Source: Opitutia bacterium ISCC 52
GTDB taxonomy: Bacteria > Verrucomicrobiota > Verrucomicrobiia > Opitutales > UBA2995
Direction of reading: 5' to 3'
Assembly (NCBI GenBank): GCA_014529675.2
Contig: CP076040.1
Location: 2,127,894 to 2,191,893, forward strand
DNA: 64,000 nucleotides
Below, piece after piece: positions 1-64,000 of the stretch. The notes beneath the pieces were generated by a model, which saw only the letters and a list, made by a program, of their open reading frames with translations, was not told the origin of the DNA and searched no databases. Numbering within the stretch: position 1 is the stretch's first letter; each line of letters opens with the position of its first letter. The position numbers were made by a program, and so were the translations under genes.

Positions 1-992
1 CATTCATCTCGATGACCGGTATCACTGTAATCAATAGGGGCAAACGCCAGTTCATTCAACCAGGGCTTGATGTGGCCATTCGGATCCACATAGCCAGCTG
101 CCTGACTGGTGCCCATAGAAATTCCAAGCACACCATTATCGTTCATCGACATCGCTCCTGCAAGTGCCGTCACTTCGCCGTCGTTGACCACCTCAAATGG
201 GATGCCATGCCAGCGTTCTTTCAACGTATAAAACATGCGGCGGATCTGCGTATCAAATTCATCTTGTGGAACGCCTCTAAAAATGGAGCCCACCCGAACC
301 TCATTATTTACATAGACTCCAGCTGCGCTTCCCCCAATGGCATCGACGCGGGGAAGCTTTGATGCGGCTCGCTTCAGTGTATCCTGCACCCCCTCGATGT
401 GATAATTAGGGTCTTTTTCAAAATAGGGATCCCATTTGATCTCTTCAGAGAACACCACTTCTCCATCGATCATAGCGGCACATTTCCTGTCGCTTCCTCC
501 TAGATCAAACCCAATACGACACCCGTCCATGTTTCGCCCCAGAGTTACATCGGCCTCGTTTTCTTCCGGCAATTCGCCTGACGACACAAGAAGCATTTCG
601 AAATCACGGCCATAAACTTTATCGCCCATGAAATAGTAATCGAACTCACGAGCGCCACCGGGTGCATAGATGCTTTTGAGAGATTCAAAGAGATCCACAT
701 TACCGCTTATGAAGATTTGGTATCCGCCTTTTTGCCACAGCAGAAATTTCAATATCCGCCCAATGTAATATACATTTAGCCCACGCGCTTCACCCTCATG
801 GCGTAGAATGGAAGTGCTGAATCGGGATACGGTTCCATCTCTCCTTTTTAGTGCGATTGCGAACGGTTCGGATCCAGGTATTCGAGTACAGGCTTTTCTA
901 AAGGCCTTATTCCACAGTGCGGCAGGCACAAATCCCGGATCCAGTACTGGAACTTGCTTCGGCGTAACTTTGAGTAATTCAGCAGTAGTCAT
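1..992 (-). CDS. ROK-family sugar kinase/regulator-like protein, 3' end outside window
   Basis: Reading leftwards from an ATG at 992 the frame stays open to the window edge, giving the first 330 residues. An unassigned N-terminal region of about 155 residues is followed by a phosphate-1-type motif (DLGGSDRK, about residues 163-170) and a later GISMGTSQAAGY stretch, both typical of the ROK/actin-like ATPase fold. ROK proteins are cytoplasmic sugar kinases or, with a helix-turn-helix, sugar-responsive repressors. I see no clear HTH in the N-terminal region, so a kinase-like enzyme is more likely, but that region is longer than in ordinary ROK kinases. No Shine-Dalgarno precedes the ATG. It is separated from the sulfatase upstream by 373 bp and is probably its own unit. 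The C-terminus, including any zinc motif, cannot be judged. Confidence 0.75.
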   Translation of the reverse strand, partial: MTTAELLKVTPKQVPVLDPGFVPAALWNKAFRKACTRIPGSEPFAIALKRRDGTVSRFSTSILRHEGEARGLNVYYIGRILKFLLWQKGGYQIFISGNVDLFESLKSIYAPGGAREFDYYFMGDKVYGRDFEMLLVSSGELPEENEADVTLGRNMDGCRIGFDLGGSDRKCAAMIDGEVVFSEEIKWDPYFEKDPNYHIEGVQDTLKRAASKLPRVDAIGGSAAGVYVNNEVRVGSIFRGVPQDEFDTQIRRMFYTLKERWHGIPFEVVNDGEVTALAGAMSMNDNGVLGISMGTSQAAGYVDPNGHIKPWLNELAFAPIDYSDTGHRDE

Positions 993-1365
993 AATGGCTA
1001 ACGGTCAGTCATCGGGCAGACGATAACTAGTTATAGCACATCAGAATAAACATGATTTAGCCCAAATCTTCGAAAACTTAACAGAATCGATTAAGGGCAA
1101 AAAAATAGAGAGGAGCTAGCTTACAACAACCTAGATTTTGAAAAGAAGGAAACTAAGGAAACGAAGATATTGCAGAAGTGGAATTATTTGCCGCAAAACT
1201 GTCCTAGAATTACACACCAAGTTGTAGCCACAATCGTGAGACCGTGGACGAACTCGTCATGCAGGGTTCGACTCCGGTAAAGAAATTGGACTCGCATAAA
1301 ATACCGTCATCTATGCTGTCACCAGCATGGCTTCATATACTTGGGAAATTGATAGAGGAAAGAAC
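993..1365. other. Intergenic region, no gene seen
   Basis: This 373-bp gap separates the ROK gene from the end of the transporter/sulfatase operon. No frame with recognisable protein similarity was found on either strand. It holds a small hairpin near 1313-1328 (ATGCTG, loop TCAC, CAGCAT) just downstream of the sulfatase stop. In the minus direction no clean T-run follows it, so a terminator role is weak. A tRNA T-loop-like string near 1265-1277 is not supported by pairing. Confidence 0.6.
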
Positions 1366-2928
1366 CTAGTTCGCAATCTCCCCCGTGTAGTAGCGCATAC
1401 CAGTCGAAAAGCCTTTGGGAAACAGATCTTTCTTTTTCGCCCAAGGAATAGCCGGATCTAGAATGGTGCCAAATTGCTGATAGTCGTTGTATGGGACTGC
1501 CTCTTCTTTCCAGCGAGCCAACTCTGCTTGGTATTCTGTGCGGATAGATTCCAATGCTTTGGCTTGGGATGGATCATTAATGACATTCTTTAACTCATAA
1601 GGATCGTTCTTGAGGTCGAACAATTCTTCTCCTGGCTTAAACTCTTCACCATAGGGCCAATAAAGATACTTATGCGTTTCGGTGACGATGGTCATACAGG
1701 TAGTTCCCTGTGTACCCCATACATTGAAAAGCGGCAACGATTCTCGAACTGATTCCTCCTTGCCTTGGACGATTGGAAGGAGGCTTTTTCCGTCTATGTT
1801 GTCTGGGAATTCAACACCAGCTGCATCGAGTATGGTTGCCGCCATATCGACGTTGCCCGTGACTGATGACACTCGTCGTCCATTGCCTTTTGATTTCGAA
1901 CGCGGATCGTAAATGATCAAGGGCACGCGGGCTCCTTCTTCATAAAGAAGCACTTTACTCCCCATGCCATGCGAACCGTTGAAGAAACCATTGTCGGACG
2001 TAAATATAATGAGGGTATTGTCTGCGACACCTTGGCGTTCCAATTCCTCAACAATCATACCGACCGCATAATCCACGCCATAAATCTGCTGGTGATATTT
2101 TCTTAATGATTTCTGATACTTCTCATCAGTATGATAATCCCAAACAGTGAAGCGGCCAAATTGTCTACCCATACGGCTCTGATGCGCCAAGTGCTCTCCA
2201 GCTTCTCGGCCATAGTTGGGAAGCTTTCTAAAAACGGTATCCTTGTAAACGTCGTCGAACATCGGATCGGGTTGAACGGGACGGTGTGGAGCCTTAAAGA
2301 AAATACTTAGACAGAATTTTTTTCCCGCCTTTACGGAATCCTCGATGAATTCCTGACCAGCAGCACCGTAGGCACGTGAACTGTGAGGGTATTTATCAGT
2401 AAATCGGGCGAGGTATTCGTTTTTGACCGTGTCGTAAGAGGTCTGCCCTAGGCCACCGACCCAAAAGTCAAAGTCTTCGTTGGGGATGTGGTCCCATTTA
2501 TTATCTTTGCCGCCTTTGTTTGGATCGTCGACTACAGCAAAACCAAACTTCCCGCCAAATCCAGTCCGGTAACCTGCTTGCTGTAACAGTAGCGGATATG
2601 AACGACTCCATATGTCTTTCGTCATAGGCCCGTGCATGAAGTTAGTTCCAGACTTGTATTCATAGAGACCGGTCATCACATTCGCCCGGCTTGCCATGCA
2701 TATAGCTGTGGTATCGTAATGTCGATCAAAGATAACACCCTGGCTACCTAAACGATCAATATTGTGGGTTTTTACATCCGGATTTCCGTAACTGGCCAAG
2801 GTATCGTAGGCTTGGTCATCGGTAAAAAAGAAGATGATGTTGGGAGTATCTGTAGAAGTTTCTGCCGTACAGGCAATCGTTAGAATTACATACAAGGATG
2901 CAATGAGGGTGAGCAATACACGGGTCAT
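1366..2928 (-). CDS. Family S1 sulfatase, lipoprotein, CxAxR type
   Basis: Extracytoplasmic sulfatase of 520 residues that would cleave sulfate esters from a carbohydrate. From the chosen ATG at 2928 there is a lipoprotein signal with lipobox LTIAC (Cys20). A metal-binding DD pair follows in FFFTDDQ near residue 37, then the formylglycine site CMASR at Cys77 (CxAxR rather than CxPxR), and the second metal motif TSDNG about 60% along. An upstream ATG at 2967 would overlap the transporter gene by 14 bp and bury the signal peptide, so 2928 is preferred. It is the last gene of a likely operon with the Nramp-like carrier (25-bp gap) and a Gfo/Idh protein. The substrate is unknown; the general layout recalls N-acetylglucosamine-6-sulfatase/mucin-desulfating relatives. 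The stop is TAG. Confidence 0.88.
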   Translation of the reverse strand: MTRVLLTLIASLYVILTIACTAETSTDTPNIIFFFTDDQAYDTLASYGNPDVKTHNIDRLGSQGVIFDRHYDTTAICMASRANVMTGLYEYKSGTNFMHGPMTKDIWSRSYPLLLQQAGYRTGFGGKFGFAVVDDPNKGGKDNKWDHIPNEDFDFWVGGLGQTSYDTVKNEYLARFTDKYPHSSRAYGAAGQEFIEDSVKAGKKFCLSIFFKAPHRPVQPDPMFDDVYKDTVFRKLPNYGREAGEHLAHQSRMGRQFGRFTVWDYHTDEKYQKSLRKYHQQIYGVDYAVGMIVEELERQGVADNTLIIFTSDNGFFNGSHGMGSKVLLYEEGARVPLIIYDPRSKSKGNGRRVSSVTGNVDMAATILDAAGVEFPDNIDGKSLLPIVQGKEESVRESLPLFNVWGTQGTTCMTIVTETHKYLYWPYGEEFKPGEELFDLKNDPYELKNVINDPSQAKALESIRTEYQAELARWKEEAVPYNDYQQFGTILDPAIPWAKKKDLFPKGFSTGMRYYTGEIAN

Positions 2929-2953
2929 ATTATTTTTCTTAGGTATAAAATAG

Positions 2954-4468
2954 TTACCCCAATTCACGAATCCCGGGGAACAATAAAGTCAACAACAACC
3001 AGCCGCCTGCAACACAGAGAGCAATAGCTGATACAAATATCATGATATCCCCAAATCTTCTGGTTCGAAAAGAACGACTTCCCACATCGAATCGGAACTT
3101 AATAGCCGCATAACCGAGCAGAGGGAGCATCAGGGTTTGCATCATGCCTGCGAGCATAATCCAAGCCTTGGGTTTGGGGATAAAATAAAACAAAACAAAC
3201 GCGGTCAAAGGAAGTGCGACACAGAAAAATCGATGCAGTGAATAACGAGTGGTGCCGCTCTTTTTACCTCCACGTATTTGAAATACGGCATCAGCCCAGA
3301 CATAGGCACTGCTGGCATTATTCACGAAAAAAGTTGAGTAAAGAACTACGACTGCGCCGATTAGAAAAATCCCTACTGCCCATTCTCCGAATACCGGCTC
3401 ATACATGGCTGAAAGTGTGCGAATCATGTCCATCCCTTCCGGATGCAAGCCTGCACGTCCTAATACTGCTGCGCCCAATAAATAGAATGCCACTGTCGAT
3501 ATAGTATACACAGCCATCGAACACCAAGCATCCCATTTCATGACACGGATCCATCCATGGGCTCGGCTTTCCCAATACGCGTTGTCTTCTCTTTTTCCGA
3601 CAAACTTTGCGTATCCTTTTTCCAAGCACCAGTAAGGGTAAAAAATTAACTCACCTGCCGCCATTCCTATGATGCCAAATGCCGCCAAGGCCGTGGCAAG
3701 CGGATAGAGTCCTTCTACTTTGGGTGGGAGTTGAAACTTTAAGCCCTGAACAAATTCTCCCCAACTTATGCCCCAAGTTGCAGTCCCCTGTAGCATGAAG
3801 AGATTCACCATCGACATGATCGTAAATCCAACGACAAAAATGGTTACGGCTTTTTCAATGAATTTATAACGTCCGAGGTAAAGGATGACTGCGGTGCCTA
3901 TCGAAATGATCAGTGCCCAGATATAAACATCAGGACCTGGCTCGGGCATTACATCAGGAACAGCTATGGTATCAGAAAGTTCAATACCCTCCACATGCGC
4001 CATCTGAGATCGCACCTGAGCATCGGATGCTTCATTGTTAGCGCGTCCGACTTCCGTAATGGGCGCTGAAAGCGTTAAGGCCTGCCCTACTCCGCCAACG
4101 ACTCCACCCATCTGGCCGATAGAACCTAAAAATACAAGCATCGCAAACCAGGCGATCCAATGGAGCCCCATGGGCTTCCAGCCTTTGAGTTGCCCCAAGC
4201 TGGCCAATGAGGTCTTTCCGGTCAGTACTGTGAACTTACCTATTTCAAGCTGAACATATACTTTTATGAAACAGCCAATGAGTATAACCCAGAGAAGAAA
4301 GAATCCTGCTTCTGCTCCCGCAACCGTTGTGGCTATCAATTCCCCTGAGCCGACCACCGAACCCGCGATAATCAGACCCGGTCCGAGTTCTTTTATAATT
4401 CCTCCCAGTGTTTTTGGGGCTTCGCGTACGGAGGATGAACTTGCTTCTATAGGAGACGATTCACTCAT
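2954..4468 (-). CDS. Nramp-like (divergent) membrane transporter
   Basis: A 504-residue multi-pass inner-membrane protein with about 11-12 hydrophobic segments. Overall it resembles the Nramp/MntH divalent-metal carriers. The family's metal-coordinating TM1 motif DPGN is replaced by GSVVGSGE at about residues 36-43. The TM6 MPH motif is also absent; the equivalent stretch reads MAAGELIFYPYW. A soluble loop of about 50 residues rich in acidic residues and proline lies between early helices. The canonical Mn/Fe site is therefore missing, and the cargo (another cation or an organic solute) is unknown. It sits between a Tat-exported Gfo/Idh protein (76-bp gap holding a strong hairpin) and a sulfatase, suggesting a role in uptake linked to sugar degradation. 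Calling it MntH would overstate the evidence. Confidence 0.75.
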   Translation of the reverse strand: MSESSPIEASSSSVREAPKTLGGIIKELGPGLIIAGSVVGSGELIATTVAGAEAGFFLLWVILIGCFIKVYVQLEIGKFTVLTGKTSLASLGQLKGWKPMGLHWIAWFAMLVFLGSIGQMGGVVGGVGQALTLSAPITEVGRANNEASDAQVRSQMAHVEGIELSDTIAVPDVMPEPGPDVYIWALIISIGTAVILYLGRYKFIEKAVTIFVVGFTIMSMVNLFMLQGTATWGISWGEFVQGLKFQLPPKVEGLYPLATALAAFGIIGMAAGELIFYPYWCLEKGYAKFVGKREDNAYWESRAHGWIRVMKWDAWCSMAVYTISTVAFYLLGAAVLGRAGLHPEGMDMIRTLSAMYEPVFGEWAVGIFLIGAVVVLYSTFFVNNASSAYVWADAVFQIRGGKKSGTTRYSLHRFFCVALPLTAFVLFYFIPKPKAWIMLAGMMQTLMLPLLGYAAIKFRFDVGSRSFRTRRFGDIMIFVSAIALCVAGGWLLLTLLFPGIRELG

Positions 4469-4497
4469 GGGGAACTACTAGTGATTGAGAATGAGAC

Positions 4498-4518
4498 AGG
4501 GTGCGTGTTCCGCACCCT
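4498..4518. promoter_or_regulatory. Perfect 8-bp inverted repeat between Gfo/Idh and transporter genes
   Basis: AGGGTGCG, loop TGTTC, CGCACCCT is a perfect GC-rich hairpin 30 bp upstream of the transporter ATG and 26 bp past the Gfo/Idh stop. No T-run follows in either direction. It could be an mRNA processing or stability element, an attenuator or an operator within the operon. Confidence 0.55.
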
Positions 4519-4544
4519 CTCTAAAGATTAATTGTAATGGAGAT

Positions 4545-5906
4545 CTAGCCGTTTAGAGGCCAACCGTCGCGATACGTTTTCTTAAACGGTTTGTATGCTT
4601 TATTGTGACCTATGAGCTTACCTTTCTTACCATCGTATTTGAGCTTTTCCCCGGCAGAGAAAGCGGTGAGTCCCAGGAACATCATTTCCATCATCTTACC
4701 ATTGTAGTCGAAGTTACAGGAAGTCTTCTTGTTGCCCTTGGCGGCATCAATCCACTCTTCCTGGAATCCTTTAGCGGGAGGCGCGACTTTCTTTTTAGGC
4801 CGTGGCTCATAATAAGTCATATCCGCAACCTTACCGTATGGAAGGATGGCTCTCGTAGTGAAATCGCATACCAAGGCTCCTTCGGATCCGATAAACATTC
4901 CACCATGACCAATTTTGCTAACGTCGATAAACTTGTTAGGCATCTTGGGTTTCATAGCACCTTGCCACCAGTTGACGCGAATCTCTCCACGCCATTTGTT
5001 TGCTGGTATCATGAACCAGGAGTGCATGTCCACGGGTACCGTTTCGTCACTAAAGGCTTCACCTTTGGCTTCAGCAGTCGTTGGCAAATCAGCATCCAGC
5101 GCATTCCAAACCAAATCCATGGTGTGTGCACCCATGTCACCAATCTGTCCGCAACCAAAATCCCAGTATCGATTCCAGCTCAGGCAATTTGAACCCGGGC
5201 GATCGTAGGAAGGGATCTGGGCAGCAAAATATCCATCGCTGTATCCATGATCAGGAGAGGGTCCAAGCCAGAGATCCCAATCCAGTTCCCTGGGTGGCTT
5301 TCCGCTTGGTTCTGGGTATCCAGGAGAACGAAGTTCGCGATTACCCCAGGCATGTACGTCTCTAACTTCACCAATGGCTCCATCTTTGATGAGCTCGCGG
5401 ACGCGGGCAAAATTGGGGCCTGCGTGACGCTGCGTTCCTACTTGCGTTGCGAGCTTATCTTTCTTATCCAGGTATTTGAGGCGATTGTAGCGGGCTTCGT
5501 GCACACAATTGCCGAGTGGCTTCTCAAGATATACATGATAGTCACGATTCAAAGACCAGGAAGCGAGATGACCGTGCGTATGGTCGGGAGTACAAACTAC
5601 CACCGCGTCAATGTCCGGCTGATCAAGCGCTACGCGCCAATCCTTATAGGTTTTGGCTTTGGGAAATTCTTTAACCGCCTTGGCCATCATGCGGTCGTCC
5701 ACATCGCAGAGCGCGACTACATTCTGTGATTTCAACACATTGTAGTGGGCCTTGGCGCGCCCGTAGGCTCCTATCAGAGCGATATTGAGTTTGTTATTGG
5801 CGGAATTCTGTCCGAATAAAGTGCCGCTAGGCATAACCATTAAACCAGCGCCAACGGCAGCTGAAGATTTAACGAACGAACGTCGATCAATTGGGGTAGT
5901 CTTCAT
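4545..5906 (-). CDS. Tat-exported Gfo/Idh/MocA family oxidoreductase
   Basis: A 453-residue NAD(P)-dependent sugar or inositol dehydrogenase-like protein. The N-terminus has a twin-arginine signal (DRRSFVK, then a hydrophobic stretch), so the folded enzyme with cofactor is probably exported to the periplasm. A Rossmann fold starts with IALIGAYGRAKAHY near residue 42, and the family motif EKP is present (LEKPLGN, about residue 130). The C-terminal half is the alpha/beta substrate domain. Homologues in PVC bacteria and Bacteroidota act on sugars, some forming 3-keto sugars. It is the first gene of the operon with the Nramp-like carrier and a lipoprotein sulfatase. A terminator-like hairpin lies upstream, so it should have its own promoter. 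The substrate is not predictable. Confidence 0.88.
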   Translation of the reverse strand: MKTTPIDRRSFVKSSAAVGAGLMVMPSGTLFGQNSANNKLNIALIGAYGRAKAHYNVLKSQNVVALCDVDDRMMAKAVKEFPKAKTYKDWRVALDQPDIDAVVVCTPDHTHGHLASWSLNRDYHVYLEKPLGNCVHEARYNRLKYLDKKDKLATQVGTQRHAGPNFARVRELIKDGAIGEVRDVHAWGNRELRSPGYPEPSGKPPRELDWDLWLGPSPDHGYSDGYFAAQIPSYDRPGSNCLSWNRYWDFGCGQIGDMGAHTMDLVWNALDADLPTTAEAKGEAFSDETVPVDMHSWFMIPANKWRGEIRVNWWQGAMKPKMPNKFIDVSKIGHGGMFIGSEGALVCDFTTRAILPYGKVADMTYYEPRPKKKVAPPAKGFQEEWIDAAKGNKKTSCNFDYNGKMMEMMFLGLTAFSAGEKLKYDGKKGKLIGHNKAYKPFKKTYRDGWPLNG

Positions 5907-5995
5907 AATTCTAGTTGTTTTGTGCGAAGTGCTTAGAAGGTATTAATAATAACTAAGAGATAATAGTAGTTGTTTTGGCTTTTGCATGCGATTCC

Positions 5996-6029
5996 TAAAA
6001 AGCGATTTCTGCCGTTTTTCTAAATCGCT
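5996..6029 (-). terminator. Rho-independent terminator of the sulfatase at 6063-7550
   Basis: Read on the minus strand, the stem AGCGATTT/AAATCGCT (8 bp, 13-nt loop) is followed directly by TTTTT. It lies 34 bp past the TGA stop of the sulfatase and before the Gfo/Idh gene, so the two belong to separate transcription units. Confidence 0.6.
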
Positions 6030-6062
6030 AATAGTGAATGCTATAGGAGCTAATTGCTTGGC

Positions 6063-7550
6063 TCAGTGGGACGCAAGATCTGGAAACGTCGATTTCAGGT
6101 CCAATGGGTCCTCCATTTTTTCCTGTTGGGCAAGGAGCTCTTGAAACATTTCCCGAATTCGCCCCCATTGTGCGGGGAGTCCAGCCAAGTCACGCATTTC
6201 CTCAGGATCTTCAGCAATATTGAACAAACGTACCGTCTTAACCGGTGGATAAACAATTAATTTGTAGTCCCCTACCCGAATGGCGCGTTGTAAGGTTGGC
6301 GTATAGGCAAAATAAACAGAGTCACCTAAATGGCTTTCCCTTTTCGCATCCCCAATGAGGGGCAACAAACTACTGAATTCGACGTACTCAGGTTTTTTGA
6401 CCCCAGCCAGCTCGAGGGAAGTTGCCATCACATCCTGTAAGTGGATGAACTGATCACGGCTTTCCCCTTTCGGAATATCGGGGCCAACGACCAAAAACGG
6501 AACCTTCAGACTATGTTCATACATATTCTGTTTTCCAATCAATCCATGGTGTCCCACAGACAACCCGTGATCAGCAGTGAAGAAAATGTAAGTGTTATCT
6601 TTTTGGCCGGTTTCTTCGAGTTTCTGTAAAATACGGCCAATCTGCTCATCCATATGAGAGATGATGGCGAAGTACTCCTGGCGGTTTACACGCACTGAAT
6701 ATTCAGTCCTAGGATGTGGCGCCAAGTTTTCGTCCCGTTGCATAGCCCAACTTCCGTCCGCCTTTTGCGTTCCGTAAAGTCCGATGTCATGCTTATAGGG
6801 ATAGGATGGCATGTAATTAACGGGCACCTTGACCTTCTCCTGCGGATACATGTCGACAAACTTTTTGGGGGCTTGGCGTGGATCATGCGGTGCATTGAAT
6901 GCTAGAAACATGAAGAATGGTTTTTCACTTTCCGAGGCATCGTCCAGAAAGGTTTCCGCGTCATCGGCAAGAACTTCACTCCAGTGTTTTCCGCCTTTCC
7001 AGAAGCCTTCGAACGACTGGTCGTAGGGCGACCACTTGTCTAGCTGTCCCTCAATAGGACGAACATATCCTTCAGGCGTCTGATTGGGCATGCCAGGACG
7101 TTCGTGTATAGCGTGCTGATAAATTTCAGCAGAAGGTATCTTCACGTGCCATTTTCCAGACATGTAGGTCTCGTAGCCAGCGGCTTCCATGAGCTGCGGC
7201 CAGGTTTGTCCTTTTGCCTTGAGCTCATCTAGCTTTTTTCGGCTATCAACCTGGTGGGCACGCCAGATGAAACGGCCGGTCTGCATCATTGTGCGGGATG
7301 CAATACAAATGGCGCCGTTCCAGCCACCCATGTTGTAAGCGTTATAAAAACTAACTCCAGTATCAGCCAGCGTGTCCAGGTTTGGCGTGCTGACTTCATC
7401 ATAGCCGTGCGCATTAATCGTTTCATAACTCTGGTCATCTGCAAAAATGAACAGGACATTAGGCTTTTTTGCCGTGAGAGTGCCACTTGTCGCAACTCCA
7501 AGAGTTAAAGAAAGTAGGATCAGGTAAGATCGAAGATATTTCTGAAGCAT
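6063..7550 (-). CDS. Family S1 sulfatase, CxAxR type
   Basis: Secreted sulfatase of 495 residues from the ATG at 7550. A Sec signal peptide (hydrophobic core LILLSLTLGVA) is followed by the FADDQ metal motif at residues 37-40, the formylglycine site CIASR at Cys82 (alanine instead of proline), and the second metal site TADHG with a nearby GKQNMYEHSLKVP stretch. The DHG and MYEHS pattern resembles choline-sulfatase/iduronate-sulfatase-like branches of S1 rather than arylsulfatases with SDNG. An in-frame ATG 30 codons further upstream would place the signal peptide internally, so the inner start is preferred. It is monocistronic by position: a terminator follows and a 322-bp gap with a decayed plus-strand gene precedes it. 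The substrate is unknown. Confidence 0.87.
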   Translation of the reverse strand: MLQKYLRSYLILLSLTLGVATSGTLTAKKPNVLFIFADDQSYETINAHGYDEVSTPNLDTLADTGVSFYNAYNMGGWNGAICIASRTMMQTGRFIWRAHQVDSRKKLDELKAKGQTWPQLMEAAGYETYMSGKWHVKIPSAEIYQHAIHERPGMPNQTPEGYVRPIEGQLDKWSPYDQSFEGFWKGGKHWSEVLADDAETFLDDASESEKPFFMFLAFNAPHDPRQAPKKFVDMYPQEKVKVPVNYMPSYPYKHDIGLYGTQKADGSWAMQRDENLAPHPRTEYSVRVNRQEYFAIISHMDEQIGRILQKLEETGQKDNTYIFFTADHGLSVGHHGLIGKQNMYEHSLKVPFLVVGPDIPKGESRDQFIHLQDVMATSLELAGVKKPEYVEFSSLLPLIGDAKRESHLGDSVYFAYTPTLQRAIRVGDYKLIVYPPVKTVRLFNIAEDPEEMRDLAGLPAQWGRIREMFQELLAQQEKMEDPLDLKSTFPDLASH

Positions 7551-7872
7551 AGATGTAAGGTAGGACTTATCCGGCAGCATCCTAACGAAAATAACATAAA
7601 TCAATAATAGAAAGTTCTGACTTTCTAATTGATTCAACAATGGGGCAGAGCGGCGGTGATTTATCTGCTTATGAAAAGATTATATCCAAAAGGTATAGGT
7701 AACTAATTGATTCCCTGATTAAAATCTTCCGCTTTCTAGACAACCATACACAGGGAAGCTGAAGCCTTTGTCGCTTGTAGCTGTCCAGGGTTAATCTATA
7801 ATGAATTTTCGTTCTTATCGACCGAACGTAAACTCCTCGGTCGTTTAAATATTCACCTACTCTCTTAGTATT
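7551..7872. other. Intergenic region with inverted and direct repeats
   Basis: No intact gene. CTAATTGATTC occurs twice (7625-7635 and 7703-7713). A 7-bp inverted repeat CGACCGA/TCGGTCG (7819-7825 and 7837-7843, 11-bp loop) lies 29 bp before the ATG of the decayed gene at 7873 and may be its old operator. Promoters for the leftward sulfatase must also lie here, but I could not place boxes convincingly. Confidence 0.5.
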
Positions 7873-8072
7873 ATGAAAAAGTTACTCCTACTGATACCCT
7901 TCCTGGTTTTTTCTTCATAGCTATCGACTGCCACCTTAACGGTCGATAACAACGCCGGTGCCGTCGCCCTGCTACCAACGCAGTTTAAAAGGATGTCCTA
8001 CAAAATGTCACACCCACCACAGGGTCTTGATGTACCAAATCTAATCGGATTTTACTTTTCGAACGCTTAAGC
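7873..8072 (+). pseudogene. Decayed secreted protein gene, signal peptide with TAG
   Basis: ATG at 7873 starts a clean Sec signal, MKKLLLLIPFLVFSS, interrupted by TAG at 7918-7920. The same frame continues with a short stretch ending in TLTVDNNAGAVA. That stretch matches the typical mature start of secreted right-handed beta-helix proteins of PVC bacteria (recognised from memory). Homology fades after about 20 further codons, the frame ends at about 8072, and the tail overlaps the antisense end of the neighbouring sulfatase. Nearly the whole body of the protein is gone, so this is a 5' remnant. Confidence 0.6.
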
Positions 8073-10083
8073 TTTGCAATCTCCAGTTACCGGCTGTCTC
8101 TACACCATAGTGAGGAGAACCGTCCAAGCGAAGTTCTGTTCCAGCTTTCAGGAAACCAATGTCACTCAATACTCCGCTCTGGTCTCTGTCATCAATATCG
8201 GCATTCACGCAATAAATCGACAAAGGTGCATTCTCACCGACCTGATAAAAACCTCCGCTGGATTCAGTCGCGGAAACCAATGTCACCGAATCAACAATTA
8301 CCTCTTGGTTGAATTTCAGCAGTATTGCTTCGCCTGATTCTACGAATGGGGAGCCTCCACCTGATACTCCCACCCCGATGTTTGTGCCTTCAAGTGAACC
8401 GCCATTGGATACTAGAGATAAGGTCAAGTCATCTATGGTTTCATTCGAGGAAAAATGTCCATCTCGCCAATCAAAGATGATGGGATCTTCGTTTGCGAAT
8501 TCGGTGTATCGGTGTCCGCCTGCATTTCTATGATATAGCGCCAACTCAGATAAGTGATTGATCAAAGGCTTTAGCCTCGCTTCACTGATCAGGTTTTTGC
8601 GCTCCCATTGATCTTCTGCCAGGTTGTACAGCTCGTAAGGATTGGCCGTTCCAGACCGCAGAAGCTGGCCGTCGAAAAACAGCTTCCACTGCCCCTCGTA
8701 AACGCGACCATCTAACATCGGTGAATCTACACGAATGGCCGAGGCCGCAGGATCTTCTTTGGCCTCTTTGTGATCATTGAAAAATAAAGGGGGACGGTTC
8801 TTCAGTTCTTCTCCGCGAAACGCTGAAAGGACACTGAAGCTGTCTTCCGCGCCTTTATCCCCAACCCTAAGATTCGGCAGCTTCACGCCTAACACTTCAG
8901 CAAAGGTGGTGTAAAGGTCCTGCAAGGATATGGGTGAGACACTGGTGCCGATGGGAATATGGCCACCCGGCCAGCTGACAATAAAGGGAACTCGATGCCC
9001 ACCTTCATAAGCGGACCCCTTGTGACTGCGAAAGGGACCCGATGCTATGTCGCTGTTCTTTTCAGCACCATTGTCACTCGTAAAAATCACAAGGGTCGTT
9101 TCGAACAACTTCTTCCCTGGATGTCGTGGGTCCTCGTTTTCATGCAACCAATCGATGAGACGACCAAGAGCTACATCGTTTTCGTAAATATAATTGTGGC
9201 GCATGTCCATGGGTTGCCCCGCCACAGTTCTGGCAGCTCCATCAACAAGAACACCACCGATGGATTCATCAGGTGTATAAGGTCCGTGATTGGAGTTTGA
9301 AGGATAATAAAGAAAAAATGGTTTTTCTTTCGTATCCGTATTTTTGATATGGTCATTCAGGAAATTAATTGCGTTATCAGAATGACGGCTCCCAAGTTTA
9401 GTTAAAATGTAGGCGTTAGGACCCGTTGCTTCAGTTTCTTTTCCGATACCGGTTGCCCCAATCACTGTCCTGCCATCAATGTGGCCTGGGCCACGAATAT
9501 TCACCGTCTTTCCATCCTTAATGTCCGGACCGGATGACTTGTGTGAACGCGAAGTGTATCGTGCTACATCGAATCCATGATCCAGAGGAGAAGTGTGTAG
9601 TGGCTTAGTAAGATCTGCATCGTCCCAACCTGCTGCTGGACGCCCATCCGACTGACGATAGCGAAGCCCTACATGCCACTTGCCAAACATAGCTGTTTTA
9701 TAACCGTTGTCTTTTAGCATGGAGGCAATGGTGGGTCGATCAGCCTCAATCATGGGGTCGCCTTGAGAGCCAAAGAGCACCCAGTGCTTTAAACGATTAC
9801 GCCACGGATAGCGGCCTGTAAGTAAGCCATACCGGGTAGGCGTGCACCTCGAAGATGGAGTATGCGCATCCGTGAAGCGCATACCTAGTTCTGCCAATCG
9901 TTCCATCTGTGGGGTGTGCACCTGTACTTCGTCTGCATTTCCGGTAAAGTCCTGGTAAGCGCTTGTGTCTCCCATCCCCATGTCGTCTGCCATCATGAGG
10001 ATGATGTTTGGTTTCGTTTGAGAGTAGGTGTTCAGGAACGAAACAAATAATAACAGCGCGATAAACTTATAATTCTTCATCAT
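8041..10083 (-). CDS. Family S1 arylsulfatase-like protein with C-terminal beta domain
   Basis: Secreted sulfatase of 680 residues, clearly longer than the usual 450-550. Sec signal at residues 1-21, metal motif MADDMG near 32-35, formylglycine site CTPTR at Cys80 (canonical CxPxR), and TSDNG near the middle followed by the basic SHKGSAYEGGHRVPF stretch. From about residue 540 there is an additional beta-rich, glycine/serine-rich domain, likely a carbohydrate-binding or adhesion module. The 5' end is coupled to the PQQ-propeller gene, whose stop lies only 2 bp upstream, so the two should be co-transcribed. The 3' end overlaps a decayed gene on the other strand. It belongs to the same branch as the interrupted sulfatase at 22225 (shared GMRFTDAH stretch before the active site). 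The substrate is unknown. Confidence 0.88.
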   Translation of the reverse strand: MMKNYKFIALLLFVSFLNTYSQTKPNIILMMADDMGMGDTSAYQDFTGNADEVQVHTPQMERLAELGMRFTDAHTPSSRCTPTRYGLLTGRYPWRNRLKHWVLFGSQGDPMIEADRPTIASMLKDNGYKTAMFGKWHVGLRYRQSDGRPAAGWDDADLTKPLHTSPLDHGFDVARYTSRSHKSSGPDIKDGKTVNIRGPGHIDGRTVIGATGIGKETEATGPNAYILTKLGSRHSDNAINFLNDHIKNTDTKEKPFFLYYPSNSNHGPYTPDESIGGVLVDGAARTVAGQPMDMRHNYIYENDVALGRLIDWLHENEDPRHPGKKLFETTLVIFTSDNGAEKNSDIASGPFRSHKGSAYEGGHRVPFIVSWPGGHIPIGTSVSPISLQDLYTTFAEVLGVKLPNLRVGDKGAEDSFSVLSAFRGEELKNRPPLFFNDHKEAKEDPAASAIRVDSPMLDGRVYEGQWKLFFDGQLLRSGTANPYELYNLAEDQWERKNLISEARLKPLINHLSELALYHRNAGGHRYTEFANEDPIIFDWRDGHFSSNETIDDLTLSLVSNGGSLEGTNIGVGVSGGGSPFVESGEAILLKFNQEVIVDSVTLVSATESSGGFYQVGENAPLSIYCVNADIDDRDQSGVLSDIGFLKAGTELRLDGSPHYGVETAGNWRLQSLSVRKVKSD

Positions 10084-10085
10084 CC

Positions 10086-11615
10086 CTAATTTCCTATGGC
10101 GATTAATTCACGAATTGTATGAGCGAATACCTTTCCGTTTGAGAAAGAAAGACTAGCCCGCGTCCAGGATTTGCCCACGGGGCCTAAATCATTAACGGCC
10201 TCTATAGCACTTTCGTTGAGCACATTCACATCGTGTCTGATGACATACACCGTCCCGCTCATAACGGGAATGCACAGGTAGTCCCCCGCCACAGACATCG
10301 TTGGTGCAGCGATATGTCCCCAGCCATTTCCTTTGGAACGTGCATCATCAAATACAACATATCCCCTCGAATTGATCATATCGTTCTCTGCAAAGGCTTG
10401 GAGTCTCATTTCCGGCTCATCCTTAGATCTCGGCGCCACGTACCACTTGAATTGCTCTTCATCTCCAGGAACTCGTGAAAGCTGTAGAGGTAATTCCAAG
10501 TGCTCTACAGCGCCTGTATCCACGTTTACTGGACCTAGATAGGGCGAGGTATAACTGCGATAATAGTGATAATTTCCTACTAACAAGTTCGATCCCTGAG
10601 TGATCATCCTTCCTTTTTTGGATTCCAAGGTTACTCGAGTGGAGGTCCAAGCATCTCCACTACGTTTGCGCGTAGAAATATCATCAATAATTGAGACCTG
10701 TTTCTCAATTTGTCCGGATACGGCATTCAAGGTCAGGTGTGAAGCCTTGTGAAAGATATGAACCTTATCGTTTCGAATAAGATTCGTCTGTGTGCTCATG
10801 TAACCCTCAAGCGGTAGCGTACACATGGTAGTTCCAGTATTCAGGTTCACCAGTGACACGCCTTCTGGTCGTTCCGGCGGAGAGTGCCCTCCCCTGCGTC
10901 CAACCAAAGCAACGGAGCGACCGTCGCTAAGTCTTTGAGGAAGTATAGCACAGCCCATGTTCACCCCACAGCTGGTCGTCCACACTTCTTCCCCCGTTTC
11001 TATATTCAAAGCCTGTAATTTGGTCCACTTCTGAAAAGGCTCATCTTTATGGGTGTGTGGAAATTTTCCTTCCTCAGGAGGATAACTATGGGACGTATAG
11101 ATGAGCTTCCCATCATGCAGAAATGGAATGGACAGCCCCACGGTCAATAAGTCACGCTTCCAGACGGTTTTATCTATAAGGTCAAAACACACAATCGTCC
11201 CCGAGGCATTGCTAAAGACGACCCGCTCACCATCGCACACCGCGGGTGGAGAGCTACTGTCACTAAAAGCTCCTGATATTCTTAATGGATACGGTCCTGG
11301 GATAGGTCGCTTCCACTGAACCTTTCCGGATTTTGCATCCACACACCAAGCGACAATATCGCTAGCTAGTTTCGTATCCTTTTGAACCTGCTTCACAGTA
11401 GAAAAGAACACCTTACCATTTGAAACAATGGGTGTGCTTTGTCCGGTTTCAGGGAGTGTTGCTTTCCATGCGATGTTTTGATCAAGCGCTACGCTCCATT
11501 CAGTTGGATGATTCTCTTCAATCTGAAAATCACCCGAAGGGCCACCTCCTTGAGGCCAGTCTTCAGCAGCAGAAATTACAGACACAAAAAGAGCAACGAC
11601 AGATATAGATTTCAT
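10086..11615 (-). CDS. PQQ-type beta-propeller protein, secreted
   Basis: A 509-residue protein with a short Sec signal (MKSISVVALFVSVISAAEDW) and repeated W-x-x-x-L / G-K-V-F-F blades, as in PQQ-binding-like/outer-membrane-assembly-like propellers (PF13360 type). The WPQGGGPSGDF start is characteristic of PVC periplasmic propellers. In related proteins the role ranges from quinoprotein dehydrogenase to scaffold. I cannot see a convincing set of PQQ or calcium ligands, so enzyme activity is open. It lies 2 bp upstream of the large sulfatase at 8041-10083 and is probably translated with it, suggesting joint action in the periplasm. The gap to the upstream sulfatase is 189 bp. Confidence 0.8.
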   Translation of the reverse strand: MKSISVVALFVSVISAAEDWPQGGGPSGDFQIEENHPTEWSVALDQNIAWKATLPETGQSTPIVSNGKVFFSTVKQVQKDTKLASDIVAWCVDAKSGKVQWKRPIPGPYPLRISGAFSDSSSPPAVCDGERVVFSNASGTIVCFDLIDKTVWKRDLLTVGLSIPFLHDGKLIYTSHSYPPEEGKFPHTHKDEPFQKWTKLQALNIETGEEVWTTSCGVNMGCAILPQRLSDGRSVALVGRRGGHSPPERPEGVSLVNLNTGTTMCTLPLEGYMSTQTNLIRNDKVHIFHKASHLTLNAVSGQIEKQVSIIDDISTRKRSGDAWTSTRVTLESKKGRMITQGSNLLVGNYHYYRSYTSPYLGPVNVDTGAVEHLELPLQLSRVPGDEEQFKWYVAPRSKDEPEMRLQAFAENDMINSRGYVVFDDARSKGNGWGHIAAPTMSVAGDYLCIPVMSGTVYVIRHDVNVLNESAIEAVNDLGPVGKSWTRASLSFSNGKVFAHTIRELIAIGN

Positions 11616-11804
11616 TCGAATGGGTAGTAGGAAGAAAATACTTCAAAGAGGAAAAAATCACTAAGAACTGACCTGCCAGCTGAGGCAAGCGATCATCTGA
11701 AATGAATTAACCACCACTATATGAGACTCCCTCTATGGTCCAATCAACTCTTGCAGATCTTATTTTCTACCAAGACAAGAATGGATGCGTCGTAGTATTA
11801 GCCC

Positions 11805-13478
11805 CTAATTATTCTCCCGCGCCCGCTTTGCCTTACGTATCTCGTAAACACTGAAGTGTTGTGCTTCATCCCAGTGAATGACTCCTGCTCGCTCAGCCCA
11901 TTCGTCGTAGGCTTTTATGAGCTTCTTGGCGATGTCTGGATACTTATTAATCAGATCATTGGATTCACTGCGGTCAGCATCCAAATCAAAAAGCTCCCAG
12001 GGTTTGTCGTAATAGGATACCAGCTTCCATCGACCAAGCCGGGATATTCGATTTCCTTCGTGCTCAATACATATGGGCTCCTGATGAATGGGAATATTGC
12101 TGCCTTTTAGCGTTTCCACAAAACTAACACCTTCTCCTCTCGGAACTTTTTTTCCTTTGTAATGAGAAGGACGACTCGCGTCTGCAACATCCATGATCGT
12201 TTCAACAATATCAGGCAAGTAACCATACTGGCGAACAAAACGGTTTTTTGGTCCAGCACTTATCCCGTCTGGCCAATGCACGACCATGGGAGTCTGAACG
12301 CCTCCTTGATGAGTATAATGTTTGTATTCGCGAAACGGCGTATTCGACAGGGTGGCCCAGCCACGGCCGTATTTGTTGCCGCCTTTTCCGTATTGCCCCA
12401 AATCTTCAAACTTAAATTGACCAAGCGGTCCCGTCTCCGCTTCTCCTCCATTGTCTGATAAAAAGAAAATCAAGGTGTTCTCCAGGTCATTGGTGTCCTC
12501 CAGGTGCTTAATGAGTTTGCCGATATTTTGATCCACCCGATCCACCATGGCTGCGTAGGTAGACATGATCGCATCCATCTCGTTTTGCTTTTCGGGTGTT
12601 AACGTATCCCAAGCTGGTACCACATCAGGACGAGGAGCCAGTTTGGTGTTTTTGGGGACTAATCCCATTTCTTTCTGCTTTGCTAGTCGTTTGGCGCGCA
12701 GCACATCCCAGCCCTCCATAAATCGTCCTCGATATTTTTCATAATCCTCGGGCATGCATTGGAGAGGAAAGTGAGGCGCATTATAGGCCAGGTAGAGAAA
12801 GAACGGTTCACCTACTCGTTCATTCTGATGATCTGTAATGTAATCGATGGCTTCTTCCGAAATCGCATCCGTAATGTAGTAACGCTCAACATGAGCTCGA
12901 ATAGGATTATTGCCGCGGTACAAATTTCTTGGATCAAAGAAGTCGGACGTTCCAGCCAGGTGCCCATAGAAGCGATCAAAGCCACGCTGAGTAGGCCAAG
13001 TTTCTGGTTGCCCGGAAGCCAAATGCCATTTTCCCGTTATATAAGTTCCGTATCCCGCTTCTTGCAGCATTTCTGGCAAGGTTGGAATATGTGAATAGAG
13101 ATATCCTTGATACGCAGAAGGCACGTCGGCCATATCTTCCTCGGTCAAAGCCACATAACCTCTGGATACTCCCGGAGGAGCATCTTCGTTATTACTCATG
13201 GGTAAGGTCATATGACCTATGCCTACCTGATGTGGATGAAGCCCTGTCATCAAAGTAGCCCGGGTAGGACAACAACGAGCTGCATTGTAGAATTGATCAA
13301 AACGTAGTCCATCGGAGGCTAAGCGATCGATATTGGGTGTTTCAACCATGCCGCCGTAACACCCGATATTTGACCAACCCATATCGTCGACCAGGATGAG
13401 AATTACGTTGGGGCGCTCGGACTTCAAAGGTGAACAAATAAAGACGATCAGCAGAAGATGGATTAAGTATATTTTCAT
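11805..13478 (-). CDS. Family S1 arylsulfatase (AtsA-like)
   Basis: Secreted sulfatase of 557 residues. A Sec signal (LIHLLLIVFICSPLKS) leads straight into RPNVILILVDDMGWSNIGCYGG, the classic arylsulfatase N-terminus with the DD metal pair. The formylglycine motif is CCPTR with Cys69 as the modified residue, followed by ATLMTGLHPHQVGIGHM. The second metal site is SDNGG, and a long insertion in the middle holds the HQGGVQTPMVVHWPDG stretch typical of AtsA-type enzymes. The length and motifs fit arylsulfatase A/N-acetylgalactosamine-sulfatase relatives. A 20-bp palindrome sits 31 bp upstream of the ATG and a terminator of the preceding sulfatase lies just beyond it, so this gene likely starts its own unit. 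Confidence 0.9.
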   Translation of the reverse strand: MKIYLIHLLLIVFICSPLKSERPNVILILVDDMGWSNIGCYGGMVETPNIDRLASDGLRFDQFYNAARCCPTRATLMTGLHPHQVGIGHMTLPMSNNEDAPPGVSRGYVALTEEDMADVPSAYQGYLYSHIPTLPEMLQEAGYGTYITGKWHLASGQPETWPTQRGFDRFYGHLAGTSDFFDPRNLYRGNNPIRAHVERYYITDAISEEAIDYITDHQNERVGEPFFLYLAYNAPHFPLQCMPEDYEKYRGRFMEGWDVLRAKRLAKQKEMGLVPKNTKLAPRPDVVPAWDTLTPEKQNEMDAIMSTYAAMVDRVDQNIGKLIKHLEDTNDLENTLIFFLSDNGGEAETGPLGQFKFEDLGQYGKGGNKYGRGWATLSNTPFREYKHYTHQGGVQTPMVVHWPDGISAGPKNRFVRQYGYLPDIVETIMDVADASRPSHYKGKKVPRGEGVSFVETLKGSNIPIHQEPICIEHEGNRISRLGRWKLVSYYDKPWELFDLDADRSESNDLINKYPDIAKKLIKAYDEWAERAGVIHWDEAQHFSVYEIRKAKRARENN

Positions 13479-13508
13479 AAAAGATATCAGAACTTATAAA
13501 TACATTCT

Positions 13509-13528
13509 CCATGGTCTCTCGACCATGG
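13509..13528. promoter_or_regulatory. Palindrome with TGGTC/GACCA half-sites
   Basis: CCATGGTC, TCTC, GACCATGG is a perfect 8-bp inverted repeat 31 bp upstream of the arylsulfatase ATG. Its core half-sites TGGTC and GACCA are the same as in the palindrome upstream of the hydratase gene at 33076, which favours a shared operator over a terminator. No T-run follows it. Confidence 0.5.
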
Positions 13529-13539
13529 CTACACTAAAC

Positions 13540-13568
13540 AAAAAGTAGCAATGGTGGTGACACCATTG
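13540..13568 (-). terminator. Rho-independent terminator of the sulfatase at 13581-15125
   Basis: On the minus strand the hairpin CAATGGTG, TCAC, CACCATTG (perfect 8-bp stem) begins 13 bp past the TGA stop and is followed by CTACTTTTTGTTTAG, a T-rich tract. Position and form fit an intrinsic terminator. Confidence 0.6.
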
Positions 13569-13580
13569 GCCGACCATCAC

Positions 13581-15125
13581 TCATCGTATCCCCTGAACTT
13601 TGGGCCGTTCTTTCGGCAATGGAACTTCCGTCATGGATTCATATTCATTAGCCATCACTCTGCCCGCTCTCACCGTATAACCGGCAGGAGGCTTGGAAAT
13701 AGATTTCAAACTCACCTCATCAACTCGGCTCACCAGTTCATTCCGCATGTCTTTGATTTGGCTTCCGAATCTTGAATCATAAGCCAGGTTCACAAACTCA
13801 TGAGGGTCATTCTCATGGTCATACAACTCTTCCAAGTGATTCCATTCGTAGTAAATATACCGATACCGAGCACCTCTCAGTGAATGTCCTGTCTTCTCCC
13901 CGGGAAATGTGAAACTGGTTAAAGCCCGGTGATCACGTTTCTTATTCGGATTCTCAAGTAGCGGCACTACGCTTACTCCATTGCAATGTTCAGGCGTGTC
14001 GAAGCCAGCCAAATCTACCAACGTCGGGTAAACATCCAGCAAGCTGACAGGTTCGCTGATCACGGTACCGGCTTTTCCAATACCAGGTGCTTTCACGAAA
14101 AAAGGAACGCGGGTTGACTCTTCCCAGAGAGTAAATTTTTCCAAATTTTCTTTTTCTCCAATATGCATGCCATGATCCGACCAAAGCACTACTATAGTTT
14201 CATCGGCTTTTCCTGATTCCTCAAGCGCATCCAATAGTCGCATGATTTGAGCATCCGCAAAACTGATGGACGCCAAGTAGGCCTGAATCACATGCTTCCA
14301 TTGCTTATTCTCCAAGACAAACTTATGCCAGCCTCGTCGAATGTGGACCAAGGCATCTTCCAGATCATGCTCTGCTATCTCCAGCTCTGGAATATCCTCG
14401 AGTGGATACATGTCGAAATACTTTTGCGGCACCTCCCAAGGCATGTGGGGTCGAAAAATACCACAAGCGAGATAGAGTGGATGTTCCCGCGGACGATTTA
14501 ATTCGTAGCGCACCCAATCAACCAACTGGTGGTCGATCATTTTTTTATCTTCCGCTTGAATCGGCCCCCATGTGAACCACTTATGCCGACCTCCTTCAAA
14601 CTGCTCTGGATTGATAACATCCTCAGGGGCACTGATTTGATGGCCCATGGGAACAGAAATACTCGGATAATAAAAATCCCAACCATCCGGATCCGCTTGA
14701 TTCGAGGTAAGCCACGGTGGAGCGAGTGAATGATAGATCTTTCCGCCCGCCAAAGTTTCATATCCACGGTTCTTAAAAAACTGCTCAACCGTTTCTATGT
14801 CTTTAAGAATCGGAATCTCCCGCCATTTAGGTCCGTCAAACCAGACGTTTTGCATAACACCGGATTTGGACGGTTGAACACCAGTCATATTGGCCAAACG
14901 CGAAGAGGCACACGCAGGTGATGCACAATGCGCATTGGCAAAAGTAACGCCTTCTGCAGCCAATCGATCCAACCCAGGTGTCTTGGCAATATCCAATCCT
15001 CCAAGTGGCCCAATCCAATCATTCATATCATCGACCGCGATGAATAAGATATTGGGTTGTTTGCTGAACAAAGGTGTCAGGAAAAGAAATGAGACCAGAA
15101 CAAAGATTGTTAATTTCTTGGTCAT
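13581..15125 (-). CDS. Family S1 iduronate-2-sulfatase-like protein, CxSxR type
   Basis: Secreted sulfatase of 514 residues. Sec signal at residues 1-21, then ILFIAVDDMNDW, the characteristic N-terminus of the iduronate-2-sulfatase-like branch. The active-site motif is CASSR at Cys72, so the usual proline is serine. The second metal site is WSDHGMHIGEKENLEKFTLWEES, also typical of that branch. Relatives act on 2-O-sulfated uronates and other sulfated sugars, but substrate cannot be read from sequence. The gene is preceded by an imperfect hairpin repeat (15157-15193) and followed by a clear terminator, so it is probably transcribed alone or from the Gfo/Idh gene upstream (82-bp gap). Confidence 0.88.
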   Translation of the reverse strand: MTKKLTIFVLVSFLFLTPLFSKQPNILFIAVDDMNDWIGPLGGLDIAKTPGLDRLAAEGVTFANAHCASPACASSRLANMTGVQPSKSGVMQNVWFDGPKWREIPILKDIETVEQFFKNRGYETLAGGKIYHSLAPPWLTSNQADPDGWDFYYPSISVPMGHQISAPEDVINPEQFEGGRHKWFTWGPIQAEDKKMIDHQLVDWVRYELNRPREHPLYLACGIFRPHMPWEVPQKYFDMYPLEDIPELEIAEHDLEDALVHIRRGWHKFVLENKQWKHVIQAYLASISFADAQIMRLLDALEESGKADETIVVLWSDHGMHIGEKENLEKFTLWEESTRVPFFVKAPGIGKAGTVISEPVSLLDVYPTLVDLAGFDTPEHCNGVSVVPLLENPNKKRDHRALTSFTFPGEKTGHSLRGARYRYIYYEWNHLEELYDHENDPHEFVNLAYDSRFGSQIKDMRNELVSRVDEVSLKSISKPPAGYTVRAGRVMANEYESMTEVPLPKERPKVQGIR

Positions 15126-15156
15126 ATAAGCCTGGATTTAAATATGTTATCCTACA

Positions 15157-15193
15157 GGTGTCAGGGTTCAGTAACTTACTGACATCCGACACC
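15157..15193. repeat. Imperfect 18-bp-arm hairpin repeat
   Basis: Arms 15157-15174 and 15176-15193 pair at 14 of 18 positions around the perfect core CAGTAA-C-TTACTG. The right arm runs on into CTGAACACTGAAACC, so CTGA(A)CAC-type units recur. It lies between a Gfo/Idh stop and a sulfatase start. No strong T-run follows; it could be a dispersed intergenic element or a weak terminator. Confidence 0.5.
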
Positions 15194-15207
15194 TGAACAC
15201 TGAAACC

Positions 15208-16344
15208 TTACTCAGAGAACGTCTCATCCGGTAGTCTAACCAGTTCCCCGCCCTTTAGCGCTGAGTCATGGGCGAGAATACCGGTGCAGGTCCAATTGGC
15301 CGATTGCTTGGCGTTGGGCCATGGGTCACGGCCTTGGATCAGTGCATCCACAAACTCATGAGCCAGATGAGGGTGGGAACCGCCGTGGCCGGCACCCTGA
15401 GTGAAAGACAAATGCTCCTCGTCTCCTTCATCACCGCCGTAAACACCGCCAAGCGTAAAGGGAGCCACTTCATCGGGTAGCAGATGACCAAAGTCAGGGC
15501 ATTGCACCTTCTCAGGGATTTCAGGTTCCGGTTTCTTTGCCGTGTGAACGACCAGGGGTTCGCCTTCGATCAATGGCCATTCGACTGATTTATCAACGCC
15601 GTAGACATCGATGCTTTCGCGATACTGACGAGCAACATCAAATAGTGACCGGATGATGCGTGCCGTCAGGTCGCTGTCCCGCATTTTGATATGAGTGGTC
15701 TCAATTGCGAATGGAGAATTGTAGTGATGATGCATCTCTTCGCGGATAGTTCCTGATGGAAAACAGCTCACATATTCTGCATCCTTTTTCGGCAAACCAA
15801 GGACTGGACCGACGCAGTGTGTAGCATAGTACATCGGCGGTAGACCTGGCCAATAACCAGGCCATCCATCCATGTCCTGTTGATGGGATGCTTGGAGAAA
15901 TTGCAATTTGCCTAGCTCACCATCCTCAAAAAGTTTTTTCATGTAGAGGAACTCGCGCGAGTAAACCACGGTTTCCATCATCATGTATTTTAAGCCAGTT
16001 TCATTGACCAAACGAATGATCTCCAAGCAGTCTTCTACCGAAGTTGCCATAGGCACGGTACAGGCCACATGCTTGCCGGCCTTTAGTGCGGCAATCGATT
16101 GTTCTGCATGATTTGGGATAGGTGAGTTTATGTGGACGGCATCCACCTCTGGGTCTTTAAGCAACTCATTATAATCGGTATAGCGTTTTTCCACTCCATA
16201 CTTGTCGCCTACTTCATTGAGCGCAGATTCGGTGCGCTGGCAAATGGCATACATGTTCGCTTGAGCATGTTTTTGATAGATGGGAATGAACTCGGCGCCG
16301 AATCCGAGACCGACGATGGCTATATTGATTTTCTTATCACTCAT
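15208..16344 (-). CDS. Cytoplasmic Gfo/Idh/MocA family protein lacking EKP motif
   Basis: A 378-residue protein with an N-terminal Rossmann fold (IAIVGLGFGAEFIPIY, GxGxxA-type) and no signal peptide, so probably cytoplasmic. The family motif that carries the catalytic lysine (usually CEKPLA) reads CTVPMATS at about residue 95, so the lysine is missing. The C-terminal domain has metal-like histidine clusters (MHHHYNSPF and GHGGSHPHLAHEF). PVC genomes carry many such paralogues of unknown substrate. A non-dehydrogenase activity or altered chemistry is possible. It lies between the large ThuA-dehydrogenase-cytochrome gene (153-bp gap containing an inverted repeat element) and a sulfatase. No Shine-Dalgarno is seen. 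Confidence 0.8.
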   Translation of the reverse strand: MSDKKINIAIVGLGFGAEFIPIYQKHAQANMYAICQRTESALNEVGDKYGVEKRYTDYNELLKDPEVDAVHINSPIPNHAEQSIAALKAGKHVACTVPMATSVEDCLEIIRLVNETGLKYMMMETVVYSREFLYMKKLFEDGELGKLQFLQASHQQDMDGWPGYWPGLPPMYYATHCVGPVLGLPKKDAEYVSCFPSGTIREEMHHHYNSPFAIETTHIKMRDSDLTARIIRSLFDVARQYRESIDVYGVDKSVEWPLIEGEPLVVHTAKKPEPEIPEKVQCPDFGHLLPDEVAPFTLGGVYGGDEGDEEHLSFTQGAGHGGSHPHLAHEFVDALIQGRDPWPNAKQSANWTCTGILAHDSALKGGELVRLPDETFSE

Positions 16345-16369
16345 ATGGGTATACTATTTGATGGAATTA

Positions 16370-16480
16370 TTAACCACTTCACGACTGAAATGAGAAGGCC
16401 TGACAATAGACGCACATGTACGCAAATGCCCAATCACGTATTTCATGAATCTGAGTTTATCTGAGTTCATCTGTGGTTAA
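16370..16480. repeat. Inverted intergenic element with about 10-bp periodic units
   Basis: The element starts TTAACCAC and ends GTGGTTAA. The left part contains ACGCACATGTACGCAAAT; the right part, read in reverse complement, contains CACAGATGAA CTCAGATAAA CTCAGATTCA, a degenerate 10-bp repeat. A similar element with the same ends lies at 52232-52333. It fills most of the gap between two minus-strand genes. Confidence 0.6.
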
Positions 16481-16497
16481 CTTTCGTTTCTAAGTTT

Positions 16498-19400
16498 TTA
16501 TTTTAAAGTCAGCAAATACGCTAGCACATCTTCCAGTTCCTGCGGAGAAAGAAGTACTCCAAACGGAGGCATCGGGGATACTTCTACGGGAAATCCTTCT
16601 GCAATCGTTGCCTGTGGATCGACTAAACTCTCGCGTAAATAGTTGGCATCTTTTCTTCCAGCTATGCCATCTAACAGCGGGCCTACCACTCCACCCTCAC
16701 CGTTGACCTGATGACAACGTATGCATGTAGCCATTTCGTGTTCGTGAAAAATCTGCCTTCCCTTAGCAGCATCACCTTGAAGTTCGGTATCTTCATTTCC
16801 TAGCACCTCAGATAAAGTGAAATCATCAAAAATCATTTTCCCATCGAAGGGTCTTCCGCCAGTGTAATTAATATTCACCGTCAAATTTTCATGATCACCA
16901 GAATTAAAGAAAACCTCTCTCTCCTCCCAGGCCATTTGCCAGCGTTGAGTACCACTTTTCGCTTCCGGGATTTCATCGATCCCAATATAGAATCCATTCC
17001 CTTCGCGTAAGGCTGGTGCGGCTGCCCAAGTAGCTAAACGGTAATTAGTATTAGCTTTTACTTCAGCAGTCGTACTCCAAGTAAAGGTAGCGCCCTTGTC
17101 TGCTACAATCGTGAACAGATTGCTTCCCGATTTAGGGTCATACCGATCTTTTTCTGCCCGTTTAAAATACAAGTTCGTATTTCCATAGTTATTCGATTCG
17201 GTCAGCGTCCAACCTTCGGGAATTCCATCAATTACGTTTTCAAATGAACCGTGTTGCAAATGATTGGGACCGAGAATGGAAGCTCCTAAATTCACTCCCT
17301 GGTTAGCCGCGGCGGCTTTCAATGCAACAGAGAGCCAGAGGTCTTCGCGATTTATAGTTTCCTGATAAAGCCGCTTAATCATGCCTTCCAGTGCCCCGTC
17401 TTTTGGCAGATGCGCCAAGGCAGTAAACGCAGTCCGCCTCACGCCGAGATCTTCGTCTGCAAGAATGGCCGTATCAATAAGCAGCGTTTTATCCTGTTCG
17501 CTATTCCCAAGAGCCGTAGCAGCCGCTTTTCGCAGGACTGGATCTTTGTGCAATAAAGCAGATTGATGAAGCGCCGCATCCAGTTCCCCAAGACCCTGTA
17601 AGGTCCAAAACGCATGTAAGCCAGGAAATCCACCAGCCATGAGAAGTTCCTTTAGGGATTCCTCAACCCCAGTTGCTTGTTGTTGAACCAATAGGCGTTG
17701 AGCGGTTAAGCGCCAAAACATATTGTCGTCTTTTAAAGCAGCAACCAATTGGTCAAAACTCGCTCCAGCCAGTGAATGAATAGAGGGTTCTTTTGCTCCT
17801 TCCCAAATCAATCGATAAATACGACCGTGCTGACGGTCACGATTGGGATTTACATGAGCATTACCAGTTCCGCGCTCAGCATCATAACCTCCTCGGACAG
17901 CAGAGGGTGTAGGATTGTGCTGAATGATAAAGTTATACCAGTCAGCCACCCATAAATTTCCATCCGGACCTACCTCGGCCATAATAGGTGAGAACCATTC
18001 ATCAGCACTGGCGATAAGTGAGAAATTGTTTTTTGCCACATACCCGGATCCATCTGGAATGTTTTTATACATGCCAAGTAGATTGCCTGTGGGTCCGGCC
18101 AGAAAAGAAACCTTACTCCGCCAGGATTCAGGAAAATTACCAGACGTTGCGAAAGCGTAGCCCGAGCCCGCAGTGTAGCCTCCAAATACATCTACTTGCC
18201 GCACATTGGGAGTAATGGGATGGAAGGTCGGCGTATCGGCGATCATCTTGGCCGACATACCTGGATCAGCGGCATACCCGGTTTCTGGAAAACCTCCAAA
18301 GAATGCCGGATTGTTATTGGCAGTTGATCCGAACACCTCACCCGATTCCATGAACCCCATGCCCCAGGTGTTGTTGTTGAATTGATGCATAAAGGTTAGG
18401 TCCTTTCCTTCGGGTGTCATGGTATAAATCCCCATCCGAATATAGCCTTCACCCTCTGCCAGTGGTCCTCGATATCCAGCGTAGCCCACCGTGCCCCATA
18501 TCTTGTTATCAAATCCATATCGCAAGTTTGAAGGCCCAGCATGGGTATCGCGTATCTCCCAACCGGTGTTGAGCACTTCCCGCACATCGGCTACGTCATC
18601 TCCATCGGTATCTTTTAGAAATAAGAAATCGGGTGCATGGGCAACGATCACTCCCCCATTAGCCAAGGTGATTGATGTAGGAATATTTAGTCCCGTCGCA
18701 AAAACTGTGACCTTGTCGCATTTCCCATCTCCATCTGTATCTTCCAATATTTTGATATTGTCGCGTCCTTGGCGGCTTGAAGTTATCTCATTTGGATAAT
18801 CGATCGTCTCTGCTACCCACAGCCGCCCAAGTTCATCCCAAGCCATGCAAACCGGGTTAACGATATCTGGTTCACTGGCGAATAGCTCCAGGCGAAAGCC
18901 CACAGGCACTCGGGTGTAACTTATACTATCCTCACCAGACAAAGGTAGTTGATAAGGCAATGGCTCAGGTCGGTTTTCGTAGTTGGGAATGTTGTCACGC
19001 TTTTCATAGGAGAGCGGTGTGCGTCCATTGATAAAGCTCTGATAACTAGCAAGTCTCTCATCGCCTACGGACCAAAGAATTCCGGACTTGAGAAGTTCAT
19101 GAAACTCGCTTCGTCCCCAGACACGTTCGTCATGTCCCGAGGCTGTGTAGAAGATCCTTCCATTGCCCTGGGTCCTGGTCCAAGTCCAGGGCTCGGGTTT
19201 AGTGATGTTATCATCTCGCCCGGCTACTTCACGAACTTGAAGAATGGTGCGATCCTTTTCGTTATGGTTTTTGTGAAAATAAGTTTCGTCCCAGGCTTCC
19301 AGTTCCGGAACGCCTGCTATGGCCGGGTGTTCTGGTTCAATCGTTGATACCTTAAATACGCCCTTTTTATGTCCCGCAAAACGGCCACCTACTAATTGGT

Positions 19401-19824
19401 CAAATCCAGGCTCATTCTGGAAACACCAGCTGGCACAATGTATGGGCAGGAATCCACCCCCAGAGTCAATAAACGCATTGAGGTTTTCCCACTGAAGCGG
19501 AGTGATCTCCTTGTGATTCGCATAAATTAGAAGCGAATCGAATCGGTTTAAAAAATCCCCATCTCCCAAGGCTTCTTCAACGGTTGTCACGTAATCGAAG
19601 TAAATGGCATTGGGTCCCAATGCTTGCTGAAGCATGGGATAGTATAAATCGGAGCGATGGTTTTCTTCCTCGTCACCAAGAAACAATACTCTAATTGGGC
19701 CTTCGTGCACATTCCTGGGCAATAATATTCCAGAAGCCTGTTTGCAGCCAGTGAATGAGAATAGAGCTGCCAGGATGAGTAAAATATAACGAGAATACAA
19801 ACGTGGGGTTTTCAAGGTAGGCAT
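16498..19824 (-). CDS. ThuA / PVC dehydrogenase / HEAT / cytochrome c lipoprotein
   Basis: A 1108-residue multidomain lipoprotein (lipobox FTGC, Cys27). Domains in order: ThuA-like (about 40-260); a PVC-type membrane-bound dehydrogenase propeller (about 300-640) with repeated acidic KDTDGDDVADV motifs that look calcium-binding; HEAT-like repeats (about 680-840); a beta-sandwich resembling a carbohydrate-binding domain (about 855-1000); and a C-terminal cytochrome c with CIRCH at residue 1034 and a probable distal Met ligand in PMPPFG. The architecture suggests oxidation of a sugar-like substrate with electrons passed to the bound haem. It is transcribed divergently from the PAS-AraC regulator, with direct repeats in the 66-bp gap, and is its most obvious target. 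Substrate unknown. Confidence 0.85.
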   Translation of the reverse strand: MPTLKTPRLYSRYILLILAALFSFTGCKQASGILLPRNVHEGPIRVLFLGDEEENHRSDLYYPMLQQALGPNAIYFDYVTTVEEALGDGDFLNRFDSLLIYANHKEITPLQWENLNAFIDSGGGFLPIHCASWCFQNEPGFDQLVGGRFAGHKKGVFKVSTIEPEHPAIAGVPELEAWDETYFHKNHNEKDRTILQVREVAGRDDNITKPEPWTWTRTQGNGRIFYTASGHDERVWGRSEFHELLKSGILWSVGDERLASYQSFINGRTPLSYEKRDNIPNYENRPEPLPYQLPLSGEDSISYTRVPVGFRLELFASEPDIVNPVCMAWDELGRLWVAETIDYPNEITSSRQGRDNIKILEDTDGDGKCDKVTVFATGLNIPTSITLANGGVIVAHAPDFLFLKDTDGDDVADVREVLNTGWEIRDTHAGPSNLRYGFDNKIWGTVGYAGYRGPLAEGEGYIRMGIYTMTPEGKDLTFMHQFNNNTWGMGFMESGEVFGSTANNNPAFFGGFPETGYAADPGMSAKMIADTPTFHPITPNVRQVDVFGGYTAGSGYAFATSGNFPESWRSKVSFLAGPTGNLLGMYKNIPDGSGYVAKNNFSLIASADEWFSPIMAEVGPDGNLWVADWYNFIIQHNPTPSAVRGGYDAERGTGNAHVNPNRDRQHGRIYRLIWEGAKEPSIHSLAGASFDQLVAALKDDNMFWRLTAQRLLVQQQATGVEESLKELLMAGGFPGLHAFWTLQGLGELDAALHQSALLHKDPVLRKAAATALGNSEQDKTLLIDTAILADEDLGVRRTAFTALAHLPKDGALEGMIKRLYQETINREDLWLSVALKAAAANQGVNLGASILGPNHLQHGSFENVIDGIPEGWTLTESNNYGNTNLYFKRAEKDRYDPKSGSNLFTIVADKGATFTWSTTAEVKANTNYRLATWAAAPALREGNGFYIGIDEIPEAKSGTQRWQMAWEEREVFFNSGDHENLTVNINYTGGRPFDGKMIFDDFTLSEVLGNEDTELQGDAAKGRQIFHEHEMATCIRCHQVNGEGGVVGPLLDGIAGRKDANYLRESLVDPQATIAEGFPVEVSPMPPFGVLLSPQELEDVLAYLLTLK

Positions 19825-19844
19825 TCTAGATGTAACAGAAAAAT

Positions 19845-19883
19845 AAGTCTTGGAAGTCTTGGTCTATATTTATTAGATCTTGG
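19845..19883. promoter_or_regulatory. Three direct-repeat half-sites in the AraC/dehydrogenase divergent region
   Basis: AAGTCTTGG occurs twice in tandem (19845-19853 and 19854-19862), with a variant AGATCTTGG at 19875-19883. The spacing of 21 bp between copies two and three equals two helical turns, as for AraC-family half-sites. The 66-bp gap separates the regulator from the large dehydrogenase-cytochrome gene, so autoregulation plus activation is a natural guess. Confidence 0.5.
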
Positions 19884-19890
19884 CCGATCA

Positions 19891-20652
19891 ATGACTGAAG
19901 GAAAATCATCGCTAGTAGAGAAAGACCAGTTTCTGGCCGAGATCGCACCAGACAGTCATTTTGATATCTTGTTTAACCATATTCCAGGAATTTCATTCTT
20001 TGCGAAGAACAATAAACTGGAACTAATCGCAGCAAATAAAAGATTTTGGGAGCGACTAGGAGTCGACTCCGAAGCTGATCTCATTGGGAAGAACGATTTT
20101 GAATTATTCCCACAACGCTTGGCCGAGAACTTTCGCAGAGACGATTTGGAGATCCTTAATACGGGAAAACCAAAACTGGATATCCTTGAACTGTTCTTCG
20201 ACTCACAAGGGTTACCGGACTGGTTTCTGACAAATAAATTCCCCGTATTCAATCATGAGGGAGACATCATTGGCGTAATGGGAACCGTAAAGAGTTTGGT
20301 TCGTGGAGAGAACACCCTCTACCCTAATCTTCAATTTCATAAAGCGGTTGAATATCTTCGCTCACATTTCACTGAACAGATTCTGTTTTCTGATCTGGCA
20401 AAAATGGTGGGCATGTCGGTCCGTCAATTTAATCGACGGTTCAAAGAGGCGTTTAATACAACTCCGCAATCCTTTTTGATTAAGACTCGTATTCAGGCCG
20501 CTTGTGAAGAGCTTAGAAACACCGAACGCACCATATCAGATTTGGCACAGTCTTTAGGTTTCTACGACCAAAGTTCATTCACTCAGCATTTTCGCAAACA
20601 CATAGGCGTCACACCCTTGGCTTACCGGAAGAAGAATATGCCCAGGGCATGA
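19891..20652 (+). CDS. PAS-domain AraC-family transcriptional regulator
   Basis: A 253-residue cytoplasmic regulator. Residues about 24-135 form a PAS fold (VDSEADLIGKNDFELFP, then NHEGDIIGVMGTVKSL), a likely ligand or redox sensor. Residues about 150-248 form the AraC DNA-binding domain with two helix-turn-helix units, the second in SLGFYDQSSFTQHFRKHIG, a well-kept family signature. It is the only intact plus-strand gene in the window. It is divergent from the ThuA-dehydrogenase-cytochrome gene and convergent with a sulfatase (36-bp gap between stops). Direct repeats upstream may be its binding sites. No periplasmic or transmembrane part is present, so the signal is sensed in the cytoplasm. 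The start at 19891 has no Shine-Dalgarno. Confidence 0.9.
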   Translation: MTEGKSSLVEKDQFLAEIAPDSHFDILFNHIPGISFFAKNNKLELIAANKRFWERLGVDSEADLIGKNDFELFPQRLAENFRRDDLEILNTGKPKLDILELFFDSQGLPDWFLTNKFPVFNHEGDIIGVMGTVKSLVRGENTLYPNLQFHKAVEYLRSHFTEQILFSDLAKMVGMSVRQFNRRFKEAFNTTPQSFLIKTRIQAACEELRNTERTISDLAQSLGFYDQSSFTQHFRKHIGVTPLAYRKKNMPRA

Positions 20653-20688
20653 AAATAGTAGCAGAATAGCTTACTGCCAATGCTTACC

Positions 20689-22107
20689 TCAATCTCCAGG
20701 ATCCCGAAGCAGGTCATGAATTCCTGGATACACCGGTCGATGCACTTCTCTCCTATCCCTGTTGCCTGGAATCACATCGGGAACCTGGTGTAGGACGGAA
20801 GCTAATTCCTCTTTGGCAGATTGCGCCTGCTTGTTATTGCTACCCGCCAAATCCTTTTCCTCAAAGAGATCTTTAGAGACATGAATAAGGCGTCCATCAC
20901 GGTAGAGTTTGAAATCCTTGTTCCGAATATACTGTCCCGGCATCGGCCCCCAGTAGGGTTGATAATGATTCAATTGCCAATTTCGTTCGGCCGTCCTCTT
21001 TTCTCCTTTTAACAAGGGAAGGAAGCTAATGCCATCAATGGGGTCTCTTGGGCCCATTTCGGCACCAGCGGCTTCGGCCAAGGTCGGATAGAAATCAGTG
21101 AATTCGATCAGATCATTGGATATGCCTCCTTGGGGTGTATGACCTTTCCAATACGCAAAAAGGGGGACATGAGTTCCTCGGTCAGTGGTTCCGCCCTTAC
21201 CTCCTTGAAGCTCTATGCCATTCCAGGTCGACGTTATCTTGGTGTCGGTGCCGTTGTCGCAGGTAAGCATAAAAATGGTATCTTCGGCGATGCCAAGATT
21301 ATCGATCTGAGAAACAATCCTGCCTATCAGCTTATCCATGTAATTCACCATGGCTACAAAGTGTTTTTTTCGCAGATGCGGTTCCTTAGGCATTTTATTG
21401 GCCACATCCAACGGCGTGTCCCCAAGTGTATCAGGAGTCGGCACAAACACATCGTGAACAAGCACCATGGGGTAATAAACAAAGAATGGGTCTTCCTTAT
21501 TTCTCTCCATGAAGTCGCAGATAAAATCAGTGAACATATCGGGGCCATATTTACCCCAGTTTTCCTCTCTGGAAATGTGCTCACCGTTGTGCTCTAAAGG
21601 CGCATTCCAATATCTCTCGCCACCTCCATTGGCCAATCCCTTTCCTTTAGTCACTTGCCAAAGAAGCGATTCGTGGAAGCCGGCTTTTATTGGGCGTTTC
21701 GTATCCATTGAATCAGGCGCATTGTGATACAGCCCATTAAGCTGCCATTTGCCGGCAATGGCGGTTCTGTAACCTGCATCTTGCAGCTTATGGCCGAAGG
21801 TCTTATCTTTCGGGTTCAAATAACCGAAGTGAGTGTAGTTTCGGAAATTATATTGGCCGGTCATCAACTTAACCCGAGACGGCGTACAAATGGGAGTAGA
21901 ATAGGTTTGATCAAACTTCATCCCCTTAGAAGCCAAGGCATCAATATTAGGAGTCTTATAGTCTACAGCTCCGTAGGGACCAAAACACTCCCAGCTCGCA
22001 TCATCGATCATGATCAAAACGATGTTGGGCTGGCGATCAGAAGCCCATAAGGATGCAGCAAACAAGAATGATAACAGGGTAAGGGTAATCTTCCTAAGGT
22101 AGTTCAT
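20689..22107 (-). CDS. Family S1 sulfatase
   Basis: Secreted sulfatase of 472 residues. Sec signal (LLSFLFAASLWA), metal motif MIDDASWECFGPYG near residues 33-46, canonical formylglycine site CTPSR at Cys74, and second metal site TCDNGTDT with the downstream GGKGGTTDRGTHVPLF loop. The CDNGT variant and the YGAVDYKTPNIDALASKGMKFDQTY stretch mark a branch different from its neighbours. It is convergent with the AraC regulator and divergent from the interrupted sulfatase at 22225, so the 117 bp to the right should contain promoters for both directions. No Shine-Dalgarno is present. The substrate is unknown. Confidence 0.9.
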   Translation of the reverse strand: MNYLRKITLTLLSFLFAASLWASDRQPNIVLIMIDDASWECFGPYGAVDYKTPNIDALASKGMKFDQTYSTPICTPSRVKLMTGQYNFRNYTHFGYLNPKDKTFGHKLQDAGYRTAIAGKWQLNGLYHNAPDSMDTKRPIKAGFHESLLWQVTKGKGLANGGGERYWNAPLEHNGEHISREENWGKYGPDMFTDFICDFMERNKEDPFFVYYPMVLVHDVFVPTPDTLGDTPLDVANKMPKEPHLRKKHFVAMVNYMDKLIGRIVSQIDNLGIAEDTIFMLTCDNGTDTKITSTWNGIELQGGKGGTTDRGTHVPLFAYWKGHTPQGGISNDLIEFTDFYPTLAEAAGAEMGPRDPIDGISFLPLLKGEKRTAERNWQLNHYQPYWGPMPGQYIRNKDFKLYRDGRLIHVSKDLFEEKDLAGSNNKQAQSAKEELASVLHQVPDVIPGNRDRREVHRPVYPGIHDLLRDPGD

Positions 22108-22224
22108 AGTCTTTGTTTATGCAGAACCTTTCCATAGAATCCAGATCAATTGGAGGTAAAGGCCAAAACTGAGAATTAGTTGCAGTCGTCTATGACCACC
22201 CCTTTCATCGTTTTCTACCTTAAG

Positions 22225-23619
22225 ATGAAAAAACGACTCTTTGCCCTTCTATTTACTGCCTTCTGCTCGATCGGAATCGGGGAAAAGCCAAACATCGTCT
22301 TTATCCTGGCCGATGATTTGGGATACGGAGATATCCGAGCCTATAATCCGGAAGGCAAAATCGATACGCCCCACTTGGACCAATTGGCGGCTGAAGGCAT
22401 GCGATTTACCGATGCGCATTCCGGGGGTTCTACCTGTGTGCCATCCCGTTACGCGCTAATGACTGGGGTTTTCGCCGTTCGTGCTGAACTTAAAGTGAAG
22501 GAGCAGCCAACCACGCATAAAAGTCAGTGGACAATTGCTTCACTCCTGCAAGCGAACGGTTACCAAACGGCCATGGTGGGAAAATGGCACCAGGGATTTG
22601 ACATGCCTCCACAAAAAGCGGGACCAGCGATCTTCGATCATTCCAATCCAATCACAGGTGGCCCGGCAGACCGTGGATTTGATAGCTTTTTCGGTATGCA
22701 TGCCTCACTGGATATTCCACCTTATTTCTATATTAGAAATCGTAAAGCAACCGCCGAGCCTACGGAAACCATTCAAGCACGGACCAGTGAAGGCGATCCG
22801 GATGGTTGGAATCGTATTCAGGGTGCCTTCTGGCGAGAAGGACCTATTGGCTCTGATTTCGTTCACGAAGAGGTTACGCCACGATTTTTGCAAGAGTCAC
22901 AAAAGGTCCTCCAGGCCTACTCCGCTAGTGGCTCATAAAAGCCCTTATTTCTTTACCTCGCCTTCCCCTCACCTCACACGCCTTGGTTGCCAACGAAAGA
23001 GTTCCAGGAGAAGAGTAAAGTCGGTATGTGGGGCGACTTTGTTATGCAAATAGACGCTACTGTGGGTAAGTTAATGCAGACACTGAATGACACCGGTTTG
23101 GCCAACGATACCCTGGTTATTTTTTCCAGTGATAACGGTCCTGTCTGGTATGAGGAAAACACCGAACATTTCAGACATTCCTCGACAGGTCCCTTGCGGG
23201 GTCGAAAAGGAACACTTTGGGAAGGCGCCCATCGAGTCCCTTTCATCATGCGTTGGCCAGGGACTATCCAATCAGGCTCAATTAACGATTACACCATTTC
23301 ATTCGCCGATATGTTTGCTACCTTCACTGAATTGATCGGACTGGATGCGGTGCCTAAGAACGCTGCCCGAGACAGTGTGAGTTTTTTAGCCTCCATGCAC
23401 GGAGAAGAACTACCCGTTCGTCCACCGATCATTCATGACACGAATTCCATTCGAACGGGTGACTGGAAGTTGATGCTTCCACGTAAAGGTAAACGAGGTT
23501 CGGAAGGTGAACTCTATAACTTGAAGAACAACATTAGTGAACAGAAGAACCATTATGCGAATCGTTCAAAGCAAGTAGACAGGATGTCGAAGCAACTTAG
23601 GACAATTCTGGATAAATAG
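22225..23619 (+). pseudogene. Family S1 sulfatase interrupted by an in-frame TAA
   Basis: From ATG 22225 the frame encodes a Sec signal, FILADDLGYGD (metal pair) and canonical CVPSR at Cys71. It then meets TAA at 22936-22938 (codon 238). The same frame continues without any shift with KPLFLYLAFPSPHTPW, GDFVMQIDATVGKL, SSDNGPVW and RKGTLWEGAHRVPF, all diagnostic of the second half of S1 sulfatases, to a natural stop at 23619. Read through, it would be a normal 464-residue enzyme. The first half holds the active-site cysteine and the second half the rest of the metal site, so neither part alone should work. A single AAA-to-TAA change is the simplest cause. Sequencing error or programmed readthrough are alternatives. 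Confidence 0.85.
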
Positions 23620-23693
23620 AATTCTATGATTTAATCTATTCAGACAGCCGCTATTCTAAAAACCTGGAGCTTAACAGCGAGGAGGAGAATAAA

Positions 23694-26600
23694 CTAAATT
23701 CCCCCTTCAGGCTGAAATTTGATGGAGGATCCTGCGGCTGCTTTCAGTTCTACCAAAAGACCCGTGTCGTTTCGCTTTTCAGGCTCAATTGCGAAGGTGA
23801 TTGAGTGATTACCCTTTGGCAGAGATATCGTATCGGTGATACCTTTACTTTCGCCATTTACCCAAAGTTGCAGTCCTTTCGTGTCATTTAAGTCCAGTAT
23901 CAGTTGGCCGCCTACCTGAACATTGACAAACCCCTGTGCAAATACCCGTGACTTATCTCCCAGTTCAATAAATGGAAGTTCGCCATTCACCTGGCTATAG
24001 ACAGTTGTCCAGTTGGAGATATTTGAGGGTAAGTCATTGCTCGTTGCCGGAGCGGTATGCCACTTGCGAATAAAAGGACGTTCAGTGTTTGCATACGGTC
24101 CAGGTTGTCCAAGCAAGGACAGAAATTTGGCTAGATCTAGAAACTCCTGTCGGCTATTTAATTGGTCTGCCAAACCTGCTGGCATAAGGGACGGCATCAG
24201 GGTGCGCTGAGCAATATTTGCCACCGGAAGAGCAATTTCTTTTCCTCCTTGAGCCGAATCCTGTATGATCACTTCCTGTTCATTTTGAAAACTGATTACT
24301 CCCATATGGTTGGTTCCGTCCGTCATCGCAAACATGAGGTTTTCATAGTGCTCTGCAATGGATGCATTGGGCTCCAAGATGGCTTCGATCATATAGCTGG
24401 TTGAAGCTGCAGTACCAACCGCCACGAGATTGGGGCCGAGCGTAGGCCCGACGGAGCCGATACCATGACAGCTAATACAGGCGACTTCAGGTCTACGGAA
24501 AATCATTTCTCCACGAGCAGCGACTCCATAACGATCGACATCGAAAGTGAGTTTATCCCTGTCTTGTTTTAAAAGCAATGCACTCAATGCAGCCTTAGTG
24601 GGCTCCAAAAATAATTCCCAAAGCCTATTGGGTAGCTGACCTGTTTGACGATGAAAGGTAGCAACCGCTGACATGACCTTGGGATGAATCGCTACATCTG
24701 TCAGAGCGTCTGCTAGAATGCCGTCACCTCTTCGGATTTTCGTAAAACTCTGTACGAGCGCTACCGGATCAGCTTTTCCGGGATCTTCAGACAAGACAGA
24801 GGCAACCGCAACTTTTGCATCGTCCATGTCGGCTACAGCCAGCCCCGTCACGGCATGGTAGCGAGTTTCAATATCGCCAGATTCAGCTAAAGCTTTTAAT
24901 TCATTTACGTATTGGGTCTGACCTAATTGAGCCAAGGAAACCGCAGCTGCTGAACGAACATTGGAGGAGCGACCTTTATCGTTTAGTGCATTTAATAAAT
25001 CCTCACCTCCTTCTCGATATTGCCAACTGCCAAGGCTGGCAGCGACTCCGGCAGCGACCTCATCATTGGGATGAGTTAACTCCGATAATAAGTTTTGGAA
25101 ATAGCGCCCCGGTTTCAAATTACCCTTGGCACCGATTTTCTGGAGTTCATTCAACATCCCTATCACAGCTTCGTCTGATGGTAGACCCCCTTTCCCAATT
25201 GCATTTACTAGAATGCGGATAAGCTTTGCGGTTGGATTCGCTGAAAATTGCTTTGCGACTTCATTAATCTCCGACGTCGAAGGATTAGACTCTCTGAGTA
25301 AGGAAATCAAGCGTTTGTCCAACCCGAGACCAGCGGACTGTTCGGCGAAGAGACGGTGTTTAGGATCAAAAAAGTTGAGTGAGTCATTTTCCAATGCAGG
25401 TATGTATTCCGATTCCAAGGCGGCCATAGTGGATGGTATGGCTGCATTGATAAATTTGTCTCGCTCGTGATTTAGTACATTCAATAAGGCCGGGAGGATA
25501 TCTTCTTCAGGAATAAAGCCAGCGGAGAGAACGGCCTCCATGCGAGTGCGTGGAAAAGGATCATCCGCCAGTTTAGCAATCATGCCAACAGGATCAGAGA
25601 GTTGATCATGCCAATAACGAATCACACGAGCTCCAGCTGAACGGGCGTGAGGACTATCTGATTGGATAATCTTAGTCAGAATCATTTCACTGGCTCGTTC
25701 GACATTTTGACAGGCCCACATTGACTCAACTAATCCGTGAGCGTAATCAGGAGAATTTGAATTCAGTGATGAGGCCCAGTTTTCAACCGCAGCTAAAACC
25801 TGATCAGGATTGCGTTCGCTTAACTCTTTCCGAGCTTGATGCCTGGTCCAGGCCTCAGGACTTCCCAACTGGGAAACGAGTGAGTCTATCGTGGCACCAT
25901 ATAGCTTTGGCTTTTCTGCTAATGGTCGGTCCTTGTGAGTGATTCGCCATATCCGTCCATGCTCGTGGTCCCGACGAGGATCCCGAAAATCGTGCTGAGC
26001 ATGATTAATGATCGAGTTATACCAATCCGCGACATAGATGGCTCCATCAGGACCGATCTTGCAATCCACTGGACGAAAATTTGGGTGTTTCGATGTCACC
26101 AACGGTTCCAGGACATTGGCCGAGTAACCGGCCCCATCTTCGATGAATTCGTAACGGATAATAGAACGGCTCTTAAATCGACAGGTCAGCAATTGCCCCT
26201 GCAATTCGTCGGGCAAGTGGGTTCCTGTGACCAGGTCACCCCCGCATTGTTTCTCCGTGCTAATAAGGGGTGCTACACGTGTATTCTCCTTAAAAGCACC
26301 CGAGCTTGGCGAAAGATACATGATGCGAGGATTATTAACCATAAATGATTGTCCCCATTTATCGAATACATGGCCCCAGGGATTTCCTCCAGTTCCTTTG
26401 ACGAATACTTTCAGCTCTCCGGTCCTTGGGTTAAATTGATAGACCCCACCATTGTAGTTACGAACCAATCCATGCTGAGTTTCAACCTGAGCATGGAGAA
26501 AGATGCCTTCCTGAAAATAGATCCAACCACCGGGTCCACGTCGCCAGGCACTGATCGAGTGATGATTATCTTCAATGCCAAAACCGGTGAGGGCCAATTC

Positions 26601-27083
26601 CTTCACATCAGCGACATCATCACCGTCCGTATCTTTAAGAAAGTAAATGTCGGGTGACTGACCTACATAGCAACCGCCATTGGCCAGCTCGATCCCAGTG
26701 GGCAAATAAAGCCCGTCGGCAAAGACCGTAGATTTATCAGCCGCCCCATCATTATCAGTGTCTTCAAGAATGATAATTTTATCATTGGCTACATCCCCGG
26801 GTTTGATTTGTGGATACGCCCAGGAACAAGCGACCCATAACCGGCCACGCGAATCCCAAACCATATGAATTGGGTTCGCTAACATGGGATCAGCTGCAAA
26901 GAGGTTGATTTCGTAACCGTCCATCAACTCAAAGTTTTCCAGCTCCGACGCTGGATCATGGTTATTCAATAAATCGAGATCCGCGCCTTTTAGGTTTGCC
27001 GTCTTAATGCCTGAAGCTTGCTGGGCTAGGAGCACCGATGAGGACAGGGACAATATCAGCAAGATTGGAAAAAAGTGTGTCAT
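23694..27083 (-). CDS. PVC dehydrogenase / HEAT / cytochrome c protein
   Basis: A 1129-residue secreted protein (Sec signal ILLILSLSSSVLLA). Domains: PVC-type dehydrogenase propeller (about 45-400) with EDTDNDGAADKS and KDTDGDDVADVKE acidic motifs; HEAT repeats (about 400-800); cytochrome c with CISCH at residue 869 and likely distal Met in SLMPAGLADQL; and a C-terminal beta-sandwich (about 1010-1129) resembling NPCBM/sugar-binding domains. It is the last gene of a tight operon with an SGNH-like protein (11-bp gap) and a ThuA protein (4-bp overlap). Expected role: periplasmic oxidation coupled to electron transfer, with the terminal domain perhaps docking on glycans. Its 3' end is convergent with the interrupted sulfatase; no clear terminator lies between. 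Confidence 0.86.
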   Translation of the reverse strand: MTHFFPILLILSLSSSVLLAQQASGIKTANLKGADLDLLNNHDPASELENFELMDGYEINLFAADPMLANPIHMVWDSRGRLWVACSWAYPQIKPGDVANDKIIILEDTDNDGAADKSTVFADGLYLPTGIELANGGCYVGQSPDIYFLKDTDGDDVADVKELALTGFGIEDNHHSISAWRRGPGGWIYFQEGIFLHAQVETQHGLVRNYNGGVYQFNPRTGELKVFVKGTGGNPWGHVFDKWGQSFMVNNPRIMYLSPSSGAFKENTRVAPLISTEKQCGGDLVTGTHLPDELQGQLLTCRFKSRSIIRYEFIEDGAGYSANVLEPLVTSKHPNFRPVDCKIGPDGAIYVADWYNSIINHAQHDFRDPRRDHEHGRIWRITHKDRPLAEKPKLYGATIDSLVSQLGSPEAWTRHQARKELSERNPDQVLAAVENWASSLNSNSPDYAHGLVESMWACQNVERASEMILTKIIQSDSPHARSAGARVIRYWHDQLSDPVGMIAKLADDPFPRTRMEAVLSAGFIPEEDILPALLNVLNHERDKFINAAIPSTMAALESEYIPALENDSLNFFDPKHRLFAEQSAGLGLDKRLISLLRESNPSTSEINEVAKQFSANPTAKLIRILVNAIGKGGLPSDEAVIGMLNELQKIGAKGNLKPGRYFQNLLSELTHPNDEVAAGVAASLGSWQYREGGEDLLNALNDKGRSSNVRSAAAVSLAQLGQTQYVNELKALAESGDIETRYHAVTGLAVADMDDAKVAVASVLSEDPGKADPVALVQSFTKIRRGDGILADALTDVAIHPKVMSAVATFHRQTGQLPNRLWELFLEPTKAALSALLLKQDRDKLTFDVDRYGVAARGEMIFRRPEVACISCHGIGSVGPTLGPNLVAVGTAASTSYMIEAILEPNASIAEHYENLMFAMTDGTNHMGVISFQNEQEVIIQDSAQGGKEIALPVANIAQRTLMPSLMPAGLADQLNSRQEFLDLAKFLSLLGQPGPYANTERPFIRKWHTAPATSNDLPSNISNWTTVYSQVNGELPFIELGDKSRVFAQGFVNVQVGGQLILDLNDTKGLQLWVNGESKGITDTISLPKGNHSITFAIEPEKRNDTGLLVELKAAAGSSIKFQPEGGI

Positions 27084-27094
27084 AAAATCAGCCT

Positions 27095-28351
27095 CTAGTT
27101 TGTGAGTTTTTCATTGGGCAACACTTGCCAGTTTCTTGTCTTACGTTCCGTGCCACCACCCAGGCCTTTATCTTTTTGTTTGGTCAGTTTATTAAACGCT
27201 TTCACTTCTGCTGGCAGGGCTCGACCGCTACTGGAATTTCTCCGCTCCCCCACAATATGAACCTGGTTAAGCGCTTTCCAGCTGTAGACGAATTGGGTGT
27301 TTTTATCCACCACTGCTTCCCGGTATTCTTCGGTATCTCTGTGGGCAGGGGTTGAGTCAATCGGAACCCCCTGAGCCCATTGTTCATGGGTAGCTGTAAC
27401 CACCGGCACTCCATCCACTACCAATGAGTATTCACCGGGTTCCAGGTTTTCAATCACCAGCGTGTCACGAAAGTCCTTTAGCAAGGCTGGCAGTTCACCT
27501 TCTTGTGGCGGAGGCACAAAGGGACTACTTCGTTCCTCAACCTGAAAGCTAAATTGATTTCCACGCAGAGAGAAATCGGATAGAGCGACACCGTTTGATT
27601 CCGTCTTCCCTGATTTAGCATCGATGCGCATACGCCACGGGGTTGCCCGCTTAGAGTCCATGGCCATCAGTTCCTTAAAGACCAGACTGCTTATGGCCCA
27701 GTAACCAAAGTCATTTGGATGAACTCCATTCGTGGTGAGCTGTGAGTTAGATTCATCGTCAAATAAGGTGCGTGTGGGTGTGTATAAATCGACAAAGGGA
27801 ATTCCATGTTTTTGAGCTACCTCACCCATAGATTCGGTATATCGCTTTAAGTCCTTGTTTCGCTGCTTCCAATTGGGTGTTAGGGTTCCAAGGTTTTCGT
27901 AGGCAATGGGGGAAATTAGAATCAATCGAACCTCAGATTCGTCGTTGTACTGCTTTCCTTCATGGGATTGAATAAAGGCGATTAAATCAGATTTAAAATT
28001 TTCCAGTCCGGCCTCTCCTGCAAAGGATTCGAACATCCCAAAGCAGGCAATGATCACATCCGCTTGATGCTCGGTCAGCGTGGATTCCTCAGTCGGGAAA
28101 TTCGTGGGTCGATCTCGAGTCGTTAGGGTGTCGCCTCCCCACCCCAGGTTACGCATTGAAATAGGATCTGCGGTAAACTCATTGAGTAATAAGGTTTCCA
28201 GGTAACCGTGATTACGCAATTGATCCGCGAAGGTATTGCCAACGATGGCGATGTGATCGCCTCCACGAATAGCAGCTGTGAGCTGATTTAAACCAATGAA
28301 TAGTATTAATGCGCCGGACAGGATCATCCGAACCAATTGAGAGTGTTTCAT
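27095..28351 (-). CDS. SGNH/GDSL-like protein without the block I serine
   Basis: A 418-residue secreted protein with an SGNH-hydrolase fold in residues about 25-230. The block I motif normally GDS is GNTFAD (after IAIV), so the nucleophilic serine is replaced. Block III (GxND) reads GMFES, and block V is kept as NGVHPNDFGYW with its histidine. A beta-rich region follows (about 240-340) and the C-terminus is basic. PVC genomes carry many such GNT-type SGNH proteins; whether they hydrolyse esters is not established. The ATG overlaps the stop of the ThuA gene (ATGA, 28348-28351), and the downstream dehydrogenase-cytochrome gene starts 11 bp later, so the three are one operon. Confidence 0.78.
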   Translation of the reverse strand: MKHSQLVRMILSGALILFIGLNQLTAAIRGGDHIAIVGNTFADQLRNHGYLETLLLNEFTADPISMRNLGWGGDTLTTRDRPTNFPTEESTLTEHQADVIIACFGMFESFAGEAGLENFKSDLIAFIQSHEGKQYNDESEVRLILISPIAYENLGTLTPNWKQRNKDLKRYTESMGEVAQKHGIPFVDLYTPTRTLFDDESNSQLTTNGVHPNDFGYWAISSLVFKELMAMDSKRATPWRMRIDAKSGKTESNGVALSDFSLRGNQFSFQVEERSSPFVPPPQEGELPALLKDFRDTLVIENLEPGEYSLVVDGVPVVTATHEQWAQGVPIDSTPAHRDTEEYREAVVDKNTQFVYSWKALNQVHIVGERRNSSSGRALPAEVKAFNKLTKQKDKGLGGGTERKTRNWQVLPNEKLTN

Positions 28352-29223
28352 TTTTTAGGTTTTTTATCCGCTCGCTCGATGTTCCAAGTAGTGAGTTTTG
28401 CATTCGCTTCCGGAAGAGGCTGATCGGTCATCCAGCAAACACTGTTGAGTAGCATTCGGTTAAACGACACTTCGGCGAAATCTGCCGGATGGCCGAAAGA
28501 GGTACCAAAAACTTTTCCGCCCCACTCATTTTCCCAGGCCCAGGCCACAATGTCCGCTTCCAAGGTACTGGTGATCAATGGTCCATATGCCTTTTGCAGC
28601 AAGCGGTTCTTACCTTCACCTGTTCCAGTCACGAGCGGAATACTTCCACTTTCCAAACGAGTTAAGTAAAGGGTTCCTTCGGATACCCAGTTCGTCTTGG
28701 TTACGTGGGTCATGATCGGATGCTTCAAGGCACGCTCAATAACACTGATATCCGTCACACTCGATTGATGCACAACATAAGGAGTCCCCAGCACGCGGCG
28801 ACCAAAACCGTCATTCCATTCGAATCGCGGATGTTCCTTGGGGTATTTAAAGGAATGGTTGGCTGTCCTTAGTCCGATGACCGGTTTTCCTGAAGTAATG
28901 TAATCCTCAATGGGTTTCCACTCTTCATCGGGCAGTTTCAGGAATCGGCAAAAGAAAATCGCCACGTCTGCATCATACAAAGCATCAATTCCGGGCAGGA
29001 CATTCGTTGTCTTTTTCTCCGGATCGCCCTCACCCATGACAACGGTCGTTCTAAAACCGAAACGCTCAAGCTCCTCGGCAAACACTGGCATGGTTAACTC
29101 AGGAGAATAGTGGAGCGTGCCAGCAACCAGCACGACATGGGGTTTATGATCAGCAGCTCGTAGACAAATTGACAACCAAGTCAAAACGACCACGGACAGG
29201 GTCAGCTTCAATAAGAATTTCAT
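28348..29223 (-). CDS. ThuA-domain protein, secreted
   Basis: A 291-residue protein with a Sec signal (LTLSVVVLTWLSICLRAAD) and a ThuA-like, glutamine-amidotransferase-related fold across most of its length. Visible blocks include VVLVAGTLHYSPELTMPVF near residue 30, DALYDADVAIFFCRF near 90, and GKPVIGLRTANHSF near 120. Some ThuA-like proteins from other bacteria help turn 3-keto sugars over, and the domain also forms the N-terminus of the protein at 16498. It is the first gene of the operon ThuA, SGNH-like, dehydrogenase-cytochrome, with a 4-bp overlap to the next gene. Upstream, TACCCT directly precedes the ATG. Confidence 0.82.
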   Translation of the reverse strand: MKFLLKLTLSVVVLTWLSICLRAADHKPHVVLVAGTLHYSPELTMPVFAEELERFGFRTTVVMGEGDPEKKTTNVLPGIDALYDADVAIFFCRFLKLPDEEWKPIEDYITSGKPVIGLRTANHSFKYPKEHPRFEWNDGFGRRVLGTPYVVHQSSVTDISVIERALKHPIMTHVTKTNWVSEGTLYLTRLESGSIPLVTGTGEGKNRLLQKAYGPLITSTLEADIVAWAWENEWGGKVFGTSFGHPADFAEVSFNRMLLNSVCWMTDQPLPEANAKLTTWNIERADKKPKK

Positions 29224-29352
29224 AGGGTAGAAGTTTATACCAAGCGTTCAATAATGGTAGCCTGTAAAAACGGGATGGGAATATTCAATGCAGGTAAGAT
29301 TTGAGGCAATGGCCTAGGGTAATTAAGCAAATAACCAAACTGGTCGCAGTTG

Positions 29353-29392
29353 CCTGACAACACAAGTTGAAAGGTAGATGTCAGGTTCAACT
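29353..29392. promoter_or_regulatory. Two interleaved inverted repeats in a divergent intergenic region
   Basis: CCTGACA/TGTCAGG (29353-29359 and 29379-29385) interleaves with AGTTGAA/TTCAACT (29365-29371 and 29386-29392). Both are perfect 7-bp repeats and mutually exclusive as hairpins, which would suit a switch or paired operators in the 264-bp gap between the ThuA operon and the plus-strand gene at 29488. Nothing else was recognised in that gap. Confidence 0.35.
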
Positions 29393-29487
29393 AGACTATT
29401 GAATTGAATGTGATCAAACACGGCCTTGTGATGGTTCTTCAAAATTTAACATTTCCATAAAGACATTCAACGAATCCCGTTATAGGT

Positions 29488-30033
29488 ATGAAATTTAATA
29501 AGCTAAATGACTGGTTAAGAGTCATCGCTGACTTGGGTATCCTAGTCGGCATCCTTCTGGTTCTGGTGCAGATGAATCAAAACGAAGATCTGATGCGTTC
29601 TCAGATAATGAATCAATACTATGATTCATACTCATCCTATGAGGCGTCATTTGCCGGGGAGAATCTACCTGCCATCTGGGAAAAGTCGTTGCTCGATCCT
29701 GAAAACCTAACCCTGGCAGAAATGCGGGCGCTGGAAGCGGTCACCTTTGCCCCGTTATTCCGTTGGATTAACCTTTATCGCTAAAGCGAGGCCGGAGTTT
29801 TGGGGAATATGGACTGGAAGGAAGAAGTAGAGATGGATGCAGCTTGGATTTTCAAGAGCCCCTATGCTCGCGCATGGTGGAAATACACCAGCGAAGGATT
29901 ACGTAAAAGTGGTTATCTTACCGAAGAACTTTACCAAACGATTGAGACTGCTATTAATGACCCCAAGTCGAATGGCCCCAGAGAACAATTTGAAACCATT
30001 CAGGAAATCTTAAAACAGAGCAAAGCAGAGTAG
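29488..30033 (+). pseudogene. Small one-TM hypothetical protein gene interrupted by TAA
   Basis: From ATG 29488 there is a single membrane segment (LGILVGILLVLVQ, about residues 17-30) followed by NQNEDLMRSQIMNQYY and a helical region, ending at TAA 29782-29784 (codon 99). The same frame goes on with WKEEVEMDAAWIFKSPYARAWW and a further helical tail to 30033, which fits the ordinary length of about 180 residues for this kind of conserved hypothetical membrane-anchored protein. Thus one substitution divides the gene without frameshift. Function is unknown. It is convergent with the sulfatase-DUF1080 gene, 16 bp apart, and unrelated in kind to the sulfatase genes. Confidence 0.65.
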
Positions 30034-30049
30034 ACAATCCTGGCTCAAA

Positions 30050-32236
30050 TTACTGATTTCCGTAAATCGGTGCTTTCCAGCCTTTGGGGAGTCGACCTTG
30101 CGGGCGAACACCGTGAGCGCCCGCCGGGATCGGGTGATCTTCGGGTTGGAGAAGCGGCAAATTGTCCGGCAGGTGTTTGATCTTAAAGTCCTTGTATTCA
30201 ATCGTCATGACAGGACCTACATGAACTTGGACCGCCAATACACCTTCTAATGCGCGGCCCGCTTCATCAAAGTCGATCAGGTCCGCCGTTTTATGACCAT
30301 CGATCCAGTGTTGATGATGATTACCTCGCACGAGCACACGGAAGTCATGCCACTCACCAGGAGCGAATTTTTTTACCGGCATTTTCTCAATGACCCACGG
30401 TTGGCCCTTGGTATCAATGATCACTTTCTCTCCTGTATGGGACAGTATGCGACGACCTTTTTCCTCATAAAGCATGCCGTTGTATTCCGGACGATCGGCC
30501 ACCACATCACACTGATAGCCGGTAACGATATCCAAATCAAGATCTGGCCGTGATTGTCCACGATACTGGATACCGCTGTTTCCTCCGGCGCTGACTCGAA
30601 CTTTAGCTCGAAGTTCAAAGTTTCGAATCGTCGAACCTTTCCAGGTGATAAAGCGGTTCATCTTCAATGATCCGTCCGTGGTACCCGTCAGTATACCTTT
30701 GCTGGCCGACCAATACTTTGGATCTCCGGTCCAATTACGGAACAAATTGTTAGAGATAAGCTGCACAAAACCATCCTTGCCTGGTTTAACCGTAACTGCC
30801 GCAGATGCTTCCGGATGCGGAACCGAGGAAAGCGTTCTCGCCGTCTTCGGAGCTCCCAAGGGACCTCCCAGCTCAGCTACACGGGTTGTCGTCCGATCCC
30901 GCATGGCAGACAGAATGTTAGCGTAAGCGGGATCACTGGCGAAATTGACTAATTCATCCGGGTCTTTCTCCAGGTCATGGAGGAACTCTTCGTTTTTGTC
31001 ATCGATGTAACGCACATATTTGTAACGTTCATTGCGTAGCCCTTCAAAAGCAGGAATCCGTTGGCGTACTGCAAAATGTTCATGAAAGGATTCCTTCCGC
31101 CAATCACTGGGCGTCTTTCCTTCAACAATCGGCTTAAGACTGCTTCCCTGGTAGCGGCTAGGAATATCCGCGCCCGCCCACTCGAGAAACGTGGACGGCA
31201 AATCCAGGTTCAGAGCAATATCCTCTGATCGCTTTCCTCTCTGATTCGCTCCTACCCGTGGATCGTATACAATCAAAGGCACACGCAAAGATTCTTCATA
31301 GTGAGACCATTTACCAGCCAAACCACGATTGCCCATGTAGTAGCCATTGTCGGCTGAATAAACAATGATGGTATTCTCAGCTAGACCTGTTTCTTCAAGC
31401 GCCTCAATGAACCGCCCAATCGCACCATCGATGCCACTGACCATCCGGTAGTAAGCTCGGATATTCGTTTGGTATTTTTCCGGAGTATTCCAGCGCCAGA
31501 AAAACCGCTCACGGTTAATGGTGGTTTTTAAAAAGTCAGGTAGGCGATCAAAAATGTCCGGATCATCGAGTCGGGGTGGAGCAATCGTTATATCCTCATA
31601 CATTCCATCCACCGCTCGCGGCCAGGGGAAATGACCGATGCCTGGTCGACGATCACCGTCTTCCGCATGACAGGCATTGAACCACATATTCAATGCGAAT
31701 GGCTGCCCCTTGGGCTGATTTTGAATGAACTCAATACCACGATCGACGATCAACTCCGTTTCATGCCTCAACGATCCATCCGGCATCTCTTTGTAGAATG
31801 GGTTTCGTCCAATAGCTTCGAATTCGTCAAAGTGATCTTCCCGTTTATACCCCTTGGGCATTTTGGCGTGCCACTTGCCAAAGTAGCCAGTGCGATAACC
31901 ATGCTCGCGAAGGATATCGGAATACAGCGTGTTTACCGCATCTGGACGCGCCAACTCAGGGTTTCCAGGCGTTCGGTAGCCTCGCCCAGTCAGACCGGTG
32001 AGGATAGTCGTTCGACTCACCCAACAGATGGAGTGGCTGACAAATGCATTTTGAAACAAGGTCCCCTCCTCTGCCAGTCGATCGATATGGGGTGTCTGGA
32101 CAACCTCATTTCCGTAGCAGCCTAAGGTGCTAATGGTTTGGTCATCCGCAAAGAAGAAGACGATGTTTGGCTGTTCCTCAGCCATGAGGCGGAAGGACAG
32201 CAGCAATAAGGGTAACAACAGGAGCAGACGTTTCAT
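30050..32236 (-). CDS. Sulfatase-DUF1080 (3-keto-disaccharide hydrolase-like) fusion
   Basis: A 728-residue secreted two-domain protein. Sec signal at residues 1-20; S1 sulfatase domain about 22-480 with FFADDQ, the active-site sequence CWVSR at Cys71 (valine where proline or alanine is usual), and the second metal site SADNGYYMGNRG. Residues about 500-710 form a DUF1080/PF06439 concanavalin-like domain (ITWKGSTIRNFELRAKVR, GGNSGIQYRG, EWHDFRVLVRG), a family whose characterised members act on 3-keto-glycosides. The fusion implies desulfation and a later step acting on the same glycan. It lies 57 bp from the upstream hydratase gene, so co-transcription is possible. Whether CWVSR is matured by a formylglycine-generating enzyme is uncertain. 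Confidence 0.86.
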   Translation of the reverse strand: MKRLLLLLPLLLLSFRLMAEEQPNIVFFFADDQTISTLGCYGNEVVQTPHIDRLAEEGTLFQNAFVSHSICWVSRTTILTGLTGRGYRTPGNPELARPDAVNTLYSDILREHGYRTGYFGKWHAKMPKGYKREDHFDEFEAIGRNPFYKEMPDGSLRHETELIVDRGIEFIQNQPKGQPFALNMWFNACHAEDGDRRPGIGHFPWPRAVDGMYEDITIAPPRLDDPDIFDRLPDFLKTTINRERFFWRWNTPEKYQTNIRAYYRMVSGIDGAIGRFIEALEETGLAENTIIVYSADNGYYMGNRGLAGKWSHYEESLRVPLIVYDPRVGANQRGKRSEDIALNLDLPSTFLEWAGADIPSRYQGSSLKPIVEGKTPSDWRKESFHEHFAVRQRIPAFEGLRNERYKYVRYIDDKNEEFLHDLEKDPDELVNFASDPAYANILSAMRDRTTTRVAELGGPLGAPKTARTLSSVPHPEASAAVTVKPGKDGFVQLISNNLFRNWTGDPKYWSASKGILTGTTDGSLKMNRFITWKGSTIRNFELRAKVRVSAGGNSGIQYRGQSRPDLDLDIVTGYQCDVVADRPEYNGMLYEEKGRRILSHTGEKVIIDTKGQPWVIEKMPVKKFAPGEWHDFRVLVRGNHHQHWIDGHKTADLIDFDEAGRALEGVLAVQVHVGPVMTIEYKDFKIKHLPDNLPLLQPEDHPIPAGAHGVRPQGRLPKGWKAPIYGNQ

Positions 32237-32293
32237 ATGATGCGGAAACGTAATAGGAAAAAAGTCAGCGGGGAAAGGGCAAAAATCTCCCTG

Positions 32294-33076
32294 CTAAACA
32301 AAGGATGCACTCACATTTCCGAATCCTGAGGATGTCACATCCACCTGCGTATTCTCACCTAACGGAATAGGCGGCCCAAAGGCTCCGGTAAGAATCAGCC
32401 CACCAGCTTTAAGCTGTTTATCCTGCTGACTCAATTGTTCAAGCAACCACCTCATCGCCGACAGAATATCATCAGGCCATTTCAGAGAGGCCCAGGAGTC
32501 CACCGTCTGACCATCATAAATCAATGCCAGATCCGTATTCAATTCCATCGTCGCTGCTTTCACGCCTGTTCCGCGAACCACACCGGCGTGAATGCAATTA
32601 TTGGCAATAAGCTCACCTCCATTGGGAGCGGCGCTTCGTCTGACTAGATTATGGATTTCGATAACAGGAAAAATCTCTTCCACGGACTGAGCGATTGCTT
32701 CGGCCGATGTATCGGAAGGATCAATACTTCGACTAAGTCTAACCGCAAATTCCGTTTCAAAGGCTACGTTCGCATAGTCTTCTTTCTTAAGGATCACTCC
32801 ATTCGAGTGTTGTTCAGACGACCAAAGGCGACCCCATACCGGATGAGACAAGCCAAGTCTCTTTTGGTTCGTTTCACAGACGCAGCCAATCTTGTAACCC
32901 ACAACGCTTTCGCCTCGTGCTTCACGTAAATCTGCTACTGCTGTCTGTAAGCGCCACGCATCAGATAGCTCAAGATTCAGTCCATCAGCGAATGGAGTTC
33001 CCGGATTATGGGCATCGTAATCCAAGAGCATTTGTTTGGCTAAAGCGCTAATTGCTTCGTCTGAATGTATGGACAT
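32294..33076 (-). CDS. 2-keto-4-pentenoate hydratase-like (FAH superfamily) enzyme
   Basis: A 260-residue cytoplasmic enzyme of the fumarylacetoacetate hydrolase superfamily, MhpD/2-oxopent-4-enoate hydratase branch. Visible blocks are GYKIGC near residue 60, GRLW, a metal-binding FETEFAVRLSR near 107, FPVIEIHNL, and the end block GLILTGAFGPPIPL. The ATG at 33076 is preferred over 33139, which would add an unrelated hydrophobic leader. Such enzymes act on enol/keto acids from aromatic or sugar-acid degradation; here, next to sulfatases and an enolase-superfamily enzyme, a sugar-acid role seems likelier, but this is inference. A perfect 12-bp palindrome (33115-33126) lies 38 bp upstream. It is the only clearly cytoplasmic enzyme of its group. 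Confidence 0.8.
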   Translation of the reverse strand: MSIHSDEAISALAKQMLLDYDAHNPGTPFADGLNLELSDAWRLQTAVADLREARGESVVGYKIGCVCETNQKRLGLSHPVWGRLWSSEQHSNGVILKKEDYANVAFETEFAVRLSRSIDPSDTSAEAIAQSVEEIFPVIEIHNLVRRSAAPNGGELIANNCIHAGVVRGTGVKAATMELNTDLALIYDGQTVDSWASLKWPDDILSAMRWLLEQLSQQDKQLKAGGLILTGAFGPPIPLGENTQVDVTSSGFGNVSASFV

Positions 33077-33114
33077 CTTATCAGATAAATATTTATATCG
33101 TAATAGTAGCATCG

Positions 33115-33126
33115 TGGTCATGACCA
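33115..33126. promoter_or_regulatory. Perfect palindrome TGGTCATGACCA, candidate operator
   Basis: A 12-bp perfect palindrome 38 bp upstream of the hydratase ATG. Its TGGT...ACCA ends resemble sites of FadR-subfamily GntR regulators, which often control sugar-acid genes. The TGGTC/GACCA half-sites recur at 13511-13526 upstream of an arylsulfatase. No such regulator gene lies in the window. Confidence 0.5.
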
Positions 33127-33182
33127 GTAGACCGGACAAGACCTTTCCAATTCTAGCAGAGTACCTGAAACGCTAACCAAGC

Positions 33183-34949
33183 TTACTTGCCAAGATAAGT
33201 AATGTAGGTGTAGTAGACGCCGTATTTGTCGTCTCCATCGATGAAGTCGTTGGTTAGAATCGTTTTTCCGGGCTCGAGGTTTACAACGAATACAGCTGCG
33301 TGGTCGTCGGGACCGATGGTGCTTTCAATGACTTGATTGGCGATCTCGATGCGGACTTTTTCTGGTGAGATTGTTTCGTAAGTAAACCAGTTCTTGGGAT
33401 TTTTGCTGGGTATTCCGAGTATGGGTCCAGAACATTCTTTGGGCCAACGCATACATTCGATCCGGTAACGGCCTGCACGGGCTACGCGCAACGAGTGCTT
33501 GTTATTCAAGCTCTTCAATCCAGCTGATACCTGTTCGCATTTCCAATAACCGCGGTCTTCACCAATGGCATGCTGGACGGTCAGTTTCACCTCGTTTTGC
33601 GCCTTGTGCCCAATCACACTTACGGGAAATTCTTTGTATTCAGGATTCGACTTCGAGGCTTTGAGAAACTTGGCGTTGTCCGCTAATAGTGCCTTCACGA
33701 TTTCGGGATGCTTCTGGGCGATATCGTTTTCCTGGGCTCGGTCTTGCTCGCTATCGTATAACTCAGTGCCGTTCACCAGGCGCCATTTGCCGCGTATGAT
33801 ACAAGTCTCGCTTTCATCCATGGGCGGACGCCAGTCCTGGCGACTATGGACGAAAACCGTTCTTTCCTTTAACGCTTTCTTTTCCTTCAAGAGCAATGGG
33901 GAAAAATCGACCCCATCGAATTGTGTTTTGCGTGGGACTTTCAAGTCACAGAGACCGGCCAGTGTAGGAATAAGATCTACATGCGAGGTCACTTCATTAA
34001 TGTCCCAGCCACCATCAACCTTTCCATCTTTCCAGCGGATGAAGAATGGAACACGATGGCCTCCATCATAACGGCTTCCTTTCTTGCCACTAAGTCCCTG
34101 ATTGTAGCCCACCTTCATCGTGGGATTGAAACCGTTCCCCGATCCGTTGTCCGTCATGAAGATCAAGATGGTATTGTCGGCCAGTCCAGACTTCTTCAAG
34201 TAAGCTTCCAGCTTTCCAAAGTTTTCGTCGATGTTGACGATCATTCCAAAGAACTCGGCACTGACTATTTTCCCGTCCTTCGCCAATTGCTTATAAGGTG
34301 CGGCGTATTTCTCTTCCACATACAAAGGTCCATGAGGAGCATTGGTGGGAATGTAAGCAAAGAACGGCTTATCCTTATTGTCATCGATAAACTTGATTGC
34401 TTCCTCGAACCAAATGTCAGTGCAATAACCTTCGAATTGCTGAGGCTCATTATTCACAAAGTAAGTATCATCAAAGTAGGTGTTACCCCAATAATCGGAC
34501 AGTTCCCCCACTCCCCCAGCCTTGTGATTAATGGAAACATCAAACCCACAATCGGTCGGCCTGACTGGATAATTGTCACCCAGGTGCCACTTCCCGAATA
34601 ATCCGGTCGTATATCCATTTTTCTGAAAAATTTCGGCTAAGGTCAGATTCTCTTCCGATAGAGCATCACGCCCCTTGTAGGTAGCCCAGGCACCGTTGTT
34701 GATCGGGTAACGGCCTGTCATCAAGGCGCCTCGGGTGGGTGTGCAAACCGGGCTCACATGGAAATCCGTCATACGAATAGAGTCTTGGTAGAATGTATCT
34801 AGATTCGGAGTTTTAAGCCAGGGATTGCCATGGGCACCAAGATCTCCAATTCCCTGATCATCCGTTAAGATAAGAATAACGTTGGGTCGCCCGAAACATA
34901 AATGGGCGAAACCGAAAAGGAAGAGTGCTAGCAGCAATGAACGATTCAT
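33183..34949 (-). CDS. Family S1 sulfatase with C-terminal beta domain
   Basis: Secreted sulfatase of 588 residues from ATG 34949; an upstream ATG (35000) would bury the signal peptide. Sec signal LLLALFLFGFAHLCFG, metal motif LTDDQGIGDLGAHG near 29-39, canonical CTPTR at Cys69, and second metal site TDNGSGNG with the basic GKKGSRYDGGHRVPF loop. From about residue 455 there is a beta-rich extension with aromatic residues. With the enzymes at 35367 and 53191 it forms a paralogous set sharing DDQGIGD, NP...KTP and a KWHLGDNYP block. The three probably have related but distinct substrates. It lies downstream of the 35367 gene after a 417-bp gap, so it has its own promoter. Confidence 0.9.
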   Translation of the reverse strand: MNRSLLLALFLFGFAHLCFGRPNVILILTDDQGIGDLGAHGNPWLKTPNLDTFYQDSIRMTDFHVSPVCTPTRGALMTGRYPINNGAWATYKGRDALSEENLTLAEIFQKNGYTTGLFGKWHLGDNYPVRPTDCGFDVSINHKAGGVGELSDYWGNTYFDDTYFVNNEPQQFEGYCTDIWFEEAIKFIDDNKDKPFFAYIPTNAPHGPLYVEEKYAAPYKQLAKDGKIVSAEFFGMIVNIDENFGKLEAYLKKSGLADNTILIFMTDNGSGNGFNPTMKVGYNQGLSGKKGSRYDGGHRVPFFIRWKDGKVDGGWDINEVTSHVDLIPTLAGLCDLKVPRKTQFDGVDFSPLLLKEKKALKERTVFVHSRQDWRPPMDESETCIIRGKWRLVNGTELYDSEQDRAQENDIAQKHPEIVKALLADNAKFLKASKSNPEYKEFPVSVIGHKAQNEVKLTVQHAIGEDRGYWKCEQVSAGLKSLNNKHSLRVARAGRYRIECMRWPKECSGPILGIPSKNPKNWFTYETISPEKVRIEIANQVIESTIGPDDHAAVFVVNLEPGKTILTNDFIDGDDKYGVYYTYITYLGK

Positions 34950-35366
34950 AAGATTGAAAGGAAGTATCTGATATAGATGCATACCCAGAAACTCTGCCAA
35001 AGGTTAACAATCCTAACGTGATTAATAGAAAATAATACTAGCAGTGCAAAGCTTAAGGCTCCTGAGCCAATCCTTTAGGTGTTGATTTCCATTACCTGAT
35101 AGACTGCATATCCAATACTCTCACCGAGGCACGTCATTCAATTTTCGATTTAAATCACGACGGCCTTCAAAAGGGACGATAAAATCACACCTTCATCGGC
35201 CATTGGAGTAAGTGCCATTTGTACGTCTGGTTTGGATTCTGCGGATCTCTTAAACTCCTCTTACTTCCTAGTACCCTATGAGTTTTATTCATCAAAAAGA
35301 TATACAATTAATCACTCTCCATGAACAGAACCCCAAAGTAACCAAAAAGAATCCAAATATAATACT
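34950..35366. other. Intergenic region, degenerate, no gene recognised
   Basis: This 417-bp gap between two paralogous sulfatases holds only short open frames broken by stops. On the minus strand around 35060-35230 there are short protein-like pieces (for example PFEGRRDLNRKLNDVPR) interrupted by stops, which may be remains of a gene, but I do not recognise a family. No strong hairpin or repeat was seen. Confidence 0.4.
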
Positions 35367-37130
35367 TCATCTTTCTTCTTTAGTTACAAAAGCATGTAGG
35401 TGACGACTATCCACGCCCTGCGGAATCACTCTCAACGTGCTACGTCCTTTGCTCAGTTCAACCGGATCGAAAGCGTAGCGCACCTTTGCCGTATCAACAG
35501 GCACAGTGGCGATTATCTTATTATCAATCCGCAACTCCACTGTGGTGGGACTATTCATCTGCTTGATCGTGAATGCGATTTGATAGGTGCCACTCTCTAC
35601 AACCTTCAAACGCCATTCTCCTTCTTTTCTTCTGGCATCAATTTCTTTTAAATCCTGACTGGTAAGCACCACCTCAGGCTCAAAGGTCGTACCCACGTAT
35701 ATGGGTAGATCCATGGGCGTGACATCTCGCATTTCCTCAAGCCAGTTCTGATACCGTGAGTGCAAATCCTTGAGAACATCAGGATTGGAACTACTTACAT
35801 TCTCCAAAGCAAAAGGATCATTGGCTAAATTAAATAATTCCCGGTTTCCTGAATTACCATTACTTACCAACTTCCATTGCTGGGTAACCACCGTGGCATT
35901 CTCCCAGGGCTCTGGTTGCTCACCTCGATGGGATTGCAGAATCACCGTTCGATCCTTGGGCTCACTCTTCTCACCTTTCAGGTAACTGAGCATTGAATGT
36001 CCATCAATTTGGAAACCGTCCGGTTTATCGATCTTACATAACTCAAGTATAGTGGGGAATATATCTACGTGGGCAGATAAGGCGTCCGAAACAGTGCCTG
36101 CAGGAAACCCCTTGGGCCAATGCGCCCAGAACGGGGAACGCACTCCCCCCTCCCAAGCGTTGCTTTTACGTCCCTTGAATCCTTTTACGTAACGGTAACC
36201 GTTAGGACCATTATCGCACATATAGATCACCACTGTGTTTTCGGTGAGCTCCATCATGTCTAATTCGCTAAACAACCGACCTACGTTTTCATCCAGATTG
36301 GAAACCATGGCATAGATGCGCGCCCTCGTATCCATATCATCCTTACCACTGATCGAGTGACCCGGTTCTTGCGGAAACTGGCTATTCTCAAGATTTAATC
36401 CTTTATAGTAGCTCAACCATTTCTCCGGCACATCATGGTAAGGGCTATGCGGTGTGTTACTCGCGATGTAAGCGAAGAAAGGTTTCTCTTTAGCCTTCGA
36501 GTCCTCGATAAAATCGATGGCTTCCGAGAAGTAAATATCAGCGCAATAACCTTCAGCCGTGTATTGCTCTCCATTTCGAAATAAAACTGGATTGGTATAG
36601 CGTTGATCTGCTCCCACAGGCTCAGAAGGTTGACCAAGACCGCCACCTCGATGATACACCGCCGTTTCGTAGCCCTGATCCATAGGCCGGTAAGGATAGT
36701 TGTCGCCCAAGTGCCATTTCCCAAACAGTCCCGTTGAGTAACCAGCCTCATTTAACACTTCAGCTATCGTGGTTTCCTCCGAGCTCATAATCGAACGGCC
36801 CTTAAACGTATCCGTCACACCTGTTCGGTAACTCCAACGTCCCGTCATGAGACTTGCACGAGTAGGTGAACAAACTGCATTCACATAAAACCGACTCATG
36901 CTGGCAGAGTTCCTTGCCATCTTGTCGATAAAGGGCGTTTGAACAATGGGATTTCCGTTGATCCCGAAATCTCCAATTCCCTGATCGTCCGACATGATCA
37001 GAATTACATTGGGAGGGGAATCCTGATTGGCTTGAACTTTCTCTGATGCTGAACAGCTCACACTTACCATAATTAAAGCTGTAAAAGCTACCAGGGGAGT
37101 TAATATATCTAAAAGTTTGTTTCGGTTCAT
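35367..37130 (-). CDS. Family S1 sulfatase, lipoprotein
   Basis: A 587-residue lipoprotein sulfatase (lipobox VSVSC, Cys26, from ATG 37130). Metal motif MSDDQGIGDFG near 46-55, canonical CSPTR at Cys87, second metal site CDNGPNGY, and the basic GRKSNAWEGGVRSPFW loop. A C-terminal beta-sandwich (about 490-587) resembles a carbohydrate-binding module. It is paralogous to the sulfatases at 33183 and 53191; only this one and 53191 are lipid-anchored. A GAGGAA stretch lies upstream of the ATG but at an unusually long distance for a Shine-Dalgarno. The leader region contains the 3' remnant of a CaiB/BaiF gene. Confidence 0.9.
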   Translation of the reverse strand: MNRNKLLDILTPLVAFTALIMVSVSCSASEKVQANQDSPPNVILIMSDDQGIGDFGINGNPIVQTPFIDKMARNSASMSRFYVNAVCSPTRASLMTGRWSYRTGVTDTFKGRSIMSSEETTIAEVLNEAGYSTGLFGKWHLGDNYPYRPMDQGYETAVYHRGGGLGQPSEPVGADQRYTNPVLFRNGEQYTAEGYCADIYFSEAIDFIEDSKAKEKPFFAYIASNTPHSPYHDVPEKWLSYYKGLNLENSQFPQEPGHSISGKDDMDTRARIYAMVSNLDENVGRLFSELDMMELTENTVVIYMCDNGPNGYRYVKGFKGRKSNAWEGGVRSPFWAHWPKGFPAGTVSDALSAHVDIFPTILELCKIDKPDGFQIDGHSMLSYLKGEKSEPKDRTVILQSHRGEQPEPWENATVVTQQWKLVSNGNSGNRELFNLANDPFALENVSSSNPDVLKDLHSRYQNWLEEMRDVTPMDLPIYVGTTFEPEVVLTSQDLKEIDARRKEGEWRLKVVESGTYQIAFTIKQMNSPTTVELRIDNKIIATVPVDTAKVRYAFDPVELSKGRSTLRVIPQGVDSRHLHAFVTKEER

Positions 37131-37156
37131 GATCGTATCAATTCCTCTTTTACAGC

Positions 37157-37228
37157 CTACCACCTACGAGCTCTCTCCAAGACACCCTTCGCAACCATAT
37201 TCTCAATTTCCTCTTCCGAATAACCAAG
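37157..37228 (-). pseudogene. 3' remnant of a CaiB/BaiF CoA-transferase gene
   Basis: In one minus-strand frame a 23-residue piece, beginning LGYSEEEIENMVAKGVL and ending ERARRW before a TAG, matches the usual C-terminal helix of CaiB/BaiF-type CoA transferases. A TAG directly precedes it and no more of the gene is present. It lies between the ThuA gene and the sulfatase gene, so the rest was probably deleted. Confidence 0.45.
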
Positions 37229-37258
37229 CTACTTACAGGAGTATATGATTCTTTTAAT

Positions 37259-38227
37259 TTACTCCTTATACTCGAAGAGACGATTATTGGCTTTAGTGAC
37301 TGAAGGAAAATCCGAAGGTATCGCTTGAGTGACTTTACCGGTTGCAGCCCACTCAGTGCCACGAAGAAAGGTGGTTATAAAACTTACCCCTTCCACTGCA
37401 GCGATATCGTGCCCCAGCGTTGTGTGAAATACTTTTCCTTTGCCGTAATCCAAAACCATTAGCATCGGCTCGTGACGATCCGTTGGCGCTTTCCCGGATA
37501 CATCTTTACCTGTTGCAAGCACGGTCATATTTTCAGCGGGTCCACGAAGAGTGGCGTAACATTCATCTTCAGACGTAAGCCATTTTTTGGGTAGGCCTCG
37601 GCTGATTGGATGAGTTGAGTCGCGAAGAGTAATATGAAACTCATGTCGCGGTCCATGGCTTCCGGATTTGCCCGTAGAAGCTTTATCTCTTACTAATTTA
37701 CCGTCATTATCGTAATAAATATGAATCCCACTTTCCCGATTTCTTCCTCCCCATCCACCAATGCCAATCATCTGATTGTATTCAGTCCATTGAGCGAATG
37801 AATTATTTGCTGCGTGCACCGCAACAAAGCCTCCACCGTTCTCTACGTAGTCTTCGAAGGCGCGCTGCGTTTTATCCGGCCAATCAGCTGCTTTCCATCC
37901 GAAGTTAGAAATAACAACATCGTAGTCTGCAAACGAAGGATCAAAGTCCGGATCCGCTTTAGGCTCCTTCAAGTCTTCGGTCATGCCTACCTTTGCAAGG
38001 GGCAGCCACTCCTTTTCTCGTTCAGCCTTCCAAGTGTAGCGAGAGCGTTCAATGTCGACTTCAAACAGGCCTGTCTCCTCCAAGTATTGCTTCATCATGA
38101 TGGTCGATCTTGGCCAGACAGCATGATTATTTTGACCGTCTATGATCAAGGCCTTGATCTTAGCCTCGGCATTCGCAGCAAGAACAATAAGTGAAAGGAT
38201 TAGAATGAAAAGGACTTTTAGTTTCAT
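37259..38227 (-). CDS. ThuA-domain protein, secreted
   Basis: A 322-residue protein with a Sec signal (VLFILILSLIVLAANAEA) and a ThuA/glutamine-amidotransferase-like fold. Typical blocks are IKALIIDGQNNHAVWP near residue 25, YDVVISNFGW near 105, FEDYVENGGGFVAVHAANN near 127, HPISRGLP near 215, and KGKVFHTTLGHD near 265. ThuA-like proteins are often tied to oxidised-sugar metabolism in PVC genomes. It lies downstream of the enolase-superfamily gene (73-bp gap), and upstream of the CaiB remnant and a sulfatase. The coding strand just upstream is pyrimidine-rich, not Shine-Dalgarno-like. A third ThuA domain of this window is in the protein at 16498. Confidence 0.85.
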   Translation of the reverse strand: MKLKVLFILILSLIVLAANAEAKIKALIIDGQNNHAVWPRSTIMMKQYLEETGLFEVDIERSRYTWKAEREKEWLPLAKVGMTEDLKEPKADPDFDPSFADYDVVISNFGWKAADWPDKTQRAFEDYVENGGGFVAVHAANNSFAQWTEYNQMIGIGGWGGRNRESGIHIYYDNDGKLVRDKASTGKSGSHGPRHEFHITLRDSTHPISRGLPKKWLTSEDECYATLRGPAENMTVLATGKDVSGKAPTDRHEPMLMVLDYGKGKVFHTTLGHDIAAVEGVSFITTFLRGTEWAATGKVTQAIPSDFPSVTKANNRLFEYKE

Positions 38228-38300
38228 AGGATTGGTGGAGGTAAAATTTAATATTTGTTTGAGTACTAATTCATATCAATAAAAACCCAACGTCTTAATT

Positions 38301-39560
38301 TTAGAACACATCACCTGAACTAACAGGATTGTATTCCTTGGGCGGATATTTTGCCAATTCCTCGATATCTAGATCCGTCCCCCACCCGGGTCCAGCTGGA
38401 GTTATTCCATAACCATCTTCAACAACGATCGGATTTGTCAGCACTTCATTATAACGATCAAAGAATCGAAGAATCAATTCCTGCATAAAACAGTTATTGA
38501 TTACCATATCCAGATGAAGGCTCGCCACGGTTGATATGGGGCCATTCGAATTGTGAGGTGCCATGGTCACGTAATAAGTCTCAGCCATCGCGGCAATTTT
38601 CTTGAGGTCAGAAAGGCCTCCAGCGTGGCAAATATCAGGTTGAATAATATCAACTGCATTTTTCTCTAAAACTTCCCTGAATTCCCATCGTGTGTAGAGA
38701 CGTTCACCCACGGCAATGGGAACCCGTGCTTCTCGTGCTAATTCAACCAGGGTCGTTGAATTATCATACAATATGGGCTCCTCCATGAACATGATGTCCA
38801 AGGGCTCAAGTTTTTGCGCTACTCGGCGAGCACCCCAGATGTTCAGAGCATTCCGAATATCCACTCCAATTTCAATATTGGGTCCCACAGCCTCTCTTAC
38901 CGCAGCCACACGATCTACGCCCAATTGCATTCGCTCAGGGGTAATCGCTTGTGGTCCACCGAAAGGATACAATTTCAACGCTTTATAACCTTTAGCGACC
39001 GTTGCTTTGGCATCCCGAGCTAGCTCCACAGGTCGGCTTCCATTGAACCAGCCATTGGCATAGAGTTTTACCTTATCTCGAACTTTGCCTCCCATCAAAT
39101 CATAAACCGGTACACCCAATGCTTTTCCCTTAATATCGCATAAGGCTAAGTCGATAGCGCTGATGGCACTCATCGTGACCGCTCCACCAGTCCAAGTTAC
39201 TCGGCGATGAAGCGAGGTCCAAATCTGCTCGATCTGAAATGGATCCTGGCCAATCAGATATTTCTTAAAGGATTCGATCTCTGCCATGACGCCGTGGTCT
39301 TTTTCCTGGAGACTGGCTTCGCCCCATCCGTAGATACCGGAATCCGTGGTAATCTTTAAAAAAATCCAATTCCATCCGCCGTCACGCGGAGGCGCTGACC
39401 TTACCATTTCCAGACCGGTGATCTTCATACCACTGTTATTCGCAGGAGCAGCGTGACTATTGGTATGAAGCGCAGGCGCCAATGCCATGGCTCCTGAAAT
39501 GAGCGCTGATTTTTCAAGAAATCTTCGTCTTGAATAGGGGTTAGAGGTATTTTTGTTCAT
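38301..39560 (-). CDS. Enolase-superfamily (galactonate dehydratase-like) protein with Tat signal
   Basis: A 419-residue protein from ATG 39560 with a twin-arginine signal (SRRRFLEKSALISGAMALAP), unusual for a family that is mostly cytoplasmic. The mandelate racemase/muconate lactonizing barrel is complete: GWGEAS, KAYKALKLYP-type strand, metal ligands VDIR, MEEP and GERL, then DICHAGG and APHNSNGP. The position of the DxHxR motif of D-galactonate dehydratase reads VDIRNAL, so the His that acts there is not in its usual place, and substrate is uncertain. Family members dehydrate sugar acids. It lies 20 bp downstream of the CBM9-like lipoprotein gene and before the ThuA gene, a plausible operon for sugar-acid processing. 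Confidence 0.85.
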   Translation of the reverse strand: MNKNTSNPYSRRRFLEKSALISGAMALAPALHTNSHAAPANNSGMKITGLEMVRSAPPRDGGWNWIFLKITTDSGIYGWGEASLQEKDHGVMAEIESFKKYLIGQDPFQIEQIWTSLHRRVTWTGGAVTMSAISAIDLALCDIKGKALGVPVYDLMGGKVRDKVKLYANGWFNGSRPVELARDAKATVAKGYKALKLYPFGGPQAITPERMQLGVDRVAAVREAVGPNIEIGVDIRNALNIWGARRVAQKLEPLDIMFMEEPILYDNSTTLVELAREARVPIAVGERLYTRWEFREVLEKNAVDIIQPDICHAGGLSDLKKIAAMAETYYVTMAPHNSNGPISTVASLHLDMVINNCFMQELILRFFDRYNEVLTNPIVVEDGYGITPAGPGWGTDLDIEELAKYPPKEYNPVSSGDVF

Positions 39561-39580
39561 GATCGAAAAGAACTGTTCTG

Positions 39581-40564
39581 TTAGTCTGCTTTGGCCTGAG
39601 ACGTAAGTATGAGAAGTCCCCAATACTTCACGCGGTTGTTGGGATCTCCTTGGGTCCACTTTCCAGCCCACCAGGTTTCATGATGAAGTCGACCGTCGGG
39701 AGATTTATCCTGACCATCTACATCGCCGATGGAAAGGTTGAATCCAATCACTGCGTCGGGTTGGTCTGCTGACCAAAAGACGCCGTCTTGGATTTCCATA
39801 CCACCTTCCAGTCGGATAAGAACTTCAACGGTATAACGGTTTTCACTGTCCAATCGTTGTGTTCGCGTTTCAATAATATCTTCAAGGATCCAACGTTTGT
39901 TGTTTTCAAAATTTTCTACCGTTCGTCCTGGACCATGTGGCAACATGCCAGGCACCCCTACTCCGCCTTCGAGTGATTTGGTCAGGTTGTAAATGATCTG
40001 TATTCCACGACCATCACCCGTCACATCGTTAACCGGTACCTGTAAATCCATCAGTTGGGTGTAGAGTAGTATTTCAATCATATCTCCAAACCAGGGTCGA
40101 CCACGTTCCCGCTCTCCAATCACATGGGCATTCGGATCCTGGGGTGGCAACCAGCGATCCGTTTGGATTCCGTAGAATAAGTCATCTATGATATCGAAGG
40201 CCAGATAGAGATATTCACCATCGTGTTTCACCCAACCCTCAAAGTAGAGATCCTCTTTAGATTCTATCTCCTGTGGCATAGACTCTATCCAATCTTGAGT
40301 CCAGGTGAAGTGAGATGCATCGGCATATTCTTCGGCCTCAACGCGACCATCAAAGTTGGGAGAACTCCCCTGCCATGCCACCATGTTTACTGGAAACACG
40401 GCATTGGTTTTTTCAGCGACTGCAATAACCTCACGGCTATTTAATAAATCATACGGATCCTCATGAGAAGGATTCCTACACCCGGAGAATACGGGCAAAA
40501 CAATTAGCCAGGAATACAACGCAATTTGTTTTGTTCGTTCTAACTTCGAGTGCGTTGACATCAT
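39581..40564 (-). CDS. CBM9-like lipoprotein
   Basis: A 327-residue lipoprotein (lipobox FSGC near residue 29) whose body resembles the carbohydrate-binding CBM9/DOMON-like sandwich: WQGSSPNFDGRVEAEEY near 63, GEYLYLAFDIIDDLF near 117, WFGDMIEILLYT near 155, YTVEVLIRLEGG near 243, and VIGFNLSIGDVDGQD near 270. In PVC genomes such proteins are often attached to secreted enzymes; here it stands alone. Likely role: glycan binding at the periplasmic or outer face. It lies between the DUF1501/PSD1 pair and the enolase-superfamily gene (20-bp gap). No enzyme motif is seen. Confidence 0.75.
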   Translation of the reverse strand: MMSTHSKLERTKQIALYSWLIVLPVFSGCRNPSHEDPYDLLNSREVIAVAEKTNAVFPVNMVAWQGSSPNFDGRVEAEEYADASHFTWTQDWIESMPQEIESKEDLYFEGWVKHDGEYLYLAFDIIDDLFYGIQTDRWLPPQDPNAHVIGERERGRPWFGDMIEILLYTQLMDLQVPVNDVTGDGRGIQIIYNLTKSLEGGVGVPGMLPHGPGRTVENFENNKRWILEDIIETRTQRLDSENRYTVEVLIRLEGGMEIQDGVFWSADQPDAVIGFNLSIGDVDGQDKSPDGRLHHETWWAGKWTQGDPNNRVKYWGLLILTSQAKAD

Positions 40565-40582
40565 TCACACTCAAACAAACTC

Positions 40583-40612
40583 CCTGACCGGGAGCAAGCT
40601 CCTCTCCTACAA
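40583..40612. repeat. REP-like hairpin between DUF1501 and CBM9-like genes
   Basis: GGAGC AA GCTCC (40591-40602) forms a short hairpin flanked by CTGACCG and TCTCCTACAAG. The AGCAAGCTCC...CTCCTACAA layout looks like REP-type extragenic elements of other bacteria. Just beyond it, TACTGGTTACGGATTACTG repeats TTAC units. It lies in a 107-bp gap. A single copy is seen, so its repeat status is unproven. Confidence 0.45.
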
Positions 40613-40671
40613 GTTTTTTCCACCAATTACTGGTTACGGATTACTGATAACTTGAGGAAGGAATCAATGCT

Positions 40672-42093
40672 TCAGGCTAGTAACTCAGGAATTACTTGTC
40701 CGCCAAACTGGGAAAGCTGTTTATATCGACCTCCATGGAAATAAGTCAGCTTATTATCTTCTAAGCCTAGTAAATGTAGCAAGGTAACATGCAAATCACG
40801 AATGGGGTGAACCACATCCACAGCTGAATTACCCAGTTCATCGGTAGCGCCAACGATGGCACCTTTTTTCACACCTCCACCTGCTAGAAGCATGGTCATG
40901 GCATTCGGGTTGTGATCGCGTCCGAGAGAATAAACACCTCCCCGTTTGTTATTATCGACCGTTCTACCAAACTCACCGGTCCAAATCACCAAGGTGTCTT
41001 CGAGCATACCCCGTTGTTTGAGATCCTTGATTAAACCAGCCATCCCTTTATCAACACTACGGATACGAGAACTATGACCTTCTTCCAAGTAGTCGTGACT
41101 GTCCCAACCGCCAGAAAAAATTTGCACAAAGCGCACACCTTGCTCAACTAATTTACGTGCCATCAGACACTGGCGACCGAACACTTCAGTCTCCTTCTCT
41201 CCCATGCCATACATGTCGCGGATATGCTGTGGCTCCTTCGACAGGTCCATGATTTCTGGAACTTCCATCTGCATCCGATAAGCCAACTCATAACTTTCCA
41301 TGCGTGCATCCAGAGCGGCGTGCTCGGGATGGTTTTTAGCATGTAGGTCATTGAGAAATGAAAGCTCGTCAATTGTGCGACGTTGGTGAGCACGGTTTTT
41401 ATTGGACTGAGACTTCAAGTCCAGGATGGGTGAACCTTCTGGACGTAAACGAGTACCTTGGTAATGCGCCGGTAGAAAACCATTGGACCAGTTGCCAGCA
41501 CCACCCTGCGGCATGGCCAATTCGGTCATAACCACATAACCAGGAAGGTTCTGGTTCACCGAGCCAAGACCATAGGTAGTCCAAGCACCCAGTGAGGGGT
41601 CAGCGCCAAGGCGACTGCCCGTATTCATGTGGAAGAGCGCTTCCGGGTGATTGACGGATTCGGCCTGACAACCCCGATAGTTACAGAGCTCATCTGCCAC
41701 CTCAGGGTCAGCCATGTATTTCCATTGATCACTCATTTCGATACCGGATTGGCCGACTTTACGTGATTGGAATGGGCTCCCGACAAAAAACTTAAATGGA
41801 TCGCCCTCTTTTGCCAACGTAGACTCGGATTTGTGCAATCGCTGCAACTCCGGTTTGGGATCGAAGGTATCCATATGACCAGGACCACCTTCCATAAAGA
41901 GCATGATAACACGCTTAGCCTTGGCAGGAAACATCTGTGACTTTGGGGCAAGGGGTCCAGCTTTTGGCAGGATGTTATCAGCCGCAAACATATCGGTCAT
42001 AGCTAGCGATCCAATGGAGGCACCAAGGCCACAAAGGAAGTTGCGCCGCGACATCGGCGTGGAAGTAGGACGTGAACAAATGGGTGATTTCAT
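40672..42093 (-). CDS. DUF1501 protein (alkaline-phosphatase-like), Tat signal
   Basis: A 473-residue protein of the DUF1501 family (PF07394), an alkaline phosphatase/sulfatase-fold family abundant in PVC bacteria. The N-terminus has a twin-arginine signal (SRRNFLCGLGASIGSLAM). Metal-site-like blocks include FMEGGPGHMDTFDPKP near 67, GGWDSHDY near 313, and GEFGRTVD near 360. The family lacks the formylglycine cysteine of S1 sulfatases. It lies 21 bp downstream of the PSD1/DUF1549/DUF1553 gene; this pair is a recurring arrangement in PVC genomes. The biochemical role is unknown. The ATG is preceded by CTCC tracts, not by a Shine-Dalgarno. Confidence 0.88.
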   Translation of the reverse strand: MKSPICSRPTSTPMSRRNFLCGLGASIGSLAMTDMFAADNILPKAGPLAPKSQMFPAKAKRVIMLFMEGGPGHMDTFDPKPELQRLHKSESTLAKEGDPFKFFVGSPFQSRKVGQSGIEMSDQWKYMADPEVADELCNYRGCQAESVNHPEALFHMNTGSRLGADPSLGAWTTYGLGSVNQNLPGYVVMTELAMPQGGAGNWSNGFLPAHYQGTRLRPEGSPILDLKSQSNKNRAHQRRTIDELSFLNDLHAKNHPEHAALDARMESYELAYRMQMEVPEIMDLSKEPQHIRDMYGMGEKETEVFGRQCLMARKLVEQGVRFVQIFSGGWDSHDYLEEGHSSRIRSVDKGMAGLIKDLKQRGMLEDTLVIWTGEFGRTVDNNKRGGVYSLGRDHNPNAMTMLLAGGGVKKGAIVGATDELGNSAVDVVHPIRDLHVTLLHLLGLEDNKLTYFHGGRYKQLSQFGGQVIPELLA

Positions 42094-42114
42094 GGCAACA
42101 AAAGGAGAAGGAGA

Positions 42115-44973
42115 TTAATAAACGTAAACAAATTCGTGACTGTTAAACAAGACCAGGCAGAGGTCGGCGAGTGCTCGGGTTTCAGGACTCACATCCGCCG
42201 CTTTCGTGTCAGGTGTGTAATCTTCAAAGGCGGGCAGGATTTCGTTATACTCAAATGGTTTTCCAGAAAACTCTTCTACCAAGGATCGTGTGATCTCAGG
42301 TGGATAATCCATTGGATCCGGCTCAAACTTTTGATGGTAGACACGCATGTCTTCAATGTAATCCACCATGCGGTTCATTTCCTTGCGGTTTGGCTTTCGC
42401 CCAAGCGCATATTCAAAGGCCTTGGTGATTTGTGTATTTAAGCGCTTACTCTCATTTTCAAGACGAACAGCCAATGCGATTGAACGATCCGTTACGACAT
42501 CACTATTCATCAAGGTAAATGCTTGAGGAGAAACAGAAACCGAATCTCGCATTTCACAAGAGTCATTCGGGTTCGGCTGATTAAACAACTCAAGGAATGG
42601 GTCAGCCTGACCACGAACTCGATACGCGTAAATGCTGCGACGATTGCGTTGTTCAGGTGATTTCGATGGTTGGTAGGCTGGAGCAATGGAGAACTGTATC
42701 ATACGAGGTTGCAACGCCACCTCCATATTGATTTCCGGGGCGATCGGTAGACCGCCCATCTCTGTATTGAGCTCACCGGTAATGGCTAGCATACCATCCC
42801 GTAATTCTTCAGCAGTCAAACGACGAGGCTCATAGATAGCCAGCAGGTGATTATTAGGATCAACTTCACGTAACTTCTCGAGTTTTAAATGTCCAGTACC
42901 CTGTTGATAGGTATCGGACATCATTATCAGTTTATGAAGCCGTTTGATCTTCCAACCCCCTTCAACCAATTCTGATGCCAAGTAATCGAGTATTTGTGGG
43001 TGAGTCGGTTTGCCGCCTTTGGCGCCAAAGTTATTGGGATTGCCCGCAATGGGTTTTCCAAAGTGTCCTTGCCAAATACGATTAACGATGGCTCGGGTAG
43101 TCAGTTGATTACTGGGGTTAGCTACCCACTTGGCAAAAGTCAGACGACGACCGTCGAAGTTTTCTGGCATTACATAGGGGTCTTCAGCAGATTCATTAAC
43201 CGGCAAGCCCAATGCACTCAAGACACCAGGAACAACTTTGTCTCCGGGCGCAGCCACGGAACCCCCCATAAGGATGTGCGTATCCATACTGACCTTGGGA
43301 TTATCTTCACGCATGCGCAGCTTACGTGCATTCATAGCCAGGAAGTCAGTGCCATTGTAGACCCCTTGAATCATCGGCTCATAACGTTCCTTGCGGCGAT
43401 TCCAGATCCAATCATCTTGTTCGCGGACTTTCAAACGACCCTCATCGACATAATCCAAACCAATGTCCCGCGGAGGCTTCACATCGTCATCCAACTCTTT
43501 GCGATCGGCATGATTTATGTATTCCAAGCCTCGTTCAGCGAACCATGCTTTAGCTGCAGTTTCACGTTTTGTGTGCAGTGCATTCATGCGGTCGGCAGCG
43601 TAAGTATGCAGGCGCTCAACCATCTCTTTGCCTTCTTCCATGCCCGCCATATTCTCTTTTTCACTGAATTCGACTGGACGTTCTGCAAGCTGTGTAGCAG
43701 CAAAGGTCGCATACATCCGGTAATAGTCTTTGGTCGGTATAGGATCAAATTTGTGATCGTGGCATTTTAAGCACCGCATGGTGGTTGCAAGAAAGGTCTG
43801 GCCTACAGAATTTACCACATCATCTAGATAAATCTGCCTGCGCTCATTGTTGGGAACCATAGCTGTATCGAAAGCTCCCATACGAAGAAACCCCGTGGCG
43901 ACCATCCATTCTATTTCCTCGTCTGTGTAAGTTCCTGCCTGATGTACCTTCGCAATAGCTTCCTTGTCTCCTGCCAGACGCTTGGCTACCGATTCATTGG
44001 CCATTTCATCCCCGGCTAATTGCTCAAGTATAAATTGGTCATAAGGTTTGTCTTCATTGAAAGCACGAATGACATAGTCACGGTATCTCCAGGCATTCGA
44101 TTTCTCATAATCATTAGACATGCCCCCGGTGTCGGAATAACGTGCAACGTCCAACCAGTGCTGGCCCCAACGCTCACCATAGCGAGGACTCTCTAATAAA
44201 CGATCGATCAATTCTTCCCAGGCCTTCTTAGAATTTTTTCTGTCAGCCGATACAAATGCGCGAACCTCTTCCGGGGTCGGCGGCAATCCAGTCAGATCAA
44301 ATGTGGCACGGCGAATGCGCGTCAAAGCATCCGCCTTCCTCGCGGGTTTAAAACCGGCAGCATTCAGTTTAGCTACTACGAATTCATCAATGGCATCTCG
44401 TTCATCTATCAGCTCCGGTGTTTCAACCGGCATGAATGCCCACATCTCTTCTTTGTTGTAACGACGGTAGGTCCATTCATCACCTAAACCACCCGAGGTT
44501 GGCATAATGATACCATCTTCGTTTTCCAATACCAGCTTTTCAGCCTGACGAATTTCAGCCTGACGCTCTTCACTCGTCCAAGGAGCACCTGCATTGATCC
44601 AGGTTTCAAAGTCCTCCAGTTGCTCTGCGGTTAAACGGTCGTTTTCCTTCGGAGGCATTTCATAATCAGGATCCTCCCATCTCATAGCCGCCATCATGAA
44701 GCTGGCGTCTGCATCACCGGGAACAAGTACATCGCCAAAGCCATCACCGCCTAGAAGCAGGTCATCTAAAGTGTGCATGATCAAGCCACCTTCAATCTCA
44801 TCAGGATCGTCGCCATGACAGCCAAAGCACTTTTGAGACATCACCGGCAATACTTTTAAGGTAAACAAGCGATCGATGTCATCAGCTTCGTTGTTTTGAC
44901 CAACTACAACGGTCGAAGAGAGCGCTGCCAGGAGTGCAGCAATACGGGTAGGACATTTAAAAATGGAAGACAT
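42115..44973 (-). CDS. PSCyt1-DUF1549-DUF1553 (PSD1) protein
   Basis: A 952-residue secreted protein of the planctomycete PSD1 type. Sec signal at residues 1-25, a planctomycete cytochrome c domain with CFGCH at residue 49 and a probable distal Met in YEMPPKE, then DUF1549 (about 210-410) containing a second haem-like CLKCH motif, and DUF1553 (about 605-870; RLTFAKWVANPSNQLTTRA, GHFGKPIAGNPNNFG). Such proteins pair with DUF1501 proteins and are thought to act in oxidative sugar or polysaccharide metabolism, but no member is well understood. It is preceded by the ECF-sigma/FecR pair with a 30-bp gap and followed 21 bp later by the DUF1501 gene. Confidence 0.9.
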   Translation of the reverse strand: MSSIFKCPTRIAALLAALSSTVVVGQNNEADDIDRLFTLKVLPVMSQKCFGCHGDDPDEIEGGLIMHTLDDLLLGGDGFGDVLVPGDADASFMMAAMRWEDPDYEMPPKENDRLTAEQLEDFETWINAGAPWTSEERQAEIRQAEKLVLENEDGIIMPTSGGLGDEWTYRRYNKEEMWAFMPVETPELIDERDAIDEFVVAKLNAAGFKPARKADALTRIRRATFDLTGLPPTPEEVRAFVSADRKNSKKAWEELIDRLLESPRYGERWGQHWLDVARYSDTGGMSNDYEKSNAWRYRDYVIRAFNEDKPYDQFILEQLAGDEMANESVAKRLAGDKEAIAKVHQAGTYTDEEIEWMVATGFLRMGAFDTAMVPNNERRQIYLDDVVNSVGQTFLATTMRCLKCHDHKFDPIPTKDYYRMYATFAATQLAERPVEFSEKENMAGMEEGKEMVERLHTYAADRMNALHTKRETAAKAWFAERGLEYINHADRKELDDDVKPPRDIGLDYVDEGRLKVREQDDWIWNRRKERYEPMIQGVYNGTDFLAMNARKLRMREDNPKVSMDTHILMGGSVAAPGDKVVPGVLSALGLPVNESAEDPYVMPENFDGRRLTFAKWVANPSNQLTTRAIVNRIWQGHFGKPIAGNPNNFGAKGGKPTHPQILDYLASELVEGGWKIKRLHKLIMMSDTYQQGTGHLKLEKLREVDPNNHLLAIYEPRRLTAEELRDGMLAITGELNTEMGGLPIAPEINMEVALQPRMIQFSIAPAYQPSKSPEQRNRRSIYAYRVRGQADPFLELFNQPNPNDSCEMRDSVSVSPQAFTLMNSDVVTDRSIALAVRLENESKRLNTQITKAFEYALGRKPNRKEMNRMVDYIEDMRVYHQKFEPDPMDYPPEITRSLVEEFSGKPFEYNEILPAFEDYTPDTKAADVSPETRALADLCLVLFNSHEFVYVY

Positions 44974-45003
44974 GGTAATATTTAAAGTGATAATAAGATG
45001 AAT

Positions 45004-46578
45004 TTAAGGGCGCCCTTTTTCATACAGCTCAGCAATTTCCTGAGCACTCAAAGCTTGGGTGAAGATGGCAAATTCATCGATTGCACCGTTCAGATTGCGG
45101 AGAGCGAAGTAGGAATCATCTCGTGTGGGTTCATTCCAATTACCGATCGATGCGGCACCAATCTTCACCGTGTCGACCCGGTATTCTTCATCGATGTGAT
45201 CCTGGCTGATAGCCACCCCGTTCACATAGTGGGTGGTTGTCCAGTTTTCGATATCGTAGACGGTGGCGATCTGAAACCACTGTCCGCTTTTGGAGGGATC
45301 CCAGAATGAAGGCGAGTAAGCGATATGCTTGTCCTCAAAAACCTCATCCCTCTCACGGCGTTTTACAGAAAAGAACAAACGCCCATCGTTCATGATTTGC
45401 CAGTGTGGCTCATTGAGTTCGTGTCCGTCAGTAAGAAAGAGTGAGTTATACCAACGATCCAAACTGTCGATACGTGCCCAGCAATAAAACGTTAAGGAGT
45501 TATGCTCTCCTGGAATGGATACTCGCACACGACTACCAGCTGGACTGAAATTGAGTGCACTGCCCGCTTGTCCCCAGCGGTCGGATACGCGACGAGCACG
45601 AACGACTGTTCCGTTTAATCCTGACTGAGCATCATCTGTCAGCATCCGGCCAGAGGCATTCGAACTATTCACAGGATAAAAAGCCAACGAACGTAGATCC
45701 TGAGCTATGTGATCACTCTTTTCGCGCCACGCCTGTTCTCTAATTTGTTTTTGATGGAGAAAGTGCTGGTCGAAATCTTCCATATCCGGATAACGACTGG
45801 GGCTGATCTCAACCTGATTTGACCCGCCCGAATCATCCCAGCGCATCGACTGACCATCCGTCAATGTGTGGACTTCTTTAGAGTTTGTATGCCATTCGAT
45901 CTCCCCTTGCAGAACGTGCATTTCCGCTTGGTCGTCATTTACCTCCAAGGCAAACTCGGTACCGAGATCAATGACTTTTCCGGAAGAAGTGGATACTTTA
46001 AACCCTTTGGCAGCTTCGGGAACTAGCGCTCTTACCCGTCCTTTTGAAACGGTCATTTCCATGGGCGATAGCACTTCAAATTCAGTCTCGCCTTCTACCA
46101 AAACCATAACGCCACTAAAGAATTCCAACTGAGCGATTCCGGACTGCAGTTTCATAGGGCCTTCAGGAATCAAGTCTCCCCGTTGCCAATTCTCTTCGCC
46201 CGACCAATTTGCATCTGAATAATCAGCCAAAATGGCAAACCCACGGGCGATCGGTTCTGAAACCGCGACCTCAGTCACAGATTCTTTCTGCCCAAATTGC
46301 CAGCTCGTGTAAGCAACAGCTACCAAGAGAATAATTGCAGCAACGGCACCCAACCATTGAGAATGCTGTCTCCAAAAAGATACCTTAACTACTTCGTTCT
46401 GGCTTCCTAGGCGTTCGGACTCATCTACCAAAGCGCTATGCAGCTTGAGGCGATCATAGTAAAGTTGGCGGGTATCAGCGTTGACCCGCATCTCTGCTTC
46501 TATGCGCAGGAAGTCCGCTTCCGTGATGGATCCATCCAGTAGCTCGTCGATCAATTGCAATTGTTCGTCCTGATTCAT
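45004..46578 (-). CDS. FecR-type anti-sigma factor with LamG sensor domain
   Basis: A 524-residue membrane protein. Residues 1-70 are a cytoplasmic anti-sigma region, a single membrane helix follows (about 75-93), then a FecR domain (about 125-240; VLVEGETEFEVLSPMEM, GKVIDLGTEFALEV) and a C-terminal LamG/concanavalin-like domain (about 300-524; FYCWARIDSLDRWYNSLFL). The LamG part is an obvious candidate for binding extracellular sugar and signalling through the membrane to the sigma factor. Its ATG overlaps the sigma gene stop (ATGA, 46575-46578), the classic arrangement for cognate partners. The PSD1 gene starts 30 bp downstream. Confidence 0.88.
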   Translation of the reverse strand: MNQDEQLQLIDELLDGSITEADFLRIEAEMRVNADTRQLYYDRLKLHSALVDESERLGSQNEVVKVSFWRQHSQWLGAVAAIILLVAVAYTSWQFGQKESVTEVAVSEPIARGFAILADYSDANWSGEENWQRGDLIPEGPMKLQSGIAQLEFFSGVMVLVEGETEFEVLSPMEMTVSKGRVRALVPEAAKGFKVSTSSGKVIDLGTEFALEVNDDQAEMHVLQGEIEWHTNSKEVHTLTDGQSMRWDDSGGSNQVEISPSRYPDMEDFDQHFLHQKQIREQAWREKSDHIAQDLRSLAFYPVNSSNASGRMLTDDAQSGLNGTVVRARRVSDRWGQAGSALNFSPAGSRVRVSIPGEHNSLTFYCWARIDSLDRWYNSLFLTDGHELNEPHWQIMNDGRLFFSVKRRERDEVFEDKHIAYSPSFWDPSKSGQWFQIATVYDIENWTTTHYVNGVAISQDHIDEEYRVDTVKIGAASIGNWNEPTRDDSYFALRNLNGAIDEFAIFTQALSAQEIAELYEKGRP

Positions 46579-47111
46579 GCTCCAGACTCTCCTTCCATGC
46601 TAAGCTGCTTTTTTATGCAGCGTTGCAGATTGTTGCGAATACGGTGCAAGGTAACCTTCAGGACTCCCACACTGCGGCCGACCACTGAGGAATAACCCTC
46701 GAGAGTCGTTTTTTCAAAATAGCGTTGATGAAGGAGCTCGCGGTGGTTGGGACGCAGCTTGCTTACACACTTGCGGAGTGCGTGCTGGTGATCGGAAAGA
46801 TTATCGAGTTGCGAAGGAATTTCCTCGGAAATGGTTTCTTCCAGCTCGTCACAGAAAACCAGACGGGCATTTTTAGATTGCTTATAGCGGTATTTGCGCA
46901 CCTGAAAACGGGCGATACTGAAGCTCCAGGCCTTGAAATGGGTGCCCAGTTCGAAATCCGCCCGTTTATCCCAAATAATCGTGTTGGTCTCCTGAACGAC
47001 ATCGTCAGAGGAGATATCTCCGGGCATCAGGGACTCCACATACAGGCGAATAGCCTGCTGATGTTGGGTCAACAGAGTGACAATCTCTGAGTCGTGATTG
47101 GCAGAAGACAT
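46575..47111 (-). CDS. ECF sigma factor (sigma-70 family)
   Basis: A 178-residue extracytoplasmic-function sigma factor. Region 2 is visible in AIRLYVESLMPGDISSDDVVQET and KAWSFSIARFQVRKY (about residues 17-96), region 4 in LRPNHRELLHQRYFEKTTLEGYSSVVGRSVGVLKVTLHRIR (about 118-158). It is of the kind common in PVC genomes next to FecR-type membrane proteins. The stop overlaps the start of the FecR-LamG gene by 4 bp, so they should be co-translated. Likely target: its own operon and other sulfatase or PSD1 genes, but I could not identify shared promoter boxes. Confidence 0.9.
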   Translation of the reverse strand: MSSANHDSEIVTLLTQHQQAIRLYVESLMPGDISSDDVVQETNTIIWDKRADFELGTHFKAWSFSIARFQVRKYRYKQSKNARLVFCDELEETISEEIPSQLDNLSDHQHALRKCVSKLRPNHRELLHQRYFEKTTLEGYSSVVGRSVGVLKVTLHRIRNNLQRCIKKQLSMEGESGA

Positions 47112-47279
47112 TGGGAGAAAACTATTCGGATATCCCTAATTGCGGGAAAAGGTTAACAAAGTTGTTTTAATTTATGCAAAAAAATCCAAATCCCAACCAA
47201 AATCAGGTCTGACGAAGCTATAACCCCGCTCGATTGGCAATCGCTTCCAGATCCAGTTTTCGGATCCAGGGTTCTAAAT

Positions 47280-47582
47280 TCACCCAAATTCCGTGAAATC
47301 CGTATCCTGCATCCGAATCATGATGCCCGACCCGATACCTTGGCGGTGATAGTCGGGATGAACGACCATATGCGGATAGTAAACCAACAGATGTCCATCC
47401 GAGATCGCGTTTCCCAGACCGACCAGCATTCCATCGACTCGAGCCGTCACCAATGAGTGCGAACCTCGGAGAGCTTTCATCAGCCGCTCGGATTTCTCGA
47501 CTGAAGACCAGTTATTGGCCTCATATAGTTCTATGACCGCCGTGCTTTCAATGGAGTCATTCAATTGGTAGGCGACGTTCAT
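47280..47582 (-). CDS. GNAT acetyltransferase, probably truncated
   Basis: A 100-residue protein with an N-terminal GNAT fold and the acetyl-CoA loop HPDYHRQGIGSG near residues 75-86. Normal GNAT proteins of this kind run 135-145 residues, so the C-terminal strands are missing. The last seven residues (DTDFTEFG region) do not resemble the family. In another minus-strand frame, about 47221-47316, a stretch ending with NLEPWIRKLDLEAIANRAGL and a stop looks like the C-terminus of another protein, which suggests the gene was cut and joined by a deletion. It starts 20 bp past the sulfatase stop at 47603. Confidence 0.6.
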   Translation of the reverse strand: MNVAYQLNDSIESTAVIELYEANNWSSVEKSERLMKALRGSHSLVTARVDGMLVGLGNAISDGHLLVYYPHMVVHPDYHRQGIGSGIMIRMQDTDFTEFG

Positions 47583-47602
47583 TGATAGAACAGCGGTGAC
47601 AG

Positions 47603-49132
47603 TCAGTTCGTAGAAGCATCCAATACCGGGAATGGAAACTCATCACTCACAGTCCGGCTACTCTTCATAAGTGATTCCAATCGGGTCAAGATCTCCGGAT
47701 GTAGGCCTGAGACATCACGTGTTTCCGCGCGGTCGTTCTTCAGATTATACAGTTCGGTTTTCATAACCGGTTCGACATTGCCTCGCGGCATAAGCTTTTG
47801 TCGGATGGCTTTCCAATCGCCCACCCGTATGGATTGTTGCCCCTGATACGCAGGAAATTCTCGATACAAGTAGGGACGTTCAGCTTGCGTCTTCCCCATT
47901 AAGGTAGGCGCGAAACTGATGCCATCGACATCGCTTGGAACTCTACCGGCTTCCTCTCCGACGATTTCAACTAAGGTCGGAAGCCAATCTTCAAATCCCG
48001 TAATAAAATCGGACTCGCTGCCAGCTGGAACTTTCCCTTTCCACCGAACCACAAGCGGCACTCGAATTCCACCTTCATAGAGCGATCCTTTTCCATCGCG
48101 TAATCCTCGGTTCGAATTAAAGAAAAGACAATCGGTGCCGGCTAACCCTTCATGGGTGCCTTGAGTGGGTCCATTGTCACTGGTGAAAATGAATAAGGTG
48201 TCCTCATCAAGTCCAAGCTCCTCAATCAGATCCATGGCGCGACCAATGTCTCGATCCATACGTGTGATCATAGCTGCGTAGGCTGCTCGTGGTTTGTAAT
48301 GCGGGATGTAACCTTTGCCCCCTTTATATGGCGGATCGCTCCACTCACCTAAATATTCTTCCAAAGAATCATCCGGCACCTGTAGTGCTACATGGGGTAC
48401 GGTCGTCGGCCAGTAGAGAAAGAAAGGATCGTCTTTGTTATCACGAATGAATTCCAGGGCCTGTTCAGAAATAAGGTCAGCTGAGTATTCATTGCCTTCG
48501 AAGCGTTTGTAGCTGGCCGGATCATTTGGATCTTCATCCTCTCGAAATGTGTCGTGTGCGGAGAAAGCATGATTATCGAGTTCGATGACTTTGTCGTTAT
48601 CCCACAAGTAGGTCGGGTAAAAATTATGAGCGACCGATTGGCAATTATAACCAAACCAACGATCAAACCCTTGGTTTAAAGAATCTCCGGTTGACCCAGG
48701 TCCGCCGAGCCCCCACTTACCAAAACCACCAGTCACGTAACCTGCCTCTTTCAATACTTCAGCAATGGTAACCTCTTCATCTGGAATGGGAAACTGACCT
48801 TCAATTTCTCCCCGTCCAATAACAGGGCCTCTCGCCATACCTCGGTTATTCCGTATAAAGGTATTCCCTGGATTTTTCCCAGTCATCAGCACGCAACGAG
48901 AAGGAGCGCACACCGCATTGCCGGAATAATGAGAGGTAAACTTCATTCCCTCGGCGGCTAAGCGATCGACATAAGGTGTTCGAATCTTTTCCTGACCGTA
49001 GCAGCCTAAGTCACCATAACCCAGATCATCAGCGATGATAAAAACAATATTGGGTAACCTGGCAGAAAGTGTCTGGGAAAAACTTAAGACTGTGAATGCA
49101 GCAAAAAACCAAAGGGATAGATTCTTATTCAT
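47603..49132 (-). CDS. Family S1 sulfatase
   Basis: Secreted sulfatase of 509 residues. Sec signal (LWFFAAFTVLSFSQTLSA), metal motif FIIADDLGYGDLGCYG near residues 31-46, canonical formylglycine site CAPSR at Cys75 followed by CVLMTGKNPGN, and second metal site SDNGPTQG with the basic GKGSLYEGGIRVPL loop. It is a typical AtsA-like arylsulfatase branch. The ATG overlaps the end of the dehydrogenase-cytochrome gene by 8 bp (49125-49132), so the two are translationally coupled. This links sulfate removal with an electron-transferring dehydrogenase at the protein level. The GNAT remnant starts 20 bp after the stop. Confidence 0.92.
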   Translation of the reverse strand: MNKNLSLWFFAAFTVLSFSQTLSARLPNIVFIIADDLGYGDLGCYGQEKIRTPYVDRLAAEGMKFTSHYSGNAVCAPSRCVLMTGKNPGNTFIRNNRGMARGPVIGRGEIEGQFPIPDEEVTIAEVLKEAGYVTGGFGKWGLGGPGSTGDSLNQGFDRWFGYNCQSVAHNFYPTYLWDNDKVIELDNHAFSAHDTFREDEDPNDPASYKRFEGNEYSADLISEQALEFIRDNKDDPFFLYWPTTVPHVALQVPDDSLEEYLGEWSDPPYKGGKGYIPHYKPRAAYAAMITRMDRDIGRAMDLIEELGLDEDTLFIFTSDNGPTQGTHEGLAGTDCLFFNSNRGLRDGKGSLYEGGIRVPLVVRWKGKVPAGSESDFITGFEDWLPTLVEIVGEEAGRVPSDVDGISFAPTLMGKTQAERPYLYREFPAYQGQQSIRVGDWKAIRQKLMPRGNVEPVMKTELYNLKNDRAETRDVSGLHPEILTRLESLMKSSRTVSDEFPFPVLDASTN

Positions 49133-52100
49133 CCCCCTTTAATGACACAAGGTAGTCGATGAGCGAAGTAAATTCACCGATGGTAAGACTTCCCGCCAAA
49201 CCAGGAGGCATGAGCGAATTGGGCAAATGATCCTCTTTTGCAACATCCGTTCTTTTTATTTGAGAGGCTTGTCCGGCAATGTCCCGCACCGTTACGATAC
49301 CGTCAGCTTCAGCTGTGACGAATCCCATCTTGGCTGAACCGTCGTTCATGGTGAAGAGTGAGGTTTGAAATCCTTGAGCGACCACTTTGTTTGGTTCCAA
49401 AATGGAATCGATCAGATAGTCCCGGGTAAACTTACCGCCGGCAGATCCTAAGTAAGGTCCTTTTTGCTCCGCATCCATATCGACAGCGTGACAAGCAATA
49501 CAGCCCACACGCGAAAACATTTGCTGTCCAAATACAGGATCACCCCGCTCTTCCATAGCGACCGTGAATGTATCTGCGTTGCTCATCTCCATGACCTTCT
49601 TTGCTCCACTAAAACTGGTAGCGACTTCGGACTGCGCTTTCTCAGCCGCGTGAATCAGGTCATCGTTATCGGAGTTGAGCCCCACTTCGATTTGCTCATC
49701 AAAGCCGGAGAGTTTAAGATCTGCGAGCGCTAGAAAGAAACCAATTTCACGTGGATTTTCCGCTATCATTTTTTGAATTGCTTCAATCCATTGTTCCTTG
49801 GCCAGTGGAGAAACGAGCATGGTTAACAGAGCACGCCAGGCAATACGACTTTCTGTATCGCTCGCACTGGCAGCGATCTTGCGGAGTGCTTTCAGTTCTA
49901 ACCCACGTTGAGTACCATTCACGAAATCACTTACATTCTGATCCGTTCCCTCTGGGGGTTCTGATTGATCCATCCAGGAAGCGAGCACTTCGATACGGGC
50001 ATCAATGCGGAGTTTGTCACTCTCACGCTGAAGGGCACGGTAGCACTCAAGGCGCTGATTCCAGCCACGTGATGTATCTTTTGCTGCATCCGACAATAAG
50101 CGAATTTCAGCATCATTGGGAGAGAGAGAACCTAAGGCAGCTAATACGGGATCTAAGCCTTCGAGCTTGAGCTCACTTACTGGGATTCGGTTCTTGGCCA
50201 ATCCTTCCAAATAGGTCCCCTGCTTTTCTTTTGGAATGTCAGCGAATCCGTTTTCAAGGACGGACCGAATGCGCTTACTTAGAAACCATTCAATCAATTC
50301 AAAATAAGGCCCACGGTCATCCGGACGGGTTCCCCACCAACTAACCATATCCCAAGGCTTTTCTTTGAAATGCAAACGCGCCAATGCCAACAAAGAATCT
50401 AGACGCAGATCATCATCCTCTTTGCTATTCGCGATATCGATGAGACCCGTGACCGATTCCACACGATACATACGTTTCAGTGCGGATAAGGCAATTTGCC
50501 GTGTTTCTGGATTGGATACTGCAGACAAGCAGTCCTCGACATTTCCCAAGGATACCAAAGCTCGAATGGCAGTGTGGGTTACACGAGGAGATACACTGGC
50601 TTTAACCCATGATGAAGAAGCTGCAATGATGTCCTTCGCCACGTGACTAGCTCCCAACCTTTCCAGACCAATAAGTGCCTGAAGGACGACTCTGGGATTA
50701 TTATCGCTAAGAGCATCTACAAATAATTCCACGGGCACATTATTCAATTCTCCCTTACGATCCGTCATGGCTCGCAATGCAAATTCACGCAATGAGTCAT
50801 CATATTTTGCCAGTTGAACCAATTTAGGGGTACTCTCCTCGCCAAGTAATTGTTTGTAGGTAAAGATGGCAGCCACTCGATTATAAAGAGGAACGGCTTT
50901 ATTGACCGTGTTTGCACGTAATTCCTGAAGTGCCTGACCACTTAATCCCCTTTTGAGTATTTCCTGTTGGGCCTCTAATCGTTGAACACCGCTTTGCGAA
51001 GTCAATAATCGAACTAATTCCGAATCACCTACTTTCGTGACATCCTGATAGCTGGCTGGTGTTTCTCCAGGTGCAGTCGCAACGACCACAGCTCCAACTT
51101 CGACCCCTTCTCCCGCGAACTTGAATTTTCCGTTCCGCCAGTCAGCCATATAAAGCCGGGAGAAACCATCGACGTCTACACCTGTAGCACGAGGTAATAC
51201 TTCAAAGATTTCCTGGTGAGGTTCGAAGCTTTCCCCATCAGCGGGTAAGTCATGATAGTAAACATGCCCGGTCGTCCAATCAGTGGTGTAAAGCATGTCT
51301 CCAAAATTCCCGGGAAAACCCGGTTCGTGAATGTAAGCACCGCCCGTTCCTGATCCTCCTCCATAATCCTTCAAGGGAGCAATCGCTTCGTCCTCAAAAT
51401 TCTTATACAAACGCGGGTATCCATGATCCCCCAAAGAAGTGAAATGATGAAGGTGGGTATTCCATCCCTTGCCATCGTTGGTATTATCGCGGCTGAAAAT
51501 ATCCATGTAGGGTGAGATCCCCAGATTGTAGATATTGCGAACCATGATCGAGTAAGGCTCCAATTCGGACCCATCAGGACGTACCCTCACGACTCCGCCA
51601 CCATGCAGCGTGTAAGTGCTTCCATCGGCGGCACGTGCCTCAGTCATACCGAAGTCACCTACTGCAATGTAGAGCCAACCATCGATCCCCATGGTTACCC
51701 CATTGGTCGTATGGTCCGCACCACGTGGATGCTCAATACCACCTCCCAAGCCCTGAATCAGGAGTTTCTTTTCATCAGCCACACCGTCCCCATCCGTATC
51801 GCGAAAAGAGCTAAGATACGGCGGATGAATTAGATAAAGCGTGTCTCCGACCCAATCGCCACCGCGAGGACTGTCCACGTCAGGAACAAAATGCTGAAAA
51901 TCATCAGCCACACCATCGCCATTGGTATCCGTTGCCCGGATCACGCGTCCCATTCCAGGATCTTTGCCCAGCGAACCATTCTGATCGGATGAAACATACA
52001 CATCGCCATTGGCGGCCACGGTAATTGCGGCAGGGTAATCGATATTGGGTGGCATGGCGAATTCCCGGACTTTGAAGCCGTCGGGAGCAGCATGAGCAAT

Positions 52101-52151
52101 AGAAGCGAGCGTAAGCGTGGCCAGGGCTGGTAGAAAAAAGCGCATAAACAT
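49125..52151 (-). CDS. PVC dehydrogenase / HEAT / cytochrome c protein
   Basis: A 1008-residue secreted protein (Sec signal FFLPALATLTLASIAHA). An N-terminal dehydrogenase-like propeller (about 20-360) has several acidic Ca-type motifs (ATDTNGDGVADDF, RDTDGDGVADEK) and a TDWTTGHVYYHDLP block. HEAT repeats follow (about 370-620), then a helical region, and a C-terminal cytochrome c with CIACH at residue 884 and a probable distal Met in SLMPPGLAGSL. It is 8 bp overlapped by the sulfatase gene downstream. A palindrome 18 bp upstream of the ATG (52170-52187) resembles a TetR-type operator. Role: oxidation of a sugar-like substrate in the periplasm. Confidence 0.86.
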   Translation of the reverse strand: MFMRFFLPALATLTLASIAHAAPDGFKVREFAMPPNIDYPAAITVAANGDVYVSSDQNGSLGKDPGMGRVIRATDTNGDGVADDFQHFVPDVDSPRGGDWVGDTLYLIHPPYLSSFRDTDGDGVADEKKLLIQGLGGGIEHPRGADHTTNGVTMGIDGWLYIAVGDFGMTEARAADGSTYTLHGGGVVRVRPDGSELEPYSIMVRNIYNLGISPYMDIFSRDNTNDGKGWNTHLHHFTSLGDHGYPRLYKNFEDEAIAPLKDYGGGSGTGGAYIHEPGFPGNFGDMLYTTDWTTGHVYYHDLPADGESFEPHQEIFEVLPRATGVDVDGFSRLYMADWRNGKFKFAGEGVEVGAVVVATAPGETPASYQDVTKVGDSELVRLLTSQSGVQRLEAQQEILKRGLSGQALQELRANTVNKAVPLYNRVAAIFTYKQLLGEESTPKLVQLAKYDDSLREFALRAMTDRKGELNNVPVELFVDALSDNNPRVVLQALIGLERLGASHVAKDIIAASSSWVKASVSPRVTHTAIRALVSLGNVEDCLSAVSNPETRQIALSALKRMYRVESVTGLIDIANSKEDDDLRLDSLLALARLHFKEKPWDMVSWWGTRPDDRGPYFELIEWFLSKRIRSVLENGFADIPKEKQGTYLEGLAKNRIPVSELKLEGLDPVLAALGSLSPNDAEIRLLSDAAKDTSRGWNQRLECYRALQRESDKLRIDARIEVLASWMDQSEPPEGTDQNVSDFVNGTQRGLELKALRKIAASASDTESRIAWRALLTMLVSPLAKEQWIEAIQKMIAENPREIGFFLALADLKLSGFDEQIEVGLNSDNDDLIHAAEKAQSEVATSFSGAKKVMEMSNADTFTVAMEERGDPVFGQQMFSRVGCIACHAVDMDAEQKGPYLGSAGGKFTRDYLIDSILEPNKVVAQGFQTSLFTMNDGSAKMGFVTAEADGIVTVRDIAGQASQIKRTDVAKEDHLPNSLMPPGLAGSLTIGEFTSLIDYLVSLKGDE

Positions 52152-52169
52152 GGTATCTCTTAGAAAGGC

Positions 52170-52187
52170 AGACAGACTGGTCTGTCT
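52170..52187. promoter_or_regulatory. 18-bp near-perfect palindrome, candidate TetR-type operator
   Basis: AGACAGAC TG GTCTGTCT is symmetric apart from the two central bases. It lies 18 bp upstream of the dehydrogenase-cytochrome ATG, in an ideal position for a repressor site, and looks like operators of TetR-family regulators. No TetR gene is in the window. Confidence 0.55.
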
Positions 52188-52231
52188 AAGGTTTCAAGAA
52201 AGTCAACGCCTAGATTGATACAAAAGAAAAA

Positions 52232-52333
52232 GGTAACCACGAATGGACACAAATGTACACGAATAAATACAACTCATAATAGGACCATCACCACAATTGG
52301 AATTCTTGTCTATTCGTGTCCATTGGTGGTTAA
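52232..52333. repeat. Inverted intergenic element with 10-bp periodic units
   Basis: The left arm (from GGTAACCAC) reads CACGAATGGA CACAAATGTA CACGAATAAA; the right arm, in reverse complement, begins TTAACCACCAATGGACACGA and continues ATAGACAAG. Both arms are thus degenerate 10-bp repeats in inverted orientation, about 40 bp apart. The element has the same ends as the one at 16370-16480. It lies in the gap beyond the promoter of the dehydrogenase-cytochrome gene and the end of the DUF6090 pseudogene. No protein-coding content is seen in 52188-52425. Confidence 0.65.
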
Positions 52334-52425
52334 TTCCTTATATTTCTGACTTAATTTCCAACAATCTGTTCTTTCGGTTCAGGCGATGCTTTCCACTCCA
52401 AAATCCACTATTATGCCACAACAAT

Positions 52426-53160
52426 TCAGTTCGCTTCTTCGATTTTCCGTTCAAGCAGGTCACTCAGAATATCCACACTTTCCAACAGATATTCAAAACC
52501 CCTTTTGGAGCTTCGTCTTTCCAAATAAAGACGGTAGAGCGGATCGCGAAACTCGGAGTTTTCGCGATAGTGTTGTTGAAACTCTGGAACATGGAGATCC
52601 ACCACACCAAATTCCGCATCGGCTTCCAAATAGTCCTTAACCAAAAAGGGGCCTATCGCGACTTTAGTATCTTCGATCAATAGCCAACCGGTGCTTTGCG
52701 CGAACGCCATGATTCCTTCAAATCTAGTGATACATCACCTCAACCCGTTCTTAACCTCTGAATCAGAAATAGATGAAATTTCATCGGCAAATTCAGCAGC
52801 CAATGAACTTGGAGCGGTGCTTTTATGAACGATTTGAGTGTAATTTGAATTTGAATCTTCTAGCTGAATTCCTTCTAGAGATTCATCATTGATCCTACTA
52901 AAACTCTCAATAGCCTCACCGCGCGTTCTGATATGGTAGCCAATGATCACTCGCTATGTCTCACAAGCGACGAGAATACGCTCGAACAACTTTAACTCAG
53001 CCTTCTTTTCCTTCCTATTTTCATTCCAGTCGTTGATCTGAACGGCGATCAATATCCCGACGATAATGAGAAATATTTCGCCCACTGCATAGAGTGTATA
53101 CTTAAAGGATTTACTCTCCTTCATTGCGTCCATCCGAATTGCTCTGAAAAACCTAAACAC
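52426..53160 (-). pseudogene. DUF6090-type membrane protein gene with two in-frame stops
   Basis: One reading frame of 245 codons runs from ATG 53160 to the stop at 52426 but contains TAG at 52954-52956 (codon 69) and TGA at 52735-52737 (codon 142). The start matches the DUF6090 family: MFRFFRAIRMDAMKESK, then a membrane helix YAVGEIFLIIVGILIAVQIN and DWNENRKEKK. The end has the family's EFQQHYRENSEFRDPLYRLY and LLESVDILSDLLE blocks. No frameshift is needed to join the three parts. Total length fits the family (about 245 residues). The gene lies 30 bp downstream of a sulfatase stop. It is either a recent pseudogene or wrongly sequenced; the function of the family is unknown. Confidence 0.75.
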
Positions 53161-53190
53161 GTGAAATCACCTTCTAGCTAGGGTAATCTT

Positions 53191-54702
53191 CTACAAAACA
53201 TCCGGATCCGGCTTCCATTCAGGAATCCCTTGCTCGGCCAACTGCTTATTATAGCGTTCGACCTGTGGATGGGTCGGAGAATAAGGAGCATCTTCATTGA
53301 CCATGAATGGCAGTGTCTCCTCCCACCATGTGTCATAAGCCTTTCGCAGATCGGCGATCACTTTGGGATGATCGGCCGCGACATCCACCTTCTCAAAAGG
53401 ATCAGCGATGATATCGTAAAGCTCCTGGTTGTTTACAAAACGCCAACGCTGGGTTCGGACAGCAAAGTCTTTGAATTTACTTTTATTGGGATCTTCCCCT
53501 TTGTTCCAACGACCCTTGTGAATAAACAAATAGCGGTCTTCCCACACGGCCTTAGGATCTTCAAGCAGAGGTAACAGAGATTTTCCATCGATGGCTTGAA
53601 TTCCGTCCGGGATTTTAGCTCCAGCCAAATCCGAGAAGGTATCAAAGAAGTCAATGTGGGCCGAGAGTCCGTTGATATCCACACCTTCTCCCAAGACACC
53701 TTTCCAACGCCAGAATGCTGGCACGTGGGTTCCGCCTTCGAAAGGAGAACCTTTACCTGTTTTGAAACCGGCTGTGTAGTGCTGAACGCTTTTCCCATTT
53801 AACTTTCCGCCACGTCCGGCCTGACCATTATCAGTCATGAAAATAACGAGGGTATTATCCCAGGCGTTCCAGACATCAAGCTTGTCCATGAGTATGCCAA
53901 AATTGTGGTCGATGTTCTCGATCATGCCATAGCGACCTGCCGTATTCTCATCATATCCCATTTCCAGGAATCGATTTTTAAAAGCATCCGGAGCAATCAT
54001 GGGACCGTGCGGAGCGTTGGGTGTGATGTATGCGAAATAAGGGGTTCCCGAGTCATGGTTTTCTTTTATCCAACCCAGTGCGCCTTGAAAGAACACATCC
54101 GTACAAAAGCCCGGTGTCTTCACAATAGTGTCATTGTGCAATATGGCGTTATCGAAGTAACGGCCTTCTTTTTCTTGGTTTGGAGGAAAGTCGGCACAGC
54201 TACCTTCGTAGGATTGGCCGATGCCACCAGCTCCATGAATGAAGGTTTCGGTAAATCCGCGACTGTAGGGTTGGTATTCATCCTCATCTCCCAGATGCCA
54301 TTTTCCAAAAATCCCGGTTTCATAGCCGGCATCCCGTAATACCTCCGCAATCGTTGTAGTTGAAAGTGCCATACGTTCCCGTTCACGAATCGTGTGAGTG
54401 ACTCCATTGCGGAATTCATGACGACCACTCATGATGGCCGACCGCGTTGGTGCGCAGGTCGGGCTGACATGAAATTCAGTGAATCGGGTAGAGAGGCCGT
54501 AGAATCGATCGAGGTTGGGTGTCTTAATCAAGGGATTTCCCAAGGCATTGATATCTCCCATGCCCTGGTCGTCTGTCATAACCAGAATAATATTGGGACG
54601 GCTACCAGCCAAACCAGCTTGCTCTTGAGAATTGGTGCCACAACCGGCCAATAACAATAAAAAGGCAATAAGCCCAAGAATGATTCGAAGGGATTTCTTC
54701 AT
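53191..54702 (-). CDS. Family S1 sulfatase, lipoprotein
   Basis: A 503-residue lipoprotein sulfatase (lipobox LLAGC, Cys21, from ATG 54702). Metal motif MTDDQGMGDINALG near 42-55, canonical CAPTR at Cys83, second metal site TDNGQAGRGG and the basic GKGSPFEGGTHVPAFW loop. It is a paralogue of the sulfatases at 33183 and 35367 but without the C-terminal beta domain. An upstream ATG at 54753 would overlap the 54732 stop region and bury the signal, so 54702 is preferred. It follows the sulfatase at 54732 by 29 bp and is likely the last gene of that unit before the DUF6090 pseudogene. Confidence 0.9.
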   Translation of the reverse strand: MKKSLRIILGLIAFLLLLAGCGTNSQEQAGLAGSRPNIILVMTDDQGMGDINALGNPLIKTPNLDRFYGLSTRFTEFHVSPTCAPTRSAIMSGRHEFRNGVTHTIRERERMALSTTTIAEVLRDAGYETGIFGKWHLGDEDEYQPYSRGFTETFIHGAGGIGQSYEGSCADFPPNQEKEGRYFDNAILHNDTIVKTPGFCTDVFFQGALGWIKENHDSGTPYFAYITPNAPHGPMIAPDAFKNRFLEMGYDENTAGRYGMIENIDHNFGILMDKLDVWNAWDNTLVIFMTDNGQAGRGGKLNGKSVQHYTAGFKTGKGSPFEGGTHVPAFWRWKGVLGEGVDINGLSAHIDFFDTFSDLAGAKIPDGIQAIDGKSLLPLLEDPKAVWEDRYLFIHKGRWNKGEDPNKSKFKDFAVRTQRWRFVNNQELYDIIADPFEKVDVAADHPKVIADLRKAYDTWWEETLPFMVNEDAPYSPTHPQVERYNKQLAEQGIPEWKPDPDVL

Positions 54703-54731
54703 AGCGGTAGTGTTTCTTTTAGGTAAATGAA

Positions 54732-56144
54732 TTAGGGTTTTTCTATTCGCCAATCTTTGGGCGGCACGAAGCCATCGCGGCCGATCCAGAAATGCGTAAT
54801 AGCATCGTCCGGTTGAAGTCGACGATGGGCAACTAACTTCTGTCCCAGTCGCTTTACTACTTCAGGATGTTTATGAGCAAGATTGGTCGTTTCGTTCAGG
54901 TCACCTGGCATCTTGTAAAGAAAGACTTCGTGATCCTCAGTAATCCCGTCTCGCCGTAGGTCAAAGCCTTGCACCACCAATTTCCATTGAGCAGTTTTTA
55001 GCCCATATTGCTCGCGATCCTGACCGGGTTGCCCGTGGTAGGAATACCAGTTTCTTTCAGAAAAATTCCTTGCTTCTCCCTTCAGAAGCGAATGCAGGCT
55101 GACGCCATCCAGTTCACGACCCGGAACAACGCCTTCTTCTGGATCCAATCCGGCGGTCTCCAGCAAAGTTGGGAAAATATCAATGTAACCCATCGTATTT
55201 TCGATTTTGCGCTTCCCTGCCCAGTCTGCAGGCCAACGAACGCAAGCCACCACGCGCACTCCACCCTCAAAGGTGGTTAACTTACTACCGTTCAATGGCG
55301 CATTGTGCTCGGGAACACCGCTTACACCACCGTTGTCGCTCATAAACCAAACCTGGGTGTTCTCGGCCTCGCCACTCTTTTCAATGGCTTGTAAGACTTG
55401 CCCTACACCTTCGTCCAAGCTCCAGACCATGGCCTTGAGCCATTCTTCCTTCGAGGGATTTTTTGAAGTGACGCCGAAAAGATCCAGATCTTCCTGCTTT
55501 GCCTGAAAAGGCGAATGAGGGGCATTGAATGGCACGTAGCAAAAGTAAGGAGCGTCTTCCTTGGATTTCTCGAGTATAAATCTTGAAGCCGACTCAGCTA
55601 TTAAATCGGTGGCATAGCCTTCCCTTTTGGTTGGCTCATAATTCACGTGCCAATCGAGTTCCCCCTCCCGTTCATGCGTGAAGTAATCAATAGCTCCGTT
55701 ATAGTGGCCTTCAAATTGAGTAAAGCCACGGGCTAATGGATGCCACTTTGCCTGATGATGCCCAAGGTGCCATTTACCAAAAATGCCACGATGCTTGTAA
55801 CCAGCTTCGGCTAACGCTTCCGGAAGCGTGCGTTCTTCTGTGGATAATCCATAATTCCTTTGCGGAGGAACCACCGCGCGCGCCAACCCAAAACGAATCG
55901 GATAACGGCCCGTCATCAATCCAGCACGTGTGGGTGAACACATGGGGGCTACATAAAAACGATCCAATTCGATTCCTTCACGAGCCAGGCTATCGATATG
56001 GGGTGTCTCAATTCTATGCGGCGAATGATAGCTCACATCGCCCCAGCCCAGGTCATCGGCAAGCATGAGGACGATGTTGGGAGCGGAAGCACTTAATCCG
56101 GTCAAAACAACAAGAGACAGAAACAGAAGAAGAGACCTTATCAT
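54732..56144 (-). CDS. Family S1 arylsulfatase
   Basis: Secreted sulfatase of 470 residues from ATG 56144. Sec signal (MIRSLLLFLSLVVLTGLSAS), metal motif LADDLGWGDVSYHSPHRIETP near 28-48, canonical CSPTR at Cys69, second metal site SDNGGVSGVPEHN and the basic NGSKLTTFEGGVRV loop. The GWGDVSYH start is typical of arylsulfatase B-like enzymes (N-acetylgalactosamine-4-sulfatase relatives). The long alternative start at 56255 would overlap the preceding sulfatase gene and hide the signal. It lies between sulfatases at 56188 (43-bp gap) and 53191 (29-bp gap), which suggests one operon of three different sulfatases. Confidence 0.9.
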   Translation of the reverse strand: MIRSLLLFLSLVVLTGLSASAPNIVLMLADDLGWGDVSYHSPHRIETPHIDSLAREGIELDRFYVAPMCSPTRAGLMTGRYPIRFGLARAVVPPQRNYGLSTEERTLPEALAEAGYKHRGIFGKWHLGHHQAKWHPLARGFTQFEGHYNGAIDYFTHEREGELDWHVNYEPTKREGYATDLIAESASRFILEKSKEDAPYFCYVPFNAPHSPFQAKQEDLDLFGVTSKNPSKEEWLKAMVWSLDEGVGQVLQAIEKSGEAENTQVWFMSDNGGVSGVPEHNAPLNGSKLTTFEGGVRVVACVRWPADWAGKRKIENTMGYIDIFPTLLETAGLDPEEGVVPGRELDGVSLHSLLKGEARNFSERNWYSYHGQPGQDREQYGLKTAQWKLVVQGFDLRRDGITEDHEVFLYKMPGDLNETTNLAHKHPEVVKRLGQKLVAHRRLQPDDAITHFWIGRDGFVPPKDWRIEKP

Positions 56145-56187
56145 GTGAGTAGCATTATTTAATTTGTATTGAAGACGACAGTGAAAA

Positions 56188-57642
56188 TTAAGCGCCTGGT
56201 AGTTCATCAATGGTGATTTCGGTTTCGCGAATCTGTTTCTGTAATTCTGCCTCAAGACTCCTAATGACTTCGCGGTTGTGTGGCTGGCCTATTACATTGT
56301 TCATTTGATAGGGATCCAACTGCCGATCAAAAAGCTCAGGATCGTGACCGGCCACTTTGACATAGGTATAGCGATCTGTTCGAACACCATAGTGTTTGGT
56401 GGCTCCCCAGTAGGTGTAAAATTGAGAGGTTCGCCAATCGTCGACTCTGTTGCCTTTCAGAAATGGGACCATGCTACGACCTTGCATTGTCGATGGTGTC
56501 TTTGCTCCAGCCAATTCCAGCAAGGTCGGTGCAAGATCTACATTGATGCACAGGTCATCGTTTATTGAACCAGGCTTTATTAGCTTTGGGTAGCGAATCA
56601 AGAAAGGCATACGAATGGAGGTTTCCAGAATGAGACGTTTATCATAGAAACCATTTTGCCCCAACCAGTACCCCTGATCCGAGGTGTAGATAACAATCGT
56701 GTCTTCCGCCAACCCTTCCTCATCGAGATAATCTAGCACACGTTTCAAATTGTCATCGTTTCCGCTGATGCAGCGAATGTATTTATGGATCATGTGCTGG
56801 TAGGCGACCCGGATCTTGTCGTTTTCATCGTTGGGATCATGCGGCCACATCTCGTTGGGGGCTTCGTCCTCAAGGTGGCGTTCATAGTAATTCGCACCGC
56901 TCCTTGGCTTAAATATGGTATGAGCCATATGAAACTTTGTCCGCTTCATAAACTCCTTCTTCAAATTAGAATTACTTTCGCGAGGATCTACGTAAAGGTT
57001 GGGTGGTTCCGAAATCTCCACATCGGCCAGAAGATCGTCATACCTAGCAGCATGTCCATACTCATGGTGAGGTGCCTTGAACTGAAGGCTCAATAAAAAT
57101 GGTTTTTCCTTGTCCCTTTCCTTGAGCCAATCCATCGCGATATCTGTATAGACATCCGTGGAATAGCCTTTGCGCTTCCAGGTACCTTCCGAGCCGGTAA
57201 AGGTAGGATCGAAATACCTCCCCTGCCCCTTTACGACCATGTATTTATCATAGCCCTTGGGCAGGCTTTTGAGGTGCCACTTCCCAACCAGGAAGGTTTC
57301 ATAACCCACTTCTTTGAGCTGTTCCGGGTATTGGGGAGAATTGTCGTTGATGTATCCATTCAGGCCCAACACTCCATTTCTATGACTATACTGCCCCGTC
57401 AAAATGGACGCACGACTCGGAGAACAAATCGAGTTGGCGCATACGAAATTATCGAAGCGCATCCCTTCATCCGCCAAGCGATCGATGGTAGGAGTTTTGG
57501 CGTAGCCCTTCAAGTAGGTGCCGTAAGCCGAAATGGCTTCAAAGGCGTGGTCATCGACGAAGACAACAACGATGTTAGGACGGGCAATGCAGAAGAGATT
57601 GAATCCCAATAATAGAGATAGAAAAACAAGTGCTTGTTTCAT
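56188..57642 (-). CDS. Family S1 sulfatase
   Basis: Secreted sulfatase of 484 residues. Sec signal (ALVFLSLLLGFNLFCIA), metal motif VFVDDHAFEAISAYG near 27-41, canonical CSPSR at Cys73, and second metal site TSDQGYWLGQNGFYDKRLILE, the SDQG variant typical of N-acetylglucosamine-6-sulfatase/mucin-desulfating-like branches. A long middle insertion (about 205-275) carries the charged HAARYDDL and RTKFHMAHT stretches. TACCCT directly precedes the ATG. It is probably the first gene of a three-sulfatase operon and lies 71 bp downstream of the DUF1592 gene. Confidence 0.9.
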   Translation of the reverse strand: MKQALVFLSLLLGFNLFCIARPNIVVVFVDDHAFEAISAYGTYLKGYAKTPTIDRLADEGMRFDNFVCANSICSPSRASILTGQYSHRNGVLGLNGYINDNSPQYPEQLKEVGYETFLVGKWHLKSLPKGYDKYMVVKGQGRYFDPTFTGSEGTWKRKGYSTDVYTDIAMDWLKERDKEKPFLLSLQFKAPHHEYGHAARYDDLLADVEISEPPNLYVDPRESNSNLKKEFMKRTKFHMAHTIFKPRSGANYYERHLEDEAPNEMWPHDPNDENDKIRVAYQHMIHKYIRCISGNDDNLKRVLDYLDEEGLAEDTIVIYTSDQGYWLGQNGFYDKRLILETSIRMPFLIRYPKLIKPGSINDDLCINVDLAPTLLELAGAKTPSTMQGRSMVPFLKGNRVDDWRTSQFYTYWGATKHYGVRTDRYTYVKVAGHDPELFDRQLDPYQMNNVIGQPHNREVIRSLEAELQKQIRETEITIDELPGA

Positions 57643-57713
57643 AGGGTATTTTTAAAAGGCTCTTAAGATATTTCATAGATGCATACAGGCACCAGTCTGT
57701 TTTCCGAGAGAAG

Positions 57714-60281
57714 CTACCTGCTTCGGAAGATTGAGCTAAGTAATACTTCAACCAGCAGATCTTCCATGCCGTATCCGGATTGTGATACGCGGCTAACGAT
57801 CTCATCCACTTCAACTTTATCTTTAAATGTAAGCTCTCGCCCCGTGGAGTAAGTAAGCAGCTTGGTTATCAGGTTTTTCGCAAATAGTTCTTTTCGCTCT
57901 GCTAATGCTCCAATCAAGTCTAGTTCATTGATTAAATATTCACCGGATGGCAACTCGCTGGATCCGTCGACTTTTCTACCTTGCGCCTGTCTGGCAATCT
58001 TACCGCTACCAGAAAAAATGGTGTAATGCTCACGAAAACCGCCAATAGGATCGTAGTGCTCCAGACCGAACCCCCAGGGATCGATGCGCGCATGACAGTC
58101 TCTACAAGACTCAACCTCACGGTGTTTAGCCAGCTGTTCACGAATAGTCGTTGCGCCTCGGGTATCCGGCTCAATAGGTGGAACGTCAGGTGGCGGTGGA
58201 GACGGTGGCGTACCAAGAATATTCTCAAGAACCCACACGCCCCTTACTACGGGTGAAGTTTCTACTCCATTGGCCGAAGCGGTCAGCACACTTGCGTGAC
58301 CCAGCAATCCTTGTCGTCGAGCCGAGGCAGGCAAGGATGTCTTCCGGAAGGTTTCGCCAAAATCACCTTCCAAGCCATAGTGCTTAGCCAAAGCACCGTT
58401 CACAAAGGTGTAAGATCCATTTATAAAGTCAGTGATAGGACGATTTTCCCGCAGCACGTAATCAAAGAAGAGTTGGGTCTCCGTTTTCATGGCCACCTCC
58501 ATCCGCTTTTTATAGTAATTAGGATACTGAGCATTACTCGGCGGCATGGTGCCTATCTTGTCCAGTCGGAGCCAAGCTCTTGGAAACTGTTCGATGAAGG
58601 CCTTGGATCGTGGATCATTGAGGAGGCGTTTAACCTGCTGAATGAGTGTTTTCTTCTGAGTCAGTTTTTTGGACGCTGCCAGTTTAAGTAATTCCTCATC
58701 TGGCATGGATGACCATAAGGTATAAGACAGCCGAGATGCCAATTCGTAAGCATCGAGCGTAGTTCCATTTTCTGAGTTGCCCTCATCCAGAAAGAGAAAC
58801 CTTGGAGAAGTAAGTATAGCCGAAAGCCCCAGCTTGATCGCTTCTTCATGATCAATTCCCGCTTTGATACGTCCCAGAGCATAGTCGATGTAATGCTGTA
58901 TCTCTGAACGCTTGACCGGACGGCGAAACGCCTTTTTCGCAAACGCAGTCATCATCTGTGGAATGTTCACCTTGCTGGGATTCGTTTCTTTGCCGATAAT
59001 GTTGCGGTGTCCTCGAGTTGGCCATTCACGCTCTATAGGTCCTTCCAATTTCATTTCGTAGACTCGGACTCGCGGGCCCACGTAAAACTGCGATATGTAT
59101 AAGCGAGTCTCAGGATTGATCTGACTTTCAGGCAATGGAATGCCCTGTTCCGTCATTCTATCAATATCGGCATTCCCAGGGATCTTTGCATAGGGATGAT
59201 AGGCATTGATGACTCGATTCAAGATACCCTTAGCCGCACCTGGACCGTTGATGTAGTTAATGAATGGAATCGATCCTTCCGACATCCATGAAGAAACCTC
59301 AAAGGTAGCTGGCTTATTATCGAGTAGATCAAAAACCCCTTCCAGCTTACGCCCCGACAAATTCCCTTTATCCAAGAAACGTTTTTCAGTCGCATGCCAG
59401 ATGCCAAGCTTTATGGGATCGGTTAGGTCCAGTTGGAGCACATTTGGATCATAGGGATTTATACGTCCAACAGCCTCTGCTGTTACACTGATTTGATATG
59501 TTCCATCTGCAGGCACTCCAGTCTTCACAAAATCCAACGGAGGATTGGTTCTTCGATCTGCTGGTTCACCGTGCGCAATGTCAAAAAAGTTTCCTGATTC
59601 ATCCAACACGCTGTATTTAACCTGAGCATTTCCTCTGGTCTGTTTAGTGAAATCTTCAGGCTTAAATATCCAGGTTTTCTTTTCCGGTCTTTCTTTCCCA
59701 AATACCAATGCCTGATCTAAGTAAATGCGTGCTGCCTTGAGATACAAAGCCAACTGATGTTGAGATAACACCTGAGCTTCACCAATATTGGTAAATCCGT
59801 GTTTTTCCTGATCAATAGGAAACTGAGTGGTCGCATCTGCGATGTCAGGATTCACTCCCAACAAATCGCGCATGCTGTTATTGTATTCGTAGCGAGTAAG
59901 TCGCCGAAGAACAGTTTCTGAAGGAGCTCGGTTCTCTTCAACTGCAAGCAAGTATTCCGTGATTGAATCTACAGCCTTGCGACGCTCCTCCGAAGGCGGT
60001 TGCAAAACATCATCTTCATCAGGTGGCATATCGCCCAAATTCAGTAGATCTACGATTTCCTCCAAGGTGAACAATTCATTTGGGTCTTCTGGATTCTGTA
60101 GAAATGCTTCGAAAGACCGGTCACCCTTTTCCTTATCATCATTGTGACAATCGAGGCAGTATTGTTTCACGAAAGGAACAACATCAGGGCCTAGGTTTGG
60201 GTTGTCGGCAGCGCTTGTGGATAAACCGATGAAGCAACTGAGAATGCTCAGATATTTAATCTTCATTTGCTTAAACGACAT
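57714..60281 (-). CDS. DUF1587/1595/1592/1588/1585 protein with PSCyt1
   Basis: An 855-residue secreted protein of the planctomycete DUF1592 type. Sec signal, then a cytochrome c-like domain with CLDCH at residue 42, DUF1587 (about 130-195), an intermediate beta region, DUF1595/1592 (about 450-660), DUF1588 with a second haem-like CRDCH followed by ARIDPWGFGLEHYDPIG (about 715-745), and DUF1585 at the end. The ATG at 60281 overlaps the end of the DUF1552 gene by 11 bp; an inner ATG at 60266 would leave 4 bp. These proteins pair with DUF1552 proteins in PVC genomes and are presumed to be periplasmic redox or polysaccharide-related enzymes, but no activity is proven. Confidence 0.88.
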   Translation of the reverse strand: MSFKQMKIKYLSILSCFIGLSTSAADNPNLGPDVVPFVKQYCLDCHNDDKEKGDRSFEAFLQNPEDPNELFTLEEIVDLLNLGDMPPDEDDVLQPPSEERRKAVDSITEYLLAVEENRAPSETVLRRLTRYEYNNSMRDLLGVNPDIADATTQFPIDQEKHGFTNIGEAQVLSQHQLALYLKAARIYLDQALVFGKERPEKKTWIFKPEDFTKQTRGNAQVKYSVLDESGNFFDIAHGEPADRRTNPPLDFVKTGVPADGTYQISVTAEAVGRINPYDPNVLQLDLTDPIKLGIWHATEKRFLDKGNLSGRKLEGVFDLLDNKPATFEVSSWMSEGSIPFINYINGPGAAKGILNRVINAYHPYAKIPGNADIDRMTEQGIPLPESQINPETRLYISQFYVGPRVRVYEMKLEGPIEREWPTRGHRNIIGKETNPSKVNIPQMMTAFAKKAFRRPVKRSEIQHYIDYALGRIKAGIDHEEAIKLGLSAILTSPRFLFLDEGNSENGTTLDAYELASRLSYTLWSSMPDEELLKLAASKKLTQKKTLIQQVKRLLNDPRSKAFIEQFPRAWLRLDKIGTMPPSNAQYPNYYKKRMEVAMKTETQLFFDYVLRENRPITDFINGSYTFVNGALAKHYGLEGDFGETFRKTSLPASARRQGLLGHASVLTASANGVETSPVVRGVWVLENILGTPPSPPPPDVPPIEPDTRGATTIREQLAKHREVESCRDCHARIDPWGFGLEHYDPIGGFREHYTIFSGSGKIARQAQGRKVDGSSELPSGEYLINELDLIGALAERKELFAKNLITKLLTYSTGRELTFKDKVEVDEIVSRVSQSGYGMEDLLVEVLLSSIFRSR

Positions 60282-61566
60282 CCAATCCCGTCAGTGTACC
60301 GGAAGATAAATTGAACTGATCCACTTCGGCTCCAAATCGCTGAAGCATGGATACAAAAAGATTACAGGCTGGGGTATAGGTGCCACGACTCTTGTCTTTT
60401 TCGTATCGAAGATGCTGACCGTGATTGAATCCACCACCGGCTAACAGTAAGGGTAAGTCTTTATTGCTGTGAGAGCTGGCGTTGCCCATACCACTACCTA
60501 GTAAAGCCATGGTGTTATCTAATAACGTTTTTCCGTTGGGCTCTTGAACAGCCGACAACTTATCGAGGAATCGGGCAAACTGGCCGGTGTGAAAATTTTC
60601 GATAATCGAAAGTTCTTCGATGTAACTCTCCACCTTACCGTGGTGCGTCAGTTGATGATAGCCTTTGGTAATAGGGAATCCTCCGGAATTGGCTCCAATG
60701 TCTGAAAGCTCGAAAGTAATCACTCGGGTTGAATCAGTCTGAAGCGCCAAGGCAATTAAATCATAGTAAAGAGGGACCCGTTTTACAAAGTCCATATCGT
60801 CCGCTCCATTGGGCATCTCGTAGCTCACCTTGGGTTTCGGCTTATCCAGCCAGGCTTCTGACTGAGTAAGTCGCTTTTCAAGTTCTCTGACCGATGTAAA
60901 ATACTGATCGAGTTTCTCCTGATCATTCTTGCCAACGCGATTCGTTAAACGGTCAGCATCCAAGCGGACAAGATCCAGGATACTTTTCTCCTCGGCGTGC
61001 ACACGCTTGAGGAGATTCAATTCATTAGGATCCGTTTTCTGAAACAACAAGGAATAGAGCACGCGAAGATCTTGGACCGGAGGTATTGGGACCCCGGAAT
61101 TGGTCCAGGACAGTAAATTGCCCGCAGAACTTCCAGAAGTAAACTGCATGGACGAATACCGTGTATCGGTCTCTACATATTCGGCAGCTTTCTGATCAAC
61201 CGTTATGTTACTTTCCTCATAGCCCTCGGAGTTCTTCCCTAAAATACCGGACAGATAGGCATGCACTCCCCCATGACCTCCCACGGCTTCTGATCCATGA
61301 TCAAGCTGAGAAAAGATCGAAAAATGATCGCGATGATGAGCTAAGGGTTGCAGCAGTTCAGGCAATGAGTAATTCACACCTGTTTCGGTAGGAAAAAACA
61401 GTTTGGGAACGAAGCCAAAATTGGTGCCGACACAGACCATACGCATAGGCACTTCTGCAGACATGGTCGCTCCAGCCATAATATCGAGGTGAGGCAGGGC
61501 CATCATAGCTCCGCCCATACCACGCAGAAATGCACGTCGATCCATCCGGGTAGATTGAAAATTCAT
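60271..61566 (-). CDS. DUF1552 protein, Tat signal
   Basis: A 431-residue protein of the DUF1552 family. The N-terminus has a twin-arginine signal (DRRAFLRGMGGAMMALPHL), so it is exported folded. Conserved blocks include NFGFVPKLFFPTE near 50, SQLDHGSEAVGGHGGVHAYLSG near 88-109, LDNTMALLGSGMGNASSHSNKDLPLLLAGGGF near 350, and GTYTPACNLF near the end. The family is thought to share the alkaline phosphatase-like fold with DUF1501. TACCCT directly precedes the ATG at 61566. The downstream DUF1592 gene overlaps it, the usual pairing. Confidence 0.88.
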   Translation of the reverse strand: MNFQSTRMDRRAFLRGMGGAMMALPHLDIMAGATMSAEVPMRMVCVGTNFGFVPKLFFPTETGVNYSLPELLQPLAHHRDHFSIFSQLDHGSEAVGGHGGVHAYLSGILGKNSEGYEESNITVDQKAAEYVETDTRYSSMQFTSGSSAGNLLSWTNSGVPIPPVQDLRVLYSLLFQKTDPNELNLLKRVHAEEKSILDLVRLDADRLTNRVGKNDQEKLDQYFTSVRELEKRLTQSEAWLDKPKPKVSYEMPNGADDMDFVKRVPLYYDLIALALQTDSTRVITFELSDIGANSGGFPITKGYHQLTHHGKVESYIEELSIIENFHTGQFARFLDKLSAVQEPNGKTLLDNTMALLGSGMGNASSHSNKDLPLLLAGGGFNHGQHLRYEKDKSRGTYTPACNLFVSMLQRFGAEVDQFNLSSGTLTGLDVV

Positions 61567-61700
61567 AGGGTAAAATAATGCTGGGAAATCGTTTTAGACA
61601 AAGCAATCTTTGTTATTATCAGGAAAGACTACCAGTAGAACTCCAGAGCATGAATACTCATACGCTACCAATCAATGGTTTTGAGTGACTTGAAGCCTGT

Positions 61701-63143
61701 CTACTCCACCTTAATAAATTGCCCCTGTACCTGATAGCCTGGGTAATCTCCATGATCGTAACTGTGCCGGGCAGATTTGAGCCAAGTCATTAGTTCCAAG
61801 CGTAACTCACCTGCTAAAATGGGATTTTTCTGGTAGAGATTGGTTTCCTCTTTTGGATCCTCTTTCAGGTTATAGAGTTCGTCTTTTTTGCTCTCATCAA
61901 ACCAAAGCAAGAGTTTGTGGCCCTGGCTAATAATTGAAGCGGTGGGGGATTTCTTCTGCATATTCGAAGCAAAGGGAATAAACTTGTTACGTCTCCAATC
62001 TTCTCCTTTCAATAGATCCAACACATTGGTGCCATCCATAGGCCTATCGTTTGGAGGTTCTATTCCTAATACGGCACATAGGGTCGGGAGGTAATCCAAA
62101 CTACACACGGGTTCATCTGAGCTTTGTCCGACATCTATCACTCCTGGCCAGTAAGCAAATGCGGGAACACAGACACCTCCATTGTAAAGGTAACGCTTTC
62201 TTCCTTTGAACTCGCCTGCTTCTCCGTAGTACACGCCACCGTAAGTGTTGTATTCAGGTTCTGGGGTTCCCGTTCCCTCAGGACCATTGTCAGAGCAGAA
62301 AAAGATCAGCGTATTCTGTTCGATTCCCAGCTCTTCCAAGGTCTGGCGAAGCCGTCCTACTTCGTTATCAATCGAGGTGATCGACCCCAAGTAATGCTGG
62401 CGACCTAGTTTCTCATTCGGGTAAAGCGCCCTCAACTCTTCACCCGCTCTCGTGGGAGAATGGGGACCATAAAACCAGATAGTGGCAAGAAACGCGTTCT
62501 CATCTTGAGCCGAGTCTTCTACAAACTCCAACGCGCGATCCATGATCATCTTTTCGGAGGAGCCTTTCCAATCTTCTTTAACCTCCGTACCATTCGACCA
62601 GAAATGAACCCGATGTTTTGGCATTCGCAATCCCGTTTCATCCAATGGATCCCAGGTAGCAATGTTCGTTTCGGTTGCAAAGGTGACATCGTAATGTCGC
62701 TCCCAAGGAGGGCCGTATCGTTCCGCGGTTGTCGCTGGAACAGGTCCTGACAGTTCAGGATCTTTCGTCAGGGTTCCCAGATGCCACTTTCCGAAATGAC
62801 CTGTTCTGTAAGCCTGGGACTTGGCGATTTGAGCCATGTTAATTTCTCCAGTGGGAAGCTTTCCTATATTTACGCCGATCATTCCAAAACGCATGCTATG
62901 ACGACCCGTTTGCACACAGGCCCGTGTAGGCGAACAAACCGGACCCACAGAATAGAAGCGCGTGAAGCGAAGACCATCTCCGGCCATACGATCCAGATTA
63001 GGTGTCTTGACCAATGAATTGCCATTAAACCCTACATCACCGTAGCCGAGATCATCGGCCATCAGGAATATAACGTTTGGTTTGTCGGCTGCAGCCAAGG
63101 AGCCCAACAAAGAACAAAAGAGTATGACGTACTTTAAATGCAT
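61701..63143 (-). CDS. Family S1 arylsulfatase
   Basis: Secreted sulfatase of 480 residues. The ATG at 63143 shares its A with the TAA stop of the upstream sulfatase (TAATG), which favours this start over 63167. Sec signal (LKYVILFCSLLGSLAAAD), metal motif LMADDLGYGDVGFNG near 27-41, canonical CSPTR at Cys70, second metal site SDNGPEGTGTPEPEYN and the basic KGRKRYLYNGGVCVP loop. The stretch fits an arylsulfatase/N-acetylgalactosamine-6-sulfatase-like branch. It is translationally coupled to the sulfatase upstream; the DUF1552 gene starts 134 bp downstream. Confidence 0.9.
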   Translation of the reverse strand: MHLKYVILFCSLLGSLAAADKPNVIFLMADDLGYGDVGFNGNSLVKTPNLDRMAGDGLRFTRFYSVGPVCSPTRACVQTGRHSMRFGMIGVNIGKLPTGEINMAQIAKSQAYRTGHFGKWHLGTLTKDPELSGPVPATTAERYGPPWERHYDVTFATETNIATWDPLDETGLRMPKHRVHFWSNGTEVKEDWKGSSEKMIMDRALEFVEDSAQDENAFLATIWFYGPHSPTRAGEELRALYPNEKLGRQHYLGSITSIDNEVGRLRQTLEELGIEQNTLIFFCSDNGPEGTGTPEPEYNTYGGVYYGEAGEFKGRKRYLYNGGVCVPAFAYWPGVIDVGQSSDEPVCSLDYLPTLCAVLGIEPPNDRPMDGTNVLDLLKGEDWRRNKFIPFASNMQKKSPTASIISQGHKLLLWFDESKKDELYNLKEDPKEETNLYQKNPILAGELRLELMTWLKSARHSYDHGDYPGYQVQGQFIKVE

Positions 63144-64000
63144 TATTCGGCCCATGTAGGTTTCCAAATCGGCTTGCCGGTGTAAAGCTCACCGATTTCA
63201 TAACGATCACTAGGATTAGCAGCCGTATCCATTATGGTTGTAATCTCAGAAACGACCTCAGGATGCTCAGCAGCTACATCGTTTTTTTCTCCAAGGTCGT
63301 CCTTTAAATTAAAAAGCTGAACGGAGCCAGTTTCGCCATGCCTGACAGCCTTCCAATCTCCCAGCCGAACAGCCTGATCGTACTGCTTCCTGCTGTGCCC
63401 GTAATCCCAATACAGATACTCATGAGTTTCAGAAGGAGGATTCCCTAGAAAAGCAGGCCAGACTGAATGCCCATCCACACCAGCGAAAACAGGATACCCT
63501 GCTACCTCTGCCAAAGTCGGTAACATATCCCAAAACGTAATGATTTGATCACTTTTAGTATTTTCAGAAATGGTGCCTTTCCAGCGCGCAATAAAGGGGA
63601 TGCGGATTCCTCCTTCGTAAAGAGTTCGTTTTGAGCCGCGCAACGAGCCATTACTATTAAGTTCTTCATAGGGCCCACTTCCCAAAGGACCTTGGTCACT
63701 CGTAAAGATGATCAGGGTATTGTCCGACAACCGTACACTATCAATCATGTGAACGATCCTCCCGACATCGTAATCCAACCGACTGACCATGGAGGCGTAT
63801 TTCTTGGCTGCCAGGCTCCAGTTTTTGTCTTTATAAGGACCAAGGTCGGGAACAGCTAAACGGTCTTCGTCTTCGATTGGACTGGAAAAGTGCGGAACCG
63901 TATAAGCCGCGTATAAGAAAAAAGGCTGCCCTGCATTTTCGGTGATAAATTTCAATGCGCGCCCCGTTAATGCATCATGACTGTATACTCGCCTGGATTT
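63143..64000 (-). CDS. Family S1 sulfatase, 5' part outside window
   Basis: The frame is open from the window edge and ends at TAA 63143-63145, giving the last 285 residues. The second metal site TSDQGPLGSG and the basic SLRGSKRTLYEGGIRIPF loop are present, with YSHDALTGRALKFI near the cut, but the signal peptide and the formylglycine cysteine lie beyond the edge. The C-terminal blocks GDWKAVRHGETGSVQLFNL and LYWDYGH are typical of arylsulfatases of the SDQG/SDNG group. It is coupled to the next sulfatase through TAATG. It therefore probably belongs to an operon that begins outside the window. Confidence 0.88.
   Translation of the reverse strand, partial: KSRRVYSHDALTGRALKFITENAGQPFFLYAAYTVPHFSSPIEDEDRLAVPDLGPYKDKNWSLAAKKYASMVSRLDYDVGRIVHMIDSVRLSDNTLIIFTSDQGPLGSGPYEELNSNGSLRGSKRTLYEGGIRIPFIARWKGTISENTKSDQIITFWDMLPTLAEVAGYPVFAGVDGHSVWPAFLGNPPSETHEYLYWDYGHSRKQYDQAVRLGDWKAVRHGETGSVQLFNLKDDLGEKNDVAAEHPEVVSEITTIMDTAANPSDRYEIGELYTGKPIWKPTWAE

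Follow-up and report, generated by a model that had tools for sequence, protein, structure and literature searches.

The DNA examined here, called the window throughout, comprises 64,000 nt from Opitutia bacterium ISCC 52 (GCA_014529675.2, contig CP076040.1, positions 2,127,894-2,191,893 of the forward strand). On the minus strand it encodes one protein in which an S1-type sulfatase is followed by a DUF1080 domain. The domain limits were set from a homologue alignment. The features are as follows.

30050..32236, minus strand: sulfatase-DUF1080 fusion gene, one intact open reading frame of 728 aa; the product is probably secreted
32177..32236, minus strand: putative signal peptide, residues 1-20, a hydrophobic N-terminus (MKRLLLLLPLLLLSFRLMA) judged by eye
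30872..32170, minus strand: S1-type sulfatase domain, residues 23-455, placed by Pfam, a sequence match to PDB entry 6hr5 and the alignment
32012..32026, minus strand: formylglycine motif CWVSR, residues 71-75, from the 80-row alignment
30767..30871, minus strand: variable linker, residues 456-490
30173..30766, minus strand: DUF1080/PF06439 domain of the Q-x-D/E subclass, residues 491-688, placed by Pfam, a structural model and subclass motifs
30506..30514, minus strand: Q575-C-D577, replacing the canonical E-x-Q pair, in the register of the sequence alignment
30452..30469, minus strand: Y590-E-E-x-x-R595, a subclass signature, from the 80-row alignment
30221..30223, minus strand: H672, aligned with the catalytic His275 of the Bacteroides 3-keto-glycoside eliminase/hydratase
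30053..30172, minus strand: conserved C-terminal tail, residues 689-728

All Pfam matches with a stated cut-off lie well above it. Sulfatase PF00884 covers residues 23-356 and its complete profile (1-301 of 301; E 2e-48, 165.7 bits, cut-off 25), SGSH_C PF16347 residues 303-450 (E 3.6e-29), and 3keto-disac_hyd/DUF1080 PF06439 residues 499-687 (profile 11-187 of 187; E 2e-28, 100.2 bits, cut-off 26.8). The initial annotation, which had read a sulfatase and DUF1080 in a single protein, is thus confirmed. It had put the domains at about 22-480 and 500-710; both exist, with the borders listed here.

A scan of a genome collection returned 80 loci that match the query over almost its entire length with 68-78% identity. 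Almost all belong to Planctomycetota or Verrucomicrobiota. On translation 79 of the 80 are free of internal stops; the exception, L065, was left out for this reason, and the conservation counts given here refer to 80 alignment rows. Because 80 loci match nearly end to end at this level of identity, the sulfatase-DUF1080 fusion is not a chance join. Mean pairwise identities are 77.5% for the sulfatase, 75.4% for DUF1080, 57% for the linker and 65.7% for the C-terminal tail. The near-equal conservation of the two halves suggests that they may share a sugar substrate. Equal identities also hinted at a transfer between the phyla; the tree requires three label changes per phylum, but its starred branches force at most one, and we do not claim such a transfer. 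In the open-licence literature we found no paper on a sulfatase-DUF1080 fusion.

In the sulfatase half, all 80 rows carry D31, D32, C71, R75, K121, H123, H190, D296, N297, and K309. We take these ten residues to be the expected catalytic and metal positions of family S1. The maturation motif of sulfatases usually reads C-x-P/A/S-x-R. The fusion departs from it by a Val in third position: C71, W72, S74, and R75 are present in every row, V73 in 79, and one row has Ile. We tried 16 open reading frames of the window, of which 11 fitted the motif pattern, the fusion alone having Val in third position; the other five, of which two had been scanned as sulfatases, gave no match. With this Val, sulfatase activity is slightly less certain; the assignment to the S1 sulfatases by profile stands. 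It could signify that CWVSR is not convertible to formylglycine, i.e., that the protein is chiefly a DUF1080 protein carrying an inactive pseudo-sulfatase. We consider this very improbable. The remaining catalytic residues are invariant, and related motifs occur in relatives: CWVSR in the stand-alone proteins L111, L112, and L117, CWISR in L113 and L114, CPVSR in L108, and CSVSR in L121. Since CW[V/I]SR is also present in stand-alone relatives, it is a lineage trait. Further, the source genome encodes an anSME-type maturase (TIGR03942, 525 bits). A formylglycine-generating enzyme of the FGE type was considered as maturase and rejected: the sole PF03781 match is interrupted by a stop codon in frame, and on visual inspection its protein does not resemble a dedicated FGE, whereas the anSME match is strong.

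By sequence the closest PDB entry is 6hr5 (E 5.9e-93 over residues 17-454), according to its title the S1_25 module of a Formosa rhamnosidase, that is, the sulfatase module of Formosa agariphila P36. P36 joins S1_25 to a GH78 α-L-rhamnosidase. P36_S1_25 is reported to desulfate the non-reducing-end Rha3S of ulvan trisaccharides, the fused GH78 carrying out the next step (PMC8511951). The earlier argument that such fusions report consecutive steps on one substrate therefore has a precedent in a related sulfatase, and a GH78 domain is also joined to another relative of the sulfatase half (L106). P36 and the present protein are alike in joining the sulfatase to a C-terminal domain of a sugar-cleaving family, GH78 there and DUF1080 here. 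They differ in this partner, in the maturation motif (CAASR in 6hr5, CWVSR in the fusion) and in that the fusion gene has no conserved gene cluster. An S1_25-like specificity of the sulfatase half is uncertain because Foldseek, when ordered by E-value, places 6hr5 tenth with 30% identity, below S1_11-type sulfatases.

The DUF1080 half was modeled from 57 rows with a pLDDT of 87.6, and a DUF1080 fold is predicted. The best structural match is 4jqt (BT3469; Z 20.3 over 195 residues, rmsd 2.7), and 9fbe, 3osd, and 8rr2 are the other top matches. 9fbe, a 3-keto-glycoside eliminase/hydratase, aligns with Z 18.8 over 181 residues (rmsd 2.5). Twelve DUF1080 entries range from Z 17.6 to 20.3. The carbohydrate-binding CBM66 folds follow closely (4azz Z 17.0, 4b1l Z 16.4) and outscore two further DUF1080 entries, 3h3l (16.1) and 4qhz (14.3).

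The catalytic residues of DUF1080 give a divided picture. BT2157-type enzymes possess a Ca2+ metal site. H275N, a lyase variant of the B. theta enzyme, is reported to be impaired in hydration (PMC13273386), and 9fbe_B reads QDNG where 8rr2_A has QDHG; because of these two observations we place His275 in the QDHG motif. At this position the fusion has VQVH672 with His in all 80 rows, and phmmer pairs H672 with the His of 4jqt's QVH. The preceding Asp is replaced, Q-V-H standing for Q-D-H. The E-x-Q pair of BT2157 is absent; its place is taken by Q575-C-D577, whose Q575 and D577 occur in every one of the 80 rows, in a register which stems from the sequence alignment and which phmmer sets differently against the second domain of 4jqt. 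Of the catalytic residues sought at the outset the His is thus retained and the E-x-Q pair is not. Because Q-x-D stands in for E-x-Q, we do not file the domain as a BT2157-type enzyme, and the reaction of the characterized enzymes may not be transferable to the fusion; possibly it could work like one. Compared with BT2157 (3osd, 8rr2, 8tda, 9fbe) the fusion domain shares PF06439, the predicted fold and the catalytic His; it differs in these motifs, in an additional Y-E-E..R segment, in its sulfatase partner and in having no consistently linked dehydrogenase.

Judged from its motifs, the Q-x-D/E form is a coherent subclass, common to the N-terminal domain of BT3469, and not simple decay. Y590, E592, and R595 are present in 80 of 80 rows. 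The equivalent of E592 is found in 12 of 14 QxD/E-class domains vs. 0 of 22 ExQ-class domains, a correlation that is descriptive as the subclass motifs were picked after viewing the alignment; the His motif is kept in 14 of 14 QxD/E-class domains. BT3469, a tandem DUF1080 protein of unknown function, carries the motifs Q-x-E, Y-x-E, and Q-V-H in its N-terminal domain, which outscores the second domain in phmmer (25.7 vs. 16.5 bits). Unlike in the fusion, the partner is not a sulfatase but this second, canonical E-x-Q DUF1080 domain.

The proximity of CBM66 raises the question whether the DUF1080 half has any chemistry of its own, or is a CBM66/LamG-like module anchoring the sulfatase to a sulfated polysaccharide. 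The initial annotation had named a LamG-like module devoid of active-site residues as the finding that would speak against it, and the outcome lies in between: the CBM66 fold fits nearly as well and E-x-Q is absent, yet the known catalytic His is retained. A relative of the sulfatase half is joined to LamG, a binding partner (L148), and an overlap between the annotations of DUF1080 and CBM66 has been pointed out by the authors of a Thermogutta study (PMC5673643). Two other fusions of the same genome, L089 808-2937 and L090 1608-2960 (minus strand), likewise have a sulfatase followed by a PF06439 match; here the matches are weak (38.2 and 44.6 bits) and the His motif is missing, as expected of a degenerate binder. 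They are probably independent fusions; L089 has the sulfatase motif CSPTR. Nevertheless, we regard a binding module as the less likely reading. H672, Q575, D577, E592, and R595 are invariant, the constraint on DUF1080 is close to that on the sulfatase, and the Q-x-D/E form with its His extends over a whole subclass. Further, a stand-alone homologue of the DUF1080 half with 64% identity exists (L105 6009-6896), which would be needless for a mere anchor.

If the domain is catalytic, it might work as an ordinary glycoside hydrolase or lyase that takes the glycan once the sulfate is gone and needs no oxidation beforehand, forming a sulfatase-glycosidase pair like S1_25-GH78. The GH78 partners in L106 and P36 are in line with this. 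So is Thermogutta THTE_1561, a DUF1080 protein reported to be an endo-glucanase that hydrolyses xanthan, lichenan, and β-glucan (PMC10881899), an activity other than that of the eliminase/hydratases. We regard this as improbable. By their titles the function-named PDB entries of the DUF1080 family are 3-keto-glycoside eliminase/hydratases, and other QxD/E-class domains of the source genome are fused to cytochrome c and sugar-dehydrogenase-type domains (L102 GSDH, L092 PQQ).

A search for the same architecture and its genomic neighbours, as recommended earlier, was successful for the architecture, not for conserved neighbours. Open reading frames of ≥120 aa were clustered around the 80 loci and the window (81 sets). 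No neighbour family is widely shared in these sets; the commonest cluster, of DUF1501 type, occurs in 13 of 81, the next in 6, and the fusion gene lacks a dehydrogenase as a regular companion. The motif filter passed over L046; the 79 loci that remained supplied 150 immediate neighbours, of which 82 lie on the same strand, about as expected by chance. Pfam was run on 112 of these, 38 having been omitted by hand: 16 from L079-L088, and 22 others because of small or very large size or because their loci were near-duplicates. Six of the 112 are sulfatases. Of the 163 families seen, PQQ propellers (in 4 neighbours) rank among the 25 commonest; GFO/IDH/MocA does not. We therefore discarded gene context as pathway evidence for the fusion gene itself.

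The unfused DUF1080 genes of the source genome present a different picture. A same-strand sulfatase match lies within 3 kb of 12 of 37 such genes (3.5 expected), a value reached in 0 of 2000 circular shifts, and within 2 kb of 8 (2.7 expected; 3 of 2000 shifts); the control leaves in any shared preference of both families for carbohydrate islands. With the limit set at 1 kb, the sulfatase count of 4 in 37 is no longer significant (208 of 2000 shifts). Adjacency to GFO is weak at all distances, with 3 of 37 at 1 kb (94 of 2000 shifts), 4 at 2 kb (82) and 5 at 3 kb (64). Three unfused DUF1080-sulfatase loci also hold a GFO/IDH/MocA oxidoreductase within 4.5 kb (raw count); in L156 the order is GFO/IDH/MocA (5849-6859), sulfatase, DUF1080, all on one strand.

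We tentatively favor a secreted protein in which a sulfatase and a 3-keto-glycoside-eliminase/hydratase-type DUF1080 are linked by a separate C3 oxidation, a reading to which we give slightly less than even weight. C71 would be converted to formylglycine, yielding the mature N-terminal S1 sulfatase, which would take a sulfate ester off a sulfated sugar. By analogy with S1_25 this sugar could be a methyl-pentose, rhamnose or fucose, from an algal polysaccharide. Once desulfated, it would be oxidized at C3 by a dehydrogenase of GFO/IDH/MocA type that another gene encodes, and the C-terminal DUF1080 may then handle the oxidized sugar. If the sulfatase were 3-O-specific like Formosa P36, desulfation would expose O3, the very hydroxyl that needs to be oxidized, which would account for the joining of the two domains. 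The enrichment of sulfatases near unfused DUF1080 genes speaks for this reading, the changing neighbourhood of the fusion gene against it. The coupling of desulfation to keto-glycoside cleavage, as initially proposed, is plausible on the grounds of the PF06439 score, the fold match and the invariant His; it is weakened by Q-x-D and by the lack of a consistently linked dehydrogenase. Further, the two steps would not be directly consecutive because the known pathway starts with C3 oxidation, which precedes keto cleavage (PMC13273386).

A more far-reaching version is doubtful. It posits a sulfate-gated, non-hydrolytic pathway in which a 3-O-sulfate is removed from a terminal deoxy-sugar, O3 is oxidized, and an acid/amide-exchanged Q-x-D/E DUF1080 carries out the elimination; the sulfatase/dehydrogenase/DUF1080 trio would recur in Planctomycetota and Verrucomicrobiota and be part-welded here.

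The strongly conserved fusion narrows the search for DUF1080 substrates, with sulfated sugars as candidates, and points to a testable order of steps, i.e., desulfation, oxidation, elimination. If such a pathway exists, inventories of glycoside hydrolases overlook part of the sulfated-carbohydrate breakdown in these bacteria. The acid/amide-swapped subclass poses a concrete question at the level of single residues. Substrates have been assigned to few DUF1080 proteins. Six fusion-bearing genomes that we examined contain 30 to 44 matches each: 43 in the source genome, of which 42 exceed the cut-off, and 41, 32, 44, 43, and 30 in the five others.

On the minus strand of the window a single intact ORF codes for a sulfatase joined to a DUF1080 domain, and the coordinates and domain assignments of the initial annotation are correct:

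30050-32236, minus strand: fusion gene, 728 aa
residues 23-356, SGSH_C extending to 450: complete sulfatase (Pfam)
residues 499-687: DUF1080/3keto-disac_hyd (Pfam, 100.2 bits; cut-off 26.8)

An NCBIfam search of the fusion returned nothing above threshold; sub-threshold matches were chiefly sulfatase models. By eye, the 826-bp gap 3' of the gene (29224-30049) seemingly carries on the plus strand a short, possibly broken ORF with an apparent N-terminal membrane stretch.

The fusion is a conserved family and no local accident. A genome-collection scan, which detects close relatives only, found 219 relatives; the best 80, which were retained, align almost full length with 68-78% identity. L065, which has internal stops, was left out of the alignment; by record titles the 79 aligned loci belong to Planctomycetota (46) and Verrucomicrobiota (30), with 3 unplaced. 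Full-length fusions are present in 4 of 288 genomes sampled from the window's phylum (the source genome G000, G223, G199 and G211) and in 6 of 294 from the phylum of the planctomycete TBK1r, each sample including a centre genome already known to carry the fusion. Counting partial relatives too (E <= 1e-100), the numbers are 17/288 and 25/294. Both parts are also found separately, since there are stand-alone sulfatases of the same lineage (L111, L112 and L117 with CWVSR, L113 and L114 with CWISR) and one stand-alone DUF1080 homologue (L105, 6009-6896, 64% identity). Averaged over all pairs in the 80 rows, a best-scoring set biased toward full-length, similar proteins, identity reaches 77.5% in the sulfatase and 75.4% in DUF1080, against 65.7% in the tail and 57.0% in the linker. 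The DUF1080 domain is constrained about as strongly as the sulfatase. Each domain was already known, as was the notion of joining a sulfatase to a glycosidase; in the open-licence papers searched we found no report of this pairing. The architecture and the Q-x-D/E subclass described below mark the fusion as a variant on a known theme.

In the sulfatase half ten residues, which we take to be the expected S1 catalytic and metal residues, are invariant (80/80 rows). The third position of the sulfatase maturation motif is usually Pro, Ala or Ser; in contrast, the fusion reads CWVSR, with V73 in 79/80 rows. The source genome encodes an anSME-type maturase (TIGR03942, 525 bits). This gene is intact, unlike the only FGE-type (PF03781) match in this sulfatase-rich genome (L142, G000:C1:3118363-3119178), which has an in-frame TAG. 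The closest solved relative by sequence is 6hr5 (E 5.9e-93), by its title an S1_25 sulfatase module from a Formosa rhamnosidase. Foldseek ranks it tenth by E-value, after S1_11-type and Akkermansia sulfatases, and gives it the top target-normalised TM-score (0.85) among the matches listed. As reported in PMC8511951, the sulfatase of Formosa P36 acts on ulvan trisaccharides, desulfating a terminal Rha3S, and the fused GH78 then takes off the rhamnose.

Eight long-ORF relatives of the fusion's sulfatase were scanned with Pfam. L106 has a GH78 rhamnosidase at its C terminus and L148 a LamG domain; L107, L108 and L145 show no additional Pfam domain, and three have a second sulfatase, the N-terminal half being related to the sulfatase of the fusion:

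L143, 589-3390: tandem sulfatase-sulfatase fusion
L144, 1-2523: tandem sulfatase-sulfatase fusion
L147, 210-2855: tandem sulfatase-sulfatase fusion

Among the partners found, most are enzymes with a possible role on the same glycan, and one is of binding type.

The chief rival to an enzymatic DUF1080 half is a binding module. The predicted model (residues 482-728, built from 57 rows, pLDDT 87.6) matches best 4jqt, the tandem DUF1080 protein BT3469 (Z 20.3), followed, among others, by the 3-keto-glycoside eliminase/hydratase entries 9fbe (18.8), 8rr2 (18.0) and 3osd (17.9). CBM66 ranks below these with Z 17.0, yet higher than the DUF1080 entries 3h3l (16.1) and 4qhz (14.3), and therefore the fold alone cannot discriminate between an enzyme and a binding module. 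The residues are more informative. According to a 2026 paper (PMC13273386), the 3-keto-O-glycoside lyase from Bacteroides thetaiotaomicron has deficient hydration activity when it carries the H275N substitution. QDHG in 8rr2_A reads QDNG in 9fbe_B, and 3osd numbering (a 265-residue chain aligned up to 290) is consistent with this His being 275. VQVH672 of the fusion aligns with the site, and H672 is invariant in 80/80 rows, which speaks against a mere binding module. In the hydrolase-like domain initially annotated the known catalytic His is kept, but by alignment the E-x-Q pair reads Q-x-D.

This pair divides DUF1080 domains into classes. We aligned 59 domain matches from the source genome, PDB chains, L105 and six fusion rows; with the six fusion copies removed, the 53 classified domains comprise 22 E-x-Q, 14 Q-x-D/E, 3 Q-x-Q and 14 other or fragmentary. 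The E-x-Q class carries the same pair as the Bacteroides eliminase/hydratase BT2157; the Q-x-D/E class includes the fusion together with L105 and the N-terminal 4jqt domain. By motifs picked after inspection of the alignment, Q-x-D/E domains have the His in 14/14, a hydrophobic residue replacing the preceding Asp in 13/14 and a Y-x-E signature in 12/14. The E-x-Q class has the His in 15/22 (the region is absent from one row) and neither the replacement nor Y-x-E in any of its 22 domains. Judged from these sequences, the rest of the site is altered in an orderly fashion. A conserved G-P precedes both forms (GPEYQ, GPQME), which supports the alignment register. The alignment suggests an acid/amide swap in the subclass; for the second domain of 4jqt, phmmer gives a different register.

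Further DUF1080 fusions have other partners:

L102, 1135-3210: GSDH, cytochrome c and Q-x-D/E DUF1080
L092, 1310-4000: PQQ dehydrogenase-type, cytochrome c and Q-x-D/E DUF1080
L091, 1955-4999: cytochrome-bearing protein and DUF1080
L096, 771-2099: GDSL-type lipase/acylhydrolase and DUF1080

The first three are possible oxidation-plus-cleavage fusions; from L102 and L092, the Q-x-D/E subclass associates with sugar oxidation. We favour a secreted enzyme whose sulfatase half would strip sulfate from a terminal sugar; after separate C3 oxidation of the desulfated sugar the DUF1080 half would cleave or hydrate the product. If the sulfatase is 3-O-specific, it would unmask the very hydroxyl to be oxidised, which might account chemically for the fusion. 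As second rival, the DUF1080 half may be a conventional glycosidase, an activity reported for a Thermogutta DUF1080 protein (PMC10881899).

Around the loci examined the fusion gene has no conserved neighbour family. In a Pfam scan of 112 of 150 immediate neighbours sulfatases are commonest (6); among the 25 of 163 families listed PQQ-type propellers appear (4) and GFO/IDH/MocA does not. In the window many sulfatase genes surround the fusion, and GFO/IDH/MocA genes lie at a distance:

15208-16344: GFO/IDH/MocA gene, about 14 kb from the fusion
4545-5906: GFO/IDH/MocA gene, about 24 kb from the fusion

The source genome (4.8 Mb) has 43 DUF1080 matches and very many sulfatases; the best 150 of 312 first-look candidates were scored, so adjacency may be underestimated. 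With tandem matches joined and three sulfatase fusions taken out, 37 DUF1080 loci were compared with 2000 circular shifts. A same-strand sulfatase lies within 3 kb of 12/37 (3.5 expected; 0/2000 shifts) and within 2 kb of 8/37 (2.7 expected; 3/2000); within 1 kb there is no clear excess (4/37; 208/2000). GFO/IDH/MocA gives a weak signal at all three distances, at best 5/37 at 3 kb (64/2000). As a plain observed count, three loci combine a sulfatase no farther than 3 kb away with GFO/IDH/MocA no farther than 4.5 kb away. Among seven hand-picked DUF1080 neighbourhoods L155 has, by eye, no such arrangement, L151, L153 and L157 show other or partial company, and in L152 and L154 sulfatases directly adjoin Q-x-D/E-class DUF1080. 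L156, one of the three loci with both kinds of neighbour, was read gene by gene and has the putative steps of the pathway as neighbouring genes:

L156, 3637-6859 (G000:C1:1377000-1384000), all on one strand: GFO/IDH/MocA, sulfatase, Q-x-E-class DUF1080
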